From NCBI GenBank assembly GCA_020859985.1, contig JAJBVD010000034.1:124001-188000 (forward strand): a stretch of 64,000 bases of DNA, read 5' to 3'. Both the position numbers and the translations under genes were made by a program. This document shows positions 1 through 64,000 of the stretch, one piece after another (within the stretch, counting starts at the first letter, position 1; each line of letters starts with the position of its first letter). The DNA comes from Clostridiales bacterium. GTDB taxonomy: Bacteria; Bacillota; Clostridia; Lachnospirales; Lachnospiraceae. The notes below the pieces were generated by a model. It made no database searches, had not been told where the DNA came from, and worked only from the letters and a program-made list of their open reading frames with translations.

Positions 1-1
1 C

Positions 2-1768
2 GAGGTCAGCAAAGACCTGACGATGCGTGTGCTGCTACCGGAAGAGATCGTGCAGGCGCACGACGAGGGCATCATCCACTTCCACGATGCGGATTATTAC
101 GCGCAGCGGGAGCACAACTGCGACCTGATCAATCTGGAAGACATGCTGCAGAACGGCACAGTGATCAGCGAGACGATGATTGAGAAGCCGCACAGCTTTT
201 TTACTGCCTGCAACGTGACAACGCAGATTGTCGCGCAGGTGGCGAGCAACCAGTATGGCGGCCAGTCGTTTTCTCTGGCGCATCTGGCTCCGTTCGTGGA
301 TATCAGCCGTCAGAAGCTGCGCAGCAAGGTGATCGAGGAACGCGAGGCCTGCGGCGAGCCTCTGGATGAAGGCATCATTTCCATGGTAACAGAACGCCGC
401 CTGAAAGACGAGATTACCAGCGGCATCCAGACTATCCAGTACCAGCTTATTACTCTGATGACCTGCAACGGACAGGCTCCTTTTGTGACCATGTTTATGT
501 ATCTCGACGAGGTTCCCGAGGGACGGACGCGCGACGACCTCGCGATGATCATCGAGGAAGTGATGCGCCAGCGGATGCAGGGTGTAAAAAATGAAAGCGG
601 CGCGTGGATCACGCCCGCGTTTCCGAAGCTGATCTATGTACTTGACGAGGACAACATCACTGAAGATTCCAAATACTGGTACCTGACCGAGCTTGCAGCC
701 GAATGCACGGCAAAACGCATGGTACCGGACTACATCTCCGCGAAGATGATGAAAAAGCTGAAACGCGGCAACGTCTACACCTGCATGGGCTGCCGTTCCT
801 TCCTTACAGTGGAAGACAGCCAGCGGAACCCGGACGGAAGCCACAAGTTCTACGGCCGTTTCAATCAGGGCGTCGTCACCATCAATCTGGTGGACGTGGC
901 CTGCTCCTCCGAGGGCGATATGGATAAATTCTGGGAAATCCTCGATGAGCGTCTGGAGCTCTGCCACCGCGCTCTGCGCTGCCGCCACGAACGCCTTCTC
1001 GGCACCGTGTCCGACGTGGCGCCGATTCTCTGGCAGTACGGTGCGCTTGCGCGCCTGAAAAAGGGCGAGAAAATTGACAAGCTTCTTTATAACGGGTATT
1101 CAACGATTTCCCTGGGCTACGCGGGACTCTATGAGATGTGCGTGCGCATGCTCGGCAAATCCCACACCGACCCAGAGGCACGCCCGTTCGCGATGGCAGT
1201 CATGCAGCGCCTGAACGACAAATGTGCCGAATGGAAGGCTGCGGAAAACATCAGCTACTCCGTCTACGGCACGCCGATGGAGTCCACGACCTACCGTTTC
1301 GCGAAGCTTCTGAAAAAGCGCTTCGGCATCATCCCGGGCGTGACCGATAAAAACTACATCACCAACAGCTACCACGTCCATGTGACCGAAGAGATCGACG
1401 CATTCAGCAAGCTGAGCTTCGAAGCTCCGTTCCAGGAGCTCTCTCCGGGCGGCGCAATCAGCTACGTGGAAGTGCCGAATATGCAGAACAACATCCCGGC
1501 CGTGCTCTCCGTGATGAAGTTCATCTACGACAACATCATGTACGCCGAGCTGAACACCAAGAGCGACTACTGCAGCTGCTGCGGTTACAACGGCGAGATC
1601 CAGATCGTCGAGGATGAAGCTGGCAAGCTCGTCTGGGAGTGCCCGAACTGCGGCAACCGCGACCAGGACAAGATGAGCGTTGCCCGCCGTACCTGCGGCT
1701 ACATCGGCACCCAGTTCTGGAATCAGGGGCGCACGCAGGAGATCAAAGACCGCGTGCTGCATCTGTAA
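2..1768 (+). CDS. nrdD: Anaerobic ribonucleoside-triphosphate reductase, class III (5' end outside the window)
   Basis: The oxygen-sensitive glycyl-radical enzyme that makes dNTPs from NTPs. The reading frame is open from the first bases, so the gene starts upstream; the N-terminal ATP-cone region is missing and 588 residues are visible. Seen: the finger-loop cysteines in TCMGCRSF, the C-terminal four-cysteine zinc site (CSCC about 25 residues before CPNC), and the glycyl-radical motif RRTCGYIG about 25 residues from the end. All the catalytic hallmarks in the visible part are intact. Its activase gene nrdG is normally adjacent, but here it lies 2 kb downstream behind an inserted gene on the other strand. 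Confidence 0.97.
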   Translation, partial: EVSKDLTMRVLLPEEIVQAHDEGIIHFHDADYYAQREHNCDLINLEDMLQNGTVISETMIEKPHSFFTACNVTTQIVAQVASNQYGGQSFSLAHLAPFVDISRQKLRSKVIEEREACGEPLDEGIISMVTERRLKDEITSGIQTIQYQLITLMTCNGQAPFVTMFMYLDEVPEGRTRDDLAMIIEEVMRQRMQGVKNESGAWITPAFPKLIYVLDEDNITEDSKYWYLTELAAECTAKRMVPDYISAKMMKKLKRGNVYTCMGCRSFLTVEDSQRNPDGSHKFYGRFNQGVVTINLVDVACSSEGDMDKFWEILDERLELCHRALRCRHERLLGTVSDVAPILWQYGALARLKKGEKIDKLLYNGYSTISLGYAGLYEMCVRMLGKSHTDPEARPFAMAVMQRLNDKCAEWKAAENISYSVYGTPMESTTYRFAKLLKKRFGIIPGVTDKNYITNSYHVHVTEEIDAFSKLSFEAPFQELSPGGAISYVEVPNMQNNIPAVLSVMKFIYDNIMYAELNTKSDYCSCCGYNGEIQIVEDEAGKLVWECPNCGNRDQDKMSVARRTCGYIGTQFWNQGRTQEIKDRVLHL

Positions 1769-1795
1769 AGCCTGTCATTCCAATTGAAAAATTAC

Positions 1796-1880
1796 ATCGC
1801 AACAGTCGGTACAGTATCGCAACAGTCGGCAAGAAATACATAAAGTACAATAAAACAGGCAGCCATAACCGCTGCCTGTA
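1796..1880 (+). terminator. Probable nrdD terminator with a duplicated 14-bp leader
   Basis: An 8-bp perfect stem (CAGGCAGC/GCTGCCTG, 1856-1878) lies about 90 bases after the nrdD stop. The T-tract after it is weak (taattct), so strength is uncertain. Just before it, atcgcaacagtcgg occurs twice (about 1796 and 1817). Confidence 0.5.
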
Positions 1881-1941
1881 ATTCTAACTATTCATGCACT
1901 AAAACCGGCCCTTCGTGAAACAGGAGGGTCGTTTTAACGTT

Positions 1942-3594
1942 TTACGTATTCTGGGCAATCTCAATCCTGCAGTGATGAACCTTTTTCTTTCTGTCGTATC
2001 CGATCCCCACCAGCAGTATCCGTCCGGTATGACGCTTTCTCTCCGCCATTTTTCCCTGAAACTTCAGCATATACTTTCGATCCCTGATCTGGGCAATCGC
2101 CGTTTCCGACGTATCATCCACTTTTAGTTCAAGAATAATCCCGTCGTCTCCTGCCCGCTCCGGGTAGAAAATGAAATCAGCATATCCTTCTCCTGCCTTA
2201 TCTTCCCGCTCTACATAATAAGTGTCGCGTGCAGCAAGATAGACAAGATTCATGATCGCGGTCAGCTCGGTCTCATCGTTGTAGTCCAAAAGAGGAGTTT
2301 CCGTATCATGTGCAAAAGCTAAAATCTCCTCCATCGTCTTCGTGTCACCTTTCAGCGTGGCTCGCAGCATACGGTCGGATTCTACCGCAAGGCGATTGAT
2401 ATAGCCAAGATTTTCCCTCTCTCGGATGGTTTTTACAAACTCATCCATCAGCTCACGGTTCGGGATATGAACCCTGCCGTCCTCATAATTCAGAAAACCG
2501 TAAACCACCATTGCGGAAAGAATCTCGTTACGCGTGGTCAGATTCATCGATGTGGCAGCAAATTCCTCAATCCTTGCCGGCACCGCCTCCCCGGCTACCA
2601 TAAGCGCCACGTCTTTTTTTACATCGGCACGGTCATTCATGATGTAAGTGGAAATCTCGCCATAGGTCCCTGTCGCTGTCCAGTAGCTTCGGATGCGGTT
2701 GCGCGTCAGCGCCTCTACCACGGATCGGGGATTATACATTCGCTCCGAGGACGGGGTATGATAACCGTCATACCATGCCCTCAAATCCTCTCTCGATATC
2801 TCGCAGCTTGCAGTTCTCTTCTGATATCTGTCATAAAGCTCGTCAACCTCAGTCTCCGTAAACCCAAAGTATTCACTGAACAGATCGTCTGTGGCCATTG
2901 TATATTCCTGAAAATTATTGATCGTAGAGCCGCTGGAGTACTTCGCAATCGGAAGCACGCCTGTCATATAGCTTAACGCGACATAACCCGTGTCCTTTGT
3001 CATGGCCGCAAGCCAGTTGATAAAGCTTTTCCTGTCCTCATTCGAAGTATAAGACTTATGGAAAATGCAATCCCATTCATCAAATATAAGGATGAACTTT
3101 TCCTGCATATCCGCATAAATCAGCCCCAGAAAATCAACAAGAGAAAGGCCTTCCCAGTAATCTGTATCCGGGAAGCTTTTTCTTAAATCCCGAATCAAAA
3201 ATGCCTCTATGCTGTTTATAAATTCATCATAGTTTTTACTTGTATTAGCAGATTTAATAAAATTAATATAAATCACATTATATTGATTCATATACTCGCA
3301 ATAGTCAAACCGTTCATCAACGGTTGCTTCAACTGTTGATTTCACAGTTGAAGCATTCTCAGAAGCCTGCGCTATTTTCAAAGAATCAAAAATACTGCTG
3401 CTGTCAATGCCCTTACTGAAAAAAGCCCCGACCATCGCTGCCATCACTGACTTGCCGAAACGTCTCGGTCGGGTGATGCAGATATGGTTATTTCCTTCTG
3501 CCACTAACGGGATCAGTACTTTCAGCATGGCTGTTTTATCTACAAAATATGGTTTTTTTGGTTTCACTTTCATAAAGAGAAAACACCTGTGCAC
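1942..3594 (-). CDS. AAA-ATPase-like / PD-(D/E)XK nuclease family protein (DUF1703 type)
   Basis: A member of the large family with an N-terminal AAA-ATPase-like domain (PF09820) and a C-terminal PD-(D/E)XK nuclease-like domain (PF08011); the role is unknown and it is often multicopy in gut Clostridia and Bacteroidetes. Seen: P-loop-like ITRPRRFGKSVMAAMVG near residue 45, a Walker B-like FILIFDEWD, and a C-terminal nuclease core ADFIFYP followed by ILELKVDD. The usual family N-terminus (MGYYLNSAQ...) is encoded from an ATG at 3613 behind a strong ribosome-binding site, but one frame off. The frames meet at a 7-base A/T run (3553-3559), so translation in this frame must start inside (GTG 3594 or ATG 3573) or the gene is frameshifted. 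Two more broken relatives occur at 29.96-30.27 and 33.9-35.0 kb. Confidence 0.8.
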   Translation of the reverse strand: MHRCFLFMKVKPKKPYFVDKTAMLKVLIPLVAEGNNHICITRPRRFGKSVMAAMVGAFFSKGIDSSSIFDSLKIAQASENASTVKSTVEATVDERFDYCEYMNQYNVIYINFIKSANTSKNYDEFINSIEAFLIRDLRKSFPDTDYWEGLSLVDFLGLIYADMQEKFILIFDEWDCIFHKSYTSNEDRKSFINWLAAMTKDTGYVALSYMTGVLPIAKYSSGSTINNFQEYTMATDDLFSEYFGFTETEVDELYDRYQKRTASCEISREDLRAWYDGYHTPSSERMYNPRSVVEALTRNRIRSYWTATGTYGEISTYIMNDRADVKKDVALMVAGEAVPARIEEFAATSMNLTTRNEILSAMVVYGFLNYEDGRVHIPNRELMDEFVKTIRERENLGYINRLAVESDRMLRATLKGDTKTMEEILAFAHDTETPLLDYNDETELTAIMNLVYLAARDTYYVEREDKAGEGYADFIFYPERAGDDGIILELKVDDTSETAIAQIRDRKYMLKFQGKMAERKRHTGRILLVGIGYDRKKKVHHCRIEIAQNT

Positions 3595-3721
3595 TGTTCA
3601 GATAGTAGCCCATTTCCTGCACCTCCCCATCTTGCCCGTTTCACCTGACAAATCAGATATAGTCTCACTCGTTTTTATTATATCCAAAAGCAGACCGGAC
3701 TTCAACCAGATTTGAAAAAAC

Positions 3722-3750
3722 TTGACAACCCATTAACAAATTACTATGAT
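3722..3750 (+). promoter_or_regulatory. Sigma-A-type promoter for nrdG
   Basis: TTGACA, a 17-base spacer and TATGAT, 48 bases before the nrdG start. A private promoter fits nrdG being cut off from nrdD by the inserted ATPase gene. Confidence 0.7.
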
Positions 3751-3797
3751 GAACGCGTCCATTATGAACGGATCATATTTCTGTTGAGGTCAAACTT

Positions 3798-4286
3798 ATG
3801 AACTATGGAAACATCAAAAAAAATGACATCGCCGACGGTCCGGGCGTCCGGGTCTCGCTTTTTGTGTCGGGCTGCCGTCACCACTGCAAGGGCTGCTTCA
3901 ATGCCGAGACCTGGGATTTTGGATTTGGACAGCCTTTCACCGACGAGACTGCAGAGGAGATTCTGGATGCGCTGAAACCCGATTATATTCAGGGCTTTAC
4001 CGCGCTGGGAGGCGAGCCGTTTGAGCCGGAAAATCAGCCGGTGGTCACGGCTCTCATGAAAAAAATCCGGGAGCACTATCCTGATAAGGATATCTGGTGC
4101 TACACCGGATATTTGTATGACGTCGACCTGATCCCCGGCGGCCGCGTTTTCACGGATGTGACGCAGGAAATGCTTTCTTATATTGATGTGCTCGTCGACG
4201 GCGAGTTCATCGAAGCAGAAAAGGACATCTCGCTGCAATTCCGCGGCAGCCGGAACCAGAGGATCATTCATCTGCATCAGCAATAA
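3798..4286 (+). CDS. nrdG: Anaerobic ribonucleotide reductase-activating protein (radical SAM)
   Basis: The radical-SAM activase that abstracts a hydrogen to create the glycyl radical on NrdD. The 162-residue length is normal for NrdG. Seen: the radical-SAM cluster motif in VSGCRHHCKGCFN (CxxxCxxC) near residue 30, a preceding DGPGVR, and the SAM-binding GGEPF. The start has a GAGGT ribosome-binding site and lies under its own promoter. It is convergent with thiT, whose stop lies 16 bases beyond the nrdG stop. Confidence 0.96.
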   Translation: MNYGNIKKNDIADGPGVRVSLFVSGCRHHCKGCFNAETWDFGFGQPFTDETAEEILDALKPDYIQGFTALGGEPFEPENQPVVTALMKKIREHYPDKDIWCYTGYLYDVDLIPGGRVFTDVTQEMLSYIDVLVDGEFIEAEKDISLQFRGSRNQRIIHLHQQ

Positions 4287-4301
4287 CGGCACCTGACGCT
4301 T

Positions 4302-4961
4302 TTATTTCACCGCACTCTCCTTCACCGTCTGCAGTGCTTTCGCAACTGGCGGAAGCGAGATAATGATGACTGTGATCACGCCCTCCAGCAGGATGTAGGA
4401 ATAATTGTAGATAATCGGGTACAGTGCCGAAAGTGCCTGCGGGAAGTTCTCCGGCATGTAGTCCATCCAGTACAGATAGCCGCCCAGTGCGTGGAATGCG
4501 CCGCGCACGAGGATGCCGAGTATGTAGCCCTTGACCAGTCCATTTTTAGATTTCCAAAATACACCGGCCAGACCGAGTCCTGCGAAGGCAAGCACGTAGT
4601 CGCAGCACACCTGGAAAAAGCTCAGCACGTACGGCTCCTGCAGGAACTGAAGAATTCCGTAAGCCAGGCCGGTCAGAATGCCAACCTTCACGCCGTACCA
4701 GTTGCCAATCAGGCAGATGAACAGCATGCTGAACAGGGTCACGGAGCCGCCGTACGGCAGATGAAACAGCTTGATATACGAGGTGACAAACGCGAGTGCC
4801 ATCGCCATCGCGCAGTACACCAGCTGCTTCGTGGACATTTTCTTACTGGAATCGGCTTTGCTGTGAAAGAATGACGCCACCAGCACCAGCACAATCGCGG
4901 CAATGGCGCAGAGAACGTATCCAAGGGTGGTCAGGCCACCGTCTGCAGTAACAATAGACAT
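4302..4961 (-). CDS. thiT: Energy-coupled thiamine transporter ThiT (ECF S component)
   Basis: The membrane substrate-binding subunit that hands thiamine to a shared ECF energising module encoded elsewhere. The 219-residue protein has about six membrane helices. The region YIKLFHLPYGGSVTLFSM matches the conserved ThiT segment that follows the first helices, and aromatic residues typical of the thiamine pocket (WYGVKVG, YWMDYMP) are present. The start at 4961 is chosen because AAGGAGGA lies 6 bases upstream; a longer frame to 5030 would run through the regulatory leader. A TPP riboswitch upstream on the same strand confirms the substrate. Confidence 0.93.
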   Translation of the reverse strand: MSIVTADGGLTTLGYVLCAIAAIVLVLVASFFHSKADSSKKMSTKQLVYCAMAMALAFVTSYIKLFHLPYGGSVTLFSMLFICLIGNWYGVKVGILTGLAYGILQFLQEPYVLSFFQVCCDYVLAFAGLGLAGVFWKSKNGLVKGYILGILVRGAFHALGGYLYWMDYMPENFPQALSALYPIIYNYSYILLEGVITVIIISLPPVAKALQTVKESAVK

Positions 4962-4992
4962 AAAAAATCCTCCTTTTTCTGCGCAAGGAGGA
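4962..4992 (-). promoter_or_regulatory. Hairpin that sequesters the thiT ribosome-binding site
   Basis: TCCTCCTT (from 4992) can pair perfectly with the ribosome-binding sequence AAGGAGGA (4975-4968). Six T residues and then the start codon follow directly. The same hairpin could act as an intrinsic terminator or as a translation blocker, so it is the likely expression platform of the riboswitch. Confidence 0.65.
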
Positions 4993-5092
4993 ATCACATC
5001 GAGCGTCCCTGTCTGAACGATTCCGTACAACTTTGCGAATCAAACTCTTTCGTCTCTTCGAATGCCGTATTTTCTCGTCCGTAACAGGTATG

Positions 5093-5177
5093 TGCGCTTC
5101 CTTACGCCGGTATTACCCGGGTCAAGTGTTAAGGGTCAGAGTCCGTACGGACTCAGTCTCAGCGATGTGCTCCCCTA
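5093..5177 (-). promoter_or_regulatory. TPP riboswitch (THI element)
   Basis: Read on the minus strand, the leader shows the conserved THI-box pieces in order: GGGGAGC, CTGAGA, a variable hairpin GAGTCCGTACGGACTC, GACCCTT, ACTTGACCCGGGTAATACC and GGCGTAAGGAAG. It lies about 130 bases before the thiT start. Binding of TPP is expected to shut off thiT. Confidence 0.95.
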
Positions 5178-5334
5178 GCGGATGTTATAGATGCATCGGC
5201 AATACGACCGATGAACTGGGCTTACTATACCGCATACTGCAGATAATGTCAAACAATACTTTTCGTTCCATCCGTATTCCATTGCCTTTCGCCCGAACGA
5301 CTTCCCGCATTTCAGGAGCCGAATGTTACCTTTT

Positions 5335-5712
5335 TCATCCGGCCAGCATTCCGCCAAGCGTCCCTCCCAGCACACACAGCGCCAGTGAAAGAAGCGTTCT
5401 GGTCAGCTGCGGCTGCAGTGCTTCCTCTCCCATTCCGGATATTGCCAGAAGAAGCAGAAAATACAGCACACCTGTCAGCAGCCCCCACAGGAATTTACGT
5501 CTGTCCGCCTTTCTCCCGCAAAATAAGCCTCCCGTAAAACAGGAAAGCACGTAGATCACCATGATGCCGATCTCCGTCTGTCCCGCGGTCAGCTGCAGCT
5601 TCAGAAGTAAAAACGCGAATCCCAGCAGCAGGATCACGGTGACCAGAAAAGAAACCGTAAGCGCCCCGACAACTCTCCCGATGGTTTTCCCATGTCCGCG
5701 CATCGTCTCCAT
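5335..5712 (-). CDS. TIGR04086 family membrane protein
   Basis: A small integral membrane protein (125 residues from 5712) with four predicted helices. It resembles the TIGR04086/YrzE-like family found next to housekeeping genes in Clostridia; its function is unknown. Glycine-rich helix packing (FTGGLFCGRKADRRKFLWGLLTG, GGTLGGMLAG) is visible. An upstream ATG at 5742 is in frame, but only 5712 has a GGGGGA ribosome-binding site at proper spacing. It stands alone between the riboswitch leader and the DUF6128-type gene. Confidence 0.75.
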   Translation of the reverse strand: METMRGHGKTIGRVVGALTVSFLVTVILLLGFAFLLLKLQLTAGQTEIGIMVIYVLSCFTGGLFCGRKADRRKFLWGLLTGVLYFLLLLAISGMGEEALQPQLTRTLLSLALCVLGGTLGGMLAG

Positions 5713-5854
5713 TTTTGATTTCCCCCATATGCTTGTTTTCATACAGTTTTTGCAGTCAGCACGCAGTACTGTTCTAAGTTGCCATTCCTTCTACTATCGC
5801 CTAAACTCTCCGGCGGAGATCCCGAAACCGTTTTGCACTGCCGCTCCCGGCTGC

Positions 5855-7048
5855 TCATATCAGCCCATCCCGGATCTGCTCCGGTTCTCTTAAAATCCGA
5901 TACCAATAACCAAACTTCCGGCCATAACTGTTCGAGCCTGACTGTTTGAAATGATCATAGCCAAAGGTCTGCGCCATGTATTCCTCCTGCTGATTGCGCA
6001 TCCCCGGCACACCGAGTATGTACCCGCCGTCCTTCGTCCTGCCGAGCAAAAGATGGCGGTACAGATAATAACCATGCTGCAGAAAATTACTTCTGCCCAC
6101 CTTCCAGTTTTCCTGCTGGAGCGGGAGGATATCACACAGTTTGATCTGTACGCAGTCGGTAAATTCTCCGTCCTGAAACGGGCGGAATTTCTGACGGCTT
6201 CTCAGAAGGTTTTCGGCTGGATTCGGCATCTCGGCCGGCATCTGCGATGGCATTTCCGGCACGTCCGGCTCTGATATCACGGGGATTTCCTGCTGCGGCA
6301 TTTCCGTAATCTGCGGGGCAGGCAGTTCGACTGACTCTGGTGCCGGTATCTCTGTCCGTGAAGGCTCAACCGGGTGCGGCTGCTGCTCCGGTTCTTCCTG
6401 CGGAAGCGGTTGCGCTGGATTTTCCGGTATTGGTTCCTGCTCCGGTTCTTCCGGCTGTGATGGCTGCTCAGATTCTTCCAACCGCAGCACCTGCTCAGGT
6501 TCCTCGAGCTGCGGTTCTTCTTCCTCCCGCGGCATAAGTTCCGGCTGCGCTTCCTCTTCCTCCTGCGGCATCAGCTCAGGCTGTACTTCCTCTTTTTCCT
6601 GCGGCATCGACTCTGATTGCGGTTCGCTTTTCTCCCACAGCATCGGCTCAGGCTGCGGCATCTCCAGCACAAAACGTGCAGGGTCCATGGCTTCGTCGTC
6701 CCACACGGTAAAGAAGCTTCTGCCGTCGCCGCTCTCTATCCGCATGCCATTCATTTCTCCAAAAAGATACTTTTCCAGACCGACCGGCGTGTCAGCGCGC
6801 CAGGCCCATTCTTCCGGCGCGGTTCCGCCTGCCGCCATTGTCCCCAGCAAAAAGCCCTGCAGATATCCGTTTTCACGGACAAAACCATAGACCCGCAATG
6901 GCGGCTCCGGCCTATCCGGTATGGTCAGCCGAAACAACACCCGCCACATTCCATCGCGCAGCTCCACCTTAGCAAATCCAGCGTTCTGCTGCTTTTTCCC
7001 ATCCGCATATTCATAAAAATAAGCTACAAATCTCCTGTATTCGGACAT
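5855..7048 (-). CDS. DUF6128-type protein with a Glu/Pro-rich linker
   Basis: A 397-residue protein of unknown function with two conserved ends and a low-complexity middle. The N-terminal 120 residues (EYRRFVAYFYEYADGKK, later GMWRVLFRL) match a domain common in Lachnospiraceae. The middle (about 130-290) is repeats of Gln-Pro-Glu-Leu-Met-Pro-(Gln/Arg)-Glu4 followed by PEQ/PEEPEQ units. The C-terminal domain (from about 300) carries GYYLYRHLLLGR and ends near YWYRILREPEQIRDGLI. The start at 7048 has a GCGGGGGAA ribosome-binding site. There is no signal peptide or membrane helix, so it is probably cytoplasmic. Confidence 0.7.
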   Translation of the reverse strand: MSEYRRFVAYFYEYADGKKQQNAGFAKVELRDGMWRVLFRLTIPDRPEPPLRVYGFVRENGYLQGFLLGTMAAGGTAPEEWAWRADTPVGLEKYLFGEMNGMRIESGDGRSFFTVWDDEAMDPARFVLEMPQPEPMLWEKSEPQSESMPQEKEEVQPELMPQEEEEAQPELMPREEEEPQLEEPEQVLRLEESEQPSQPEEPEQEPIPENPAQPLPQEEPEQQPHPVEPSRTEIPAPESVELPAPQITEMPQQEIPVISEPDVPEMPSQMPAEMPNPAENLLRSRQKFRPFQDGEFTDCVQIKLCDILPLQQENWKVGRSNFLQHGYYLYRHLLLGRTKDGGYILGVPGMRNQQEEYMAQTFGYDHFKQSGSNSYGRKFGYWYRILREPEQIRDGLI

Positions 7049-7134
7049 AAAATTCCCCCGCTTAAATTCCTGTGAATACTGTATTGTTGCCCTCTTTCCC
7101 AAAAATATATGCGGGGATTTTATTATTTATGTCT

Positions 7135-10100
7135 CTAGCTGATCTGCCATTTCACATGGCTGCCTGTCTCATCTTTCGTAACCAGCAGCTGATCGTCGAT
7201 CTCCTGCTTCAGCTCTGTCACGTGAGAAATGATACCGATCAGGCGGCTGCCGCCTGCCATCTCCTTGAGAACGCGGACGGCCTGACCGCGTGAGCGGTCG
7301 TCAAGAGAGCCAAACCCCTCATCGATAAACATCATATCCAGATGGATGGCTGCCGTGCGCTGCTGAATCTGGTCAGCCATCCCGAGCGCCAGCGAAAGGG
7401 CTGCCATAAAGGACTCGCCGCCGGAAAGAGTGCGGATCTCGCGCTCTTTTCCGGTCACAGTGGAGTAAACCATCAGATCCAGGCCGCGGTTTTTTCCTTT
7501 TCCTGCCCTTTCGGCGTCGACCATGCGAAGCTCGAACTGCCCGCCGGACATTTCAAGGAACCGCCGGTTTGCCGCATGGAGAATCTGTTCCATATAATAA
7601 CGCTGTACAAAGGTCTCAAGGTCCATACGGCTGTCCTTGACATTACCGGATACCAGCCGGTAAAGCGTATCCAGGCGTGTATGTTCCTCAATTACCTGCC
7701 TACGCTCTTTCAGCCCGGCGCGCAGGGTCTCTCTCATCCGCTCATCCGCCCGGTATTCCTCTCCGGTTCTGGCGTACTGCTGATCCGCCGCGGTCCGCTG
7801 CTCCTCCGCTACCTTCATTTCCGTGTTAAATTCTTCCAGATCCGGCTCCGGTCTGCCGGCGATCGCCTCAAGGGCAGATTCCAAGCGGCTTCTGGCTGAA
7901 ACGATTCCTTTTGTATATTGCTCCAGTTCCTCGCGCAGCCGGCTCTCATCCTCCGGCACGTGTCCGGCGGCAAGCTCCTGCCATTCGCTCTCAGTCTGTT
8001 TCCTCCGAAGCATACCGGCCTCATAGTCCTGTTTTCTTTGCTCGCAAAGTTCCTTTTGAGCAGGAAGCTCCTGCTCATATTTGTGGATCAGAGCCGCCGT
8101 GCGGTCTCTTTGCTCCCTTGCGGATACAGCCTTCTCTGCCGCTTTGCGGGCAGCCGCCGCTCTCTCCTGTCTGGAATTCTGCGCGTCCGTCAGCGCTTTT
8201 TTTGCCTCCGCAGCCGTCGCAAAGCTTCCCGTCTCATTCAATGCCCTGCGTCTTTGACGGCTTCCCTCCAGTCCTGCATAAGCCGCTGCTTTTTTCTGCC
8301 TTGCCTCTTCTGCCAGCCGGTTTAATTCCTGTTTATTTTCATCAGCGTCTTCCAGATTTTTCCGAACCTCCTGCAGCTGCAAACGCTGTTGTTCCAGCTC
8401 CTCTTTTTCTGATTTCAGCGCCAATGTCTGTTCCGTGATCTGAGTGTCGGCAGTAAGGATTATTTCGTCAATATATTTATCCGTTTTATTCTCTGTAAAT
8501 TCATCATTTTCCCATTCAGGATTTTTATAGAAAACATCTTCTTTTTGTTCATTGCCGGATTCCGCTTTCATCTCCTCCCGCAGCTTCTCAGCCTCCGCTT
8601 TCAGCGTTTCCCGCTTCGCCGCAAGCAGCTCCGCGGCGGCGTGTGATTTTGCCGCAAGAGTTTTTTGCTTCTCAGAAAGCTCATCCGCCTTTTTCTCCAG
8701 AGAATCCAACATCTCCTGCGAAAGTGTATCCGGTCCGTCTGTCCGGCGTGAGGATGCCGCTGTGTCCGGGGATTCTGTCCGATCCAAGGAATCCACAGTG
8801 TCTAAATCGTTTGCACGGCGCCAATGTGCCCCGGCAGCGTGGAGAAGCTCCGCCGGATGCGGATGCTCCCGCGAGCCGCATACCGGACAGGGTTCGCCGT
8901 CCTTCAGGCTGCGCGCAAGGATTCCGGCCTGCTCGTCCAGAAATGCCGCCCGCAGCTGTTCATATTCCGCTCTGGCACTCTGGTAAGCACCGTCCGCCCT
9001 GATATATTCCTGCTGTGCCTGCTTGCAGACCTGCTCCTGACAAAGTACTTCCTTCTGAAGCTTTTTTACCGTATTCAGATGATCCGAAAAATGAGCCAAT
9101 CCTTCCTGACGTCCCTGAAAAAGAGCAAGCTTTTCCGGCACATCCGCAAGTGCAGCTTCCTGTTCTCTCCAAAGCTGCTCTCTCTGGCAAAACTGCTCAA
9201 GAGCAGACAGAGCCTTCGTCTCTTTTTGTTCTGCCTGTTTCAGCGTTTCCTCATCCAGACGGATCTGTCGGTCCGCATCCGCCTGCTTTTGCAGGATCTC
9301 CAGAGTTTTGCTGACACGTTCCTCTGTGCGAGCCGCAGCTTCCTGCTCTTTCTCCAAAAGAGTCTGCTGTTTTTCCTGCTCTGCCGCTGTCTCATTTACG
9401 AGCGTCTCCTGTTCCGGAAAGGCATCCCTTAGCTGTTCCAGTTTTTTTTCAGACGCATCCGCTGTATCAGCTGCATCACGAAAGAGCCGATAATCACCAT
9501 GAATTTCAAAAGCTGCCCGCAGATTCGCAATGAGCGCTTTCTTTTCTTCCATTTCCGCTGCCTGCTTTTCGTATCCGGCAAGCTCCTTTTGGGCCGCTTC
9601 CAGCCGGCTGTAGGCCTGTGCAAGGTTCTGCGCATTTGTGAATGCATCCCGCTTCTCTTTTTCTTTGGCATCTGCTTCCTCCCGCTGCTTCTTCGCCTCT
9701 TTCTGCTTTTCCTCCAGATGCGTGCACAACTCGTCCAGAGCTTCCAGAAAAGCATCCAGCGAGGTCATGTTCCCGTCCCGCACCTGCTTTTGCAGCCGCA
9801 AAATCTCCGGCGTTTTTTCATATCCATCCGGAATCCTTAAGTGCGCCGCCTCCGTCTGGCAGGCAGTCCGGATAGAAGCAATCTCTTTTTCCTTCTCTCT
9901 TTTCCGGTTTCCCAGTTCTTCCTCAATTTTCTGGTACAGATCCGTGTGGAACAGCTTGCGGAAAATCACTTTTTTATCGTCTGATTTTGCCCTTAAAAGC
10001 TCCATGAATTCGCCCTGCGCGATCATGGCGACCTGCATAAACTGCGCTTTCGTCAGACCGACAATCTCCTCCAGCTTTTTGTCTGTCTCCTTCGACGGAT

Positions 10101-10614
10101 ATTCCGTGCCGTCCGGCATGGTCAGGGCAACGCTGCCGGTCACCTCGCGGGCAGTCACACCCTTTCCCGCGCCTCGCGTCAGCAGACGCAGATGGCGGGG
10201 CACACGGCGCACCGTATAGAATGCAGTCCCCTCCGGTGCTACCGCAAAATCTGCCATTCTGTTTTCAGTGCTCTGCGTTGCCGCAGGATTAGTCACGTTA
10301 CTGCCGCTGCTCTGCGTTGCCGCACGGTCATAAATTCCAGTGCCATGAGCATTTTGCTCCGAAAAGGTCAGCTCCACATACGGCTCCCTGTCATAGGCAG
10401 CGAACTGGCTCTGCAGCACAACCCCTTCCTTTTTATTCGAGGACGATCCGGTCTCGCCGTACAGCGCAAATACAATTGCGTCAAAAATAGTCGTCTTTCC
10501 GGCTCCGGTATCCCCCGTGATCAGAAACAGGTTCTGACTTAAGTCCTCAAAATGGATGGTGGTCTGATTGCCATAAGAACCAAACGCCCACATCGTCAGT
10601 GTGATCGGTCTCAT
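7135..10614 (-). CDS. sbcC: Exonuclease SbcCD, subunit C
   Basis: The SMC/Rad50-like ATPase of the SbcCD nuclease, which cleaves DNA hairpins and protein-blocked ends. The 1159 residues show the full architecture: Walker A GDTGAGKTT near residue 35, long coiled coils, the zinc hook CPVCG near residue 575, the ABC signature LSGGESF near 1063 and Walker B MMFIDEGFGSLD near 1093. Its ATG overlaps the sbcD stop as ATGA, so the two are co-translated. Two Ser/Asp/Thr-rich inserts, one in the N-terminal ATPase lobe and one just after the hook, are probably flexible loops. Confidence 0.97.
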   Translation of the reverse strand: MRPITLTMWAFGSYGNQTTIHFEDLSQNLFLITGDTGAGKTTIFDAIVFALYGETGSSSNKKEGVVLQSQFAAYDREPYVELTFSEQNAHGTGIYDRAATQSSGSNVTNPAATQSTENRMADFAVAPEGTAFYTVRRVPRHLRLLTRGAGKGVTAREVTGSVALTMPDGTEYPSKETDKKLEEIVGLTKAQFMQVAMIAQGEFMELLRAKSDDKKVIFRKLFHTDLYQKIEEELGNRKREKEKEIASIRTACQTEAAHLRIPDGYEKTPEILRLQKQVRDGNMTSLDAFLEALDELCTHLEEKQKEAKKQREEADAKEKEKRDAFTNAQNLAQAYSRLEAAQKELAGYEKQAAEMEEKKALIANLRAAFEIHGDYRLFRDAADTADASEKKLEQLRDAFPEQETLVNETAAEQEKQQTLLEKEQEAAARTEERVSKTLEILQKQADADRQIRLDEETLKQAEQKETKALSALEQFCQREQLWREQEAALADVPEKLALFQGRQEGLAHFSDHLNTVKKLQKEVLCQEQVCKQAQQEYIRADGAYQSARAEYEQLRAAFLDEQAGILARSLKDGEPCPVCGSREHPHPAELLHAAGAHWRRANDLDTVDSLDRTESPDTAASSRRTDGPDTLSQEMLDSLEKKADELSEKQKTLAAKSHAAAELLAAKRETLKAEAEKLREEMKAESGNEQKEDVFYKNPEWENDEFTENKTDKYIDEIILTADTQITEQTLALKSEKEELEQQRLQLQEVRKNLEDADENKQELNRLAEEARQKKAAAYAGLEGSRQRRRALNETGSFATAAEAKKALTDAQNSRQERAAAARKAAEKAVSAREQRDRTAALIHKYEQELPAQKELCEQRKQDYEAGMLRRKQTESEWQELAAGHVPEDESRLREELEQYTKGIVSARSRLESALEAIAGRPEPDLEEFNTEMKVAEEQRTAADQQYARTGEEYRADERMRETLRAGLKERRQVIEEHTRLDTLYRLVSGNVKDSRMDLETFVQRYYMEQILHAANRRFLEMSGGQFELRMVDAERAGKGKNRGLDLMVYSTVTGKEREIRTLSGGESFMAALSLALGMADQIQQRTAAIHLDMMFIDEGFGSLDDRSRGQAVRVLKEMAGGSRLIGIISHVTELKQEIDDQLLVTKDETGSHVKWQIS

Positions 10615-11912
10615 AAATCGCTCCCTCCTGACAGCTTCCGCGGCAGTAACGAAGATGGTTGTGCCACGTTTTCCCCGGCAGACGCTTCCGTCACAGTCCG
10701 GATCACATCACGAAGAATTCCTTTCTCCGCATCATCCATGTCTTTCAGAAAAGCACAGCACAGCTCGTAGGGGTCCGGAGCAGAATCCGCCGACCATCCA
10801 TCACCGTAATCCTGCTCATAATCCGCCGTGCGCACCGTCTCCCTGCGGATTTCCAGTAAATTCGGAAACGCCAGACGCAGCCGCTCCTGCATATCAATCA
10901 CTTCCAGATCTGTCTTGTCCGTCAAAACCACCGTCACATAATCCTGACAAGACTGTTTTAATACCTCCTCCAGTGTCCCGCGGATCACACGCACCTCACG
11001 AAGCGGCACAAGCGGGATCGTTGAAATCTGAATTTCTGCGCTGGGCAATATTCCCTTCGGCCCCAGCTCCACCACAACAATCCCTTTTTCCTGCCCGGCC
11101 TCGCTGACGGAACACGCAAGCGGCGTCCCGCAGTAGCGGAGCCGTTCGCTTCCCACCTTCATCGGCTTGTGAAGATGGCCAAGCGCCGCATAATCAAAGC
11201 CTTCCAGCACTTCCGCCGTCACCGCGTCGATATTGCCGACTGTCTGAATTTCCGAGTCCATGCGCTCGATTCCTGTCTCCGTTCCTGGATTGGGGACGCA
11301 GGCCGCGCCATTTTGCGAAGCAAAATGTTGAGAATCCGTTTCCCGGGAAACCGGAAGGTAGAATTGGTGACTGACCAGCACATTCCTCGCGCTTCTGTCG
11401 ATCTTTTCCCGCGCGATCAGTCTGCGTAAAGATTCTTCATAAGAAAAATTGTTGCCGTTCTCATCGACGCCGACAATGCCCTTCACCATCGATGGTTTTA
11501 CAAACGGCAGCAGGTAAAAATGCACCTCCCCATACTCATCCGTGCAGGTCACCTGCTCGATGTATTCCTCCGCTGTGCGCGGCGGCTGCCCGACCATATA
11601 CAGGTTCTGCCTGGAAAGCACGCTCCGGAAGCAGTTCACCCGCGAAGCACTGTCATGATTCCCGCTGATCATCATAATGGCCGCCTCCGGAACCGCCTCC
11701 CGCAGCTCCCCGATAAAGCGGTCAAACACCTCCACAGCCTCCGCAGACGGCACTGCTTTGTCATAAATATCCCCGGCAATCACCACCGCATCCGGGCATT
11801 CCCGTCCCGCGATTTCCGTGATCTGATGCAAAATATACTCCTGATCCTCCCGAAGATCCCGGTTCAGAAGCTTCAGGCCGATGTGTAAGTCTGATAAGTG
11901 AAAGAATTTCAT
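10611..11912 (-). CDS. sbcD: Exonuclease SbcCD, subunit D
   Basis: The Mre11-like metallophosphoesterase partner of SbcC. Seen in 433 residues: phosphodiesterase motif I LSDLHIG, motif II AGDIYD, motif III SGNHDS, and the later VSHQFY and ALGHLHKP histidine motifs, so all metal ligands are present. The start at 11912 follows AAGGAG with 7-base spacing; an earlier in-frame GTG at 11927 is less likely. It sits between the HAD phosphatase (11-base gap upstream) and sbcC (4-base overlap). Confidence 0.96.
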   Translation of the reverse strand: MKFFHLSDLHIGLKLLNRDLREDQEYILHQITEIAGRECPDAVVIAGDIYDKAVPSAEAVEVFDRFIGELREAVPEAAIMMISGNHDSASRVNCFRSVLSRQNLYMVGQPPRTAEEYIEQVTCTDEYGEVHFYLLPFVKPSMVKGIVGVDENGNNFSYEESLRRLIAREKIDRSARNVLVSHQFYLPVSRETDSQHFASQNGAACVPNPGTETGIERMDSEIQTVGNIDAVTAEVLEGFDYAALGHLHKPMKVGSERLRYCGTPLACSVSEAGQEKGIVVVELGPKGILPSAEIQISTIPLVPLREVRVIRGTLEEVLKQSCQDYVTVVLTDKTDLEVIDMQERLRLAFPNLLEIRRETVRTADYEQDYGDGWSADSAPDPYELCCAFLKDMDDAEKGILRDVIRTVTEASAGENVAQPSSLLPRKLSGGSDL

Positions 11913-11923
11913 ATCGCTCTCCT

Positions 11924-12634
11924 TCACTCCCTCTCCAGCCCCACAATCACATCCGGCAGATCCCCCACCTCCGCGCAGATTGCGGCAGCCTGAGCCTCTT
12001 CCAGTTCCTCGCGGGAGCCATACCCATAAAGCACGCCTACGCAGGGAAGGCCATTTTCCTTTGCACCAGCTACGTCATGAGAGCGATCACCTACCATGAG
12101 AATATGATCACCGTTTCCGCCAGCGCTCCCATTTTCCGAATTCTCCGGCTCGCCCTTAGCCCCTGCTTCCAGTTGGGCAATCGCATAGGCGATCACATCG
12201 CCCTTCCGGCTCCGGCTGTCGTCCATCGTCGCCCCGGCGATCAGATCAAAATACTCTGTCAGACCAAACCAGGCAAGAACCTGCTTTGCGGTCTCCTCCG
12301 GCTTGGATGTCGCCACTGCAAGCTTTCGCCCTTGCGCACGCAGAACCTGCAGCATTTCCGGTATTCCCTTGTACGGGGCGTTCTCTTTCCATCCGCGCTC
12401 GTGGTAATACTCCCGAAAATCATCTACCATATGATCCGCCTGCTGCTTCGACATCCCGTAATGTGTCTGAAACGAGTCGTAAAGCGGCGGGCCGACAAAG
12501 GTCATCAGCTTGTCCCGGTCTGTCTCCTCAATGCCATTCTTTTTTAATGCATACAGAACTGCATTGACAATCCCCGGCGCTGACTCCGTCAAAGTACCGT
12601 CCAGATCAAATAAAATGGTATCATAATGTCTCAT
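11924..12634 (-). CDS. HAD-family phosphatase (phosphoglycolate phosphatase-like)
   Basis: A class IA haloacid-dehalogenase phosphatase of 236 residues. Seen: the nucleophile motif ILFDLDGTLTES at the N-terminus, motif II VATSK, and the acidic motif MVGDRSHDVAGAKENG. The cap-domain sequence VGPPLYDSF is typical of the Gph/PPase-like branch, but the substrate cannot be assigned. A Gly/Asn/Glu-rich loop (about 175-190) interrupts the core. The start at 12634 has GAGGAG upstream; a longer frame would overlap larB by about 60 bases. Confidence 0.85.
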   Translation of the reverse strand: MRHYDTILFDLDGTLTESAPGIVNAVLYALKKNGIEETDRDKLMTFVGPPLYDSFQTHYGMSKQQADHMVDDFREYYHERGWKENAPYKGIPEMLQVLRAQGRKLAVATSKPEETAKQVLAWFGLTEYFDLIAGATMDDSRSRKGDVIAYAIAQLEAGAKGEPENSENGSAGGNGDHILMVGDRSHDVAGAKENGLPCVGVLYGYGSREELEEAQAAAICAEVGDLPDVIVGLERE

Positions 12635-12671
12635 AAATCTCTTCTCTCCTCTTTTACTCTTCCCTGATTCT

Positions 12672-13520
12672 CTATTTGCATGACTGCCGGTTGATCCGCG
12701 CCGCAAGCACGCCCGCGCCAAAGCCATTGTCAATGTTGACGATGCTGACGCCGCTCGCGCAGGAATTCAGCATCGACAAAAGCGCCGCAGCCCCGCCAAA
12801 ATTCGCGCCATAGCCCACGCTCGTCGGCACGCCGATCACCGGACAGGCAACCAGTCCGCCGATCACACTCACCAATGCACCTTCCATACCCGCAACCGCG
12901 ATGATCACATTTGCGTCCTCCAGCACAGGAAGACGATGCAGCAGACGATGCAGCCCCGCCACGCCAACATCATAGACACGCTCCACATAGCTACCGTTCA
13001 GCTCCGCCGTAATCGCGGCTTCCTCTGCAACCGACAGGTCGCTGGTCCCGGCTGCCACCACAACTGTTTTGCCGATCTTCTCCAATTCGGCGGCATTCGC
13101 GATGCCGATACGGGAGGTGGGGTCATATATAAAATCATATACATCGCCGGAGCCCTCTTCCAGAGTGTTCATCTCATCCGCTCCGGATGTCGTTCTCGTA
13201 GAAAAAGGTCTCAGCTTCGCCCCCAGCATCCGGGCCACTTCCTCCGCTTTTTCAGAAGACAGCCGAGTTGTCATGATATTTTTCACATTCCGCCCTGCCA
13301 TAGCCTGAATGATCCCGGCAATCTGCTCCGCGGTCTTTCCCTCTCCGTAAATTACCTCCGGCATCCCCTGCCGTACCGCACGATGCAAGTCAATATCCGC
13401 GTAATTGCCGACCTGCATATCCGGTCTGAGACAGCTATCCATATCTTTCATAGCCTGCTCCGGCGTACAGCTGCCCTCATATACCTGCTGTAATAAACGA
13501 TAAATCTCCTGCTGTTCCAT
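12672..13520 (-). CDS. larB: Nickel-pincer cofactor biosynthesis protein LarB
   Basis: LarB carboxylates and hydrolyses nicotinic acid adenine dinucleotide in the first step of the nickel-pincer cofactor of lactate racemase. The 282 residues show the PurE-like core: VVAAGTSDLSVAEEAA, then ERVYDVGVAGLHRLLHRL, VAGMEGALVSVIGGLV and VPTSVGYGANFGG. No larA, larC or larE lies in the window, so partners must be elsewhere. It is upstream of the HAD and sbcDC genes on the same strand and may share their transcript. Confidence 0.92.
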   Translation of the reverse strand: MEQQEIYRLLQQVYEGSCTPEQAMKDMDSCLRPDMQVGNYADIDLHRAVRQGMPEVIYGEGKTAEQIAGIIQAMAGRNVKNIMTTRLSSEKAEEVARMLGAKLRPFSTRTTSGADEMNTLEEGSGDVYDFIYDPTSRIGIANAAELEKIGKTVVVAAGTSDLSVAEEAAITAELNGSYVERVYDVGVAGLHRLLHRLPVLEDANVIIAVAGMEGALVSVIGGLVACPVIGVPTSVGYGANFGGAAALLSMLNSCASGVSIVNIDNGFGAGVLAARINRQSCK

Positions 13521-13781
13521 CTATTGCGGCTCCCCCTTCTCATCCTTCAGCCAATACCAGAGTACGTAACTGTTCAGCAAACAGCGCCGTTTGCTGTAAA
13601 GAATCATATCATAAATCAGGTCTTTGCGATAGTACCAGAAAAAAAGAAAACGACAAAGGCGTGAAAAATAACCTTTCGTTTGCCTCTGATCTGTGTTATA
13701 GTGTCATTCATAAGGACTTCCGGAGTTTTTCCGACAGTCCTGCGGCAAAGAAGTTTTCTTTTTCTATAAGGAGGATTTGCT

Positions 13782-14636
13782 ATGGAAATGACATTGGGTA
13801 TGTACGAAAGCTTCGGCAATGATTACCTGATCTACGACACGGAAAAGAACAGCTATGAATTAAAGCCTGAGGACATCCGCAGTATCTGCAACCGCCAGTT
13901 CGGCGCCGGCTCCGATGGCATTCTGGTCGGCCCGGTGCAGATTTTCGGAAAAATGGGCGTCAAAATCTACAACCCGGACGGCAGCGAGGCCGCGATTGCC
14001 GGCACCGGCCTGTGCATTTTCGCAAAATATCTGAAAGACGCCGGGTACGTAATGAAAAAAGAATTCACGATTCAGACGCAGAGCCGTCCGGTGACCGTTC
14101 GCTATCACAATGAAGAGGCGCGTGAGCTGACCATTTCCATGGGAAAGCTCTATTGCGGTCAGACAAAACCGGAGAGCGGTGAGCGCACAGAGCTCGTACC
14201 GATCACCTGGAATGGAAAAAGCTATCAGGGCACCTGCGTGTGGATGGGGAATCTGCATTGCATCATCCCGATGGATGAGATATCAAAAGAAGCCGTCTGC
14301 GGGATTGGCAGCACTCTGGAGAAGTCCGAGCGCTTCCCGGACGGGATCAACACACAGATCATCCGCATCGCAGATAAAAATAACATTTACACAGAAGTCT
14401 ATGAACGCGGAGCCGGATACACGCTGGCATCCGGCAGCAGCTGCTGCGCGGCTGCAGGCGTCGCGTATCAGCTCGGCCTCACCGACCCCTGCGTCTACGT
14501 GCATATGCCAGGCGGCCGCATCGCCGTGCGCATCGATGAGGACATGACCGCACACATGACCGGCAGCGCCGACTGTATTGGACATATCACACTGTCCGAT
14601 GAATTTTTGCGCAAGCACCAGATCATGGCAGACTAG
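13782..14636 (+). CDS. DapF-like protein lacking both catalytic cysteines
   Basis: A 284-residue relative of diaminopimelate epimerase. The fold markers are clear: FGNDYLIYD, GSDGILVG, NPDGSEA and ERGAGYTLASGSS. In true DapF the two catalytic cysteines follow NxDGSxxxx and ERGxGxTxA. Here the first position reads NPDGSEAAIAG (Ala) and the second YTLASGS (Ser), so the two-base racemisation chemistry is not possible as in DapF. The AAGGAGG ribosome-binding site is good and the frame is intact, so the protein is probably made for another task. It is followed 21 bases later by a PurF-like gene that has also lost its catalytic cysteine. I recall a similar serine-containing clade in Clostridia, but could not check that. 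Confidence 0.8.
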   Translation: MEMTLGMYESFGNDYLIYDTEKNSYELKPEDIRSICNRQFGAGSDGILVGPVQIFGKMGVKIYNPDGSEAAIAGTGLCIFAKYLKDAGYVMKKEFTIQTQSRPVTVRYHNEEARELTISMGKLYCGQTKPESGERTELVPITWNGKSYQGTCVWMGNLHCIIPMDEISKEAVCGIGSTLEKSERFPDGINTQIIRIADKNNIYTEVYERGAGYTLASGSSCCAAAGVAYQLGLTDPCVYVHMPGGRIAVRIDEDMTAHMTGSADCIGHITLSDEFLRKHQIMAD

Positions 14637-14657
14637 ACAGCAACGAGGAGACAAAAT

Positions 14658-16076
14658 ATGGGTGGTATTTTTGGAGTGGCAGCAAAAAGAAGCTGCACGA
14701 TGGAACTGTTTTACGGAGTTGATTATCATTCCCATCTCGGGACACGCCGCGGCGGAATGGCCGTATATGGAGAACAGGGCTTTCAGCGCGCGATCCACAA
14801 TATTGAAAATTCACCGTTTCGTACCAAATTTGAACAGGACGCGGACGAAATGGAAGGACATCTGGGGATTGGGTGCATATCTGATTACGAGCCCCAGCCT
14901 CTTCTTGTGCAGTCGCATCTGGGCAGCTTTGCAATCACAACAGTCGGCAAGATCAACAACATGGACGAACTTCTGCAGTCAGTCTATGAAAACGGAAATA
15001 CACATTTTCAGGAGATGAGCGGCGGGCAGATCAACGCGACCGAGCTGATTGCTTCCCTCATTTGCAAAAAAGAAACCATCATAGAAGGCATTCGTTACGT
15101 ACAGCAAATCGTCGACGGTTCCATGACTCTGCTTCTGCTGACAAAAGATGGCATCTATGCCGCGCGTGACCGGCTCGGCAGGACGCCGCTGGTCGTCGGC
15201 AAAAAAGACGACGCATACTGTGTCTCCTTTGAGAGCTTTGCCTATCTGAATCTTGGGTACAGTGATTACCGGGAATTGGGGCCGGCTGAAATTGATTTTA
15301 TCACACCGGATAGCGTGACCGTTGTCGGCGAGCCGGGCGACAAGATGCGCATCTGCTCTTTCCTGTGGGTATATTATGGTTATCCAACCTCCTCCTACGA
15401 AGGAGTAAACGTCGAGGAAATGCGCTACCGCTGCGGCGGAATGCTTGCCAAACGCGACCGTGAGGCCGCGAATATTTCACCGGATATCATCGCCGGAGTC
15501 CCTGATTCCGGTACTGCCCATGCAATCGGCTACGCAAACGAATCCGGCATTCCATTTGCGCGCCCATTTATCAAGTACACACCGACCTGGCCGCGCTCTT
15601 TTATGCCGACAAAGCAGGCACAGCGAAATCTGATCGCACGCATGAAGCTGATTCCGGTCAAAGCACTCATCAAAGAAAAAAAGCTGCTGCTGATCGACGA
15701 CTCCATCGTGCGCGGCACACAGCTCCGCGAGACCACCGAGTTCCTTTACCAGAGCGGGGCAAAAGAGGTCCACGTACGTCCTGCCTGCCCGCCGCTGCTG
15801 TTTGGCTGCAAATACCTGAATTTCTCCCGCTCCAAGTCCGACATGGATCTGATCGCCCGCCGTATCGTACGAGAGCGCGAGGGCGATAACGTATCAAAAG
15901 AGGTGTTGTCCGATTACGCTGACCCGTGCAGCAAAAACTACGAAGAGATGCTCGAAGCAATACGTAAGCAGCAGAATTTCACTTCTCTTCGCTACCATCG
16001 TCTGGACGACATGGAGGAATCCATCGGGATCGAGCCGTGTAAGCTGTGTACGTACTGCTTCAGCGGGAAAGAATAA
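14658..16076 (+). CDS. PurF-like amidophosphoribosyltransferase lacking the nucleophilic cysteine
   Basis: A 472-residue homologue of glutamine PRPP amidotransferase. The N-terminal Ntn-glutaminase domain begins MGGIFG where PurF has a processed Cys-Gly-Ile; the codon for the nucleophile is GGT (Gly), so glutamine hydrolysis should be lost. The glutaminase fold is otherwise kept (GTRRGGMAVYG, RDRLGRTPLVVG). The phosphoribosyltransferase domain has an intact PRPP loop LLLIDDSIVRGTQ and the C-terminal cysteines of an Fe-S type PurF (CKLCTYC). It could use free ammonia, use another acceptor, or be regulatory. It is the second gene of an operon with the DapF-like gene. Confidence 0.85.
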   Translation: MGGIFGVAAKRSCTMELFYGVDYHSHLGTRRGGMAVYGEQGFQRAIHNIENSPFRTKFEQDADEMEGHLGIGCISDYEPQPLLVQSHLGSFAITTVGKINNMDELLQSVYENGNTHFQEMSGGQINATELIASLICKKETIIEGIRYVQQIVDGSMTLLLLTKDGIYAARDRLGRTPLVVGKKDDAYCVSFESFAYLNLGYSDYRELGPAEIDFITPDSVTVVGEPGDKMRICSFLWVYYGYPTSSYEGVNVEEMRYRCGGMLAKRDREAANISPDIIAGVPDSGTAHAIGYANESGIPFARPFIKYTPTWPRSFMPTKQAQRNLIARMKLIPVKALIKEKKLLLIDDSIVRGTQLRETTEFLYQSGAKEVHVRPACPPLLFGCKYLNFSRSKSDMDLIARRIVREREGDNVSKEVLSDYADPCSKNYEEMLEAIRKQQNFTSLRYHRLDDMEESIGIEPCKLCTYCFSGKE

Positions 16077-16167
16077 AGAAAAAGAATAAAGATCAGGAAC
16101 CGAAAAGTATCCTGAAATCAATCCAAAAAATCGTTCAAAAAAGTTCCGCCGAATTTCAAAAAAAGGC

Positions 16168-16196
16168 TTGCAATTTTAAGAACTCGATGCTATAAT
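16168..16196 (+). promoter_or_regulatory. Promoter of the tRNA-Pro gene
   Basis: TTGCAA, a 17-base spacer and TATAAT, 60 bases before the tRNA 5' end. Confidence 0.75.
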
Positions 16197-16256
16197 GAGC
16201 AAGCTGAAATTCGGTGGGCAAGAAAAAAATCTTCCGCAAGACAGCACAATTAAATA

Positions 16257-16330
16257 CGATGCGTGGCTCAGCTTGGTAGAGCGCTGCGTTCGGGACGCAG
16301 AGGTCGCAGGTTCAAATCCTGTCGCATCGA
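16257..16330 (+). tRNA. tRNA-Pro (anticodon CGG), intact
   Basis: A complete cloverleaf: acceptor stem CGATGCG/CGCATCG (7 perfect pairs), D arm GCTC/GAGC, anticodon stem CTGCG/CGCAG with loop TTCGGGA (anticodon CGG), and T arm with GGTTCAAATCC. The discriminator is A and CCA is not encoded. Its 3' half is the attachment site of the downstream element. Confidence 0.95.
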
Positions 16331-16331
16331 C
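16285..16331 (+). repeat. attL core: 3' half of tRNA-Pro
   Basis: These 47 bases, from the anticodon stem to the end of the tRNA, recur at 23445-23491 with one mismatch. That is the expected identity block of a tyrosine-integrase element inserted in a tRNA 3' end. The integrase gene is the first gene inside. Confidence 0.85.
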
Positions 16332-16342
16332 GAAAGCTAGAG

Positions 16343-16390
16343 AACGTCGGAAACCCAGTAAAATCAAGGGTTCCCGGCGTTTTTTCTTTT
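16343..16390 (+). terminator. Terminator after tRNA-Pro
   Basis: A 14-pair stem with one mismatch (AACGTCGG...CCGGCGTT, loop about 11 bases) followed by TTTTTTCTTTT. Related hairpins follow the tRNA remnants at 23.55 and 27.69 kb. Confidence 0.8.
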
Positions 16391-16430
16391 CTGCGAACGG
16401 TTGAAATCCGGCTGACCAAAATGCGTTTCT

Positions 16431-16466
16431 GCAAAAATTCAGCAAAAAATTCAGTAAAAATTTCGA
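16431..16466. repeat. Direct repeats near attL (possible integrase arm sites)
   Basis: Three tandem copies of an AAAATTCAG-like unit. The same units occur at 23292-23319, close to attR, at the other end of the element. Confidence 0.45.
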
Positions 16467-16500
16467 AGAAAACCGGCTTGTGCCGAGGAACAATAAAAAA

Positions 16501-17733
16501 TCACTCAAACAGGTCTGCTACGGACGCTGACATCGCTGCAAGGTCATTTTCCGCAGCGTTGGTTTTATGTTTCATATACTGCGCATAGATGTTCATGACT
16601 GTTGCTGCATCATTATCTCCCAGCCAGTATTGCACTTTCTTTACGTCCCATCCTTTATCAATGAGAAGCGAGGCACACGTATATCTCAGCTTGTGCAGGG
16701 TGATCTCCGGGCGACCGAATTCCTTCATTGCGCCAGAAAATTTGCTGGTAATGTAATCCGGTCGATAAGGGCGGCCATCCTCATGCGTGAAAACATAATT
16801 CTGCGTATCCTGATACGCATTCCCAAAGAAATCGTGGTTGGCATCCTGTTCCTCCTTTACTTTCCGGAAACAAAGCTCCGCAGTCGGAAACAGGTTCAGC
16901 ATTCGCCGTCCGGCGATTGTCTTTGTTCGATCTGATTTATAAATAGTTGTGTTTCCGGTTACCGTGTGGCAGATTGTCAGGACTTTATTTTTATAATTGA
17001 CTGCGGACCATTTCAGTCCAATAATTTCCTCCCGTCTCAGTCCATAGTACACGCCGACAAAAGCAATTGGCTTCAAAAATGGATAATGTTCCCCAAGGAA
17101 ACAGAACATCTCCCGGATTTCATCTTCTGTCAAAAACAGCATTTCCTCAGCATATTCCTTGCTTTTCTTATTTGTGACTTTTACATTAATCACCGGGTTA
17201 CAGGGAATCCCGATCTTGATCATCGCATAATCGTAAACAGCATAGAGTATGCTCCGTATGCTTTGCACGCTGCGTACGGAAAGCGGGCTGAGACTCTGAT
17301 CTTTCTGGCTGACCTTGCCCGAGGTCAGGCAATACCGATAAAACTCATCCAACACAGATGGCGTAACATCCCGGAGTCTTATATGCCTTGGTGCGAAGTA
17401 ACGTCTGATGGCTGCAGTACGTCTGCAATATGTATCATGCGTATTCCCACATATTTCAGAATCCTTTTTCTTCAACCAGATGTCCAGAAAATCGCATAAT
17501 TCAATATCTGGATCAATACCGGACTCAAACGCGGCAGACTCCTCCAGGTATGAATATTTTTCAATCATCTCTCTGGCAAAGCTTTCTGCTTTTCGTTTGT
17601 TTCCCTTCACTTCCAGACCAGTCTTTATCTGCTTCTTTTTCCAAGCCTGAGTAACTGGATCTTTATAAGACAATTGCACGTAAAAGAATTCCTTTCCGGA
17701 AGTCGTTACTCTTGTTATTAAACTACCCGTCAA
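16501..17733 (-). CDS. Tyrosine-type site-specific integrase
   Basis: The recombinase that integrates and excises the element at tRNA-Pro. It has 410 residues with an AP2-like arm-binding N-terminus (KKKQIKTGLEVKGNKRKAE), a SAM-like core-binding domain and the catalytic domain. Visible catalytic residues are Arg in GLRREEIIGLKW, HxxR in LHKLRYTC, and the terminal YWLGDND then NIYAQY with the probable nucleophile Tyr. The best start is TTG at 17733 with AGGAGGG upstream; an ATG at 17772 has no ribosome-binding site. It lies next to attL and is transcribed toward the tRNA, as usual for this class. Confidence 0.93.
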   Translation of the reverse strand: MTGSLITRVTTSGKEFFYVQLSYKDPVTQAWKKKQIKTGLEVKGNKRKAESFAREMIEKYSYLEESAAFESGIDPDIELCDFLDIWLKKKDSEICGNTHDTYCRRTAAIRRYFAPRHIRLRDVTPSVLDEFYRYCLTSGKVSQKDQSLSPLSVRSVQSIRSILYAVYDYAMIKIGIPCNPVINVKVTNKKSKEYAEEMLFLTEDEIREMFCFLGEHYPFLKPIAFVGVYYGLRREEIIGLKWSAVNYKNKVLTICHTVTGNTTIYKSDRTKTIAGRRMLNLFPTAELCFRKVKEEQDANHDFFGNAYQDTQNYVFTHEDGRPYRPDYITSKFSGAMKEFGRPEITLHKLRYTCASLLIDKGWDVKKVQYWLGDNDAATVMNIYAQYMKHKTNAAENDLAAMSASVADLFE

Positions 17734-17817
17734 TCTTGTTTCCCTCCTATCTATGTATGACGGGCCGTACAATGCAACATTATATTATCATGGCCCGTAT
17801 AAATATTTCAATATCTT

Positions 17818-18009
17818 TTATGAATCAGCCGTACCAGAGGTATTGTACAGATAATCCAAAATGGCTTTCTTACTGATCCGGTATATCCTACCGATTTTAC
17901 GGTACTCAAGTTTTCCCTCATCTATCAGCCGCATTACAGAACGCCGACTGATACGCAGGACAGTTGCCGTATCATCAATCGTCAATACGTCCAGATAATC
18001 GTCCAACAT
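17818..18009 (-). CDS. Excisionase-family helix-turn-helix protein
   Basis: A 63-residue MerR-like winged-helix (HTH_17) protein of the excisionase family: DVLTIDDTATVLRISRRSV, then LIDEGKLEYRKIGRIYRI, then KKAILDYL. It probably sets the direction of integrase action. The start at 18009 follows AAGGAGGG at 7-base spacing; an earlier in-frame ATG at 18015 is too close to it. It lies 84 bases upstream of the integrase start on the same strand. Confidence 0.88.
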   Translation of the reverse strand: MLDDYLDVLTIDDTATVLRISRRSVMRLIDEGKLEYRKIGRIYRISKKAILDYLYNTSGTADS

Positions 18010-18224
18010 AGCCATCCCTCCTTTCATAAACCCGGGATCTCTCCCCTGCATCTAATATGTTCGATTTTTAAAAAAACAGCGAAATTTCAAATCCATACTT
18101 TTGAAAACACATCCATCTTGCCCGAAATCCTTACAATGCAATTTCTGATGGTAAAAACCTGTTTGTGTATTTAATATGTCGGATTTTTGGGTCGAAAAAA
18201 AAATTCCATACATGAAATTTTTAA

Positions 18225-18818
18225 ATGCTGTTTGTATTTGTAAATGATTGTGGTATACAGATTTTCGAAGATACGCTTAGTGCAAGTGAAGAAATAACTG
18301 CCTTGCGTTTAAAACTGCATAATCAAGAAGAAAAAAACCGGGAATTAGAGCAGGAAGTATCACGTCTTAGAGAATTCCGGACAGAAAGCCAGACACTTAA
18401 AAATCAAAACGAAACCTTTCAGGAAGAGATTGACAATTGCCATAAAGAGCTACAGGCATAAAGGGAACATGTGTACTCCCTTGCTGAAGAAAGTACTCCC
18501 ATCACAGAGAATCTGACAGAAATGGAAAGTTATTTGAAAAGGAAAAAGATTGTAATCATAGGGGGGCATGACAACTGGACAAACAAATTAAAAGTAAAGT
18601 TCCCGGAATGGAAATACATAAGTACAGAAATTTCTTCTGTGATTGATGCATGTGTACTTATTGGTTCGGATTATATCTATTTTTTCACCGACCATATCGC
18701 TCATAAAACTTACAAAAACTATATACGCTTAATGAGAGAACAGCATTTAAAATTTGGATATATTCATAGCGTGAATATAGATTCAAATATCAGACAGATT
18801 TATAATGAGATTTCATAA
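18225..18818 (+). pseudogene. DUF2325-type protein interrupted by one in-frame stop
   Basis: One continuous frame broken only by TAA at 18459-18461. The first part (78 residues) is a coiled coil (heptads from residue 20). The second carries the DUF2325 domain: KIVIIGGHDNW near its start, then VLIGSDYIYFFTDHIAH and KFGYIHSVN. Translation across the stop continues the coiled coil smoothly (REHVYSLAEES), so a single nonsense change broke an intact gene. Each half could still be made separately (an ATG at 18471 restarts). DUF2325 proteins are frequent mobile-element cargo of unknown role. Confidence 0.7.
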
Positions 18819-18964
18819 GTAATTATAGAAGGAATTCCGTTTTATACCACTTAAGATTGTATCTTTATTGTGTCAGCCTGTAAAATACCCCGGTGTAATA
18901 CATCGGGGTACTTACTTTACATATAAATTTAAAGAATATTGCTATCCGAATATCATTCAAGCTG

Positions 18965-19168
18965 TTAGTTGCCTGCAGTGTCGTGCCAAGCATCTGGATT
19001 GCAGCGATGCCCGTAAGTGCGCATACAACCATGTCCTTTCCATACTGACTTTTCACGAATTCCAGAAGAAGATGACAGTAAATAGTTTTCCAGTTCCTGC
19101 CTTTCCTGTTCTTTTATCAGAAGGTCAAGCGCCTTACGCTTCTCTTCATTCAGCGAGTCACGATTCAT
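18965..19168 (-). pseudogene. Unrecognised gene fragment
   Basis: A short charged frame starting DSLNEEKRKALDLLIKEQ; the first 35 residues look like real coding sequence (amphipathic helix), then the quality drops and a shifted frame continues. I do not recognise the family. Its 5' end abuts, on the other strand, the first homologous base of the next fragment, so both look truncated at one junction. Confidence 0.35.
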
Positions 19169-19444
19169 GGTGCAGGCGGCTATCGAGCCCAGTGCGGTCT
19201 GGTCGAGGAAGTCCTGATGTTCATTGGGCTCTATTTTTCCGCATCTTACATGGATGAGAAAGAAATCGTAAAAATCTGCTATCGTTTCGCAGAAACATTC
19301 GAGCAGGAATTTGGTTCTCTCCGCTGCCGTGAATTAAGGCCTTGCGGGTTTTCGGAAGATGATCCGCCCCACCTTTGTGAAACTTTAACATGCCAGGCCA
19401 TCGAATTTTCCTACCTTTTTATCCGGAACATTGCGCTGTCATAA
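19169..19444 (+). pseudogene. C_GCAxxG_C_C family protein, 3' fragment
   Basis: The translated region GAGGYRAQCGLVEEVLMFIG, then a segment ending FEQEFGSLRCREL, matches the second half of the redox-active C_GCAxxG_C_C proteins, which have a GxxxGxxCG block and a later CREL motif. The N-terminal half with the first cysteines is missing, and the family glycines and cysteines are partly lost. No plausible start exists before 19217. Confidence 0.5.
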
Positions 19445-19487
19445 AATTTAAAAGACATAGGGCCATCATTCCAAATAATCTCGTCAC

Positions 19488-19652
19488 CTACTCCAATTCC
19501 TTATTCTGGCACTTCTGAGCCATCCTTTTATGCTCATCTGCAACATAATATGTTTTCGCAGGCATTCCTTTACATTCTTCCAATGACACCGTTCCGCTCT
19601 CGATTTCAATAGCTTCGAGCAGGTCTTTTTTCAAGTCTTCAAAAAAACTCAT
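19488..19652 (-). CDS. Small mobile-element protein (54 residues)
   Basis: A short acidic protein beginning MSFFEDLKKDLLEAIEIE, with a later CKGMPAKTYYV, then a basic end. A weak GAGGGG site precedes the ATG. The regular codon pattern and the helix-friendly start resemble small conserved proteins encoded beside regulators in clostridial integrative elements. Function unknown. Confidence 0.5.
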   Translation of the reverse strand: MSFFEDLKKDLLEAIEIESGTVSLEECKGMPAKTYYVADEHKRMAQKCQNKELE

Positions 19653-19859
19653 ATATATACGTATCCCCTCAACTACAAGCGTGTCTTGCAGACTTCCCCA
19701 TAGATCTGTTTTATATTATTTTCGATATTAGTGCTGTGGATATATCCAAAAGGCAGATCCCGTTCCCGCAGAGCCTTTGAAATACGTCAAACAGATTCTG
19801 TTCGCCAGATGCTCCGTAACAAGGCTCCACAACACCAGCAAATCTCTCAGTTCAACTTT

Positions 19860-20099
19860 TCAGGAGAGAAATTCCGGCGGTAGCAATTCTTTCAACGTCT
19901 GCGGCTCATCCTCCATATGTACATTCAGCAGCAGGGAAAGCATATACAAATGGTTGATGGACGGCAGGATTTCCCCTCGGTACCACCTGTAGATTGGCTG
20001 AGGATACGCCAACTGCAGGCAGTGCTGAATCCTGCGTACGGAAAGCCCGGCCTTCTGGGCCATCTCTTTGATACGTTGACCTGTGGCATGCCAATCGTA
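19860..20099 (-). pseudogene. XRE-type HTH regulator, 5'-truncated
   Basis: From about 20099 the minus strand reads YDWHATGQRIKEMAQKAGLS, then PQPIYRWYRGEILPSINHLY, a helix-turn-helix of the XRE type common in clostridial elements. The codons upstream are antisense to the ParB-like fragment and give no start, so the 5' end was lost at a junction near 20097. Confidence 0.55.
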
Positions 20100-20501
20100 T
20101 GCTATTACAATGCAGCTGATGACATATATGAGATTGTAGATGGATTTCATCGATACAGTGTCATGCTCCAACACGATGATATTCGTGAACGTGAATCCGG
20201 AATGTTGCCGGTTTCGGTGATTGAAAAGCCCCTCAATGAACGTATGGCATCAACTATCCGACACAACCGAGCACGCGGAAGCCACAGCGTGGATCTGCTG
20301 AGCGATATTGTTTCTGAGTTGCATAAAAATGGATGCTCCGATTCCTGGTTGGAAAAGCATCTTGGCATGGACAAAGATGAAGTTTTGCGGCTGAAACAGA
20401 TTACCGGGTTGGCCGAAGCCTTTAAAGATTACGATTTTTCGATGTCTTGGATACCGGTTAATATAAAGGAAGGACTGGAACAATCTATTCCCGGCAAATG
20501 A
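20097..20501 (+). pseudogene. ParB-like nuclease-domain protein, 5'-truncated
   Basis: From about 20097 the plus strand encodes a ParB/IbrB-like segment: DIYEIVDGFHRYSVM, then an RHNRARGSH block (the ParB box II-like motif) and a recognition helix region MDKDEVLRLKQITGL. The N-terminal part of the nuclease domain, with the usual start, is absent. The frame is open upstream only because it runs antisense through the HTH fragment. It may once have belonged to an IbrAB-type pair. Confidence 0.6.
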
Positions 20502-20589
20502 AATAAAACCCGCCACGTAGGAACAATGGCAAGAAAAATCGAACAATTGTAGGAAGTGTGTATCCGTTTAAAAAGGAGGATTATCTGCA

Positions 20590-21060
20590 ATGAATAAAAT
20601 TATCTTGATGGGACGCTTAACAAAGGATCCGGAGGTACGCTGCGTGCAAAAAGAAAACTTAATTAAATATGCAAGATATACACTTGCAGTCAAACGTATG
20701 TGGTGGATAGATGGGGAGCCGAGCGTAGACTATATACACTGTGTTTGTTTTGACAAAAGTGCAGAATTTGCTGAAAAGTATCTGCATAAGGGTACGAAGA
20801 TTACAATATCCGGTCATATCCAAACGGGCTGTTATACAAACCGTAACAATCAGACTGTCTATACGGCCGATGTCGTTGTAGAGGAGCAGGAATTTGCTGA
20901 GCCGAAACCTGACAACCCTGCACAGACTACTTCGCAGCCACTTACAGCAGTACCACAGCAGGTTGGTTATATCCCAGCTCCAAAACTTATTCACCCAAAC
21001 AGTAACACCCCGGAACATTTTATAAATTTGAATCACGCCGAAACAGAAACGAAAGAATAA
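20590..21060 (+). CDS. ssb: Single-stranded DNA-binding protein
   Basis: A 156-residue SSB with an OB fold: MNKIILMGRLTKDPEVR at the start, VDYIHCVCFDKSAEFAEKYL, and GTKITISGHIQTGCYTN. A Gln/Pro-rich tail follows, but the usual acidic DDDIPF tip is missing; it ends in NHAETETKE. AAAAAGGAGG precedes the start. An element-encoded SSB suggests a replicative or transfer stage for the integrated element. Confidence 0.92.
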   Translation: MNKIILMGRLTKDPEVRCVQKENLIKYARYTLAVKRMWWIDGEPSVDYIHCVCFDKSAEFAEKYLHKGTKITISGHIQTGCYTNRNNQTVYTADVVVEEQEFAEPKPDNPAQTTSQPLTAVPQQVGYIPAPKLIHPNSNTPEHFINLNHAETETKE

Positions 21061-21097
21061 TATAGTGCAATTTCTTTTAATTTTGTATATATAATAA

Positions 21098-21125
21098 AGC
21101 AGGGCGGTCAAACCGCCCTGTTAAG
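21098..21125 (+). terminator. Hairpin terminator after ssb
   Basis: A perfect 9-pair stem CAGGGCGGT/ACCGCCCTG with a 3-base loop, 40 bases after the ssb stop. The trailing T-tract is poor (ttaagtagt), so it may be rho-assisted or act from the other strand. Confidence 0.6.
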
Positions 21126-21273
21126 TAGTACAGCAATATCATATTTTAATGTACAGTTGGAAGTTTCCGTCATCTTCTATCATTAGTCTTTATGACAATT
21201 TCGCGAAAAGCACAGAACGTTTTTGCTACTTTATCTTTCCCACTGCCGATGGATTCAAGACTTTCACCCGTTA

Positions 21274-21330
21274 GAACGTGCGCCCACTGGGCGCACATTT
21301 ATATGCCGGGCGATTATTTATTGTCCGGCA
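21274..21330. other. Two adjacent hairpins
   Basis: GTGCGCCCA/TGGGCGCAC-type and ATGCCGG/CCGGCAT stems stand next to each other at the 3' side of the AlbA_2 gene. They may be a convergent terminator pair. Confidence 0.4.
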
Positions 21331-21373
21331 TTTTCGCATTAAATAAAGGAAGACAAAAGCTTTGGTCAGCTTT

Positions 21374-22783
21374 TTATAATACTCTCCACCAACCATTTTT
21401 ATTAGAACCAATTCTGTCTATTATTTTATTTTTCCGTAAAAATGAAACATTCTTTTCTATTGTCTTATAGCTAAGCTCTGTCAGGGATGCCAACTGTGCT
21501 AAAGTAATATTGGGATTATTTCGCATTTCTTCAACAATCCGCTGTCTCGTTGCATTTAATCTGATTTCCGTTTTATCCCCTACTTTATCCCCTACTTTAT
21601 CCCCTACTTTATCCCCCTCGTCTTTCGAGAAGAATGTAAAAGGAATTGTCACTACAATCGAGTTTTCTCTGAATTCATAGGCTTTTTCTCCATACGCTCT
21701 GGTAATCAGCGGAACTCCTCGCCCAGATCGTTCACTGATATGCAGTTGGAGGAAAATATCAGATAGTTTTTGATTTACAGGAATGGATTCCCCTTTAAAA
21801 AAACCTTCTTTTGTCTGTTTTGGAGGGATCGTTCCTCTGGACAATATCTCGATTCGGTCACTGTAAACCGTAATCATAGGGGCATTTCCATCTATCCATA
21901 AATTATGGACAAAAGCATTCACAAGTGCCTCATGAAACGCCTCCTTATCGAAAAGCATGATTTCCTTACGCTCCGAAAAACGATAGCGTTCATCTGCCTG
22001 TGGGACATTCAGGACATCGCCATAATCAAGGACCTTATCCAGTGATACAAGAAGACAGTCATTCCCGAATTCCCTCACGGAATATAATGTTGACGCTTTA
22101 TCTGATCCGTTAAAAAGAGAGACCCGGATCGGTATACGGCTGTTATCAGACAGCAGCTGTGCCATCAGGTTATACTTCCCGTCTTTCGTCCGCAAACCGA
22201 GATTTTTTTCAAAGGTAACCGGGTTCAAACTGATTCCTCTTCCTTCATAATAAAGGAACAGCTTGCGAAAAGTCAGTTCCTGATCATCTGCCTCCATCCC
22301 TTCTATAGTTGGAAACCCATTACGCAAAATATCAAACAGCTTTGATTCACGTTCCGGATATTTATTCAGGTTGACCTTGCTGGAGCCGATACGAAAATAA
22401 CGATTTCCGTTAAATGCTGTCGGTACCTGATTCGCTGCAGGTATGGCAAGCACAACAACTCTTTTCCCGTCAAGCTGGATTTCATGGAATTCAAATGCGA
22501 TATCCGGGACAATCTGCCTTGCCAGATAATGTTCCAACGGTTCATTCTTAACATCCCGGTGATAGTTCAGCGTAGTACCAACTATCTCATGTGTATCATT
22601 TGTTACTCCCCAGACCAGATAGGCCTGATCTTTTCCAAGCATGGCCGCAGTATTAGAAAGCGAAGAAATATACTCCCCCACTCCCGCCGGATCATACCAG
22701 TTCTCTTTAAATTCAAACCATTCTTCTTCGTTTGGGAGTGCAATCAAATCTCCCACAGTCTTTATCAAATTGGCCTGCTTCAT
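21374..22783 (-). CDS. Schlafen/AlbA_2-domain putative ATP-binding protein
   Basis: A 469-residue protein with an N-terminal AlbA_2 (Schlafen-like) domain (EEEWFEFKENWYDP, YLVWGVTNDTHEIVG, RYFRIGSSK), a central ATPase-like HATPase region (EALVNAFVHNLW, GRGVPLITRAYGE), and a C-terminal winged helix (ITLAQLASLTELSYKTIEKN). Between the last two lies the repeat GDKVGDKVGDKVGDK, made by 12-bp tandem repeats. Such proteins are called transcriptional regulators or RecG-like in databases, and some are defence-linked; the role here is unknown. The ATG at 22783 is preferred over a TTG at 22822 that lies on a TATAAT box. Confidence 0.85.
   Translation of the reverse strand: MKQANLIKTVGDLIALPNEEEWFEFKENWYDPAGVGEYISSLSNTAAMLGKDQAYLVWGVTNDTHEIVGTTLNYHRDVKNEPLEHYLARQIVPDIAFEFHEIQLDGKRVVVLAIPAANQVPTAFNGNRYFRIGSSKVNLNKYPERESKLFDILRNGFPTIEGMEADDQELTFRKLFLYYEGRGISLNPVTFEKNLGLRTKDGKYNLMAQLLSDNSRIPIRVSLFNGSDKASTLYSVREFGNDCLLVSLDKVLDYGDVLNVPQADERYRFSERKEIMLFDKEAFHEALVNAFVHNLWIDGNAPMITVYSDRIEILSRGTIPPKQTKEGFFKGESIPVNQKLSDIFLQLHISERSGRGVPLITRAYGEKAYEFRENSIVVTIPFTFFSKDEGDKVGDKVGDKVGDKTEIRLNATRQRIVEEMRNNPNITLAQLASLTELSYKTIEKNVSFLRKNKIIDRIGSNKNGWWRVL
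21572..21616. repeat. 12-bp tandem repeat inside the AlbA_2 gene
   Basis: About 3.7 copies of tttatcccctac. Each encodes GDKV in frame, so copy-number change lengthens a linker without breaking the gene. Confidence 0.9.
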
Positions 22784-23029
22784 TTCTATTCGCGTTCTCC
22801 CATCCAACAGCCAAAAACTCAAGATATGATAAAATTATAGTCATAGCATCCGGCTCTGTCAATAAGGAACCGGTACGGAAAAGTGTCCTCTTTTTACCAT
22901 TTTTTACACGGATTCGGATAAACTCAGATAAATTGCTATGGTGTTAAGAATCCTTTATTTTAGCGGTTTCCGGAGATTTGACAGATGTTGATAAACCATG
23001 ATAAAACCCGAAAATATCCCGGTTATACC

Positions 23030-23212
23030 GTGAAAAATATGGCAGAAGGCAAACCTCTGAGACTGATTCTGTTTTTCGCCCTGCCGCTCATGTTGAGAAA
23101 TGCGTTTCAGCAGTTCTATACGCTTGTGGACACCATGGTAGTGTGACAGGCGTTAGGGGTAACCGCGCTTGCTGCTCTTGGCGCAGCTGACTGGCCAAGC
23201 TGGAGGATGCTC
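23030..23212 (+). pseudogene. MATE-family efflux transporter, N-terminal remnant
   Basis: About 60 codons resembling the start of a MATE transporter: MAEGKPLRLILFFALPLM, then FYTLVDTMVV, stop, QALGVTALAALGAADW. A glycine codon has become TGA at 23144-23146, and the rest of the gene (about 400 residues) is missing. Confidence 0.75.
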
Positions 23213-23291
23213 GGTATTATTCCATTTCATCCTTCTCTAAAATAAAAGCCAAACATATTAATAAATACATTGTACGGCCAATCAGGTTAAT

Positions 23292-23319
23292 GCAAAAATT
23301 CAGCAAAAATTCAGCAAAA
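23292..23319. repeat. Direct repeats near attR (possible integrase arm sites)
   Basis: Tandem AAAATTCAGC units matching those at 16431-16466, about 125 bases inside attR. Confidence 0.45.
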
Positions 23320-23444
23320 CCTGCTGCTGAACAATCGTTGAAAAACACTGATGTTTGGTGAGGAAAAGCCTCGGAAGCCGCTTATTTACTGCCTTTTTAC
23401 GCATTTCAGGATATTCTCAGGTAAGTAAAAAAAAGCTGCCAAAA

Positions 23445-23491
23445 TGCGTTCGGGACGCAGAGGTCGCCGGTTCAAATCCTGTCGCATCGAC
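23445..23491 (+). repeat. attR core: tRNA-Pro 3' remnant 1
   Basis: 47 bases identical to 16285-16331 except one base in the T stem. The 5' half of the tRNA is absent, so it cannot be a tRNA. It marks the right end of the 7.2-kb integrase-bearing element. Confidence 0.85.
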
Positions 23492-23501
23492 TCCTTGGCA
23501 G

Positions 23502-23550
23502 GTTGCTGCGTGCCAGTGGCACGCGTTTAGCAACGACCGAAGCGGAGCGG
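23502..23550 (+). repeat. Structured palindromic repeat, copy 1
   Basis: Outer stem GTTGCT/AGCAAC, inner stem GCGTGCC/GGCACGC with loop AGT, bulge GTTT, then tail GACCGAAGCGGAGCGG. It sits directly after the tRNA remnant, separating it from its terminator hairpin. Other copies are at 27545 and 27636. Confidence 0.8.
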
Positions 23551-23633
23551 AGAACGCCGGAAATTCTTTAAAACAAAGGGTTTCCGGTATTTTTTTGCCA
23601 TTTTTTCAAGCATGTAAGAATGCAGAATGTGAG

Positions 23634-23682
23634 GGAAAAGGGCTGCAGAGATAATGATGTTTGTATCCAGCATGATTTTCAT
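23634..23682 (-). pseudogene. PIN-domain (VapC-like) toxin, truncated
   Basis: The ATG at 23682 overlaps the antitoxin stop (ATGA) and begins MKIMLDTNIIISAALFP, the first strand and first acidic residue of a PIN-domain RNase. Homology stops where the tRNA-linked repeat begins (about 23633), so almost the whole toxin is gone. The remaining frame runs into repeat sequence and ends after 51 codons. Confidence 0.65.
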
Positions 23683-23951
23683 TCTTCATTTTCCTCACGC
23701 CTGGAAGCGGTAATCCATGCAGCCACATCCTCTTCGGAAAGAAACCCCGCTTTTTCTGCTTCCCCTTTCATCTGCTGCTGAAGCTTTTTCATCGCATAAA
23801 CAGCAGAATTGACGACTCTTACAGAACCATCTTCGACAATAAAGGTTACGCGATCACCGGTACTAACCCCAAGAGCAGAGCGAATGTTTTTGGGGATGGT
23901 CACCTGTCCTTTGGACATTACCCTTGCATCATTTACCAATGTTTCAGCCAT
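23679..23951 (-). CDS. AbrB/MazE-family antitoxin (SpoVT-AbrB domain)
   Basis: A 90-residue DNA-binding antitoxin with a swapped-hairpin AbrB domain: ARVMSKGQVTIPKNIRSALG, then GDRVTFIVEDGSVRVV, and a helical toxin-binding tail (KLQQQMKGEAEKAGF). The start at 23951 has GGAGGT at 6-base spacing. It probably binds its own promoter. Its toxin partner, overlapping by 4 bases, is decapitated, so this is an orphan antitoxin that could still neutralise related toxins. Confidence 0.85.
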   Translation of the reverse strand: MAETLVNDARVMSKGQVTIPKNIRSALGVSTGDRVTFIVEDGSVRVVNSAVYAMKKLQQQMKGEAEKAGFLSEEDVAAWITASRREENEE

Positions 23952-24131
23952 AATAATACCTCCAAATTTTGGAAAAGTAGGGAAGTAGGAATTTCCTACT
24001 TGCATTATAACCATTTATGTGCAAAATAGCAAGGTAAAATATATAACGAATCTCAATTTTTCTATTCATTCAAATCCCTGCCAGAGTTACTTACATAGAT
24101 ATACATCGTTTGGCTTTTCACGTCACTGGAT

Positions 24132-25022
24132 TTATGATAACTTTCGATATTTCCCAGGCGTACTATTATATTTTAGCCGAAACATTTTTATGAAATAGCT
24201 GACATCGTTAAAGCCACAGTCCAGCGCAATGTTTTTTGCAGGTTTGTTTGTGGATCGAAGCAGCGCTGCTGCTTTTTTCAGCCGGATTTCCATGACATAC
24301 TGCATGGGCGTGGTGTTCAGCATTTCATGGAAACAGCGCAGACACGTGCTGTTACTGATAGAAACGCTTTTTGCGATTTGTTCTACTGTAAGATCCTCCA
24401 TATAATGAAATTCAACAAACTCCATCATGGAACGAATCTGGTTGACTTTTGCCAGCTCCTGTTCTGAGAGATTGGATTTTGAGAAATCTGTATTCTGCAG
24501 GATACTGCGGATTGTTCTGGATAAGTAGAAACGGGCAAGGTTTTCAAAATCATCCTGTTCTTCGGCGATGGCTTCCCAGACAATCTGAAAAGATCGAAGT
24601 ACCTCTTTCTGCCAGGGGATGTCTTTCTTCAAAAGAAGAAATCGCGTTGCAGCATTGGAATAGAATGGTTGCACCAGAGTTTGCCAGAATACACTGTCCA
24701 CACTGCCTCCGATGAGCCGGGGATGAAATACGGCAGAGTGGAGCTTTCCGGGAACCTGGGAGTCGTTTTGAATTGCGTGCAGGGCTTTCGCGTTGATGAA
24801 GATGCCGTCTCCGCAGGAGAGCGTTTGCCGGGCATTCTCCAACTCAAAGCGCAGATGCCCTTCCGTGACCAACACGATCTCCCATTCCTCATGCCAGTGC
24901 CAGGGAATTTTTTCCTGACTCAGATCATCAGCGTAACAGGCGATGGGGAATGCCGTATCGCCATGTCTGGAAAGTTCCTGATCGTGCAGATCGGTGACGG
25001 TGTTGCAGATAGAAAGCCCCAT
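24132..25022 (-). CDS. AraC-family transcriptional regulator
   Basis: A 296-residue one-component regulator: an N-terminal cupin sensor (HWHEEWEIVLVTEGHL, CGDGIFINAKALH) and two C-terminal AraC helix-turn-helix motifs (LTVEQIAKSVSISNSTCLRC; KNIALDCGFNDVSYFIKMF, then YNSTPGKYRK). The start has GGAGGT at 7-base spacing. It is divergent from the MFS-phosphatase operon (171-base gap) and probably controls it; the ligand is unknown. Confidence 0.9.
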   Translation of the reverse strand: MGLSICNTVTDLHDQELSRHGDTAFPIACYADDLSQEKIPWHWHEEWEIVLVTEGHLRFELENARQTLSCGDGIFINAKALHAIQNDSQVPGKLHSAVFHPRLIGGSVDSVFWQTLVQPFYSNAATRFLLLKKDIPWQKEVLRSFQIVWEAIAEEQDDFENLARFYLSRTIRSILQNTDFSKSNLSEQELAKVNQIRSMMEFVEFHYMEDLTVEQIAKSVSISNSTCLRCFHEMLNTTPMQYVMEIRLKKAAALLRSTNKPAKNIALDCGFNDVSYFIKMFRLKYNSTPGKYRKLS

Positions 25023-25193
25023 GATAGTTACCTCCGTATAAAAATGTCCGGAACGATTCAGGACGGTATTTCACATTCGCTGCGAAAGGTTGAACTGTTA
25101 TGAATGTTTTGCCATATTTTTATGGATATATTCTTACACATTTATCTCAAATTTGATGATATCATCCTATCACCAAAGGAGGAAGAATGCAAC

Positions 25194-26357
25194 ATGACAC
25201 ACTTACTTTTGATCATTATTTATATTGCTTTTATCAGTCTGGGACTGCCTGATGCGCTGTTGGGCTCCGCATGGCCGTCCATTTATCCCGAATTTTCGGT
25301 TCCGGTCTCCTATGCGGGAATCATTTCCATGATCATTGCTCTGGGAACTGTCATTTCCAGCCTGCAAAGCGACAGGCTGACCATCCGGTTCGGGACCGGA
25401 AAGGTCACGGCGGTCAGCGTAGGTATGACGGCGCTTGCACTGTTTGGCTTCTCTGTTTCCCACTCATTTCCGGCTCTCTGCCTGTGGGCAATTCCCTATG
25501 GTCTGGGAGCCGGCAGCGTGGATGCCAGCCTGAATAATTATGTGGCACTTCATTATAAGAGCAGACATATGAGCTGGCTTCATTGTATGTGGGGAATTGG
25601 CGCCAGCATTGGCCCTTATATTATGGGATTTGTTCTTACAGCAGGTATGCGCTGGAACAGTGGGTACCGCATTATCTCGATTTTGCAGATTGCGTTAACA
25701 GCCGCCCTTGTGCTGAGCCTGCCGTTTTGGAAATCCCCTGAAGGGAAAGATAAAACCGCGCCGTCAGAGGCATCGCGGAAGGCAATGCGTTTTTCGGAGA
25801 TTCTTTCGCTATCCGGCGCGAAAGCAATCATGGTATCTTTTTTCTGCTATTGTGCGATTGAACAGACCGCAGGACTGTGGGCGGCCAGTTACCTGACGCT
25901 GCAAAGGGGCCTTTCGGCAGAGAAAGCTGCCAGCTTTGCCTCCATGTTTTATCTTGGCATCACCATCGGGAGGGCATTCAGCGGATTTTTGACCATGCGG
26001 TGGAACGACCGGCAGATGATTCGGATCGGACAGGGAATCATTGCTTTGGGATGCCTGGTACTGCTGATTCCATTTGCAGGCGGATTTGCACTGGCCGGGT
26101 TCATTTTAATCGGGCTGGGCTGCGCACCTGTTTATCCCTGTATGCTTCACTCTACGCCTGAGCAATTTGGCGCAGAACGTTCGCAGGCAATCATCGGTGT
26201 GGAAATGGCTAGTGCCTATGTAGGAACCTGTCTGATGCCACCGTTATTCGGAGCGATTGCCAGTTCTGTCAGCATCAGCCTTTTGCCGTTGTATCTTTTG
26301 ATTATTTTACTTCTGATGACAGTGATGTTTGAAAAGCTAAATGGAGGACAGAGATGA
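25194..26357 (+). CDS. Major facilitator superfamily transporter
   Basis: A 387-residue MFS permease with about 12 helices. Seen: an N-terminal LGLPDALLGSAWPSIYPEF loop, the cytoplasmic motif SDRLTIRFGTGKV, and the second-half counterpart FLTMRWNDRQMIRIGQ. The family resembles FucP/YcaD-like sugar or drug permeases, but the substrate cannot be named. AAAGGAGG precedes the start. The stop overlaps the next start (ATGA), so it is translationally coupled to the PHP phosphatase. Confidence 0.88.
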   Translation: MTHLLLIIIYIAFISLGLPDALLGSAWPSIYPEFSVPVSYAGIISMIIALGTVISSLQSDRLTIRFGTGKVTAVSVGMTALALFGFSVSHSFPALCLWAIPYGLGAGSVDASLNNYVALHYKSRHMSWLHCMWGIGASIGPYIMGFVLTAGMRWNSGYRIISILQIALTAALVLSLPFWKSPEGKDKTAPSEASRKAMRFSEILSLSGAKAIMVSFFCYCAIEQTAGLWAASYLTLQRGLSAEKAASFASMFYLGITIGRAFSGFLTMRWNDRQMIRIGQGIIALGCLVLLIPFAGGFALAGFILIGLGCAPVYPCMLHSTPEQFGAERSQAIIGVEMASAYVGTCLMPPLFGAIASSVSISLLPLYLLIILLLMTVMFEKLNGGQR

Positions 26358-27205
26358 TGTTTGCAGACTATCATGTGCATTCTGAATTCAGTGATGACTC
26401 GGAATACCGAATGGAAGAGATTGCAGAAGATGCGTTTGAAATGGGAATGAACGAGATCTGCTTTACCGACCATGTGGATTACGGGATTAAACGGGACTGG
26501 GATGCCACGGAAGGAATGATCTATCGTAAAGGAGGCCCCGGAGAACCGGAAAAAATACCTCTTGCTAATGTGGATTATCCCCGTTATGTGAAGAAAATCC
26601 GGAGGCTGCAGGAGCAGTATAAAAACAGACTCACGATTCGTCTGGGGATGGAATTTGGTATGCAGCGGCATACCATCCCGCAATATGAAGCCCTGTTCAG
26701 TCGCTACCCCTTCGATTTTATTATTCTTTCTGTCCATCAGATCGAGGACAAAGAGTTTTGGACAGGCGATTTTCAGCAAGGGCATACTCAGCGTGAGTAT
26801 TATATGAGATATTACTGGGAATTGTTTTCTCTGGTTGAAAATTACCATAACTACAGTGTCTTAGGCCACATGGATTTGATCTCACGCTACGACCCGATTG
26901 GCGATTTTCCGTTTGCCGAAGTGGAACATATGATTGAACAGATTTTAAAAAGGGTCATAGCAGACGGTAAAGGAATCGAAGTCAACACATCTTGTTATCG
27001 GTATGGCCTGGATATGACGCCATGCAGAGAAATCTTAAAAATGTATCATGACCTTGGAGGAGAAATTTTGACGATCGGCAGCGACAGTCATAAAAAGGAA
27101 CATCTTGGAATGTATATACCAGAAACAATGAACGAACTGAAAGGCATGGGATTCAGACAAATTTGTACATTTAAGCATATGAAACCAAAGTTCTATCCGC
27201 TATAA
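26354..27205 (+). CDS. hisK: PHP-domain histidinol-phosphatase-like protein
   Basis: A 283-residue metal-dependent phosphatase of the HisK/HisJ type. Seen metal ligands: DYHVHSEFSDDS at the N-terminus, FTDHVDYG, GMEFGMQ, SVHQIEDKEFW, LGHMDLISRYD and GSDSHKKEHLG, which together make the full PHP set. It is likely a histidinol-phosphatase; with an MFS partner and AraC regulator it may instead act on a transported sugar phosphate. No other his genes are nearby. Confidence 0.8.
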   Translation: MMFADYHVHSEFSDDSEYRMEEIAEDAFEMGMNEICFTDHVDYGIKRDWDATEGMIYRKGGPGEPEKIPLANVDYPRYVKKIRRLQEQYKNRLTIRLGMEFGMQRHTIPQYEALFSRYPFDFIILSVHQIEDKEFWTGDFQQGHTQREYYMRYYWELFSLVENYHNYSVLGHMDLISRYDPIGDFPFAEVEHMIEQILKRVIADGKGIEVNTSCYRYGLDMTPCREILKMYHDLGGEILTIGSDSHKKEHLGMYIPETMNELKGMGFRQICTFKHMKPKFYPL

Positions 27206-27531
27206 GAAGTCCCCTTGGCGGAAATTATAGATGGCTTTTTGTGATGGGAATCGACAATATTCTCACGCAAAGCTGGGAACTACGCAACTTGTAAGAGAAT
27301 CCAGTAGAATCAAGAGCTCTTACATATTGTGGGGGAGTTTTGCTCTGCAATGTGTCGAATTCTGAAATGGATGTGGTGCATGCTTGGTGCACATTTGGTG
27401 CACAAAGTTATGAGAATTGGCCAGAAAATAACAAAAATACGGATATATCATTGCATCGAGATTGTCGAAAAATGCTTTAAAATCAAGGCTTCACGGAAAT
27501 TAAGGAATTTTGCGGTCAATTATAGTTAAAT
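27206..27531. other. Intergenic region with no supported gene
   Basis: It holds a doubled TTGGTGCACA motif near 27384-27403 and a short open frame without ribosome-binding site or recognisable protein. I see no gene here. Confidence 0.5.
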
Positions 27532-27625
27532 TTCGGGACGCAGAGGCGCTGGACGTCCAGTGGACGTCCGTTTAGCGCCGACCGGAGCGAAGCGGAGACG
27601 CAGGTTCAAATCCTGTCGCATCGAC
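27532..27625 (+). repeat. tRNA-Pro 3' remnant 2, split by a palindromic repeat
   Basis: The anticodon-loop part (ttcgggacgcaga, 27532-27544) and the T-arm/acceptor part (27597-27625) of the tRNA-Pro 3' half are present, but 51 bases are inserted between them. Confidence 0.85.
27545..27595 (+). repeat. Structured palindromic repeat, copy 2 (inside tRNA remnant)
   Basis: Outer stem GGCGCT/AGCGCC, inner stem GGACGTCC/GGACGTCC, loop AGT, bulge GTTT, tail GACCGGAGCGAAGCGG. Both stems differ in sequence from copies 1 and 3 but keep full pairing. Confidence 0.85.
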
Positions 27626-27635
27626 TCCTTGGCAG

Positions 27636-27684
27636 GTTGCTGCGTGCCAATGGCACGCGTTTAGCAACGACCGAAGCGGAGCGG
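27636..27684 (+). repeat. Structured palindromic repeat, copy 3
   Basis: Identical to copy 1 except for one loop base. The flanks (27598-27764 against 23461-23632) are also near-identical, so copies 1 and 3 arose by duplication of a unit of about 170 bases: tRNA 3' end, palindrome, terminator and tail. Confidence 0.85.
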
Positions 27685-27839
27685 AAAACGCCGGAAACGC
27701 TGATAAATACAGGGTTTCCGGTATTTTTTTGCCCTTTTTTCAAGCATATAAGAATGCAGAATTTTTGCCATTTTCATCGGCGCTCTAAGTAAAAGCCCGG
27801 CTAAAAGCGAAAGAAGACGCGCGCCGCAGCAAAGACGAA

Positions 27840-27896
27840 ATAAAAAAACAAAAAACAGCTCGTTTCTCCAAATGATTTGAAGGAGAAATGAGCTGC
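27840..27896 (-). terminator. Terminator of the sigma/anti-sigma operon
   Basis: On the minus strand, a 14-pair stem (CAGCTCATTTCTCC/GGAGAAACGAGCTG with one G-T pair) is followed by TTTTTTGTTTTTTT. It lies 55 bases after the anti-sigma stop. Confidence 0.85.
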
Positions 27897-27950
27897 TTTA
27901 TTCAGGAAATCCTTGAAAATATGAGCGTTGAGCGGCCATTTCTGTGTCTT

Positions 27951-28559
27951 TTAGCCCACGATTGTATATGCGTCAGCGGTACCATCCGGTGTATCTGATG
28001 AGGACAGGCTATACCCGCCGCTGCCATTTGATTTTATGTCGAAATAGGTAGTTGTCCCATTATCTTTGATTGCAACCTTACAGCTCTTGCTGCTTCCGGA
28101 CAGATATTCCGTAATATCCACTTTATGGGACTCATAGTAAAGCCATATGGTACCGTCTTCATCGGTCTCCACACTGGTCGAAAAGCTCTCAAGGACTTCA
28201 TCCGCAGAGAGCGCGGTCTGTTCTCCTGATGCATCCATGGAAACACCGCCTCCCGAGACTTCCTGAATAGTCCCGTCTTCTGTCCAGGTAAACGTGTAAC
28301 TCCCATCTGTTTCACCGGTCACATCCACACTCTTTAGTTCGCCATGAATCCAGCCATGGATTCTGCTCTGGATGCCGCCGAGATCTGTAGCATAAGCAGT
28401 CATACTTCCTGCCACAATGGCCACGCAGGCACATGCTGCGATAACCTGTTTCCTGCGACTGTTTCTTTTATTCTTCTGCATCTTTTCTACCTCCAAAGAA
28501 ATGTTTTCGGAGGCATGAAGCACCGAAAACGCTTCTTTGTATTTCTCCTTATTCGTCAT
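27951..28559 (-). CDS. Probable anti-sigma factor / sigma-regulated membrane protein
   Basis: A 202-residue protein with a short cytoplasmic N-terminus, one membrane helix (QVIAACACVAIVAGSMTAYA, about 38-57) and an extracytoplasmic Ser/Gly/Thr-rich part. The start overlaps the sigma-factor gene by 11 bases, with GGAGGA upstream. The position and topology are those of anti-sigma partners of ECF factors, but no zinc-binding ZAS motif is visible, so the assignment rests on context. The outer domain could sense a cell-envelope signal. Confidence 0.65.
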   Translation of the reverse strand: MTNKEKYKEAFSVLHASENISLEVEKMQKNKRNSRRKQVIAACACVAIVAGSMTAYATDLGGIQSRIHGWIHGELKSVDVTGETDGSYTFTWTEDGTIQEVSGGGVSMDASGEQTALSADEVLESFSTSVETDEDGTIWLYYESHKVDITEYLSGSSKSCKVAIKDNGTTTYFDIKSNGSGGYSLSSSDTPDGTADAYTIVG

Positions 28560-29031
28560 CGTCCCATTCCTCCTTTAATGCCTGTTTGAGAAGCTTACGT
28601 CCCCGCATGAGCCGGATTTTTACGTTGGATTCACTCAGATTCAATATTTCTGCGATTTCTCGAACCGTGTAATCCTCATAGTAATACAGGTGAATGACAA
28701 TCCGCTGCTTTTCCGGCAGCTTCATGACCTGTGCAAAGAGATTTTCTGATTCGGTACTTTTAAATGGCAGCGTTTCCGTATATTCTTCCAGTGAAACACG
28801 GTTCCTCCTCCAGAACGACCGGTTGACATCTTTTGCCCTGTTGATGGCTACCCGTAACAGCCAGGCACGGACGTGCTGCTCATCTTCAAAGCTTTTTTCT
28901 GATATGTGGTATTGAAGGAATGTATCCTGGACTACGTCGTCCGCATCCGCGGCATTTTTACAGATATGGAATGCAGCGGCAAACAGATTGTCCTTGTATC
29001 GTTCCAGCAATACCTCTGTTGGTATTTTCAT
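28549..29031 (-). CDS. ECF-type RNA polymerase sigma-70 factor
   Basis: A 160-residue extracytoplasmic-function sigma factor. Region 2: YKDNLFAAAFHICKNAADAD, DVVQDTFLQ and RAWLLRVAINRAKD; region 4: LPEKQRIVIHLYYYEDYTV, then IAEILNLSESNVKIRLMRGR. It is coupled to the downstream membrane protein. No matching autoregulatory promoter could be recognised upstream with confidence. Confidence 0.92.
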   Translation of the reverse strand: MKIPTEVLLERYKDNLFAAAFHICKNAADADDVVQDTFLQYHISEKSFEDEQHVRAWLLRVAINRAKDVNRSFWRRNRVSLEEYTETLPFKSTESENLFAQVMKLPEKQRIVIHLYYYEDYTVREIAEILNLSESNVKIRLMRGRKLLKQALKEEWDDDE

Positions 29032-29189
29032 GGGCGCTCCCTGTCACAAAATACGTGATTCTTTACAGTTTTGTTGTTCTGCAGGACTTTTGTGAGTCCG
29101 CTTTAAAAGGCCTTTCAATAATAACACGATCCGAAAAGGGAAATGGTTACAGGAAAATTTTATTTTTTTGAAAAAATATCTGGGAACAG

Positions 29190-29449
29190 ATGAAATTATT
29201 TGATATCACAAAATTTGATTCATACAAGGAAGACAAACAAGCAATAAAAAGATCAGAAAGAAAACAGCTGAAAAAATGGAAAAAATCAGAGAATATCTGA
29301 GAAAAAACGAAGGAGCCAAAACTAGTGATATTGCAACATACCTTGGTTTGAGCCAAGCGAGGACGAGAAAAATTATGTCGGATATGGATGACGTGATTGC
29401 AGTTGGAGCAAACAGAAACAAGCAATATAAATTAACGGATACTGTATGA
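29190..29449 (+). pseudogene. Remnant of an ATP-binding winged-helix protein
   Basis: Two frames meet here. The first (29190) begins MKLFDITKFDSYKED, like the start of AlbA_2-type proteins. The second (29276-29449, 57 residues) encodes MEKIREYLRKNEGAKTSDIA, then LSQARTRKIMSD, a winged helix like the C-terminus of the same kind of protein. The middle is missing. The second piece could still be made alone as a small DNA-binding protein. Confidence 0.45.
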
Positions 29450-29507
29450 ACCGGATTTGGATGATTCTGGTGCTTGAAAAGGCGCCAGAAAAAAGCGGCG
29501 ATAAAAG

Positions 29508-29574
29508 AAGCGATAAAAAGCAAGTGATAAAAAACAAGCGATAAAAAACAAGCGATAAAAAACAAGCGATAAAG
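29508..29574. repeat. A-rich tandem repeat
   Basis: About five copies of a 14-16-base unit, aagcgataaaaaaca, with small changes. No spacers and no gene on either strand. Confidence 0.85.
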
Positions 29575-29687
29575 GGAAACGATATTCTACCTGTATCATT
29601 TCGAACATGGCGAAAAGCCTTTATTTCAGGCACTTCCAGGCACATACAGGAATCTCCGTGTGCATGGACGCCTGCTGGCCTTCTCAC

Positions 29688-29722
29688 GTTCGAGACGCAG
29701 GTTCAAATCCTGTCGCATCGAC
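29688..29722 (+). repeat. tRNA-Pro 3' remnant 3
   Basis: About 30 bases of the T arm and acceptor 3' strand (gacgcaggttcaaatcctg and on to the end). It is the outermost footprint of integration at tRNA-Pro. It shares the changed base run agacgcagg with remnant 2. Confidence 0.8.
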
Positions 29723-29768
29723 TAGAAATAAGAGAATATGCTTGAAGTATGTTCTTTCTCATTTCTAT
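29722..29768 (+). terminator. Hairpin after remnant 3
   Basis: An imperfect stem (AGAAATAAGAGAA... pairing with ...TTCTTTCTCATTTCT) of about 15 pairs. There is no strong T-tract, so terminator function is only possible. Confidence 0.4.
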
Positions 29769-29812
29769 TAGTGCAATTCTTCAAAACGCATCAAATATTT
29801 ATGAAAAGATTT

Positions 29813-30270
29813 TTAGCTTCTCTCCGTAATCTCCAGGCCGGCGACCAGCACACTGGTACTCTCTTTGCTAAAATCCAGATGCGCACTCTCTGACATTTTC
29901 AGCCACGCCAGGCGCTTATGGCGGTCAATGCGCACAACCCGGCTGTCGCATCCCATCAGAGGTCCTTCTCTGTTTGACTTTACAAGCCAACCCGGGTGCC
30001 CCTGCAGCATACCAATCAGCAACATATGATAGCTTGATTCTTTTTGCTTCTCGGTGCTGCCGCCATCCATAAAGCTTATGGATTCTTTCAGGCATGCAGT
30101 AATCTGTTTTTCTATTTCCTCTGCCTTGCTGTCGTCAAATACCTTATAAAGCTCCTGCAGACCTCCCTCAATTTTCCTCAAAAACACTTCTGTACCTGCT
30201 CCCTGAATACACGACGGATTTCGCGATTGGGAATGGCCAGTCTCCAGTTTTCGTCTTCATTGCAGTTGAA
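29813..30270 (-). pseudogene. Chimeric remnant: DUF1703 nuclease part fused to a NusG-like KOW end
   Basis: Read from 30270 down, the strand first encodes the end of a DUF1703 ATPase domain (WRLAIPNREIRRVFREQVQK), shifts frame at a TGTTTTTGA run, continues as the nuclease-domain start (KIEGGLQELYKVF, SISFMDGGSTEKQ, HPGWLVKSNRE), and passes without a break into the last 45 residues of a NusG-like protein (GPLMGCDSRVVRIDRHKRLA). The second part is about 90% identical in DNA to 33298-33440. The 124-residue frame from 30187 is open but has no credible ribosome-binding site. Confidence 0.7.
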
Positions 30271-30422
30271 TGCTAATTCTTATGGTGCACGCTCCAGATA
30301 AACGCGTTACAGTTTTTTCTTATCTTGAGCAGAATCCTATCATAGAAATCCGGAAAACATCTGTTTCTCTTCCTCACCCGGGCATTTTCGTAATGGTGTC
30401 TGTTCCCCCGTACTTAATCAAA

Positions 30423-30746
30423 TTAATTTCGATGAACCTTATGTCTGGGATCCAGGCGAATTATTTTATAATACCCCGCTTCTATAACAACATGTATACG
30501 AAAAACCGGCGTTACCTCGTAATGGTACACCTGCATACCTTTATATGTTTCATCGGCATCTGGTTTTCTCGAAAAGGCATAATCCACCTGCGTCACAGTC
30601 ATTTGAGAAACCTTGTTCAAAAAAGCCTGAAATTGCCTTACATTTTCAGGCGTCAACTCCTTAAACGAATATCCGTTCGCCAAAGGATACTTAAAACATA
30701 ACTCAAACGGAACATCTCTATTTTGCTTCTGTGTAAGCTTTGCCAT
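30423..30746 (-). CDS. Putative toxin of a Panacea-type system
   Basis: A 107-residue basic protein directly after the SocA/Panacea antitoxin gene. Its end (FRIHVVIEAGYYKIIRLDP, then RHKV) resembles the last strands of RelE/ParE-like toxins, but I cannot assign the family firmly. The ATG at 30746 has GGGGAG at 6-base spacing; the antitoxin stop lies just upstream. Panacea-domain antitoxins are known to pair with many unrelated small toxins, so position is the main evidence. Confidence 0.55.
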   Translation of the reverse strand: MAKLTQKQNRDVPFELCFKYPLANGYSFKELTPENVRQFQAFLNKVSQMTVTQVDYAFSRKPDADETYKGMQVYHYEVTPVFRIHVVIEAGYYKIIRLDPRHKVHRN

Positions 30747-30748
30747 TG

Positions 30749-31345
30749 TCACTCCCCAACATAAATTGATTTATAATAAGAGGCCATTGTTGTCGGAGAA
30801 ATAACAACCGTACATCTCTCATCTGGTTCATAGCCTCGCCTGGCCTCTATCCAGGGCAATTCTCTATGAGTTAATGCCTCCAAGGCGTTCCCCGTATTTT
30901 CGCCATACGTATCCCAAACATCTTCCAAAAGCAGTTCATCTTCGACAGCAATATTGAATCTTATCGAACCACAGATTCTGATGGGATCATAGCCGAAAGA
31001 TTTGAACCGTTCCCAAAGTACCGGGGAAACAGGGCCGTGAATCCAAGCTTGATAGTCTGTATCTTCTAATCGATATCCTTTAAGAGCATAGCACCACGCC
31101 TGAGCATAATAGCACAATTTTTGCATTTTCTTATGTGTCATTTCACTTTTGGATAAAAACCAGTTTGCAATATCAAATATAGAATATTTTCCAAAATCAT
31201 CAAAATTAATCTTAGACATTTCTTCAAGGGATAACGCCACATAATGCTGTGTATCAGTAGAAATAGCTGAAGTAACATAAGAATGATATGCACTATCAGA
31301 GGTTTTTACAGCGGTATTAAGTCTGATATTCGTCTCCTCGTTCAT
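30749..31345 (-). CDS. SocA/Panacea-domain (DUF4065) antitoxin
   Basis: A 198-residue protein with the Panacea domain: SIFDIANWFLSKSEMTHKKM, then LCYYAQAWCYALKG, AWIHGPVSPVLWERFKSFG, and a tail HRELPWIEARRGYEP. In Caulobacter SocA is an adaptor that delivers the toxin SocB to ClpXP; related domains act as hyper-promiscuous antitoxins. The first 50 residues are an extra N-terminal segment. The start at 31345 has GAGGAGGAG at 7-base spacing and overlaps the protease gene by 29 bases, so the three genes are one transcription unit. Confidence 0.88.
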   Translation of the reverse strand: MNEETNIRLNTAVKTSDSAYHSYVTSAISTDTQHYVALSLEEMSKINFDDFGKYSIFDIANWFLSKSEMTHKKMQKLCYYAQAWCYALKGYRLEDTDYQAWIHGPVSPVLWERFKSFGYDPIRICGSIRFNIAVEDELLLEDVWDTYGENTGNALEALTHRELPWIEARRGYEPDERCTVVISPTTMASYYKSIYVGE

Positions 31346-32360
31346 AAACGATCTCCTCCTCTCCATTCGCTATTGATACTCGAGCTGTATCAGAAAAGCT
31401 GTCGTGACGCCAGCCTTCAAAATTCACTCTATTTTGAAGTGCCATCTGGCCATCTGATAAAGCAGCCTTAACGACAACACCTTCCGTTGAAAAATAATCG
31501 GATCCTCCGACCACGCTTTCCAATAAACAACGTCTTACCGAATACGCTCCATTGATATCCGAAAGCTTAAAAGGTTTGCTAAAAAGCAATTCCTCATTGA
31601 TATCATCATAAAGCCGTTTAATTAATTTATATTGCTCAGGGGAAGGCTTTTTAATATTAAGACCTAACTCATTTTCAGCTTCGCGGCGATTGATGGTATA
31701 ATCGTGACTTCCGGACTCGCTGCACAAAAAAGCAATGATTTTTTTTATTTTTTCAGGATCAGTTACCTGATTCTGAATAAGTTTTTCAGCCATCATTTGA
31801 ATTTGAGCCTTAGACCGATATACCTCTCCCAACACCAGCGGATGGACAAAATCAGAAAGTTTCTCAAAAATATTCGCAAGAGCAGCCTCGTCTTTTATAG
31901 ACAACTCATCTTTCGCAAACTCTAAATACCCCTTTACTGCTTCTACACTAACCGGAAAAAGGCTTCCATCCTTCACCACAGGATTCAGTGCAGTGTGTAA
32001 ACTTGGATCAATTGGACCAAGAGTTGCCTGTTTAGTCATGACTACCTCGTTTGCGCCAAGGCTTATTATTGTACCTGAACTGTGTGCTTTATGCGGAACA
32101 ATAACCTGCAAAGTATCGCAATACATGCGAAGAAGATTTACGATATTTCTGGCTGCAGAGGTATCTCCTCCTCGAGTGTAAAGAAAGAGTGAAATTTTTT
32201 CACAAGGTCCGATTTTATCCAGATGATCAATAAAATAATCAATTACATCTGGGGCTATTTGCGCACTCATATTTGGACGATCACTCGTAATATACGCCAG
32301 AACCTTACTATTAAAAGCTTCTTCCATTTGCTTATACAACGCCATTCGTTCAATATACAT
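31317..32360 (-). CDS. SDH-family Clp-fold serine protease
   Basis: A 347-residue protein of the SDH_sah/SppA-like Clp-fold group. Seen: the strand ISLFLYTRGGDTSAARNIV, the probable nucleophile region KAHSSGTIISLGANEVVMTK, and the hallmark LGPIDPSL. A C-terminal region of about 170 residues is helical and unknown. No signal peptide or membrane helix, so it is cytosolic. AAGAAGGGA precedes the start and a TATAAT box lies at about 32383. It is the first gene of the operon with the antitoxin and the putative toxin. Confidence 0.82.
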   Translation of the reverse strand: MYIERMALYKQMEEAFNSKVLAYITSDRPNMSAQIAPDVIDYFIDHLDKIGPCEKISLFLYTRGGDTSAARNIVNLLRMYCDTLQVIVPHKAHSSGTIISLGANEVVMTKQATLGPIDPSLHTALNPVVKDGSLFPVSVEAVKGYLEFAKDELSIKDEAALANIFEKLSDFVHPLVLGEVYRSKAQIQMMAEKLIQNQVTDPEKIKKIIAFLCSESGSHDYTINRREAENELGLNIKKPSPEQYKLIKRLYDDINEELLFSKPFKLSDINGAYSVRRCLLESVVGGSDYFSTEGVVVKAALSDGQMALQNRVNFEGWRHDSFSDTARVSIANGEEEIVYERGDEYQT

Positions 32361-33185
32361 TTTATCCCTTCTTTACTTCGATATATTATATCTTATCCGC
32401 TTTCAGATTGCTATTCATTCGCGTCACCTTACAGTCACTGTGTTAAGTTGTTCATCCTTGTGTGTAATTTATTTTACCAAATGCATGTTTACATGTCAAC
32501 TGAAGGTTCTCATATCCTCCACTATTTCGTTCGACACTTTTCGTCAAAAAACAGCGATTTTTGACAATAAGCCGAATTTCACCTGCTCGATGCTTGGCGT
32601 CCCTCCAGTATTTCCGAATAACTGCTTACCATCTTTTTTGAAATTCTCAACGTGACTCCGTGCAATTCCTTTCTTCGTGCTTATACATTCCTCTTTCTGC
32701 TCTTCTAACATCTTCACATCCCCTGTCGCCTGTCAGCAACAATGCACCTGAGCACAGTTCTCCTATATTTACGCTTCCTGCAGCATCCCAGCTTCAATCT
32801 CTCGCACCCTATCGGTTGACACCGCCAGACATTTTGCAATTTCCTGAGCTAAAAATTTTCTCTTCTTCAGCGTTCTCTAAATTCTGATTTGTCACCTCAC
32901 TGTGAGAAACCCGTACGATTATACTACTACAATTCATGGAATGAGACCGGATTACACCCTACGTCTCTTCTATTACTCTGTTACAACATACCTATCTAAC
33001 ACATACCGCACAATGTAATCAGTGTAACATATACCACTTTCATCCACAAGCGGAAATTATTGACCTCCGTTTGCATTCCTGTCGCATTTCTTTAGTTTCC
33101 ATATTTCTACTTATTTATGAAAATCCGCGATTTTGGCTGGTTCTTTCATTACGTGATATTCATGTTTGACTGCCTGTGCCGAAAA
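32361..33185. other. Non-coding 0.8-kb gap
   Basis: It contains the promoter region of the protease operon near its left end and, at 33029-33052, a 24-base sequence also found at 35008-35031 upstream of the DUF1703 pseudogene. The open frames here lack ribosome-binding sites and recognisable protein. Confidence 0.5.
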
Positions 33186-33243
33186 AAAAGAACCCCTGCA
33201 GTTGAGCTTCAGAAAAGATTCCGCAAGTCTACTACAGGGGTTC
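33186..33243 (-). terminator. Terminator of the NusG-like gene
   Basis: On the minus strand, GGAACCCCTG and CAGGGGTTC form a stem with a long structured loop, followed by eight T residues. It lies about 55 bases after the NusG-like stop. Confidence 0.8.
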
Positions 33244-33297
33244 CTATAAAAAACAATTTTACTCTTCAAAATGCTTCAAATATTTATGAAAAAGATT

Positions 33298-33828
33298 TCA
33301 GCTTCTCTCCGTAATCTCCAGACCAGCGACCAGCACACTGGTACTCTCTTTACTAAAATCCAGATGCGCATTCTCTGACATTTTCAGCCACGCCAGGCGC
33401 TTATGGCGGTCAATGCGCACAATCCGGTTGTCATATCCCATCAGAGGTCCTTCCGTCACATGCGCAACTCCATCGCGGATCACACCGCGCGACATGCAGA
33501 TGTGGTGCTGCGCGCCAAAAAGATCCGCCAGGAACTGTGACACGTCTTCAGGCATGGCAATAAGAGGTACCTGCTTTTCCATCAACTCGCCAGCCAGTTC
33601 CTGCTCACACTCCAAAAACAGGAATTGGGGAAACAGAATTGCCGTCACCGAATGCCAGGCTCCCAGATAATGCCGCATTCTCTCGATCGTATATTGAAAC
33701 GTTTCAATATTCTCCATATACGGCTGTGCGGACAGAAAAGAAGCATCCAGTCCCGGAATACCGGTTGCGGATGCTTCATTACCGTTCACCTGATCTTTTC
33801 CCTGCGGATAATACAATGCATATAGCAT
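33298..33828 (-). CDS. NusG-like transcription antiterminator (LoaP-like)
   Basis: A 176-residue NusG paralogue: an NGN domain with the core ILFPQFLFLECEQELAG and a C-terminal KOW domain (EGPLMGYDNRIVRIDRHKRL). The MLYALYYPQG start replaces the usual WYV/W-V beginning of NusG. Specialised NusG paralogues such as LoaP drive polymerase through terminators in long polysaccharide and natural-product operons. Here the gene lies 2 kb past the 3' end of such an operon rather than at its start. GGGAGG with 8-base spacing supports 33828. The C-terminal 45 codons are duplicated at 29813. Confidence 0.75.
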   Translation of the reverse strand: MLYALYYPQGKDQVNGNEASATGIPGLDASFLSAQPYMENIETFQYTIERMRHYLGAWHSVTAILFPQFLFLECEQELAGELMEKQVPLIAMPEDVSQFLADLFGAQHHICMSRGVIRDGVAHVTEGPLMGYDNRIVRIDRHKRLAWLKMSENAHLDFSKESTSVLVAGLEITERS

Positions 33829-33945
33829 TTTTGTTTCCTCCCAAATATTTGATTTCAAATTCGCTGCCCGAAGAAAGGAAAATCCTACAATAAACAACAT
33901 CCCCGGGTTCGAGGGTGTTATTTGTATTCATCAAAAATGGGGGCT

Positions 33946-34969
33946 TTAGGCATGATAACCCCACTTCTGTACCTGCTCCCTGAATACACGGCGGATTTCG
34001 CGGTTAGGAATGGCCAGTCTCCAGGTTCCGTCTTCATTTCGTCCGCGCTGTGTAAGATACCCTGTGGTAAACAGGACGCTCCAAAGATTTTCTATCCCAC
34101 TGTAAATGTCTTTATAGGTAAGTTCAAAAGAAAGCGGTTTATCTACAGTTTTTCCCTCAGAGAGATCTTCCAGATCATAGCGGGTATTATCGCCGGCCAT
34201 TTCTATAAAGCGGTAGACAGTGCCATTTTCACTCATATTTGCCCAGAAGTTTTTCGGTTCCCGATCCGATGTGACAAGAAGCTGCCGGCACCAGTTAATC
34301 ACATCCCACGGGCAATAGATGTCGGTGATTCCGATGCGATAGCCATCATACCAGTCCTTCGTGATGTCATAATACTGGCTTAAATCGTAATCCTCCAAAA
34401 GTCTCTGCACTTCCTGATCTGTAAATCCAAACCATTCGTCACATACTTCATCAACTAACGTGTACATCGTCGGGTTATTTAAGTCAGAGAACAGGCTTTC
34501 CCTGGAAACCCGCATGCAGATTTCCTTTTCCCTCGCTTAGCTCGAATATTTTTCGTTTATCCCGCGCATTAAGCATGGTACTTTCCTGCAGATAATCAAG
34601 CTGCTCCGCTGCCTGAGCGATAACATCCCATAATTGTTGCTGTGCTTCCTCAAAAGAAATTCCGTTCACCTGTTTCAATGATATGGCGATCACCGGAAAC
34701 TGCCCCATATATTTTTCACAAAGTTCCGTTTCTTTTGAAATCTCCAGTCCATCAAAAAGACTTTTATCCGTCCCGATTTCGAAAAACCTCTGGAGCATAC
34801 TCATATTCAAAGTCTTGCCAAATCGACGCGGGCGGGTAAAAAGATTGACTTCACCCCAATTATTTAAAAGATCCTTGATCATTCCGGTCTTATCAATATA
34901 GTAAAAGTCATTCGTCCGTATTTTTGCAAAGTCATCAATACCAATCGGCATGCTTTTGTTGTTAGCCAT
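33946..34969 (-). pseudogene. DUF1703-type AAA-ATPase, internally deleted and frameshifted
   Basis: The N-terminal part (34969 to about 34490) has the P-loop-like FTRPRRFGKTLNMSMLQ and SLKQVNGISFEEAQQ. The second part, in another frame (34515-33946), resumes at MRVSRESLFSDLNNP and runs to EQVQKWGYHA. About 100 residues between them, with the Walker B strand (usually LIDEYD), are absent, and the nuclease domain after EQVQKW is cut off. The start at 34969 has GAGGTG upstream. It is the second of three family members in the window. Confidence 0.8.
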
Positions 34970-35140
34970 ACTGCTCACCTCTGCATGTTTTTCTGTATGC
35001 TAGTGTAGCATATACCACTTTCATCCACAAGCAGAATTTACTGAGCTTTTCCTTTTTTTGATAGCCAGCTGCTTCACCATTGATGCCACCTGATGTATGA
35101 TTCTTTCGCCAAAAAAAATAATAAAAGGAGGTAAACACCA

Positions 35141-35209
35141 ATGGCAAAGCATCTGGCTATCAACCGTCGTTATAAGTTCCTGCCGAGCTCGAAATCACCC
35201 ATGTCGTAG
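35141..35209 (+). CDS. Possible 22-residue peptide or gene start remnant
   Basis: AAAGGAGGT with 7-base spacing precedes an ATG reading MAKHLAINRRYKFLPSSKSP and then a stop. The ribosome-binding site is excellent, the peptide strongly basic. It is either a tiny real gene or the start of a deleted one. Confidence 0.3.
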   Translation: MAKHLAINRRYKFLPSSKSPMS

Positions 35210-35342
35210 AAAGAAGCATTGCTATTATATAATGCTTCAAATATTGCCGTCAAGGGAGCCTGCGTAATTATACAAAAGGGGTTGCTGTTAAATATGTCCC
35301 TGTGTAATCGATCGAATGTGACACAAAGAACAGCTTCCGCTA

Positions 35343-35540
35343 TCAATCTGCGCTCTTACAATTCAACAAAAGTATAATTGTACCATTTTCTATCATAATC
35401 TGTCTTATAGAATAAACACCTGCCGCATTGGTATAGTAATCCTTTGCTTCCATCCCACAGGTAAATTCGTTCCTGCTCTCTTCGTATTCACAAATAACTT
35501 TTTCTTTGATACTATCCAAAAAATCCAGACCCACAATCAT
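35343..35540 (-). CDS. Hypothetical 65-residue protein
   Basis: A short frame beginning MIVGLDFLDSIKEKVICEYE, with AGGAGAGG at 5-base spacing. Acidic first half, hydrophobic end (GTIILLLNCK). No family recognised. It lies alone before the polysaccharide operon's 3' end. Confidence 0.5.
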   Translation of the reverse strand: MIVGLDFLDSIKEKVICEYEESRNEFTCGMEAKDYYTNAAGVYSIRQIMIENGTIILLLNCKSAD

Positions 35541-35840
35541 ACATGCCTCTCCTAGTATAACATATTTGCATAGCTACCTGTCACTGGCCCAATAAAATAT
35601 AAAATGAACTCTTCATAAAAGCTTAATGCTTCTCTGTGATAAATAAGAGATTAAAAGTTCTCAAATTCACCTATCCTTTCGAAAAAACCTGTTTTATTGT
35701 ACTTTCAATAACTATGGTTTAAGGATGCATACATATTTTGGAGTGAAAAGTCCTATCACTCACTTTCCTAATCTCTTTTCCCTATAAGTATCCGATTACA
35801 TTGTCACAAACGAGCATTTGCAACTCACTGGAACGTTATC

Positions 35841-37184
35841 TTAATATTCAACACCAATTATTGTTTCTACGCCATAGTATTCTGCCATAAATTGATTCAA
35901 ATTACTATTAGTATCATCTGAATATATATCTACCAAGCCATATTTTGCAGAATATTTTGTTTTAGCATTTATAACAGGGACCATCAAATTCTCTTTTCCT
36001 GCTTCTGTCTCCTTCTTAATTATGCTCTCTCTTTCCATGCAAGCAACATATGTATTAAATATATCAGTAGTCCCTTTATAAAATTGTATAATACCAGCAA
36101 ATAAAATAAATATCCCCATGTTATATATTAGCACATAATATTTATTTTCTTTAATTAAATCATATAGTAATGATGCAACCGTAATTGTCAACAAAATTAC
36201 GGATGAAAACATACTTCTGTCAGGATATCCTTTTGCTGCAACATGAATATAATTTGCTATCAATGACGATATTAAAAAAAGGAGTGGATATAATAATTTC
36301 ATTTTATCCTTTTTAATATTATGTAATGAAAACAACACCAATATAACAAGCACAATAATGAGTTCAGAAAAAACGCTCAAATATTTTCTAGTATCGGTAT
36401 ATGTATTCAAAAAATATGATTTAATGCTTACACTTCCCACCTTATTGCTTATCGTACCTGGTGCCGTCAGCATTAAAATCCAACCGCAAATCATAAAACA
36501 AATACTAATAAATGACCATATGGGAATTCGTTTAAATCTGGAATAGTAACTTGCAACGGAAATTAATGAAATAAAAATTCCAACAAAGGAGGCAGACTCA
36601 AGCCATGCTCCAACAAAGGCACCCAAAATTCCATAAATAATGCCACAAATTTTATTATTTTTGAAGATAACCCTCCCCTTTAGCAAGTTGACAAAAGGGT
36701 ATATATATGCTAACACAACTGTATTGCCCCATAAATAGTTGCAAGCCCCGTCTAACCATAAACAATCTTGCCCAAAAGCTGGTGTTACACACCAAATAAT
36801 TGAAGCTATCAAAAGCAGAAAAATAGAATTTAATCCTTGTCCTCTTACTGCATATTTATATATCAATACTATAAAAATAGTATATATGAGCGCATTTATT
36901 AAATCAAAGCAAACAGGTGGTAACATTAAGAACAGTTGAACAAAAAAGTGCGCAACAATACGTCCATTTACTGTTTGAGCATGAACATACATAGAAGGAA
37001 ATATCTCAAATATGTTTTTTATACGTTCCCCACTTGCAAAACTATACATATATGAGTAGTCATCTGTAGTGTAATACGTCAATAAATTAAGTATAAACAT
37101 TGTGCAAAATATTAAGAAGGTAAATATGTAAAACGTACTTCTCCTTGAATTTACATTTCTCAGTATTTGTAAAATATTTTTCAT
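35841..37184 (-). CDS. DUF6056-type polytopic membrane protein
   Basis: A 447-residue protein with about 11 membrane helices and a large outer loop after the first helix (YYTTDDYSYMYSF), like DUF6056/GtrC-type glycan-modifying membrane proteins of the GT-C fold. The acidic pair TDDYSY near residue 40 could be the GT-C catalytic motif. It is the last gene of the polysaccharide operon and overlaps the KdsC-like gene by ATGA. A sugar-transfer role outside the membrane is inferred from context only. Confidence 0.7.
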   Translation of the reverse strand: MKNILQILRNVNSRRSTFYIFTFLIFCTMFILNLLTYYTTDDYSYMYSFASGERIKNIFEIFPSMYVHAQTVNGRIVAHFFVQLFLMLPPVCFDLINALIYTIFIVLIYKYAVRGQGLNSIFLLLIASIIWCVTPAFGQDCLWLDGACNYLWGNTVVLAYIYPFVNLLKGRVIFKNNKICGIIYGILGAFVGAWLESASFVGIFISLISVASYYSRFKRIPIWSFISICFMICGWILMLTAPGTISNKVGSVSIKSYFLNTYTDTRKYLSVFSELIIVLVILVLFSLHNIKKDKMKLLYPLLFLISSLIANYIHVAAKGYPDRSMFSSVILLTITVASLLYDLIKENKYYVLIYNMGIFILFAGIIQFYKGTTDIFNTYVACMERESIIKKETEAGKENLMVPVINAKTKYSAKYGLVDIYSDDTNSNLNQFMAEYYGVETIIGVEY

Positions 37185-37648
37185 ATTAATTCATATACCA
37201 TCCATTCAATAAAGTCTCTAACGGCTCCGTCGCCACCGTTAGATTCCGCTATGAAATCAGCTATATTTTTTATTTTCTTAGCAGCATCAGCTGGACAACC
37301 AACCACGCCTCCTGCTTTCTTGACCGAAACTATGCAGGATAAATCATTAATATCATCTCCAATATAAGCAACTGTGGATAAGTCTTCAGTCACTTCTTTC
37401 AACTTCTCTATCTTGTTGCTCACGCCCTGATAAATTTCTGTAATACCAAGTTCCTTACAACGATTCAGCACGATTTCCGATTTCCGTCCCGTAATAATTA
37501 CAGGCGAAATACCAGCTGGAATTAGAATGTCATGTATCCCGCAGCCGTCCTTAATATTGAATGCCTTGCAAAGTTCCCCAGAAGATGACATATATATTTT
37601 CCCATCGGTGAGCGTTCCATCGACATCCATTACTAAGTATTTAATCAT
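37181..37648 (-). CDS. KdsC-like HAD phosphatase
   Basis: A 155-residue capless HAD phosphatase of the KDO-8-P/N-acylneuraminate-9-P phosphatase type. Seen: LVMDVDGTLTDGKIYMSSSG, VIITGRKSEIVLNRCKELG, and AYIGDDINDLSCI; these form the tetrameric KdsC signature. Such enzymes remove phosphate from an 8- or 9-phosphate of a 3-deoxy-ulosonic acid. With the aldolase and cytidylyltransferase upstream it should complete a CMP-ulosonic acid route. The start at 37648 has GAGGGA upstream. Confidence 0.85.
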   Translation of the reverse strand: MIKYLVMDVDGTLTDGKIYMSSSGELCKAFNIKDGCGIHDILIPAGISPVIITGRKSEIVLNRCKELGITEIYQGVSNKIEKLKEVTEDLSTVAYIGDDINDLSCIVSVKKAGGVVGCPADAAKKIKNIADFIAESNGGDGAVRDFIEWMVYELI

Positions 37649-37768
37649 AAGTCTTCCCTCACACACCAATATTTTCCCCCACTGGAACCAAATTAAATAA
37701 ATACAAAATTTAGAACAACTATATCAGAATGTCTCCAATACTAATAAATAAATATAGGCTATTCTGTT

Positions 37769-38832
37769 TCATATTTTACGAAAAAAAATGTGTCGACAAA
37801 ATGTAGAATTCCAGATAACTGCAATAACGGAACATCCAATCATAACTACAACCACATCTACAACACAAAATAATAAAGATTCTTCTAGTCCAACAACCTT
37901 AAATATTTGCCTTAACACAAAATTAAACAAGTAATTAAATCCTATAAACATAGGAGTATTTCTACCCCAAAAGGAAAGCACGCTAATTGTAGGGCATTTG
38001 ATACTTCCAATAATATTAAACAATAACAATATTGAGAAGGTCATCATAATAGCTCCTGCAAAAAAAAGAAGCATATTGCCATATTGATTGCTAACCATAA
38101 TAACTCTACTATTACACATTATAAATACAGTTGCGGAAACTGCAAAAATCGCAATCAATAAAATTCTTGATCTTAATTTCAGTGATAGTATGCCATCAAA
38201 ATATGTCCTAAGATAATATCCTACCAGCATATAAACACTGCCAACCAAGGCCACATCAATATGCCATGGAAGTTGACTGATTCCAAAAACATTTTCTACT
38301 TTGCAAACAAAAACCAGCAAACAAAGATATCCAATTACAAATAACCAGCTTATAATCTTTCTGTCCCACCTCATCAAAAACCAAAAAAATATGTAGCATA
38401 CAAACAGACAGGTTAAAAACCACAGTGGAGCACAATTGGGCATCATGGTATCATGTGAATATAATCCTGCAAGAATATATCCTACAAATGAATCGATCGA
38501 ATATACCCCCCCGAAGACTATCTCAGCGATAGAATACAGACATAGGTTTATAAGGAAAAAGAATAAATACGGGATTAGATACGCTTCTGCTCTGTTTTCT
38601 AAAAGTTGCTTAAGTCCTCTTTCCTGCCATTTTTTTTATTGTAAACAAAGCCCGCAATAATAAAGAACATTGGCATATGAAAGCCATAAATCCAATGTCT
38701 TAAAAAATCAGGCGCACCTGCATGGCCAATCACCATCAGAAGGATACCTATCCCCTTTGCACCATCAATCCATTCAATTCTTATTTTTTCAGATCTTGCA
38801 TTATTTATATATATATCATTTGAAAGAGTCAT
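37769..38832 (-). pseudogene. Acyltransferase-3 family protein with a homopolymer frameshift
   Basis: The first part (from 38832) reads IEWIDGAKGIGILLMVIGHA and FHMPMFFIIAGFVY, the catalytic-histidine start of membrane acyltransferase 3 (O-acetyltransferase). The frame ends after 77 codons. In the next frame the protein continues to 37769 with about eight further helices. The shift is explained by one extra base in an 8-base run (T630-T637 of the 38 kb region): removing it gives YNKKKWQERGLKQLLENRAE without a stop. It may be phase-variable, dead, or a sequencing error. It probably acylates the glycan when on. Confidence 0.8.
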
Positions 38833-38879
38833 ACACCTTCCCCTTCTAAGCAGATAATCTACTTATCTAATATGAAGTT

Positions 38880-40448
38880 TTACATATACTGGGAATCCGT
38901 CAAGAAGGTTTTCTTGATATGTGAAAACGTAGTGTCCAGTATTTTCTTAACATCATTTTTCCTTTTTATCCCAGTCGTATGCCTGTCCAAGGCTTCATCA
39001 AAAAACAAAAGCTTTCCATCTATTTTTCCGTCGAATCCTGCAAATGTTACTTCTTTTACACCCAAAGTATTCAAAAGATTTAAGAGCATTAACGTACTAT
39101 CATCACAATATACATCTTTAAAATAGACCAAATCATTATACGCTACCGTAAAATCTTGGTTATTTATGTCACGCATCAAATTAGACGAAATTATAAGCTT
39201 CTCATCGCTTCGATTATTCTTAATATCATCGTACCTTTTTGTGTTGGTTAAAAAGATATAGTCTGATGAAATTCCAAGCTTAGTAGGAATAAAATTCACA
39301 GATATGATGCAAACATTGCATTCAATAAATTCAGAAATCTTATCGATACTTGACGAAAGAGACTGACCTGGAGCAAGCACAAATATCTTATCAAATTTTA
39401 ATAACTCAGATTTCAGCTTCTCTTTATCAGCATCGTCAATGTATTCAACATTCATATATTCATAGTAAAGTTGCTCTATATAAGTCTCATTGAATGTTTC
39501 CGCCTCTTTTGGATCTACTTGAGAAAGAATCCTTTGAATGTCCTTAGTCTTAAGTCGTTGCTTTTCCATCAAATATTCAGCATACGTTCTATGCAAATAA
39601 TATTTAGCCGAAAGTGCATATGGAATTGCATATCCCCAAGAATGCTGTTCTTTTATCGGCTCAATATACTGGTCTATTGCATCATATACAGGTTCCGTTG
39701 CATATTGTGTACCAAACTGATCATTCATGAAATCCATTATCTGCTCTATACAGAGATTACCAGGGACTCGTCCCATGCCTAAAAGAGAACCATCTATAAC
39801 GATGTTTCTTCTTGGGCTTGCTATCTCTGTGAAATGTTGCGCCAAACTATATGCCAAACCCAGATTTTCATGCAAATGAGCCCCAATAGTTATATCTGGC
39901 AACAGATTATTCTCCACAAGATAATATCTGTGTGAAAAATCACGCAACCTCATAACCCCAAACGTATCAACAATAGAAAATCCATATGGATGTAGCTTAT
40001 TCACTTGCTGTAAAACATGTATATATTCCTCATCCGAATATACATTATTATTTACAGGGTTAATAAATACCCTATAACCCTTATCCATAAGAATTCTTGC
40101 TGTTTTCAATGCCCAATCTAATCGCCATCTTTTAAAAGACAAACGTATATAATCGATAGTGCCGTCATAAGGTTCGAGATGTTCCAAATCAATAAAATCT
40201 GCCATAAGGGAAAACTTTGAATTTTCTTTATCCTTGGGAAGAATTTTTTTGGCATCCGAAATAGAATAATACCGAGCTGTATCAGTACCACACACCGCGT
40301 CCCACAAAAATCCTACTTCAATGATATCAACGCCAGCAGAGATAAGCTTCTCGATTGTGTTCTTAATCACTCTTTCACCAAACTGTCCCTGTACAATATG
40401 CCCTCCATCACGCAATGTGCAATCTAAAAGTCTTATATGTTGCTCCAT
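38880..40448 (-). CDS. HMGL-type aldolase fused to a MptE/DUF115-like domain
   Basis: A 522-residue protein. Residues about 1-270 form a DRE-TIM metallolyase (HMG-CoA lyase/hydroxy-oxovalerate aldolase type): LLDCTLRDGG, IIEVGFLWD, and metal-binding GAHLHENLGLAYSL. The last 170 residues (FVLAPGQSLSSSIDKI, ISVNFIPTKLG, LNTLGVKEVTFAGFDG) look like the nucleotide-sugar-binding fold of MAF/DUF115 or GT42-like proteins. The aldolase half could build a pyruvate-derived ulosonic acid in place of NeuB/KdsA. It sits between the cytidylyltransferase (14-base gap) and the acyltransferase. GGAGGA supports the start at 40448. Confidence 0.8.
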   Translation of the reverse strand: MEQHIRLLDCTLRDGGHIVQGQFGERVIKNTIEKLISAGVDIIEVGFLWDAVCGTDTARYYSISDAKKILPKDKENSKFSLMADFIDLEHLEPYDGTIDYIRLSFKRWRLDWALKTARILMDKGYRVFINPVNNNVYSDEEYIHVLQQVNKLHPYGFSIVDTFGVMRLRDFSHRYYLVENNLLPDITIGAHLHENLGLAYSLAQHFTEIASPRRNIVIDGSLLGMGRVPGNLCIEQIMDFMNDQFGTQYATEPVYDAIDQYIEPIKEQHSWGYAIPYALSAKYYLHRTYAEYLMEKQRLKTKDIQRILSQVDPKEAETFNETYIEQLYYEYMNVEYIDDADKEKLKSELLKFDKIFVLAPGQSLSSSIDKISEFIECNVCIISVNFIPTKLGISSDYIFLTNTKRYDDIKNNRSDEKLIISSNLMRDINNQDFTVAYNDLVYFKDVYCDDSTLMLLNLLNTLGVKEVTFAGFDGKIDGKLLFFDEALDRHTTGIKRKNDVKKILDTTFSHIKKTFLTDSQYM

Positions 40449-40461
40449 TTTTTCCTCCACT

Positions 40462-41121
40462 TTACTTCAATAAATTCATATAGACAACATCAGCAAGATT
40501 GAAATCCTCAGGATAATCTATATCAATTGCTTCTACTTCCGAAGCTTCACATATATATGGCTTAACGCCACTCCTACTGTGGTATTTTAGGAATGTTTCT
40601 CTGGTAAAAACATAAGGAGTTGAAAGCTCCATATATATAGGCTTCATATCCTGCGTTCTTAGTGGATTAGAAAGCTCAAAATTTAATGGTTTATCATCCT
40701 GCCAAAGAAAGTTTTGAATTTTCTTAGCACAAAAAGCCGAATCATACTCTCCTGATTGTACTTTTTTTATGCAGTCACCAATATGTTCTGAGGTCACAAA
40801 TGGCGACGTAGCATGTGCAAGAACATAGACATCAGCAACCACTGTTCTTACAAAAGCATCATAAATTTGTCCACCTTTAGTTTCCTTACGATCCAACTCT
40901 TCGGGGCGTTTTAATAACTCAACCCCATCAATCAGATAATGAAGAACTTCTTTTTGACTGCAATAGCAATAAATCTCATCAATAAGACCTTCTTTTTTCA
41001 GGGAAACCAGATTTTTCTGTACAAAATGCATCAAGGGTGTTCCATCTTGGAATTCCTTTATATTTTTTCCAGGAGTACGTTCATTATTTAATTTGATTGG
41101 TACAAATGCAACTGTTTTCAT
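40462..41121 (-). CDS. CMP-sugar (acylneuraminate-type) cytidylyltransferase
   Basis: A 219-residue nucleotidyltransferase of the NeuA/KdsB/LegF group. Seen: AFVPIKLNNERTPGKNIKEF (variant of the CTP-binding start), LAHATSPFVTSEHI (the substrate-loop counterpart of NeuA QPTSPLR), and EAIDIDYPEDF with the metal-binding acidic residues. It probably activates the product of the adjacent aldolase with CTP. AAGGAG with 9-base spacing supports 41121. The glycine-rich loop is atypical, so the sugar may be unusual. Confidence 0.82.
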   Translation of the reverse strand: MKTVAFVPIKLNNERTPGKNIKEFQDGTPLMHFVQKNLVSLKKEGLIDEIYCYCSQKEVLHYLIDGVELLKRPEELDRKETKGGQIYDAFVRTVVADVYVLAHATSPFVTSEHIGDCIKKVQSGEYDSAFCAKKIQNFLWQDDKPLNFELSNPLRTQDMKPIYMELSTPYVFTRETFLKYHSRSGVKPYICEASEVEAIDIDYPEDFNLADVVYMNLLK

Positions 41122-41153
41122 TTTATAAATCTCCTTCATATTAATATTGGGTT

Positions 41154-42608
41154 TTATCTTATCCTAGTGTTCTTCAGTATTTTCATAACACTTCTTCTAT
41201 TAATTGCAACCGCTACAATTATAACTAACAATACAAGATACCGAACTATATTACTAAAGTTATACAGCACCAATACAATCATTGAGATTAAGAATAAAGC
41301 AAGCAGAATACACATGATCATTCTAAAATCAAAAAGCTCCTTTACTTCAACATCTTTGCTTTCACAGACTCTATTAAGAAAACGCCAATAGAAAAAAGTT
41401 ATTAATGTATATCCAATAAGTGTAGTGTAAGCAGCGACTATAAACCCAAATTTCGGTATCAAAATAGCATTCAAAATTACATTAAGCACTGCACCGCTGC
41501 TAGTGGCAACAGCAACTTTTTTTGTTTCTTCAAAATAAAACAAAACTGTTCCCCATATACAGTAAACAAATGTAATGCAGGTCGAAAACATTACAGGAGG
41601 AATAACCCAAACTGCATCCAAATATTTTTTTGTTCCAAGAATGCCCACAATTTCAGGTGCAATAAGCATTGCGCCCCCCGAAAGAATTCCAACGAGCAGT
41701 ATCAATTGTGTTGTTGCTCTTTTAATTTGCTCATAGGATTTATCCTTTAAGTTTCTATACATCCATGGGTTTAATGAATTGTTTATTCCAGAAATCAGAA
41801 GATTCATGATCAATGAAACCTGATAAGCCAAGGTATAAATGCCCGCTTCACTTGCGCCACAAAAATATTTAATCATTACACGATCAGATTGGCCTAGGAT
41901 CATTTGTGACAAATAATGTGGAATCAGAGGAATCCCAAGTTTTGTTGCATAATGCCAGTATTCATATGAATATAATTGACGTCCTTTAATATAGTTTCTA
42001 ATAAAAAAACAACCACATACGATTAAATTCCCAGTGACATATCCATATATAATTCCTTCATAGCTATATCCTCCCAATATAACAAGAGCAATGCCAACCA
42101 CTGGAGAAAGTAAAGAATTTATAATGGTCGCCAGAATCAACGACTTATACTTATAACATAATCTCTGTTGTACAGACCAAAACTGAAATGCAGGTTGAAC
42201 CAAAGTTACTACAAACATTAATGCAGACAAGTTATACGATAGACCGATAAAATTTCCAATCATAGGATAAGATAATGTGAAAGCCAAGAAACATACCACT
42301 GTACACAAAACACCTAATGTTTGCACAGAACTTGTATACTCGTCACCTTCTTTTTCATATTTAAGCATCCCATTGTAATACGGTCCACTAGAAAGATTAA
42401 GCGTTGCAAACACAGTTATAATATTAAGCCAGGTAATGAAAACTGAATACATACCATAGTCTTCGGTTGAAAGAAGGCGGGTATAAATTGGCGTTGTTAA
42501 AAATTGAATTCCTCTTTGAAGAACATTGCATATTGTAAACCAAAATCCAGCTTTAAAAGCTTTGGAAGCGTTACTAAATTTATTCCAGGATTTTTTTAAA
42601 TTAATCAT
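41154..42608 (-). CDS. wzx: Polysaccharide flippase (Wzx-like, MOP superfamily)
   Basis: A 484-residue membrane protein with about 14 helices that moves lipid-linked repeat units across the membrane. Start region NVLQRGIQFLTTPIYTRLL and TEDYGMYSVFITWLNI are typical of Wzx/RfbX. Basic residues cluster in cytoplasmic loops. AAAGGA at about 8-base spacing supports 42608. It is paired with the polymerase upstream (35-base gap). Confidence 0.88.
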   Translation of the reverse strand: MINLKKSWNKFSNASKAFKAGFWFTICNVLQRGIQFLTTPIYTRLLSTEDYGMYSVFITWLNIITVFATLNLSSGPYYNGMLKYEKEGDEYTSSVQTLGVLCTVVCFLAFTLSYPMIGNFIGLSYNLSALMFVVTLVQPAFQFWSVQQRLCYKYKSLILATIINSLLSPVVGIALVILGGYSYEGIIYGYVTGNLIVCGCFFIRNYIKGRQLYSYEYWHYATKLGIPLIPHYLSQMILGQSDRVMIKYFCGASEAGIYTLAYQVSLIMNLLISGINNSLNPWMYRNLKDKSYEQIKRATTQLILLVGILSGGAMLIAPEIVGILGTKKYLDAVWVIPPVMFSTCITFVYCIWGTVLFYFEETKKVAVATSSGAVLNVILNAILIPKFGFIVAAYTTLIGYTLITFFYWRFLNRVCESKDVEVKELFDFRMIMCILLALFLISMIVLVLYNFSNIVRYLVLLVIIVAVAINRRSVMKILKNTRIR

Positions 42609-42643
42609 TCTATTGTCCTTTAATATTATCAATTTATCTCGAA

Positions 42644-43873
42644 CTAATTCTTACACTTTACTTGACCATCTCTATATATCCTTGGAATTAAAACAAGAAG
42701 AATTGTCAATGTAACAGAAAAGTAATTTGACGCATACAAAGCAATTCCTGCCTCCATCATACAGTAAATACAATATGCAACAGTGGCAGACATCCATGTA
42801 ATATAGAATGCCCGGTCGCTCGTCTTTATTCTCACCTTCTTTAGTGAATATATAATAGTATGTATAATAATTCCAAGGTAAACTAAACCTCCCGTAAATA
42901 ATGTATCAACATAGCAATTATGCGAGCTACCAGTGTCATAATCAGGTGTGATAAAGGCTGTCGTGCTTCCGGCTCCAAAGCCAAAAAATATAGCAAATTT
43001 ATCAAACAACTCATTAAGACAATTAATCCATATTTCCAATCTAAGTTCGCCAGAATCCTCTCCTGATGCAGTAGTATGTGAGAACATTTCAAGAATAACG
43101 CTATCCAAGTCAAATGTATAAATCATTATAGAAATAATAATAATCGTTACTATAGCAAATAGAATTTTATTATGTCTAGTTTGATAAATACAAAGGCCAA
43201 CCAATAAGAGGTAGCCTATAAGACCAGCTCTAGAACAAGTCACTATAATTTGTAATCCAAAAAGCAAAATGCAAAGTGCATACCTTATTTTTTTGGTGCT
43301 TAAATACATAAAGCATCCTGCAATAGTAGCGATAAAGCAATACTCAGCAAATATATTCCTTTGTCGATAAAACGAAACATATTCCCAGCTATTATTTGAA
43401 AGATCAATCCCTCGCAATACAGATATAAAATAACTGGTTTGCACGATTAGGGCATACAAACTAGATAATACACCAAGCAATACTATAATTCTCATTAAAA
43501 CTCTTAGCTGAAATTTTTCAATCGAATACTCCTCTGGAATTCCCATTATAATTAAATATGCAATACACACAAAAATTGAAACATGAAAATCTGATAATCC
43601 AGTATCAAAATATACTTTTCCCCATACTGTTCCAACGGAAAATGAAAACAACAAAAATATGGTTATATATAATGTTTTACGCATCACCTTAACTTTGCTT
43701 TTTCCAAAAAAATATATAAATAATACTAACCAACATGCATAGCTAAAATAGTACGTATTTCCAAATCCCAACACATTCTGAACAAAATGCGAAAGCGGAT
43801 TAACAATTAAAACTATAAGCAACAATATTAAAAGGTTTGCGTCACTATCTTCAATTTTATTATAATATAGCAT
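42644..43873 (-). CDS. wzy: O-antigen polymerase/ligase-like protein (Wzy)
   Basis: A 409-residue protein with about 11 helices and the large outer loop of the Wzy_C domain (ASGEDSGELRLEIWINCLNE, then FGFGAGSTTAF and HNCYVDTLFTGGLVYLG with the conserved His). It probably joins repeat units outside the membrane. Two starts are possible; 43873 has AGAGGA at 6-base spacing, 43897 has none. Confidence 0.85.
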   Translation of the reverse strand: MLYYNKIEDSDANLLILLLIVLIVNPLSHFVQNVLGFGNTYYFSYACWLVLFIYFFGKSKVKVMRKTLYITIFLLFSFSVGTVWGKVYFDTGLSDFHVSIFVCIAYLIIMGIPEEYSIEKFQLRVLMRIIVLLGVLSSLYALIVQTSYFISVLRGIDLSNNSWEYVSFYRQRNIFAEYCFIATIAGCFMYLSTKKIRYALCILLFGLQIIVTCSRAGLIGYLLLVGLCIYQTRHNKILFAIVTIIIISIMIYTFDLDSVILEMFSHTTASGEDSGELRLEIWINCLNELFDKFAIFFGFGAGSTTAFITPDYDTGSSHNCYVDTLFTGGLVYLGIIIHTIIYSLKKVRIKTSDRAFYITWMSATVAYCIYCMMEAGIALYASNYFSVTLTILLVLIPRIYRDGQVKCKN

Positions 43874-43939
43874 GCTATTCCTCTTATTGTGGTTCATCTT
43901 AAAAATTTCTTTATTTCTAAGACTCGAATTTACAAATCT

Positions 43940-45004
43940 TTAAGGCACAAGGAAATCAATTTTTGTATGTATGTTTAAGCACTTTCCAACAGAATGTAAT
44001 CTATCAACCGCACTCTGGATTTGCTGACTTCTTTTTTTGAAATAATCAGTATCACAATTAACATATTTAAATAAGAAATATCCATTTATTTCTTGGTCTT
44101 CCAGCATAGATGAAATACTTATAAAGGCTCCAGAATGAATAGTTAGAAGTCTTAAATCCGTTTTAGCAAGATTCATTTGAATGACTTCCCATGGAATATA
44201 AGAGTTTTTAATTACTGAAATACCTTTTTCCTCATAAACAGTTCTGGAATCTCTAGGATGCATTTTGACAATAAAATTTTCGGTACCTAATTTTTCAGCC
44301 AGTTTTAATATAAGTTCTGTTTCACCCATAGGATTTCCATCTATATCTGAAGATGATGCAAAATAAATATATTTCTGATCAGGTTTTTCTTTTTTATAAT
44401 CAAATATAAAATTTAGAATTTCATTGAGTTGACTATTGTTATTTGATGATATAGAAGGAATTTTAATAAAATTCCATTCCTTATGGCTTACTTTAATTTC
44501 AGGAATAGTACAATAGTAATTATTTACCGATAATGCTAGATCCTCACCACCTGTAAATTTTCTTAATTTTCTTACTAGCTTAATTCTATTGCCCATCTCT
44601 AAATCTGTTTCATAGGATAAAATTCCTTCTTCATATCGTGACCAGACAACGTCGTGATGTATTCTTCTATAGTAATCATCTATTGCATATAATCTAATTT
44701 CTAAATTATAATAAATGATTTCATCATATAATTCTATCTTCGGCTTTCTTTCTAATCTAAATCCGTATGCGATAATATCGGAAATGTTTTTAATTGCAGT
44801 CTGATTAAAATTATGATTCTTCGTAACTTGGTATTCAACATTAACAAATAAATCACATTTTCTTAATCTATTAGCCACCTTATCAGCATACTGAGAACTG
44901 TCTGATATCCATACATCTACATCATCACATCTGAATAACGTAAGTTTCATTTGAATAGCTAAGATCAGTTGATAATATGTATTGCAAATAATAAGTTTTT
45001 TCAT
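43940..45004 (-). CDS. GT52-like glycosyltransferase
   Basis: A 354-residue enzyme resembling family GT52, whose members use CMP-activated sugars (alpha-2,3-sialyltransferases) or other donors. Seen: KKLIICNTYYQLILAIQMKL at the N-terminus and the donor-binding KMHPRDSR near residue 270, as in GT52 and related GT-B CMP-sugar enzymes. In this operon it is the natural user of the CMP-sugar made by the aldolase module. The start at 45004 has GAGGT at 6-base spacing; an earlier in-frame start is unsupported. Confidence 0.75.
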   Translation of the reverse strand: MKKLIICNTYYQLILAIQMKLTLFRCDDVDVWISDSSQYADKVANRLRKCDLFVNVEYQVTKNHNFNQTAIKNISDIIAYGFRLERKPKIELYDEIIYYNLEIRLYAIDDYYRRIHHDVVWSRYEEGILSYETDLEMGNRIKLVRKLRKFTGGEDLALSVNNYYCTIPEIKVSHKEWNFIKIPSISSNNNSQLNEILNFIFDYKKEKPDQKYIYFASSSDIDGNPMGETELILKLAEKLGTENFIVKMHPRDSRTVYEEKGISVIKNSYIPWEVIQMNLAKTDLRLLTIHSGAFISISSMLEDQEINGYFLFKYVNCDTDYFKKRSQQIQSAVDRLHSVGKCLNIHTKIDFLVP

Positions 45005-45477
45005 TGTTATACCTCGTATCTTTGCTTTATTCCGTTTTTTCTTGCTGATTATTTTATTTCCATGTAATAATAAAACACATGAACACAAGGCTTATATATT
45101 TTATATTTTCGATCATATCTGCGAGAACTCGTATTATTCTTCACCTTTTTATCAATTCCAGATCCAGAATTAGGTGCTCGGTGAAATGTCAGTTTTTCTC
45201 AGTGCTTTTGGCCTTACCCCGGCAGGATTTTCGGCTATATACTGTCTGCCTACAAGGCTGAGCATCTATATATATAGCTCAGCAGAGGAAATCAGCAATG
45301 CTGATTTCTCAGTTTACACTACCGAAACCCCATAAGCCCTGTAACAACACGGCCTAAGGCCACTTCCCTACCTCCTTTTCACGGAGAAGCCAAAATTATA
45401 GTTGTTTTAATGCTATAGCACTGAAATATATTATTATTAGCTATCCCCTATTTATTTCACTTATTACTGACTTGATA
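45005..45477. other. 470-base gap inside the operon with hairpins
   Basis: It holds GCTGAGC/GCTCAGC around an AT run (about 45259-45285) and GAAATCAGCA/TGCTGATTTC (about 45290-45310), back to back. No gene is supported. It could contain an internal terminator or a processed leader, or it may be the scar of a deleted gene. Confidence 0.5.
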
Positions 45478-46443
45478 TCATACGTTTCTTTTCCCAAACA
45501 TTCTGTAAATCCTCAAATAATTTACTTTTCCAAAGTACGTTAGCGCGGCTGCCATTCTATTCTTTTTTCTTACATTTGAATTTTTTACTATCTGAGTTCT
45601 ATGCTCTTTTATCCAATTCCAAAGCATGTCAGAAATGTCAGAGTCACTCTCTTCTACAACCTCTAACACCTGTGAATAACAGCTAAATTTTCTGGAGTAT
45701 ACTGATGATACGATTTCAGGACATTTTTTTTCAACAAAATCCTCAATTCCATCAATTGCTTCAAGAAGATCGGCGTAACTCCTCGAGAAGATATCCGAAT
45801 GACTAATACTTCCTGGGTGATGCATATAATAATATAATTCTCTCTGCCCATAGGCTATTATTTCTGCCTCATAAAGCACCTTATAAATTGTCATGAGATC
45901 TTCATGATACTTACCAATTGGGAACTGTAACAATTCTGCAAACTTCATACTGTATAATTTCCCACTCGCACTATTTGTAAATTCAATCTGATAAAGCATT
46001 TTTTCTATACTTTGAACATTAGAATAAACAAACTCCTCTTTTTTTTCGTCTTCTGATTCAGGGACGTCAATGCAGTCTTTTAATCTGCAAATACTTATGT
46101 CTGCCTTGTATTTTTTTATCAATCCATAAAGGTATTCCACGTATTCTTTATGAATCACATCATCACTATCCACATATGTTATATACGCGCCTTTAGCTTC
46201 ATTGGTTCCCACATTACGTGCATCAGATAAACCACCATTTTCCTTATGAATAACCTTTATTCTAGAATCTTTTCTTGCCCATTTATCGCACATAGCTGGG
46301 CAATTATCTTTTGAACCATCGTCAACAAGAATAATCTCAATATTGTGATAGCTTTGATCAATTATGCTTTTTACACACACATCTAAATAATTTTCAACAC
46401 CATACACTGGTACAATAATACTCACTAATTCTTTAGCTTTCAT
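45478..46443 (-). CDS. Family 2 glycosyltransferase
   Basis: A 321-residue GT-A enzyme. Seen: VSIIVPVYGVENYLDVCVKS, IEIILVDDGSKDNCPAMCD, KENGGLSDARNVG, and the DxD at YVDSDDVIHKEYVE. It adds one sugar to the lipid-linked repeat unit; donor and linkage are not predictable. The stop of the GT8 gene lies 6 bases upstream, so they are coupled. The C-terminal third is AT-rich and poorly conserved. Confidence 0.92.
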   Translation of the reverse strand: MKAKELVSIIVPVYGVENYLDVCVKSIIDQSYHNIEIILVDDGSKDNCPAMCDKWARKDSRIKVIHKENGGLSDARNVGTNEAKGAYITYVDSDDVIHKEYVEYLYGLIKKYKADISICRLKDCIDVPESEDEKKEEFVYSNVQSIEKMLYQIEFTNSASGKLYSMKFAELLQFPIGKYHEDLMTIYKVLYEAEIIAYGQRELYYYMHHPGSISHSDIFSRSYADLLEAIDGIEDFVEKKCPEIVSSVYSRKFSCYSQVLEVVEESDSDISDMLWNWIKEHRTQIVKNSNVRKKNRMAAALTYFGKVNYLRIYRMFGKRNV

Positions 46444-46449
46444 TTCTTG

Positions 46450-47436
46450 TTACTTTGCCTTCCTTGCTATAACCCATGGTTTAATTTCAGAATATATAAA
46501 TCCTAAAACTCTATACGACAATTTTTGGGGTAAAATTTGTATCATACCAATTATCTTTGATTCTCTCGAAGTAAATTTCATTACACCCAGCTTTCTATTC
46601 TTCCAAGGGCTCAAATCAAAATACTTCTTCCACTCTCCAGCAAAAGGGTGGTCGGTATTGCTAAACCAAGGCCTTACTACTTTCATGCTTGTCGTATAGT
46701 GAATGATTACTGGATTTTCTAATGCTTTCCTAATCTCTGCTTCGGTATAATAATTCGTTGGATTTTTCAGGGTCTGAATCTCCTGATATGAATAAGCTGC
46801 AACAATTGTCATTACATCAAATTTTGGATTAAGATAGTCAATCTTGTCATGGAACATACCATTCAACAGATCCTGATCGGCGTAATTGATTAGTCTCTCG
46901 TATTTCTCCATATACTTTTGGATAGCATCACTTACGTTAATTTTTCGCAGTTCTTTCAAATCAATTAAAAGAACTCCCGCATTTATATACGCATTCTGAC
47001 CGTCTAAACCAATATTCTTTTTATATAAGCTCCCAATAAAATCCTTAATGCCGTAGAATATATGATTTCCATCAAACCTTTTATTATCTAATTCCTTGAT
47101 ACTTCCCAGAACAATCGTGTCACAGTCCATGTAAAGAACCCTATCCATGTCCTCCGGCAGAAGTTGTCCAGAATACAGGCGGGTAAAAGCACTCACGGGC
47201 CATCGTGCACTTACCAGAGACTGCGGTACATTCAGCTTTGGTACGTCGATGATAATCACTTCTCGGTTATATTTTTCTCCAATATCCCTCAACTTTGATT
47301 TGCATTCATCAGTAATATTTTCTCCAAGAAGATATACTTTCAATTCTTCTATTTCCTTGTTGTTTTCAAACAGGGAAATTGTGGAAATTCCCATCAGCCA
47401 CACATAATTATTATCACATGTATAAAGTACATTCAT
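46450..47436 (-). CDS. Family 8 glycosyltransferase
   Basis: A 328-residue retaining GT-A enzyme of the LgtC/GspA type. Seen: NVLYTCDNNYVWLMGISTIS, the metal-binding RVLYMDCDTIVLGS, and the C-terminal acceptor-site pattern INYADQDLLNGMF and IIHYTTSMKVVRPW. It probably transfers alpha-galactose or alpha-glucose. It is 14 bases after the rfbC stop. Confidence 0.92.
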   Translation of the reverse strand: MNVLYTCDNNYVWLMGISTISLFENNKEIEELKVYLLGENITDECKSKLRDIGEKYNREVIIIDVPKLNVPQSLVSARWPVSAFTRLYSGQLLPEDMDRVLYMDCDTIVLGSIKELDNKRFDGNHIFYGIKDFIGSLYKKNIGLDGQNAYINAGVLLIDLKELRKINVSDAIQKYMEKYERLINYADQDLLNGMFHDKIDYLNPKFDVMTIVAAYSYQEIQTLKNPTNYYTEAEIRKALENPVIIHYTTSMKVVRPWFSNTDHPFAGEWKKYFDLSPWKNRKLGVMKFTSRESKIIGMIQILPQKLSYRVLGFIYSEIKPWVIARKAK

Positions 47437-47450
47437 CTCTATTAATCTCC

Positions 47451-47996
47451 TTAAAGAAATGGTGGATAACGACTATCTTTCTCTGCGAGTATTGGTGCGC
47501 CTTCCATTTCTGGCCATTGAATTCCAATAGTAGGATCATTCCACATTACACCAGTAACGTGGTCTTCCGGATGATAAAAGTCTGTTGCCATAAAGCAAAT
47601 ATCTGCATAGTTGGTTAACGTTAAGAATCCATGAGCAACACCTGCAGGTAGATATAACTGCTTTTTGTTTTCGTCAGTCAACTTGATACCTGTCCACCCC
47701 CCATAAGTTGGGCTGTTCTTTCTCAAATCAACTGCGACATCAAATATAGCGCCAAATAAACAACGAACTAATTTCCCTTGTGGATGTTCAAGCTGAATAT
47801 CCACACCACGTATTACATTCTTCCTACTTCGGCTCTGATTCTCTTGGACAAAATCCACGTCGATTCCAATTTCTCTAAACATTTTCTTGTTATATAATAG
47901 AACTGTGTCTGTTTGTAAATTCAAAAATATCGCAGGCTCAATAGCAAATACTCCTTCAATATTTGTTGGAATTGCCTTAATCCTATTATCCATCAT
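47451..47996 (-). CDS. rfbC: dTDP-4-dehydrorhamnose 3,5-epimerase family protein
   Basis: A 181-residue RmlC-type cupin. Seen: NIEGVFAIEPAIF, NVIRGVDIQLEHPQGKLVR (the RGLHxQ motif appears as RGVDIQ, so the catalytic His is replaced by Asp), FDVAVDLRKNSPTYGGW, and LYLPAGVAHGFLTL. The change at the RGLHxQ histidine could alter or abolish epimerase activity. The start at 47996 has AAGGA; earlier in-frame starts lie over the rmlB stump. No rmlA or rmlD is present in the window. Confidence 0.82.
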   Translation of the reverse strand: MMDNRIKAIPTNIEGVFAIEPAIFLNLQTDTVLLYNKKMFREIGIDVDFVQENQSRSRKNVIRGVDIQLEHPQGKLVRCLFGAIFDVAVDLRKNSPTYGGWTGIKLTDENKKQLYLPAGVAHGFLTLTNYADICFMATDFYHPEDHVTGVMWNDPTIGIQWPEMEGAPILAEKDSRYPPFL

Positions 47997-48107
47997 ATAT
48001 TTCCTTATATTTTTCATAATAATGGTAATTCTGATATATACCGAAAGAGATGGTTTGCCACCACTCCTTTTTATCAAGATACCACTGAATAGTCTTCTTA
48101 ATTCTCC
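47986..48107 (-). pseudogene. dTDP-glucose 4,6-dehydratase (rmlB) 3' stump
   Basis: In the frame overlapping the rfbC start, the strand encodes RIKKTIQWYLDKKEWWQTIS and then a Tyr/His-rich end and stop. That is the C-terminal 40 residues of RmlB (family pattern GIxxTIxWYLxNxxWW). The remaining 300 codons are missing; the sequence upstream is unrelated. Confidence 0.75.
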
Positions 48108-48392
48108 AAATCTGTACCTAACATATACCATATATCCTGCAGGTATTTTTAAACCAGCATTTCATTATATTTTTCATTAATGAATACAATTCATTATTTC
48201 ACGGCTTAGCCCATTTCAATGCATACTTTTTGCTTCACAAAACTCGAATAAACCTAAATAATCTTGCATTTTTCTACGCCTATCAAATCAAAAACTATCT
48301 TTGAGAGGCCAAGATATTTTGCAAAACAAATAATCTTAGAGCCTACTCCATATCAATCCCTTTCCTGTAACAACTACTATTCATAGCCTCTT
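48108..48392. other. Junction between the AT-rich and GC-richer operon parts
   Basis: About 285 bases without a gene. To the left (35.8-48.1 kb) genes are AT-rich and strain-specific in type; to the right (48.4-53 kb) the heptose genes have clearly higher GC. The rmlB stump lies at this edge. Confidence 0.5.
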
Positions 48393-48965
48393 TTATTTCA
48401 TGCTTTCCCCCAGCACCCTCATCATCATGTGATCAAAAATCATATGAACATCTTCCGCCACCTGCATATCATCAATGTTGACATGCATCTTATAATCAGC
48501 CAACTCCATCAATCGCCCTCCGGAATATCCGGTGATTCCGATCACCTGCGTTCCTGTCTCTTTTGCGTATTCGACAGCCCGAACCACATTTTCCGAATTT
48601 CCACTGCCGGAAATCCCTATAACCAGATCTTCCGGTTTTAGCTTCCCGCGAAGCTGATATACAAAAATATCGTCATAACTCATATCATTCGCAATGGCCA
48701 TGACGATGGGGGTGTTGTCGCAAAGGCATTCGAACAGAAACTTTTTCCCTTCCAGTTCTTCCGTTGCTCCTTTTGCAAAGTCGCAGACCATATGGCTGGC
48801 CGTTGCTGCACTGCCGCCATTTCCCATTGTATAGATTGTCCCGCCCCGGTTGCGTGCTTCCAAAATCGCATTGATTGCCTGATTCAGTTCTTCCAGATCC
48901 AGATTCTGTATCGTCCGAATCTCGGTCTCAAAATAGGTTTTCATTGCCGGTTTGAAATCGACCAT
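48393..48965 (-). CDS. gmhA: D-sedoheptulose-7-phosphate isomerase
   Basis: A 190-residue SIS-domain enzyme: first step of the heptose route, sedoheptulose-7-P to D-glycero-D-manno-heptose-7-P. Seen: YTMGNGGSAATASHMVCDFAK, ISGSGNSENVVRAVEYAKE and AEDVHMIFDHMMMRVL, with the conserved metal-site histidine and glutamate-like residues. Length is normal. It is in the operon with hddA, gmhB and hddC. Confidence 0.93.
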   Translation of the reverse strand: MVDFKPAMKTYFETEIRTIQNLDLEELNQAINAILEARNRGGTIYTMGNGGSAATASHMVCDFAKGATEELEGKKFLFECLCDNTPIVMAIANDMSYDDIFVYQLRGKLKPEDLVIGISGSGNSENVVRAVEYAKETGTQVIGITGYSGGRLMELADYKMHVNIDDMQVAEDVHMIFDHMMMRVLGESMK

Positions 48966-49031
48966 AGTCCCTAAATCTCCTTTATTTCAATAGCCTTTGC
49001 CTCTGCTATTGTTTTTCAGTCTTTATTCCTT

Positions 49032-50003
49032 TTAATATCTCCTGCTCTTCTCCCAATTCCAGGCATCAGCAAGGATCGTTTCAATCTCACTGTTTACCGG
49101 ATTCCAGCCCAGCAGCTGTTTCGCTTTCTCATTTGAAGCTACCAGCACAGCCGGATCGCCCTCTCTCCGGCCCGCGATTTCATAGGGAACTTTCTCGCCG
49201 GTTACCTTCTGAAGTGCCTGAATCATTTCGAGGACGGTAAAGCCCTGACTGCTTCCGAGGTTAAAATCCTCCGATTTATCATTCTCCATGATATATTTCA
49301 TACCAAGATAGTGAGCTTCCGCAAGATCAAGGACATGGATAAAGTCCCGAATGCAGCTTCCGTCTCTAGTATCGTAATCATTTCCAAAGACCTTGAACGG
49401 TTTCCCGTCTCTGGCCGCTTTGATCATAACCGGGATCAAGTGTGTCTCCGGATTGTGTGCCTCGCCAATCATCCCATCTCTGGAATCTCCTGCTGCACAA
49501 AAATAGCGGAAAGCGCAGTATCGCAATCCGTATGCCCGTTCGTAATCCTGAAGCAGCTTTTCTCCAATGAGCTTCGTCGTCCCATACGGATTGATCGGTT
49601 CCTGCGGATGTGCTTCATCCATCGGCACATACTGCGGATTACCAAAAGTAGCTGCTGAAGAGGAAAATACAAAATATTTGATTCCATGCGCCACGCAGGC
49701 ATCCAATAACGTTTGCACATTTGTCACATTGTTGTGATAATAACGGGCCGGACGGATAACGGAATCCGGCACGGAAGCGAATGCTGCAAAGTGAATAACC
49801 GCATCAAAGCTCTCTTCCGTCATGAGCCGGTCGAGGAGTTCCCTGTCGCCAAAGCTTCCCCGAACAAACCTTCCTGCCACCACAGCTTCTTCGTGTCCGT
49901 CGCTCAAGTCATCCAGCACCACTGTACTGATGCCTTTTCCCGATAAATAACGGTTCGTATGACTGCCAATATATCCGGCACCGCCTGTGATTAAGACTTT
50001 CAT
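49032..50003 (-). CDS. galE: UDP-glucose 4-epimerase
   Basis: A 323-residue short-chain dehydrogenase/epimerase: MKVLITGGAGYIGSHTNRYL (NAD-binding GxxGxxG), FSSSAATFGNPQYVP, catalytic-type NPYGTTKLIGEKLL (YxxxK), and CAFRYFCAAG. It supplies UDP-galactose for the glycan. The start at 50003 is the conserved one; a start at 50030 only adds nine unconserved residues. Confidence 0.92.
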   Translation of the reverse strand: MKVLITGGAGYIGSHTNRYLSGKGISTVVLDDLSDGHEEAVVAGRFVRGSFGDRELLDRLMTEESFDAVIHFAAFASVPDSVIRPARYYHNNVTNVQTLLDACVAHGIKYFVFSSSAATFGNPQYVPMDEAHPQEPINPYGTTKLIGEKLLQDYERAYGLRYCAFRYFCAAGDSRDGMIGEAHNPETHLIPVMIKAARDGKPFKVFGNDYDTRDGSCIRDFIHVLDLAEAHYLGMKYIMENDKSEDFNLGSSQGFTVLEMIQALQKVTGEKVPYEIAGRREGDPAVLVASNEKAKQLLGWNPVNSEIETILADAWNWEKSRRY

Positions 50004-50042
50004 CGTCTGTCGTCTCCCGTTTCTATACAAAAATCATTTTGA

Positions 50043-50612
50043 TTAAATGCTGTTTGTCGGAGAAATACCTTCTTTTGGTAAAATACCTTTTCCGAGAATT
50101 TTCTCTGCTGCTTCCTCTAAGCAAGTCGTCCGAATTGTTCTGACTCCGTAATTCTGTCCGGCCTGTACATCGCTCTCACTGTCTCCCACCATCCATGATG
50201 TTTCCTTATCAATTCGGAAATCGCGTTCTGCCCGCAAAAATAATCCAATGTCAGGCTTGCGGCAGTGGCATTCCCCCGCATTATGCGGGCAGACATAGAT
50301 CCCATCGATGTGCGCTCCGATTTTATTCAGGTTTTTGCACATCTGTCGATGTATCTTTTCTACCGCTTCCACTGTCATCATTCCGCGGGCGATTCCCCTC
50401 TGATTCGTCACGATCAGAACCAGATACCCGGCTTTGTTAAGTTTATGAATTGCTTCAGGAACACCCGGCAGGAATTCAAATTCTTCCCACTTCGTTATGT
50501 ACTGATGCGGCGGAGCCTGCCTGTTGATCAGTCCGTCTCGGTCAAGAAAGACTGCTTTATTCCCATAACGGTTTTCGCTGTTCCGCAAAGCAGTATGCCC
50601 TTCCCTATCCAT
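50043..50612 (-). CDS. gmhB: D-glycero-D-manno-heptose 1,7-bisphosphate phosphatase
   Basis: A 189-residue HAD phosphatase. Seen: KAVFLDRDGLINR (nucleophile Asp), VIVTNQ-type LIVTNQRGIARGMM, the zinc-binding loop CPHNAGECHCRKP (Cys-x-His...Cys-x-Cys), and MVGDSESDVQAG. It removes the 7-phosphate before nucleotide activation. Overlaps hddA by 8 bases. Confidence 0.93.
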   Translation of the reverse strand: MDREGHTALRNSENRYGNKAVFLDRDGLINRQAPPHQYITKWEEFEFLPGVPEAIHKLNKAGYLVLIVTNQRGIARGMMTVEAVEKIHRQMCKNLNKIGAHIDGIYVCPHNAGECHCRKPDIGLFLRAERDFRIDKETSWMVGDSESDVQAGQNYGVRTIRTTCLEEAAEKILGKGILPKEGISPTNSI

Positions 50613-51573
50613 TGAAAATCACCCTTGTCCCAGACAATGAGACATGGAATTCCACACGTCTTAAACCAATCGCTTTTTCCAATGCTTCCTGATTTTGTTC
50701 ATCACAATAAAACAACAAAAAGCCGCCGCCGCCGGCTCCCAGAAGCTTTCCCCCTTTCGCTCCGGCGTCCATTGCTGCCTGATAGTATTGACTGATTTGG
50801 TCATTGGTGATTGTTGAAGCCAGAGATTGTTTGTATATCCAGCCCTGGTGAAGCGTACTTGCAAAAGACTCGCCAAATCCTTCGCTGATCAAGTCGTGAT
50901 GCATTTTTTCAGCCTGATGCTTCATCTCATCCAGAACCTCCAGCCGCGACGCTGTATTCTTTTTTTGCTCCTGAAGTACCGAGTCCGCACTGCGTGTCAT
51001 CCCGGTGTAGAAAAGAACAAGCTTCTGCCGCATTTTCCTCGCATTTGTGTCGTCAAGAAAAATGCGTTCCTGTAAAACACTTTCATCCTTGTGGAACTCA
51101 AAATAATTCATTCCACCGTAGGCGGCAGCAAACTGATCCTGTTTTCCAATGGGATGCTTCAGGACATTGATTTCAATCTCGCAGGCCTTTTCGGCCAGTT
51201 CATGAGCAGACACCCGTTCTCCCACATGGCTGTACAAAGCATTTAAAAGTCCAACCGTAAAAGTACTCGACGACCCCAGACCGGTCCCGGATGGAATGTC
51301 AGCAATGGAGGTGATTTCGATTCCACCATGGATTCCCACCATCTGAAGGCATTCCCGCACCAATTCATGATTCAGCTCCTGTACCTCGTCCACGATCTCC
51401 GTATTCGAATAGCTGACGCGTATCTTGTTATCAAATTTCGGATTCACCGTTATGTAAATATACTTGTTGATGCCGGCACTCACGACAGCACCGCCATTTA
51501 CCCGATAATAGTCCGGCAGATCCGTGCCACCGCCCGCGAAGCTAATCCGTAAGGGTGTCTTTGTAATAATCAT
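50605..51573 (-). CDS. hddA: D-glycero-alpha-D-manno-heptose-7-phosphate 1-kinase
   Basis: A 322-residue GHMP kinase. Seen: TPLRISFAGGGTDLPDYY, the ATP loop PSGTGLGSSSTFTVGLLNAL, and the C-terminal GKLLGAGGGGFLLFYC. It phosphorylates heptose-7-P at C1 on the GDP route. The start at 51573 overlaps the end of hddC by 32 bases. Confidence 0.93.
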   Translation of the reverse strand: MIITKTPLRISFAGGGTDLPDYYRVNGGAVVSAGINKYIYITVNPKFDNKIRVSYSNTEIVDEVQELNHELVRECLQMVGIHGGIEITSIADIPSGTGLGSSSTFTVGLLNALYSHVGERVSAHELAEKACEIEINVLKHPIGKQDQFAAAYGGMNYFEFHKDESVLQERIFLDDTNARKMRQKLVLFYTGMTRSADSVLQEQKKNTASRLEVLDEMKHQAEKMHHDLISEGFGESFASTLHQGWIYKQSLASTITNDQISQYYQAAMDAGAKGGKLLGAGGGGFLLFYCDEQNQEALEKAIGLRRVEFHVSLSGTRVIFNG

Positions 51574-52267
51574 AGTTCCATTCTCTCTTTGCTTTCTCGT
51601 AATTATCCATGGTTCCGATATCAATCAGATAATCTTCGGTTTCCCAGCCATACATCTTCCCGACCAGCTTTGGCAATACATCTTTTCCGAAATCACTAAA
51701 TTCTTCTTGGGGAAAATACTCGAAGATCTGTTGATTTGCCACATAAATACCTGCGTTTGCGAGATTGCATTTCGGTTGCTGCGGTTTTTCAACAAAATCG
51801 ATAATCCGGTCTTGTTCATCAAGTTCAGCAATTCCGCACTGTTCCGGATGATTCGTTCGAAATAAAGCCATCGTCAGGATTCCCTGCTTCTGCCGATGAA
51901 ACTCTATCAGCTTATGAAGATTCACATTGCAGAGGTTGTCTGCATAACAGATCAGAAAATCATCCTCCTTTGATGTAAATGCCTGATTAGCGCGAACTGT
52001 ACCGCCGCTGCCAAGCAATTCTTCCTCATAAAACTCTACAAAAGAAATCCCCTGATTTTCTTTGTTAAATGATTCGATATAAGTATGAACCTGATCCCGC
52101 AGATAATGAGTATTTACCAAAACCTCCGTGACTCCTGCTTCTTTCAGAAGCTTTGCCCACCAGTCGAGCATCGGGTGCCCGCCGACTTCTACCAGACATT
52201 TCGGTATCGTATCCGTAATTGGACGCAGACGACTTCCAAATCCCGCTGCCAAAAGATATGCTTTCAT
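51542..52267 (-). CDS. hddC: D-glycero-alpha-D-manno-heptose 1-phosphate guanylyltransferase
   Basis: A 241-residue sugar nucleotidyltransferase: YLLAAGFGSRLRPITDTIPK (GXGXRL..P..PK), EELLGSGGTVRANQAF, YADNLCNVNL (metal site) and FVEKPQQPKCNLANAGIYV. It makes GDP-heptose. It overlaps the sugar-transferase stop by ATGA, so the route is the first thing translated after the initiating enzyme. Confidence 0.9.
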   Translation of the reverse strand: MKAYLLAAGFGSRLRPITDTIPKCLVEVGGHPMLDWWAKLLKEAGVTEVLVNTHYLRDQVHTYIESFNKENQGISFVEFYEEELLGSGGTVRANQAFTSKEDDFLICYADNLCNVNLHKLIEFHRQKQGILTMALFRTNHPEQCGIAELDEQDRIIDFVEKPQQPKCNLANAGIYVANQQIFEYFPQEEFSDFGKDVLPKLVGKMYGWETEDYLIDIGTMDNYEKAKREWNYDYYKDTLTD

Positions 52268-53007
52268 CTTGCACCCTTTCTTTTCAAAACCAGTCCTATC
52301 GTTTTAAACAACAGCTGACAGTCATACACAAATCCCCTTTTATCTATGTAAGAGAGCTGCATCTGCTTCGCTTCTTCTGATAAAAATGGCACTTCTCCTC
52401 GGCCTTCCACCTGCCACACACCAGTGATTCCGCTCCGAACACTCAGGAGTTTTTCCCTGTCTGCACCATAGGCCTGTGCTTCCCGTTCAATGACCGGACG
52501 TGGACCGATAATGCTCATATCGCCCTTTAAAACAGAAATCAACTGCGGTAATTCGTCAATACTGGTAGCGCGAATGAATTTTCCCACCTTGGTAATACGG
52601 GGATCATCTTCCAGCTTTACACCCGATAAGTATTGTTCCCTTTGTTCTTCTGTAAACATGTCCAGCATGTTATCCGCGTTTACTTTCATACTGCGAAATT
52701 TATACATGATATATTCGCGGTCGTTGCGTCCTGCGCAATATCTCCTATGCAGAATCGGCCCGCCATCTTCCCTTTTAATCGCAACTGCCACCACTAAAAA
52801 AACAGGGGAGCACAGTATCAGACCAACCAGGCTTCCCACAACATCCACTGTTCTCTTTACGGCCAGATAAATGAGGCTCGGTTTCCGTGCTTTCTCCCCC
52901 GCAAATTCCATCGTTCCCACAGCTTCCGCTGCAGAAGCTGCCTCTGCTCTCGCTTTCATAATGTTTTCATCCTGCCAGTGCTCTTCTTTTTCATTCATAG
53001 ATTTCAA
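52264..53007 (-). CDS. Initiating sugar-phosphate transferase (WbaP/WcaJ type)
   Basis: A 247-residue bacterial sugar transferase that loads the first sugar phosphate on undecaprenyl phosphate. Seen: one membrane segment (AVKRTVDVVGSLVGLILCSP), the catalytic YKFRSMKVNAD, DDPRITKVGKFIRATSIDEL, GPRPVIEREA and SVRSGITGVWQVEGR. It is the first gene of the operon. The frame starts at TTG 53007 near AGAGGGA; ATG 52998 is the alternative. The first 40 residues are Ala/Glu-rich and unlike the family. Confidence 0.92.
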   Translation of the reverse strand: MKSMNEKEEHWQDENIMKARAEAASAAEAVGTMEFAGEKARKPSLIYLAVKRTVDVVGSLVGLILCSPVFLVVAVAIKREDGGPILHRRYCAGRNDREYIMYKFRSMKVNADNMLDMFTEEQREQYLSGVKLEDDPRITKVGKFIRATSIDELPQLISVLKGDMSIIGPRPVIEREAQAYGADREKLLSVRSGITGVWQVEGRGEVPFLSEEAKQMQLSYIDKRGFVYDCQLLFKTIGLVLKRKGAR

Positions 53008-53460
53008 TTTCTGTATCCCTCTTTATTTTTTCCCACTATATGGCGTTGTTCTTTTCTTGTTTTCAAAGCAGTTCCGTCTCGTCTTTTCTATCCACTTTCG
53101 CATTTTTCATACCTATTCATGCAAATACCCCCCCGCACCACATTTTGGGCTTGGAGAGGTCTTTCTTTCATTTATCCATTCGATTGTTTTTGCTGTTTGC
53201 TGCCGCCGCGGTGCAAACGCATCTCTTCTGCTCATTAGTCAGTTGCCGTTGACAGCACTTCCAACGTATAGCTTCGCCATCCCGCCCATGTTATGTCCTG
53301 CATCCGTTTGATGTAGGAAAGGAGGCTGCGTCTTATGCGTTTACACGATTGTATCTGGCGCGGCTCCCTTTGTTTATGCGCGGAAGGCATGCATTTTATG
53401 ACATCCGGAATTGTCCACGGCGGCGAAGCGTCACGCTTTCAATAGCCGGATTTTGTAAAG
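53008..53460 (-). other. Leader region of the polysaccharide operon
   Basis: About 450 bases between the operon's first gene and the putative inversion site. I see no minus-strand match to a -10/-35 pair here. Open frames on the other strand are unsupported. An antiterminator target could lie here. Confidence 0.45.
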
Positions 53461-53488
53461 TGGAACATAATGTAAACTTTATGTTCCA
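53461..53488. other. Putative recombinase crossover site, left
   Basis: A 28-base palindrome: TGGAACATAA, an 8-base centre, TTATGTTCCA. The length and layout match crossover sites of small serine recombinases. Its reverse complement matches the right site at 24 of 28 positions. Confidence 0.65.
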
Positions 53489-53496
53489 AAAAAGTG

Positions 53497-53525
53497 TTGC
53501 TTTTTCGGATGCGGTAGCGTATAAT
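53497..53525 (+). promoter_or_regulatory. Sigma-A promoter inside the putative invertible segment
   Basis: TTGCTT, exactly 17 bases, TATAAT. It points right, away from the polysaccharide operon. Inversion of the segment would turn it to face the operon. Confidence 0.75.
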
Positions 53526-53627
53526 GTGCAACTGAAATGATTATGTTTATTTGGCCTTCCAAATTGAACGAATTATTTGTTTTATAAGGAATATTTTCCG
53601 AATATTATTTAGAAATTAAAGAAAATA

Positions 53628-53677
53628 AGGTGCCATATGTCTTAATTATCAGTTATATGGCACCTGCTGATTTTTTT
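53628..53677 (+). terminator. Terminator inside the putative invertible segment
   Basis: An 11-pair perfect stem AGGTGCCATAT/ATATGGCACCT, then gctga and seven T residues. It lies 100 bases after the promoter on the same strand, so any transcript, in either orientation, meets it. On the other strand the tract cttattttc follows. Confidence 0.85.
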
Positions 53678-53752
53678 GCGGATTTTATTGGACGAGTTTG
53701 GCGGTTGCCATGCAGCGCAACTTATGTATTGGCAAACCGTTAATTTTTTAGC

Positions 53753-53780
53753 TGGAACATAAAGTTTACTTTATCGCCCA
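53753..53780. other. Putative recombinase crossover site, right
   Basis: TGGAACATAA, centre agtttact, then the half-decayed arm TTATCGCCCA. Inverted relative to the left site. It overlaps the last codons and the stop of the recombinase gene. Confidence 0.65.
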
Positions 53781-54401
53781 TTTCCTGTTTCCTTTTTCCG
53801 CGACCCATCTGCGGAAGGTGCTGTGTGCGATACCCAGCTGTTCCGCAGCTCGTCTGGCGCTGATTTCTCCGGCGCGGTACTTTTCCATCAGAATGAAGAA
53901 TTCCTGCGAGCGTTCCTTCGGCGGCGCGCCAAAGCGGACGCCTCTCGCTCTGGCTGCGGCAATGCCTTCTTTTTGGCGTTCGTGTGTCTTCTCGCGTTCG
54001 AGCTGGGCGAAGCAACACAGTACTTCGAGGAAGATGGCGCTGATCAGTTTCGCCGTTACACCTTCGATGCCACGTGTGGTATTCAGAAGCGGCATATCCA
54101 GCACAACGATAGCCACGTCCTTTGTCCGTGTGATCAGGCGCCATTCGTCGATGATTTCATCGTAATTACGGCCGAGGCGGTCAACGCTTTTGATGACCAG
54201 AGTGTCGCCGGCTTTCAGCTTCGCGATCATTTCTTTGTAAGCGGGCCGGTTGAAATCCTTGCCGGAGAAACCCCAGTCGGAGAAGATGTTTTCTTTCGGC
54301 ACGCCGTATTCGCGCATGGCGATCAGCTGCCTGTCCAGGTTCTGTGTCTGTGAGCTCACCCGTACATATCCGTATACCTTTTCCATTTCTTTCATTTCCA
54401 T
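53766..54401 (-). CDS. Small serine recombinase (resolvase/invertase family)
   Basis: A 211-residue enzyme: the catalytic start VYGYVRVSSQTQNLDRQ with nucleophile Ser, SDWGFSGKDFNRPAYKEM, the DRLGRNYDEI motif, FAQLEREKTHERQKEGIAAA, and a C-terminal Hin-like helix-turn-helix (ISARRAAEQLGIAHSTFRRW). AAGGAGG precedes the ATG. Its 3' end runs into one of two inverted 28-base sites, so it is likely an invertase acting on the adjacent promoter segment. Resolution of a lost transposon is the alternative. Confidence 0.92.
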   Translation of the reverse strand: MEMKEMEKVYGYVRVSSQTQNLDRQLIAMREYGVPKENIFSDWGFSGKDFNRPAYKEMIAKLKAGDTLVIKSVDRLGRNYDEIIDEWRLITRTKDVAIVVLDMPLLNTTRGIEGVTAKLISAIFLEVLCCFAQLEREKTHERQKEGIAAARARGVRFGAPPKERSQEFFILMEKYRAGEISARRAAEQLGIAHSTFRRWVAEKGNRKWAIK

Positions 54402-54454
54402 GATGTGTCCTCCTTGTGATTGTTTTTTGAATCATTGTAACTATTTGAAAAAGA

Positions 54455-54545
54455 ATGCGCTTAAGCGCATCCCCGCGGAGCGTTTTACAATATAAGAAAT
54501 GGAATTTCTTATATTGTAAAACAACGCTTCGCATTTGCTGCGAAG
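54455..54545. repeat. Cluster of palindromes upstream of the recombinase gene
   Basis: ATGCGCTTAAGCGCAT (54455-54470), a perfect inverted repeat with 19-base arms and a GGA centre (54482-54522, arms GTTTTACAATATAAGAAAT), and CTTCGCA/TGCGAAG (54527-54545). It fills the promoter region of the recombinase. Confidence 0.85.
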
Positions 54546-54577
54546 TACGTGTAAAAAGTATGTTTAAAAGGAAAAAA

Positions 54578-54608
54578 ATAAGAGCCATTTACGGCTCTTA
54601 CTTTTTCT
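54578..54608. terminator. Bidirectional terminator
   Basis: AAGAGCC/GGCTCTT stem with a 6-base loop, T-rich on both sides (actttttctt on plus, atttttttcc on minus). It ends the RloAB-like operon on the minus strand. Confidence 0.8.
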
Positions 54609-54701
54609 TATTTTTCATTCGGGAAGTATTTTAAAGATATTTTAAACAGATTCGAAAATGCATCATAGCCTGAGGCTCGATTGCACTAAATGAACAATGC
54701 T

Positions 54702-55352
54702 TCACCAGTCTATCACCTCAAAAAATTCCTCAATATTACTCCCCCTGACCGAGAGACAATCAAAATCAACGATAGTTTCGGTGATCTCCACATCAAACGA
54801 TTCTCTTTTGATTATATATGTGTTTTTCACAAGCTTTCTGCCGCCGTCTAAACGTTGTAGCATCGTTTGATAGCCATTACTTCCATTATTCAGATAGTTG
54901 TAGATGTCTGTCTTTCCCTTTAATGCGGATACACTTTGGAAGCCCAACTGGTTTTTGATGAAGGATGCCGTGCCCTGCCCCTTATAGCTCGTTATATGCA
55001 GACAGGTAACATATTCAAAATCAGGGTTGTCCACTATCAGAAAATGAGGCGCAGCTTTTTTAGCATTTTGCATTTGGCAATATTCTAACAGTTTTTCGAA
55101 TCCTTCTTTCTCACCCTTACCATTTTGGATTCTGTCAGCATCCACAATGATAAACTTGGCGATACAATTGGTCTGTGCTTTTGTACAGATCACGTCCAGA
55201 AAACTCTGATACCCTCCGCCTTTCATATTAATCAGTTGCAGGGATATTTCTACCCCCTGGTTCTTCCGCATCTGATCGATATAATGAAATTCCGTATCTC
55301 CTTCACAAAATACGACAAATTTCTTTTTAAGTTCCCGCTTTGGCCTACTCAT
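54702..55352 (-). CDS. RloB-like protein (AbiLii type)
   Basis: A 216-residue RloB-family protein with a Toprim-like nuclease core: KFVVFCEGDTEFHYIDQM at the start (conserved Glu), IIVDADRIQNGKG (acidic metal site), and LIVDNPDFEYVTCLH. RloB proteins pair with RloA-type ATPases in phage defence (AbiL and related systems). The start overlaps the ATPase stop by 8 bases. The C-terminal half is diverged. Confidence 0.8.
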   Translation of the reverse strand: MSRPKRELKKKFVVFCEGDTEFHYIDQMRKNQGVEISLQLINMKGGGYQSFLDVICTKAQTNCIAKFIIVDADRIQNGKGEKEGFEKLLEYCQMQNAKKAAPHFLIVDNPDFEYVTCLHITSYKGQGTASFIKNQLGFQSVSALKGKTDIYNYLNNGSNGYQTMLQRLDGGRKLVKNTYIIKRESFDVEITETIVDFDCLSVRGSNIEEFFEVIDW

Positions 55353-56520
55353 AAGCAGTACCTCCCAGAATTCCCTTCATGTAAAACTCATAGATTTTAG
55401 TATTCTCATAACGAACTTCCGGAAAATCAGCTAAAGAATATAGGTCTGAAACCAGAGTATCCCTATCCTTGGTAATAAAATATATCTGTTCCTTCATATA
55501 GGTTGCAAGGTTCAAATGCAATACATTGTGAGTAGAGAAAATGAACTGACCCTGATGGTGTTTCCCATTAATAAACGCGACAACACGATCGGACAAAATG
55601 GGATTTAATACCCGATCCATCTCGTCTGCAAATACCGTTCTGTTCTCATATACGACCCGAAAAATCTGCACAGCCCACTTGAAGAATTCACGTACTCCTG
55701 CGGAATCCATAGAAAGTTCACGCTTCATAATCTGCCCAGCTTGATTTCTGCGAATGATTACAGTTTTGCTGTACGGCTTCTCTTCATCTATCTGCACATC
55801 ACAGATGCTGTAATCCACCATGCGAAATATCTCTACATAGCGGGAATCTTTCATGATATCTAAATCCGTATTCCGTTTCAGAAGCGCATTTTGATCATTA
55901 CTGTTCGGAAGTTCTACTGACAGTGATTCATTCATCCACTCGGTCACTGCCAATGCGTTCTCATCACCGAGTATGGCTAATTTTGTTATAAAAAGGCCTA
56001 TTCCCATCTGCCTGATATCAACCAAATGCGGCAGATGGTTCTTTACTTCTGATGATATGTCATAGCCGCCAGCCTCATTTCTTTTAAAAGAAAACAGCTT
56101 CTTCCCGGTGCCTGAACGATCCTTTCGAAAATATAACTCTTCACAGACAATTCCGATGCTATCGATTTCAAGAATATATCGATATATTTTCGTACCATTC
56201 AGGAGCAATTCCAGTTCAAAGAATTGGGTAGAGTTCTCTTTATTATCCCTACTCGATGCATTTACATAAGGTGTAAAACTCCTGACCATGTCGTTATCTG
56301 AAAACAGTGATTTCAGATATCTGAGACTGGCCATGAAATTAGATTTGCCTCCAGCATTTTCGCCAACAATTACTGCAGTCTTCAGCGGGTTTATGCCCAA
56401 ATCATCTGCTACATAATTATCCGGATATCTTTTCTTTACTTTTCCTTTTGGAGCTTCCATAGAGAACTCATAGTTGCCCCAGAATGAACAGAAGTTATTA
56501 AATCGGTATCGAATCAGCAT
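55345..56520 (-). CDS. RloA-like AAA ATPase (AbiLi type)
   Basis: A 391-residue OLD/Rad50-like ATPase: Walker A VIVGENAGGKSNFMASLRYL, an SMC-like start YRFNNFCSFWGNYEFSMEAP, a helical lid, VVYENRTVFADEMDRVLNP (Walker B) and FIFSTHNVLHLN (H-loop). With the downstream RloB-like gene it forms a two-gene AbiL/RloAB-like defence operon that probably blocks phage by abortive infection. The start at 56520 has AAGGAG at 9-base spacing. Confidence 0.82.
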   Translation of the reverse strand: MLIRYRFNNFCSFWGNYEFSMEAPKGKVKKRYPDNYVADDLGINPLKTAVIVGENAGGKSNFMASLRYLKSLFSDNDMVRSFTPYVNASSRDNKENSTQFFELELLLNGTKIYRYILEIDSIGIVCEELYFRKDRSGTGKKLFSFKRNEAGGYDISSEVKNHLPHLVDIRQMGIGLFITKLAILGDENALAVTEWMNESLSVELPNSNDQNALLKRNTDLDIMKDSRYVEIFRMVDYSICDVQIDEEKPYSKTVIIRRNQAGQIMKRELSMDSAGVREFFKWAVQIFRVVYENRTVFADEMDRVLNPILSDRVVAFINGKHHQGQFIFSTHNVLHLNLATYMKEQIYFITKDRDTLVSDLYSLADFPEVRYENTKIYEFYMKGILGGTAYE

Positions 56521-56529
56521 CTTCAGCAT

Positions 56530-56924
56530 CTCCTTACGAATACAATATCTTTTATCATCGACTTGATTATAACATGATGAGTTTTCAGTGTAAACCAGAT
56601 ATTTGATTTTGTTTCGTTGAAATTGCGCAAATATTTAATGTTTTTGCATCCAGCAATTCGAATTTCTGTTTTTGATTGGGGTTTGAGAATAGTCCTTATG
56701 TTCAAATTTCATTTGTCCACATCAATAGCCATTTGTAAGTCTCTCTGATTATTATTTCACGCGAGACATTCCTTTGAATTGTGTCCCAGGACATACTTTT
56801 TTCGTTTTTTGCTGCAAATTAATGGGTTGAAGTTGACACTTATTAGGCTTATAATAGGCGCGTGAAAAAGGCAAAAAGAGTAGGAACGTGAACAAGGCAG
56901 ATGCTGTCGTTAAAGGGAGGCTCC
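56530..56924. other. Intergenic region between the defence and potassium operons
   Basis: The right end holds the ktrB promoter. No riboswitch of the ydaO (c-di-AMP) type could be recognised. The rest is AT-rich without a gene. Confidence 0.5.
56827..56855 (+). promoter_or_regulatory. Promoter of ktrB
   Basis: TTGAAG, 17 bases, TATAAT, 70 bases before the ktrB start. A TTGACA just inside the spacer is too close to the -10 box to act as the -35. Confidence 0.65.
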
Positions 56925-58304
56925 ATGAATTCGATTTTCAGCAAATCTGTTTTCAGCAGGTTGCAGGCGCTGCGTGAGCTGCGGGTGTCGAGGACCCGGA
57001 TGATCATGGGCGGGTTTCTGATCATTATTCTTGCGGGAGCATGTCTTCTGATGCTGCCCTTTGCCACGAAAAGCGGGCAGCAGACGACGTTTTCGGGGGC
57101 GCTGTTTACGGCGGTCTCGTCTACCTGTGTGACCGGTCTGATCGTGTATGACACCTGGACGCACTGGACGGTCTTTGGGCAGCTTGTCATTCTGACGATG
57201 ATCCAGATCGGGGGACTGGGATTTATCACGATCGGCACCTTTGCCATGGTGCTGCTGGGGAAGAAGATCGGCCTTGCCGGGCGGGAGCTGATCCACGAAA
57301 GTCTGAATACGCTGCAGCTGCGCGGGAGTGTGCATCTGGTACGGCGGATTATCGGCGGTACGCTGATATTTGAGGGGACGGGCGCTCTTCTGCTCTCCGT
57401 TCGCTTTGTGCCGCAGATGGGTTTTTTTAAGGGTGTTTACTACGGTATTTTCCATGCGGTATCGGCATTCTGCAACGCAGGCTTTGACCTGATGGGATAT
57501 CGGGAGCCTTACTCTTCTTTCTGTGCATATGCGGGCGATCCGCTGGTCAATCTTGTTCTGTGTGCGCTGATCTTGATCGGCGGCATCGGCTTTATCGTAT
57601 GGGAGGATCTCTGGGAGAACCGCTGGCACTGGAAGCGCTATTCGCTGCAGACGAAGATTGTCCTGACTGCCACAGTATCTCTGACGGTGGTTGGCACGAT
57701 CCTGTTTCTGATCTCGGAGCGCGGCAATCTGCTGGCCGGGATGAGTGCTCCGGACCGTTTCTGGCGCGCCCTGTTTTCCAGTATCACGCCAAGAACAGCC
57801 GGGTTTAACACCATTGATACGGCGTCTCTGACGAATGGCAGCAAGATTCTGACCATGTGCCTGATGTTTATCGGCGGCAGCCCGGGTTCGACTGCTGGCG
57901 GCATTAAGACGACCACGATCGTCGTTATTTTGCTCTATATCCGCGCGTATCTGCTGCACAATCAGGATCTCACTGCGTTTGGACGGCGTTTGAGTCCGGA
58001 TGTGATGAAGCGGGCCAGCGTGGTTGTGTTTATCAATTATTTTCTGGCGTTGTCGGCGATCCTGATTCTTCTGATCGGACAGGAGCTGCCGCTTGCGGAT
58101 GTTTTGTTTGAGGGGTTTTCCGCGATCGGGACGGTAGGGATGTCGACCGGCGTGACGCGTGATCTGAACGCGCTCTCGCGCACGGTGATCATGATCCTGA
58201 TGTTTCTTGGCAGAGTCGGCAGTCTGTCATTTGCCATGTCGTTTACGGAGAAAAGGCGCCCCGGAAAGATTCGTTACCCGGAAGCGGATATTATTGTCGG
58301 TTAG
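56925..58304 (+). CDS. ktrB: Trk/Ktr-type potassium uptake membrane subunit
   Basis: A 459-residue potassium channel-like transporter with four M1-P-M2 repeats. Selectivity-loop glycines are seen at SSTCVTGLIVYD, SAFCNAGFDLMG, TPRTAGFNTID and FSAIGTVGMSTG. It imports K+ together with the KtrA gating ring encoded 105 bases downstream. AAAGGGAGG precedes the ATG at 56925. Confidence 0.94.
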   Translation: MNSIFSKSVFSRLQALRELRVSRTRMIMGGFLIIILAGACLLMLPFATKSGQQTTFSGALFTAVSSTCVTGLIVYDTWTHWTVFGQLVILTMIQIGGLGFITIGTFAMVLLGKKIGLAGRELIHESLNTLQLRGSVHLVRRIIGGTLIFEGTGALLLSVRFVPQMGFFKGVYYGIFHAVSAFCNAGFDLMGYREPYSSFCAYAGDPLVNLVLCALILIGGIGFIVWEDLWENRWHWKRYSLQTKIVLTATVSLTVVGTILFLISERGNLLAGMSAPDRFWRALFSSITPRTAGFNTIDTASLTNGSKILTMCLMFIGGSPGSTAGGIKTTTIVVILLYIRAYLLHNQDLTAFGRRLSPDVMKRASVVVFINYFLALSAILILLIGQELPLADVLFEGFSAIGTVGMSTGVTRDLNALSRTVIMILMFLGRVGSLSFAMSFTEKRRPGKIRYPEADIIVG

Positions 58305-58408
58305 CCGGAAAAGCAGGAATATCCCGGGCAATAGCAGGGAACGAAGTTTCCCATATCACTGGAGAGCATCTGTCAGCAAATGGCTGATGCTTTGAGGAGG
58401 AAAATTGT

Positions 58409-59065
58409 ATGAAATCCATCTTAATCATCGGACTTGGCGATTTTGGTCATTACCTCTGCCGCGATCTGGCGGGGCTGAAAAATGAGATCATGGTCGTGGA
58501 TCAGGACGAGACCGCGCTGGAGGATCTGCTGGATGTTGTGTCTGACAGTCTGATCGCGGACTGCACCCGCGAGAGCGTCCTCAAAAAGCTCGGCGTGGAC
58601 AATTTTGACATTTGTTTTGTGTGTATCAGCGGCAATTTTCAGAGCAGCCTGGAGATCACGAGCCTGTTAAAAGACCTGGGGGCAAAATACGTCGTCAGCA
58701 TGGTGCGCAGCGAGGTTCACGCAAAGTTTCTTCTGCGCAACGGGGCAGACGAGGTCATCCACCCGAACCGCGGCGCGGCGATGCGGGCCGCCGTGAAGTA
58801 CAACAATGACCATATTTTTGACTACATTGATCTGAAGGATGGATATTCAATTTACGAGATCACGCCGTTAAAGGAATGGCTGAATAAGACGATCCTCTCG
58901 TCTGACATCCGTGCCCGGCATGATATGTATATCATCGGCATCATCAGTCCGGACGGCGGCACGAATTTTATGCCGGATCCGCAGACAATCATCCGGGAGG
59001 GCGACCACCTCATGGTGCTCGCGCACCGGGAGACAGTCGACCGGCTGATGAAGAAGCTGCGCTAA
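58409..59065 (+). CDS. ktrA: Potassium uptake regulatory subunit (RCK domain)
   Basis: A 218-residue peripheral RCK protein: IIGLGDFGHYLCRDLAG (NAD/ATP-binding GxGxxG), VVDQDETALEDLLDVV, and a TrkA-C domain (ISPDGGTNFMPDPQTIIREG, HLMVLA). It forms the ring that opens KtrB on ATP binding. GAGGAGG precedes the start. A small hairpin (AGCATC...GATGCT) lies just upstream. Confidence 0.95.
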   Translation: MKSILIIGLGDFGHYLCRDLAGLKNEIMVVDQDETALEDLLDVVSDSLIADCTRESVLKKLGVDNFDICFVCISGNFQSSLEITSLLKDLGAKYVVSMVRSEVHAKFLLRNGADEVIHPNRGAAMRAAVKYNNDHIFDYIDLKDGYSIYEITPLKEWLNKTILSSDIRARHDMYIIGIISPDGGTNFMPDPQTIIREGDHLMVLAHRETVDRLMKKLR

Positions 59066-59095
59066 GGCGATATAAAAAGGAGACGGGAAACATCA

Positions 59096-60850
59096 ATGGA
59101 AAATAATGATTATTATATGGAAGACGCCATGCGGATTCTGGCGGAGACCTACCATAAGATTTTGAAGATCAACCTCACGGCGGATACGCATATTAATATC
59201 AAGGTCTATCAGTCGGAGCAGAATGATTCGCACGGGTATGCCAGTAAAATATCCGACTGGCTGCGCAATTTCGCCGTCTCCGGTCAGGTCTATGAAAAGG
59301 ATGTGGATTCCTATCTGCATTTCACGGATATTCATACGATCGGTGCGCACTTTGAGCACAGTGATGAATGTCTGCGCCTTCGCTATCGCCGCCAGACGAA
59401 CGGCACCTTTCGCTGGGTTATGATGGAGCTTCTGAAAGCGAGCGACTATACGCCGGAAAACCAGACGCTGATGCTGTACATACAGGATATCCATGACACA
59501 TATATCCGCGAGTTTGAGGCACAGAAAGAGCTGGAATATCTAAGCCGGTTCGACACGCTGACCGGCCTGAAAAATCTGTATTCCTACCGTTCTATGTGTG
59601 ACATGGTCGCTTCGGAGTCCTCTCCGCGTCCGATCGGCGTCATGTTCTCCGATCTGAACGGACTGAAGATCATCAATGACACCATGGGACATGATAAGGG
59701 CAATGAGTTCATCTGCAGCTATGCCGCTATGCTCTGTGATCATTTCCCCAATTATGATGCTTTCCGTATCAGCGGAGATGAGTTTCTGATTGTGAGCATC
59801 GATGACCATGAGGCCTCGTTTCGGGAGCATGCCGAGATGTTCCGGCGCCTGCTTGAAGTAGACGGGCTCCCCCGCGCTGCAGTAGGCTTTTCCTGGAAAA
59901 TGGGCAACCGCATTGAGGCGGTGACCGCGGAAGCGGAGACTCTCATGTACAGCGACAAGCAGAGCTTTTATGAAGTGCATCCGGAATATAAGCACAGTGT
60001 CGTCGAGCAGTCCTATCACGATGAAATGGCTTCGCTGATCAGCGTTCTCACGGATTCCTACGAGGTTCTTCTGCTCGCGGATCTGGATAAAGATACGTAT
60101 CACATCATCAAACAGAATTCGACCAGCATCAATGCCGGCGAGCCTGTGAATGGCATTTATTCCCGGCGCAATGATAATTTCTGCAACGATTATATCTCCG
60201 ACGATTTCCGTGAGCTGCGCCGCAATGTCGGCAGCATTGCCAATCTCAAGGAGCAGATGCGCACGGAGAATCACATCATCTGTGATTATCGCCTCAAGGA
60301 TGGGCAATGGCGGGAATCCGCTTTCTGGAAGACCGGCGCTGATGTTGACGGCAGGCCGACAAAGATCATTTATTACTCGCAAAAGATCGACCATTCGATG
60401 ACAGAGCGCTTAACCCGCCGCCGCAGGGCAGAGAAGAATCTGGAGCTGATGGCCGGGCTGAATGAGGTCTATCGCTCGATCAGCCTGATCAATCTGGACA
60501 ATGAACAGCTCTATCTGCAAAAAAATAACACCCTTCCGGATCGCGTCAGCGAGCTGATGGATGATGTTCCGTATGAAACTATGATTCGTCAGTTTGCGCA
60601 GAATTTCCTTGAGCCAGCGGACGCCGAAGCTTTTATCCGGGAGGCGGATCTGCTTCTTGTCCGTAAGGAGCTGCAGTATAAAAAGAGCTATCGCGTTCTC
60701 TGCCGCATAAAACCAGAGATGCAGTCCGAGGTTGGGGCCAGATATGAGAAGTTCAGCTACTGCTTTTCCGGTGGAAAAAACAACCATTCTATCGTCATGG
60801 CGACACGGGATATCACCGATGTGGTGGAATGGGGACGAAATATACTGTAG
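59096..60850 (+). CDS. GGDEF-domain signalling protein with flanking sensor-like domains
   Basis: A 584-residue protein. Residues about 1-140 resemble a PAS-like fold. A diguanylate-cyclase domain spans about 150-300: RFDTLTGLKNLYSYR, FSDLNGLKIINDTMGHDKGN, and the active-site RISGDEFLI (SGDEF in place of GGDEF, which is tolerated in active enzymes). A second PAS-like region (300-440) and a C-terminal helical region follow. There is no membrane segment. It probably makes c-di-GMP in the cytosol or binds it; activity is unproven. It follows ktrA by 30 bases. Confidence 0.82.
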   Translation: MENNDYYMEDAMRILAETYHKILKINLTADTHINIKVYQSEQNDSHGYASKISDWLRNFAVSGQVYEKDVDSYLHFTDIHTIGAHFEHSDECLRLRYRRQTNGTFRWVMMELLKASDYTPENQTLMLYIQDIHDTYIREFEAQKELEYLSRFDTLTGLKNLYSYRSMCDMVASESSPRPIGVMFSDLNGLKIINDTMGHDKGNEFICSYAAMLCDHFPNYDAFRISGDEFLIVSIDDHEASFREHAEMFRRLLEVDGLPRAAVGFSWKMGNRIEAVTAEAETLMYSDKQSFYEVHPEYKHSVVEQSYHDEMASLISVLTDSYEVLLLADLDKDTYHIIKQNSTSINAGEPVNGIYSRRNDNFCNDYISDDFRELRRNVGSIANLKEQMRTENHIICDYRLKDGQWRESAFWKTGADVDGRPTKIIYYSQKIDHSMTERLTRRRRAEKNLELMAGLNEVYRSISLINLDNEQLYLQKNNTLPDRVSELMDDVPYETMIRQFAQNFLEPADAEAFIREADLLLVRKELQYKKSYRVLCRIKPEMQSEVGARYEKFSYCFSGGKNNHSIVMATRDITDVVEWGRNIL

Positions 60851-60930
60851 AAATATCGGAAATGGGGAAAAATGGGGGCGGAATATACTGTGAAAAATAT
60901 CGGAAATGGGGAAAAATGGGGACGGAATAT
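60830..60930. repeat. 44-base tandem repeat across the end of the GGDEF gene
   Basis: Two full copies and one partial copy of a 43-44-base unit (starts at 60830, 60873 and 60917). The first copy contains the stop codon at 60848-60850. Confidence 0.85.
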
Positions 60931-61005
60931 GGCATAAGGATACAGGAGTACCGGTATCCGGTGGATGATCATTTAACCCTCGCACCCATGAAGTGCATGC
61001 ACTCG

Positions 61006-61449
61006 TCAGGGAGCGGCCAGCAGGTCGTCCTCCCACCGCTGCAGATTCCCCAGGATCTCCATCACTCTTTGATGTGCCATCTCTACCTGACGCTGCGCGT
61101 CATTGATCCGCGACTGTACCATCCAGTCTGCGACGGCGCCGTCAAAGAACAGATCCGCAAAACTTAAAAAACCGCCCACTTCTATATTAAAGTTCATCGG
61201 GATATCGATATCGCGCAGCTCTTTTTTCAGCACCTGCAGATAATATTTTGCATCTTCAATCTGACGGCGGGCTTTATCCATACGACCATGCTTGAGCAGA
61301 GTGGTGACTGTTCCGCCTCCGAACAGGTCCAGAAGTCCCCAGTTCCTCGCGCCCTTCAGCTCACGTCCGGCGTTCTCCAGACTGTCCAGCGCACGGTTCG
61401 CCGCCGTGATGGCTTCGCGCACTTCTCTGAGTGTGTCCTGCTTCGTCAT
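61006..61449 (-). CDS. Conserved hypothetical helical protein
   Basis: A 147-residue protein: an N-terminal coiled coil (TLREVREAITAANRALDSLE), a glycine-rich loop (WGLLDLFGGGTVTTLLKHGR), then FLSFADLFFDGAVADWMVQS and a second coiled coil. The Gly-rich centre and two flanking helices are a pattern I recall from conserved Bacillota proteins of unknown role. No signal peptide. It stands alone. Confidence 0.7.
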   Translation of the reverse strand: MTKQDTLREVREAITAANRALDSLENAGRELKGARNWGLLDLFGGGTVTTLLKHGRMDKARRQIEDAKYYLQVLKKELRDIDIPMNFNIEVGGFLSFADLFFDGAVADWMVQSRINDAQRQVEMAHQRVMEILGNLQRWEDDLLAAP

Positions 61450-61639
61450 GCTGTCGCTCCTCTCTTTCGCCCCATGATTTCTGATTCATGATCCGCTGCA
61501 TTCCGTATCCGATCCCTGCAGACTGCGCCGAGATTTGTTTCCGCAGCGCTTAATGATCTGATCTTCCGCCAAAACATAATAAAAATAAAAAACATAAGTC
61601 GTTTTCAGACACTACTAAGAAGATACGGAACCGTTGCAT

Positions 61640-62191
61640 TCAGACAAATTCGGTCGGAAACCGGCAGAGCGCCTCATAGACATCCGGACATTTACGTTTC
61701 AGAGAAATCAGCCGTCCATCCTTTCCCAGAAAGCAATGACCGGTCTCCCCTGTACAGCAGAGCGCGTCGTCGCCGTCCCGCAGCACCTCATACTTCAGCG
61801 TCAGACGGATCCCGTCAAATTTCTCAATCGCCGCCCGTATTTTTACCGTCTCGCCAAAGCGAACGCTTTTTACGATCTTCGCGTTGATCGAGAGCACCGG
61901 GCTCATGATGCCTTCCGCTTCCAGCCTGTCATAGCCGTACCCGATCTCGTCCAGAGTATGCACCCTGCACTCTTCGAACCAACGGACAAAGTTGGAATGA
62001 TGCACGACCTGCATCTGGTCGGTCTCATAATACTGCACTTTGTGAATCCACGGGGTGATCACTGCAGCAGTAGCGGCCGCTTCTTCTGTTCCGGTGACTG
62101 CAGCAGCCACGACCGTTCCTTTCGGCCCGGTGGCTGCCGCTTCAGCGCTGTTTTTATCTGTATGAGCATTCGTTTCCTTAATGATATCCAT
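61640..62191 (-). CDS. Acyl-CoA thioesterase (YbgC/4HBT hotdog family)
   Basis: A 183-residue protein. Residues 45-183 are a hotdog-fold thioesterase: KVQYYETDQMQVVHHSNFVR with catalytic Asp, FEECRVHTLDEIGYGYD, and an RVEGE-like strand region KIRAAIEKFDGIRLTLKYEV. The first 44 residues are an Ala/Thr/Glu-rich extension not usual in the family. It probably hydrolyses short acyl-CoA. It lies 29 bases after the glycyl-tRNA synthetase stop on the same strand. Confidence 0.82.
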   Translation of the reverse strand: MDIIKETNAHTDKNSAEAAATGPKGTVVAAAVTGTEEAAATAAVITPWIHKVQYYETDQMQVVHHSNFVRWFEECRVHTLDEIGYGYDRLEAEGIMSPVLSINAKIVKSVRFGETVKIRAAIEKFDGIRLTLKYEVLRDGDDALCCTGETGHCFLGKDGRLISLKRKCPDVYEALCRFPTEFV

Positions 62192-62220
62192 ATCTGCTGT
62201 CCTTCATACGTAGCATGGTC

Positions 62221-63609
62221 TTACCATGCAAACTTATCCTCAAAGTACACTTTCAGATCTTCAATCTTAATACGCTCCTGCTCCATAGTGTCGCGGTCGC
62301 GCACGGTCACGGCGCCATCCTCGGCAGATTCGAAATCGTAGGTCACGCAGAACGGCGTACCAATCTCGTCCTGTCTGCGGTAGCGCTTGCCAATGTTGCC
62401 GCGGTCGTCAAACTCACAGTTATAATATTTCGAAAGCTCCATATAAATCTTCTCCGCGCCCTCATTCAGCTTCTTCGAGAGCGGCAGCACGCCAATCTTC
62501 ACTGGTGCGATCGCCGGATGGAAATGCAGGACTGTACGCACATCCCCGCCTTCCAGCGTCTCTTCATCGTATGCGCTGCAGAGGAACGCCAGCACGACAC
62601 GGTCCGCGCCGAGCGACGGCTCGATGACATACGGGATATATTTTTCTTTCTTTTCCTCATCAAAGTAGCTCATATCCTGGCCGGATGTATTCTGGTGCTG
62701 AGTCAGGTCATAGTCGGTACGGTCTGCGATACCCCAGAGCTCGCCCCAGCCGAACGGGAACAGGAACTCGATGTCGGTCGTCCCCTTGCTGTAGAAGCAA
62801 AGCTCCTCCGGATCATGGTCGCGCAGGCGCAGCTCATCTTCCTTCATGCCCAGCTTTTTCAGCCACTCGAAGCAGAAGCTTCTCCAGTACTGGAACCAGT
62901 CGAGGTCCGTGCCCGGCACGCAGAAGAACTCCAGCTCCATCTGTTCGAACTCACGCGTGCGGAATGTGAAGTTGCCCGGTGTGATCTCGTTACGGAAGGA
63001 TTTTCCGATCTGTGCAATACCAAACGGCAGCTTTTTGCGGGAGGTCCGCTGTACATTTTTAAAGTTGACAAAAATACCCTGTGCGGTCTCCGGGCGCAGG
63101 TAAACGGTGTTCTTTGCGTCCTCGGTCACGCCCTGGAAGGTCTTGAACATCAGGTTAAACTGACGGATGTCAGTGAAATTGTGCTTACCGCAGGAGGGAC
63201 ACGGAATCTTGTGATCCTCGATGTAGTCTCGCATCTCTTCCTGTGAAAACGCGTCGATCGGTTTATCCAATGTCAGTCCCTGCTCCGCGCAATAATCTTC
63301 GATGACTTTGTCCGCGCGGAAACGCTCATGGCACTCCTTACAGTCCATCAGCGGATCCGCAAATCCGCCGAGATGCCCGGAAGCCACCCAGGTCTGCGGG
63401 TTCATCAGGATCGCGCAGTCCACGCCGACGTTGTACGGATTCTCACGCACGAACTTCTGCCACCAGGCCTGTTTCACGTTATTTTTCAGCTCCACGCCAA
63501 GGTTGCCGTAGTCCCAGGTATTCGCCAGCCCGCCATAGATCTCGCTGCCCGGATACACAAAGCCTCTGCCTTTCGCCAGCGCCACGATCTTGTCCATTGT
63601 CTTTTCCAT
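62221..63609 (-). CDS. glyQS: Glycyl-tRNA synthetase, homodimeric type
   Basis: A 462-residue class II synthetase. Seen: [18 protein letters not shown], motif 2-like [20 protein letters not shown], and motif 3 [13 protein letters not shown]. The start at 63609 has GAGAGGAG at 9-base spacing; an upstream in-frame extension runs through the 13-base tandem repeats and is not coding. No T-box leader was recognised upstream. Confidence 0.96.
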
Positions 63610-63640
63610 AATGTTCTCCTCTCCATCCTGTTCTATTCTT

Positions 63641-63727
63641 ATCTGTATTTGCTGTCTGTAAGTGCTGTCTGCATTTGCCGTCTGCATTTGCCGTCTGTAT
63701 TTGCCGTCTGTATTTGCTGTCTGTATT
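63641..63727. repeat. 13-base tandem repeat in the glyQS leader
   Basis: About six copies of tatttgccgtctg (plus strand), with C/T changes. It lies between the upstream gene and glyQS, about 30-120 bases before the start codon. Confidence 0.9.
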
Positions 63728-63830
63728 ATCACAGTTCATTCCCATCACTGTCACGCGGCTTATTCCACGCTCTCTGCGGGATGTCCGCATCCCTCAGTCA
63801 AAGCTCGGGAACACTCCGCATTCTCAGAAC

Positions 63831-64000
63831 TCATTCCGTATCATACAGGATATATACGCGGTTCGCGAGCTTCTGCTCCTCGTAGGTCGCTTCCTCGCCC
63901 TCGTATACCTTGCTTGAAGGAAGCACCAGCGCTTCTTCTTCGTCGTCCTGCTCTCCGGTCGCGCTCACGGTGTCCGCGGAGATCATCTCCGCGTTGGTGC
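63831..64000 (-). CDS. Unidentified protein, C-terminal 56 residues
   Basis: A frame open to the window edge. It ends in an acidic region EQDDEEEALVLPSS, then KVYEGEEATYEEQ and YILYDTE, and stops at 63831. The family cannot be told from this part. It is on the same strand as glyQS, 221 bases upstream. Confidence 0.6.
   Translation of the reverse strand, partial: TNAEMISADTVSATGEQDDEEEALVLPSSKVYEGEEATYEEQKLANRVYILYDTE

Follow-up and report, generated by a model that had tools for sequence, protein, structure and literature searches.

In the window, by which we mean the whole 64,000-nt stretch analysed here, a 264-bp segment with a putative promoter lies between two inverted recombination sites, beside a gene for a small serine recombinase and upstream of a polysaccharide operon with a conserved leader RNA. 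The best reading of this locus, to which we give a probability of roughly 0.7, is that of an invertible promoter combined with LoaP-type antitermination on the leader. The features of the locus, with coordinates in the window, are:

43940-52267, minus strand: further operon genes; those tested encode a sugar nucleotidyltransferase, a GHMP kinase, a HAD phosphatase, an epimerase, an isomerase and two glycosyltransferases
52264-53007, minus strand: first operon gene, polyprenyl sugar-phosphate transferase (PF02397)
53127-53160, minus strand: terminator-like hairpin ACCTCTCC...GGGGGGGT and its tail TATTTGCA (4 T of 8), preceding the first gene
53266-53459, minus strand: conserved leader RNA, 119.2 bits to covariance model R1, which was built with this sequence
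53417-53436, minus strand: covarying leader hairpin with the hexaloop CUUCGC, which contains UUCG
53461-53488, no strand: left recombination site, 28-nt palindrome, core GTAAAC on the plus strand
53489-53752, no strand: putative invertible segment, 264 bp between both 28-nt sites
53497-53525, plus strand: promoter TTGCTT-17-TATAAT, pointing away from the operon (read as OFF), at the same position in four members of the related family
53628-53665, minus (recombinase-to-operon) strand: T_A, 38-nt hairpin followed by TATTTTCT, -17.5 kcal/mol; its plus-strand U-tract is displaced
53699-53750, plus (promoter) strand: T_B, hairpin 53699-53742 with tail ATTTTTTA, -17.0 kcal/mol
53753-53780, no strand: right recombination site, core GTTTAC on the plus strand, inverted relative to the left site and overlapping the recombinase stop codon
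53766-54401, minus strand: small serine recombinase (PF00239, 211 aa), codirectional with the operon

The operon extent of 43940-52267 covers the genes listed, and further minus-strand genes may lie beyond 43940. The trait of UpxY-type systems, an antiterminator gene in first place in the operon, is absent in the window, where the first gene is the sugar transferase.

The segment, its recombinase and related loci

The left and right sites match at 24 of 28 positions in inverted orientation, and their core dinucleotides (AA/TT) are opposed. A 22-nt site pattern, with up to three mismatches allowed, matched the window four times, always at these two sites, against an expectation of 0.01, and none of 100 shuffled windows had four matches. 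The 3.8-Mb, 89-contig assembly held one further match, a site with three mismatches on contig C9 that is part of a decayed related switch (locus L172). An earlier note made from the sequence had described two inverted 28-base palindromic sites around 264 bases, with a recombinase gene running into the right one; the sites are well beyond chance, and the stop codon of the recombinase reading frame does lie inside the right site. No DNA match to the 264-bp segment was found elsewhere in its own genome or in 46 other genomes of the genus, and a search of these 47 genomes with the segment region matched elsewhere only parts downstream of the operon-side site.

The recombinase scored 108.1 bits against PF00239 (cut-off 23.3). 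Its reading frame is uninterrupted, and alignment with resolvases showed that R14, S16, R52, R75 and R78 are present, which we take to have the catalytic roles of their counterparts in gamma-delta resolvase. A possible C-terminal helix-turn-helix scored 19.8 bits against PF05225 (cut-off 20.4), and the Tn3 and gamma-delta chains align as far as residue 199-200. Among solved structures, the recombinase is closest to Sin-type (entry name 'Tn552 DNA-invertase bin3'), Tn3 and gamma-delta resolvases, and its nearest named relatives come mostly from Clostridia MAGs and isolates. When 41 genomes were searched with the recombinase, the own genome contributed 12 matches; seven of these are small homologues, among them the enzyme of the window itself. 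The comparison with Hin/Mpi-type invertases drawn in the earlier note holds in that the enzyme is a small serine recombinase, but it missed the cut-off of the Mpi-family master invertase NF009949 (43.5 against 272 bits). We treat the Bacteroides system as an analogue because the recombinase falls below this NCBIfam cut-off.

Just upstream of the recombinase gene, an RloB-like protein and an AAA ATPase are encoded at 54702-56529 (minus strand), a pair resembling the AbiLii/AbiLi abortive-infection pair (41 and 187 bits). A perfect 19-bp inverted repeat with a 3-nt gap (54482-54522), a possible operator or terminator, lies between the recombinase and this pair.

The hexamers of the promoter, TTGCTT at 53497-53502 and TATAAT at 53520-53525, lie on the plus strand with a 17-nt spacer, as the earlier note had placed them. 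The window promoter alone is not above chance (shuffle p 0.18), and it was missing from a consensus scan that demanded 4/6 in each hexamer; it stands in a segment enclosed by inverted sites, the arrangement by which invertons are recognised, and the same place is taken by TTGCTT-17-TATAAT in the related loci L032, L176 and L180 and by a near copy, with TTGCAA, in L172. The note had also seen no promoter for the first operon gene, and we found in 53.0-53.46 kb a single weak operon-directed promoter-like match (53376-53348, 9/12), which is not above chance, with three such matches in 52900-54800 against 3.0 expected. The promoter direction, the sole basis of the call, supports an OFF state of the window segment as assembled.

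The nearest paralogue of the recombinase lies at L032, on contig C81 of the own genome, in the same layout of recombinase, site, 256 bp, site, leader and sugar transferase. The 256-bp segment of L032 aligns over its full length to the minus strand of L176 (G050, another species of the genus) at 83.6% identity, and both flanks align in plus orientation; in L180, from a third genome (G053), the segment has the orientation of L032 (plus). Comparing orientation in related genomes, a check suggested by the earlier note, yielded an inversion with fixed flanks between L032 and L176, a related locus and not the window's own segment. As judged from these alignments, the segment of the L032, L176 and L180 loci is inverted between genomes of one genus, and the related loci support inversion of the window segment. 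The promoter, T_A and the layout are common to the window and the family of L032, L172, L176 and L180; L172, on contig C9 of the own genome, looks decayed and carries recombinase fragments only. At the L032 sites the core, AT, is self-complementary, and as direct repeats the two sites agree at 27 of 28 positions, so that deletion would be possible at this locus.

The leader RNA and LoaP

The leader RNA adjoins the operon-side site and recurs within the genus, in 10 of 47 genomes by BLAST and in 16 of 47, with 64 matches, by R1. Among 196 genomes of the order, it was found in the own genome alone. R1 was trained on 15 sequences from eight of the 16 leader genomes, and the other eight were therefore found independently; the R1 searches of order and genus used stricter filters, with which weak matches were lost. 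No Rfam family matched the leader at the gathering score, neither in the window nor in the six leader loci compared. An Rfam GA-cis match in L032 (9545-9627, minus strand, 39.6 bits, gathering 34.7) lies outside the leader and on the strand opposite to the operon.

Compensatory changes point to a structured RNA. In an alignment of 41 matches (35 distinct, a subset of the 64) with an RNAalifold consensus fold, seven pairs were changed on both sides compared with 3.8 in shuffles, which do not keep relatedness, and 0 of 500 shuffles reached seven. Slid-structure controls gave one to four double-sided pair changes, and the lead of the fold over them is partly built in because the structure was derived from the same alignment. 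The consensus fold consists of the covarying hairpin, with 15 GC-to-AU changes at one pair, a second covarying helix and a near-invariant AUGGC-GAA-GCUAU hairpin; it replaced a first leader structure (A2). A hexaloop with UNCG was present in 26 of the 35 distinct leaders, and the closing positions around UNCG (C-C or C-U) differ from those of the classical loop, cUNCGg.

Between the leader and the first gene, the terminator-like hairpin of the window is part of a -21.8 fold over 65 nt and has a weak U-tract. L032, L172, L176, L177 and L180 have pre-gene hairpins with energies between -15.6 and -26.1 kcal/mol and tails containing 5 T of 8, and none was found in L173. An open reading frame of at least 100 aa follows the leader at 27 of the 28 leader loci examined. 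Pfam was applied to ten of these 27 genes, which gave seven polysaccharide-type proteins, two DEAD helicases and one protein without a family; by eye, one helicase family stands behind 13 of the 27 leaders (L207, L209, L211-L214, L216, L221, L224, L226-L228, L230). Upstream of leaders without a recognised switch (L178, L181, L182, L185, L187), a motif resembling CCCTTAATnnnGTACTAAGGGA recurs by eye, possibly a promoter or regulator site.

The own genome (G000) encodes one LoaP, on contig C38 (NF033641, 176.7 bits, cut-off 125), besides the housekeeping NusG. LoaP over the cut-off accompanied the leader in 14 of the 16 leader genomes (the G013 copy has an in-frame stop), and the other two, G008 and G048, carry interrupted or split copies with lower scores. 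Two of the 31 leader-negative genomes (G020 and G043) have LoaP over the cut-off, and 29 of the 47 have neither leader nor LoaP. The co-occurrence (Fisher p 4e-8 strictly, 1e-10 when the two broken copies are counted) was counted without regard to phylogeny and may reflect one clade. The two elements are also linked: in G061 the order is leader, loaP and a sugar-transferase-type gene, and G049 has a weak leader match of 35 bits, which overlaps with the beginning of the loaP match. According to the accessible part of PMC12691694, Bacillus LoaP needs and binds a leader hairpin of the UNCG type and acts at the leader terminator. Judging by co-occurrence and linkage, LoaP most likely acts on the present leader.

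Inversion could also be the whole of the switch, with the leader being a riboswitch or another cis-regulator unrelated to LoaP, a reading that we consider unlikely. The inversion evidence stands by itself, and this reading would suit the LoaP of G020 and G043 without a detected leader, the lack of leader matches in the 195 other genomes of the order, 12 of which have LoaP over the cut-off, and the helicase-like genes behind many leaders. Against it stand the presence of loaP, complete or interrupted, in all 16 leader genomes and the leader preceding loaP in G061 and, as a weak match, in G049, and we keep antitermination by LoaP in the preferred reading.

LoaP-like genes were also seen near recombinase genes. 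In Collinsella loci L140 and L129, such a gene follows the recombinase within ~300 bp; with 80.4 bits, the L140 protein stays below the cut-off, and the L129 site pair, at 18, misses the threshold of 19. Six recombinase-like proteins (L034, L035, L036, L037, L055 and L056, from own contigs C9, C6, C64 and C68 and from G013) lack conserved resolvase positions: the R52- and R78-equivalents are lost in all six, and R75 is lost in three. Downstream of each of the six, within 190 bp, lies a LoaP/NusG-like gene. These pairs may be derived, DNA-addressed antitermination pairs. The window itself encodes a LoaP-like protein at 33298-33900 (minus strand; 60 bits to NF033641, cut-off 125), and no recombinase-like reading frame was recognised among its listed neighbours.

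Site pairs, promoters and hairpins across recombinase loci

We compared 115 recombinase hits from the window, from relatives found in genome and database searches, and from three of 16 further loci (L172, L176 and L180), selected for the switches that they carry; at L172 no full recombinase hit was obtained. Six hits with less than 300 bp downstream were dropped, which left 109, including the six degenerate proteins. An inverted pair of 28-nt sites with a score of at least 19 was found just downstream of the recombinase at 34 of 109 loci, compared with 0 of 872 in a Markov null and 1 of 106 upstream stretches, and direct pairs sharing a non-self-complementary core numbered 1 of 109. The other 75 loci had no site pair at score 19. 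With a score of 17, the numbers were 43 of 109 loci, 1.6% of the null, 4 of 106 upstream stretches and 3 of 109 direct pairs. The site score of 19, the promoter weights and the terminator rules were set by ourselves, partly after viewing examples. A first site scan, with strict GTNNAC cores and a start near the stop codon, was replaced, as it missed L048 and L054. At L054 the recombinase reading frame crosses the proximal site into the invertible segment, and inversion would thus change the C-terminus of the recombinase.

The cores of the 34 loci were GT (12), AC (8), AG (6), AT (5) and AA (3), and 29 of the 34 are not self-complementary. Core-to-core distances were phased at 10.5 bp in the 28 segments shorter than 180 bp (R=0.83, p ~5e-9; scan peak 10.5), in the 21 distinct distance/core types (p ~8e-7) and in all 34 (p ~1e-9), p values that are optimistic because the loci are related to each other. 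Such phasing fits looping of the two sites onto each other. Opposite orientation in related loci, recurrent inverted sites with opposed core dinucleotides and helical phasing all speak for an invertible promoter driven by the serine recombinase, as the earlier note had proposed.

Behind the switches at 29 of the 34 loci, 30 target proteins were picked by eye, not in every case the product of the first gene, and compared with Pfam; the window (tested separately), L038, L048, L120 and L180 were outside this set. Twelve of the 30 were of polysaccharide, wall, pilus, flagellin or secreted-surface types: Wzz, flagellin, sugar transferase, MBOAT, peptidoglycan-binding, teichoic-type transferase, SpaA/Cna_B, SpaA (just below the cut-off), beta-helix, dockerin, pilin-type/GLUG and UDP-glucose dehydrogenase. 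Nine belonged to other families (DEAD helicase, radical SAM, penicillinase-repressor-type, acyltransferase, AMP-binding, DUF5780, WG repeat and two zinc-ribbon proteins), and nine had no Pfam family. At L081, a helicase-like protein stands behind the switch with a sugar-transferase-like gene next to it.

Promoters were scored with a simple weight scheme. At a shuffle p of 0.05 or less, 17 of the 34 segments had a promoter, facing the target (ON) in four and the recombinase (OFF) in 13; the p values were 0.18 for the window, 0.08 for L032 and 0.10 for L180. A consensus scan for promoters and terminators by itself was set aside, with promoters not above chance.

Within the window segment, the U-tracts of T_A and T_B are on opposite strands. 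The U-tract of T_A is displaced by ~6 nt on the promoter strand and follows the stem immediately on the recombinase-to-operon strand (OFF orientation). The immediate U-tract is on the latter strand in the window (-17.5 kcal/mol), L032 (-21.2), L180 (-17.6) and L172 (-19.9), all of them OFF, and on the other strand in the ON locus L176 (-20.8); the promoter strand of the L032 hairpin still scores -17.9, with a poorer tail. T_B ends the promoter strand of the segment, at -17.0 kcal/mol in the window and at -8.5 to -10.6 in the L032 family. The T_A sequence had 0 matches in one viral-contig scan. The position of its U-tract fits T_A as an insulator of the OFF state, and T_B fits an obstacle to ON transcripts.

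The earlier note had counted one strong terminator, expected the transcript of the inverted promoter to meet it, and suggested an added antitermination step. Terminator-like hairpins are present, but there are two, plus a weaker third on the promoter strand (-10.4 kcal/mol); T_B would lie in the path of that transcript, whereas T_A is better placed as an insulator; and the added step is plausible on the evidence of the downstream leader RNA and LoaP, not of T_A.

Terminator polarity as a general rule was discarded. Only eight of 22 direction-assigned loci had any terminator at the threshold used, on the strand opposite to the promoter only (two), on the promoter strand only (two) or on both (four), and five of the 22 (window, L032, L039, L043 and L180) had a promoter p above 0.05.

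The polarity of T_A in the window and the L032 family would also agree with an invertible terminator, in which orientation mainly gates read-through from the recombinase promoter via T_A and the internal promoter plays a minor part; the recombinase gene and the operon do run in the same direction. The conservation of the promoter hexamers where the spacers vary between the window and the family, together with the 14 direction-assigned loci without a segment terminator, makes it improbable. We also regard as decidedly improbable that the locus is no longer active and locked OFF, with the sites being an operator or a relic. The decay of L172 and the 13 OFF calls among 17 segments fit such a loss, and it is opposed by the uninterrupted reading frame of the window recombinase, in which the residues aligned with the active site of resolvases are retained. 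A resolution (deletion) system or mobile-element resolvase, as the nearest solved structures might suggest, is scarcely credible given the opposed cores in the window and the predominance of inverted over direct pairs (34 against 1 of 109).

Proposed mechanism and known systems

In the preferred reading, of inversion combined with antitermination, the serine recombinase would pair both 28-nt sites and flip the 264-bp segment, as the related locus inverted between genomes suggests. As assembled (OFF), the promoter points at the recombinase, and T_A would block read-through from the recombinase to the operon. After inversion, the promoter would face the operon, and T_A would show its poorer side. 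The ON transcript would pass T_B and enter the structured leader, which ends in the terminator-like hairpin preceding the first gene. A LoaP-family antiterminator, whose gene lies elsewhere in the genome, would recognise the leader and allow the polymerase to continue through the long operon, so that the surface polysaccharide would need both the ON orientation and LoaP. LoaP loading at the leader would not account for the passage of T_B, which the polymerase reaches before the leader.

A broader proposal, for which we see about even odds, is that the leader is a previously undescribed structured RNA recognised by LoaP, marking a LoaP regulon of the genus with surface polysaccharide operons among its members. 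For some of these operons, inversion would set the start and LoaP the completion of transcription, a two-key switch that would have arisen, probably in Clostridia, separately from Bacteroides UpxY.

In Bacteroides, an invertible promoter upstream of a polysaccharide operon is combined with UpxY, a NusG paralogue that prevents premature termination in the untranslated region (accessible part of PMC12118408). The present locus resembles these systems in its invertible promoter before a surface polysaccharide operon and in a NusG-paralogue antiterminator, here presumably LoaP. It differs in its lineage (probably Clostridia), in a recombinase that adjoins its own segment and falls below the Mpi-family cut-off, in a LoaP gene on another contig, in the polar terminator T_A inside the segment and in the shared leader RNA. 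The dfn and mln operons of Bacillus velezensis, as described in the part of PMC12691694 at hand, have a leader RNA hairpin, an intrinsic terminator and a long operon under LoaP control. Leader hairpin, terminator (here a terminator-like hairpin), long operon and LoaP family NF033641 are alike, whereas the present operon is for polysaccharide instead of polyketide, has a different leader and an upstream inversion switch, and would depend on LoaP by inference.

In Eggerthella lenta, megabase inversions were proposed to reposition capsule clusters relative to loaP (preprint PMC13174815, accessible part), so that there too DNA inversion and LoaP are proposed to act jointly on capsule clusters. Those are megabase cluster inversions, and no recombinase was found next to them, whereas the present segment is a 264-bp promoter segment beside its recombinase. 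Gut invertons found with PhaseFinder are short inverted-repeat elements, often with promoters and near surface genes, including in Firmicutes_A/Clostridia-like genomes (PMC11892184, accessible part); phased sites beside serine recombinases and LoaP leaders are features of the present loci that are absent from the accessible text.

The Hin and Gin DNA invertases are likewise small serine recombinases with palindromic sites in inverted orientation. Most segments of the present loci are much shorter than that of hin. RecV of C. difficile is a tyrosine recombinase, and we know of no LoaP or leader RNA of the present type for the flagellar switch of that species. That switch is alike in having an inverting upstream element whose effect involves control after initiation, with Rho named in the title of PMC7446863.

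Nowhere in the literature covered, which was partial, did we find a LoaP leader described behind an invertible promoter; the one paper on LoaP together with phase variation was the E. lenta preprint (PMC13174815). A search for NusG with resolvase, serine recombinase or antiterminator gave nothing relevant. Capsule invertons with NusG paralogues in Bacteroides and short invertons in Clostridia-like genomes are already known; a LoaP leader behind an invertible promoter is apparently unreported in the accessible sources.

The encounters of gut bacteria with phages and hosts are governed by phase-variable capsules, of which the best worked-out cases known to us are in Bacteroides. If the preferred reading is true, the same two-layer logic of inversion and NusG-paralogue antitermination would operate in another lineage, probably Clostridia, with different parts, and there would be a defined candidate RNA element for LoaP outside Bacillus. 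Two questions would become testable: which feature of polysaccharide operons LoaP recognises, and how leaky read-through is avoided at an inverting promoter, for which the polar T_A may offer a means.
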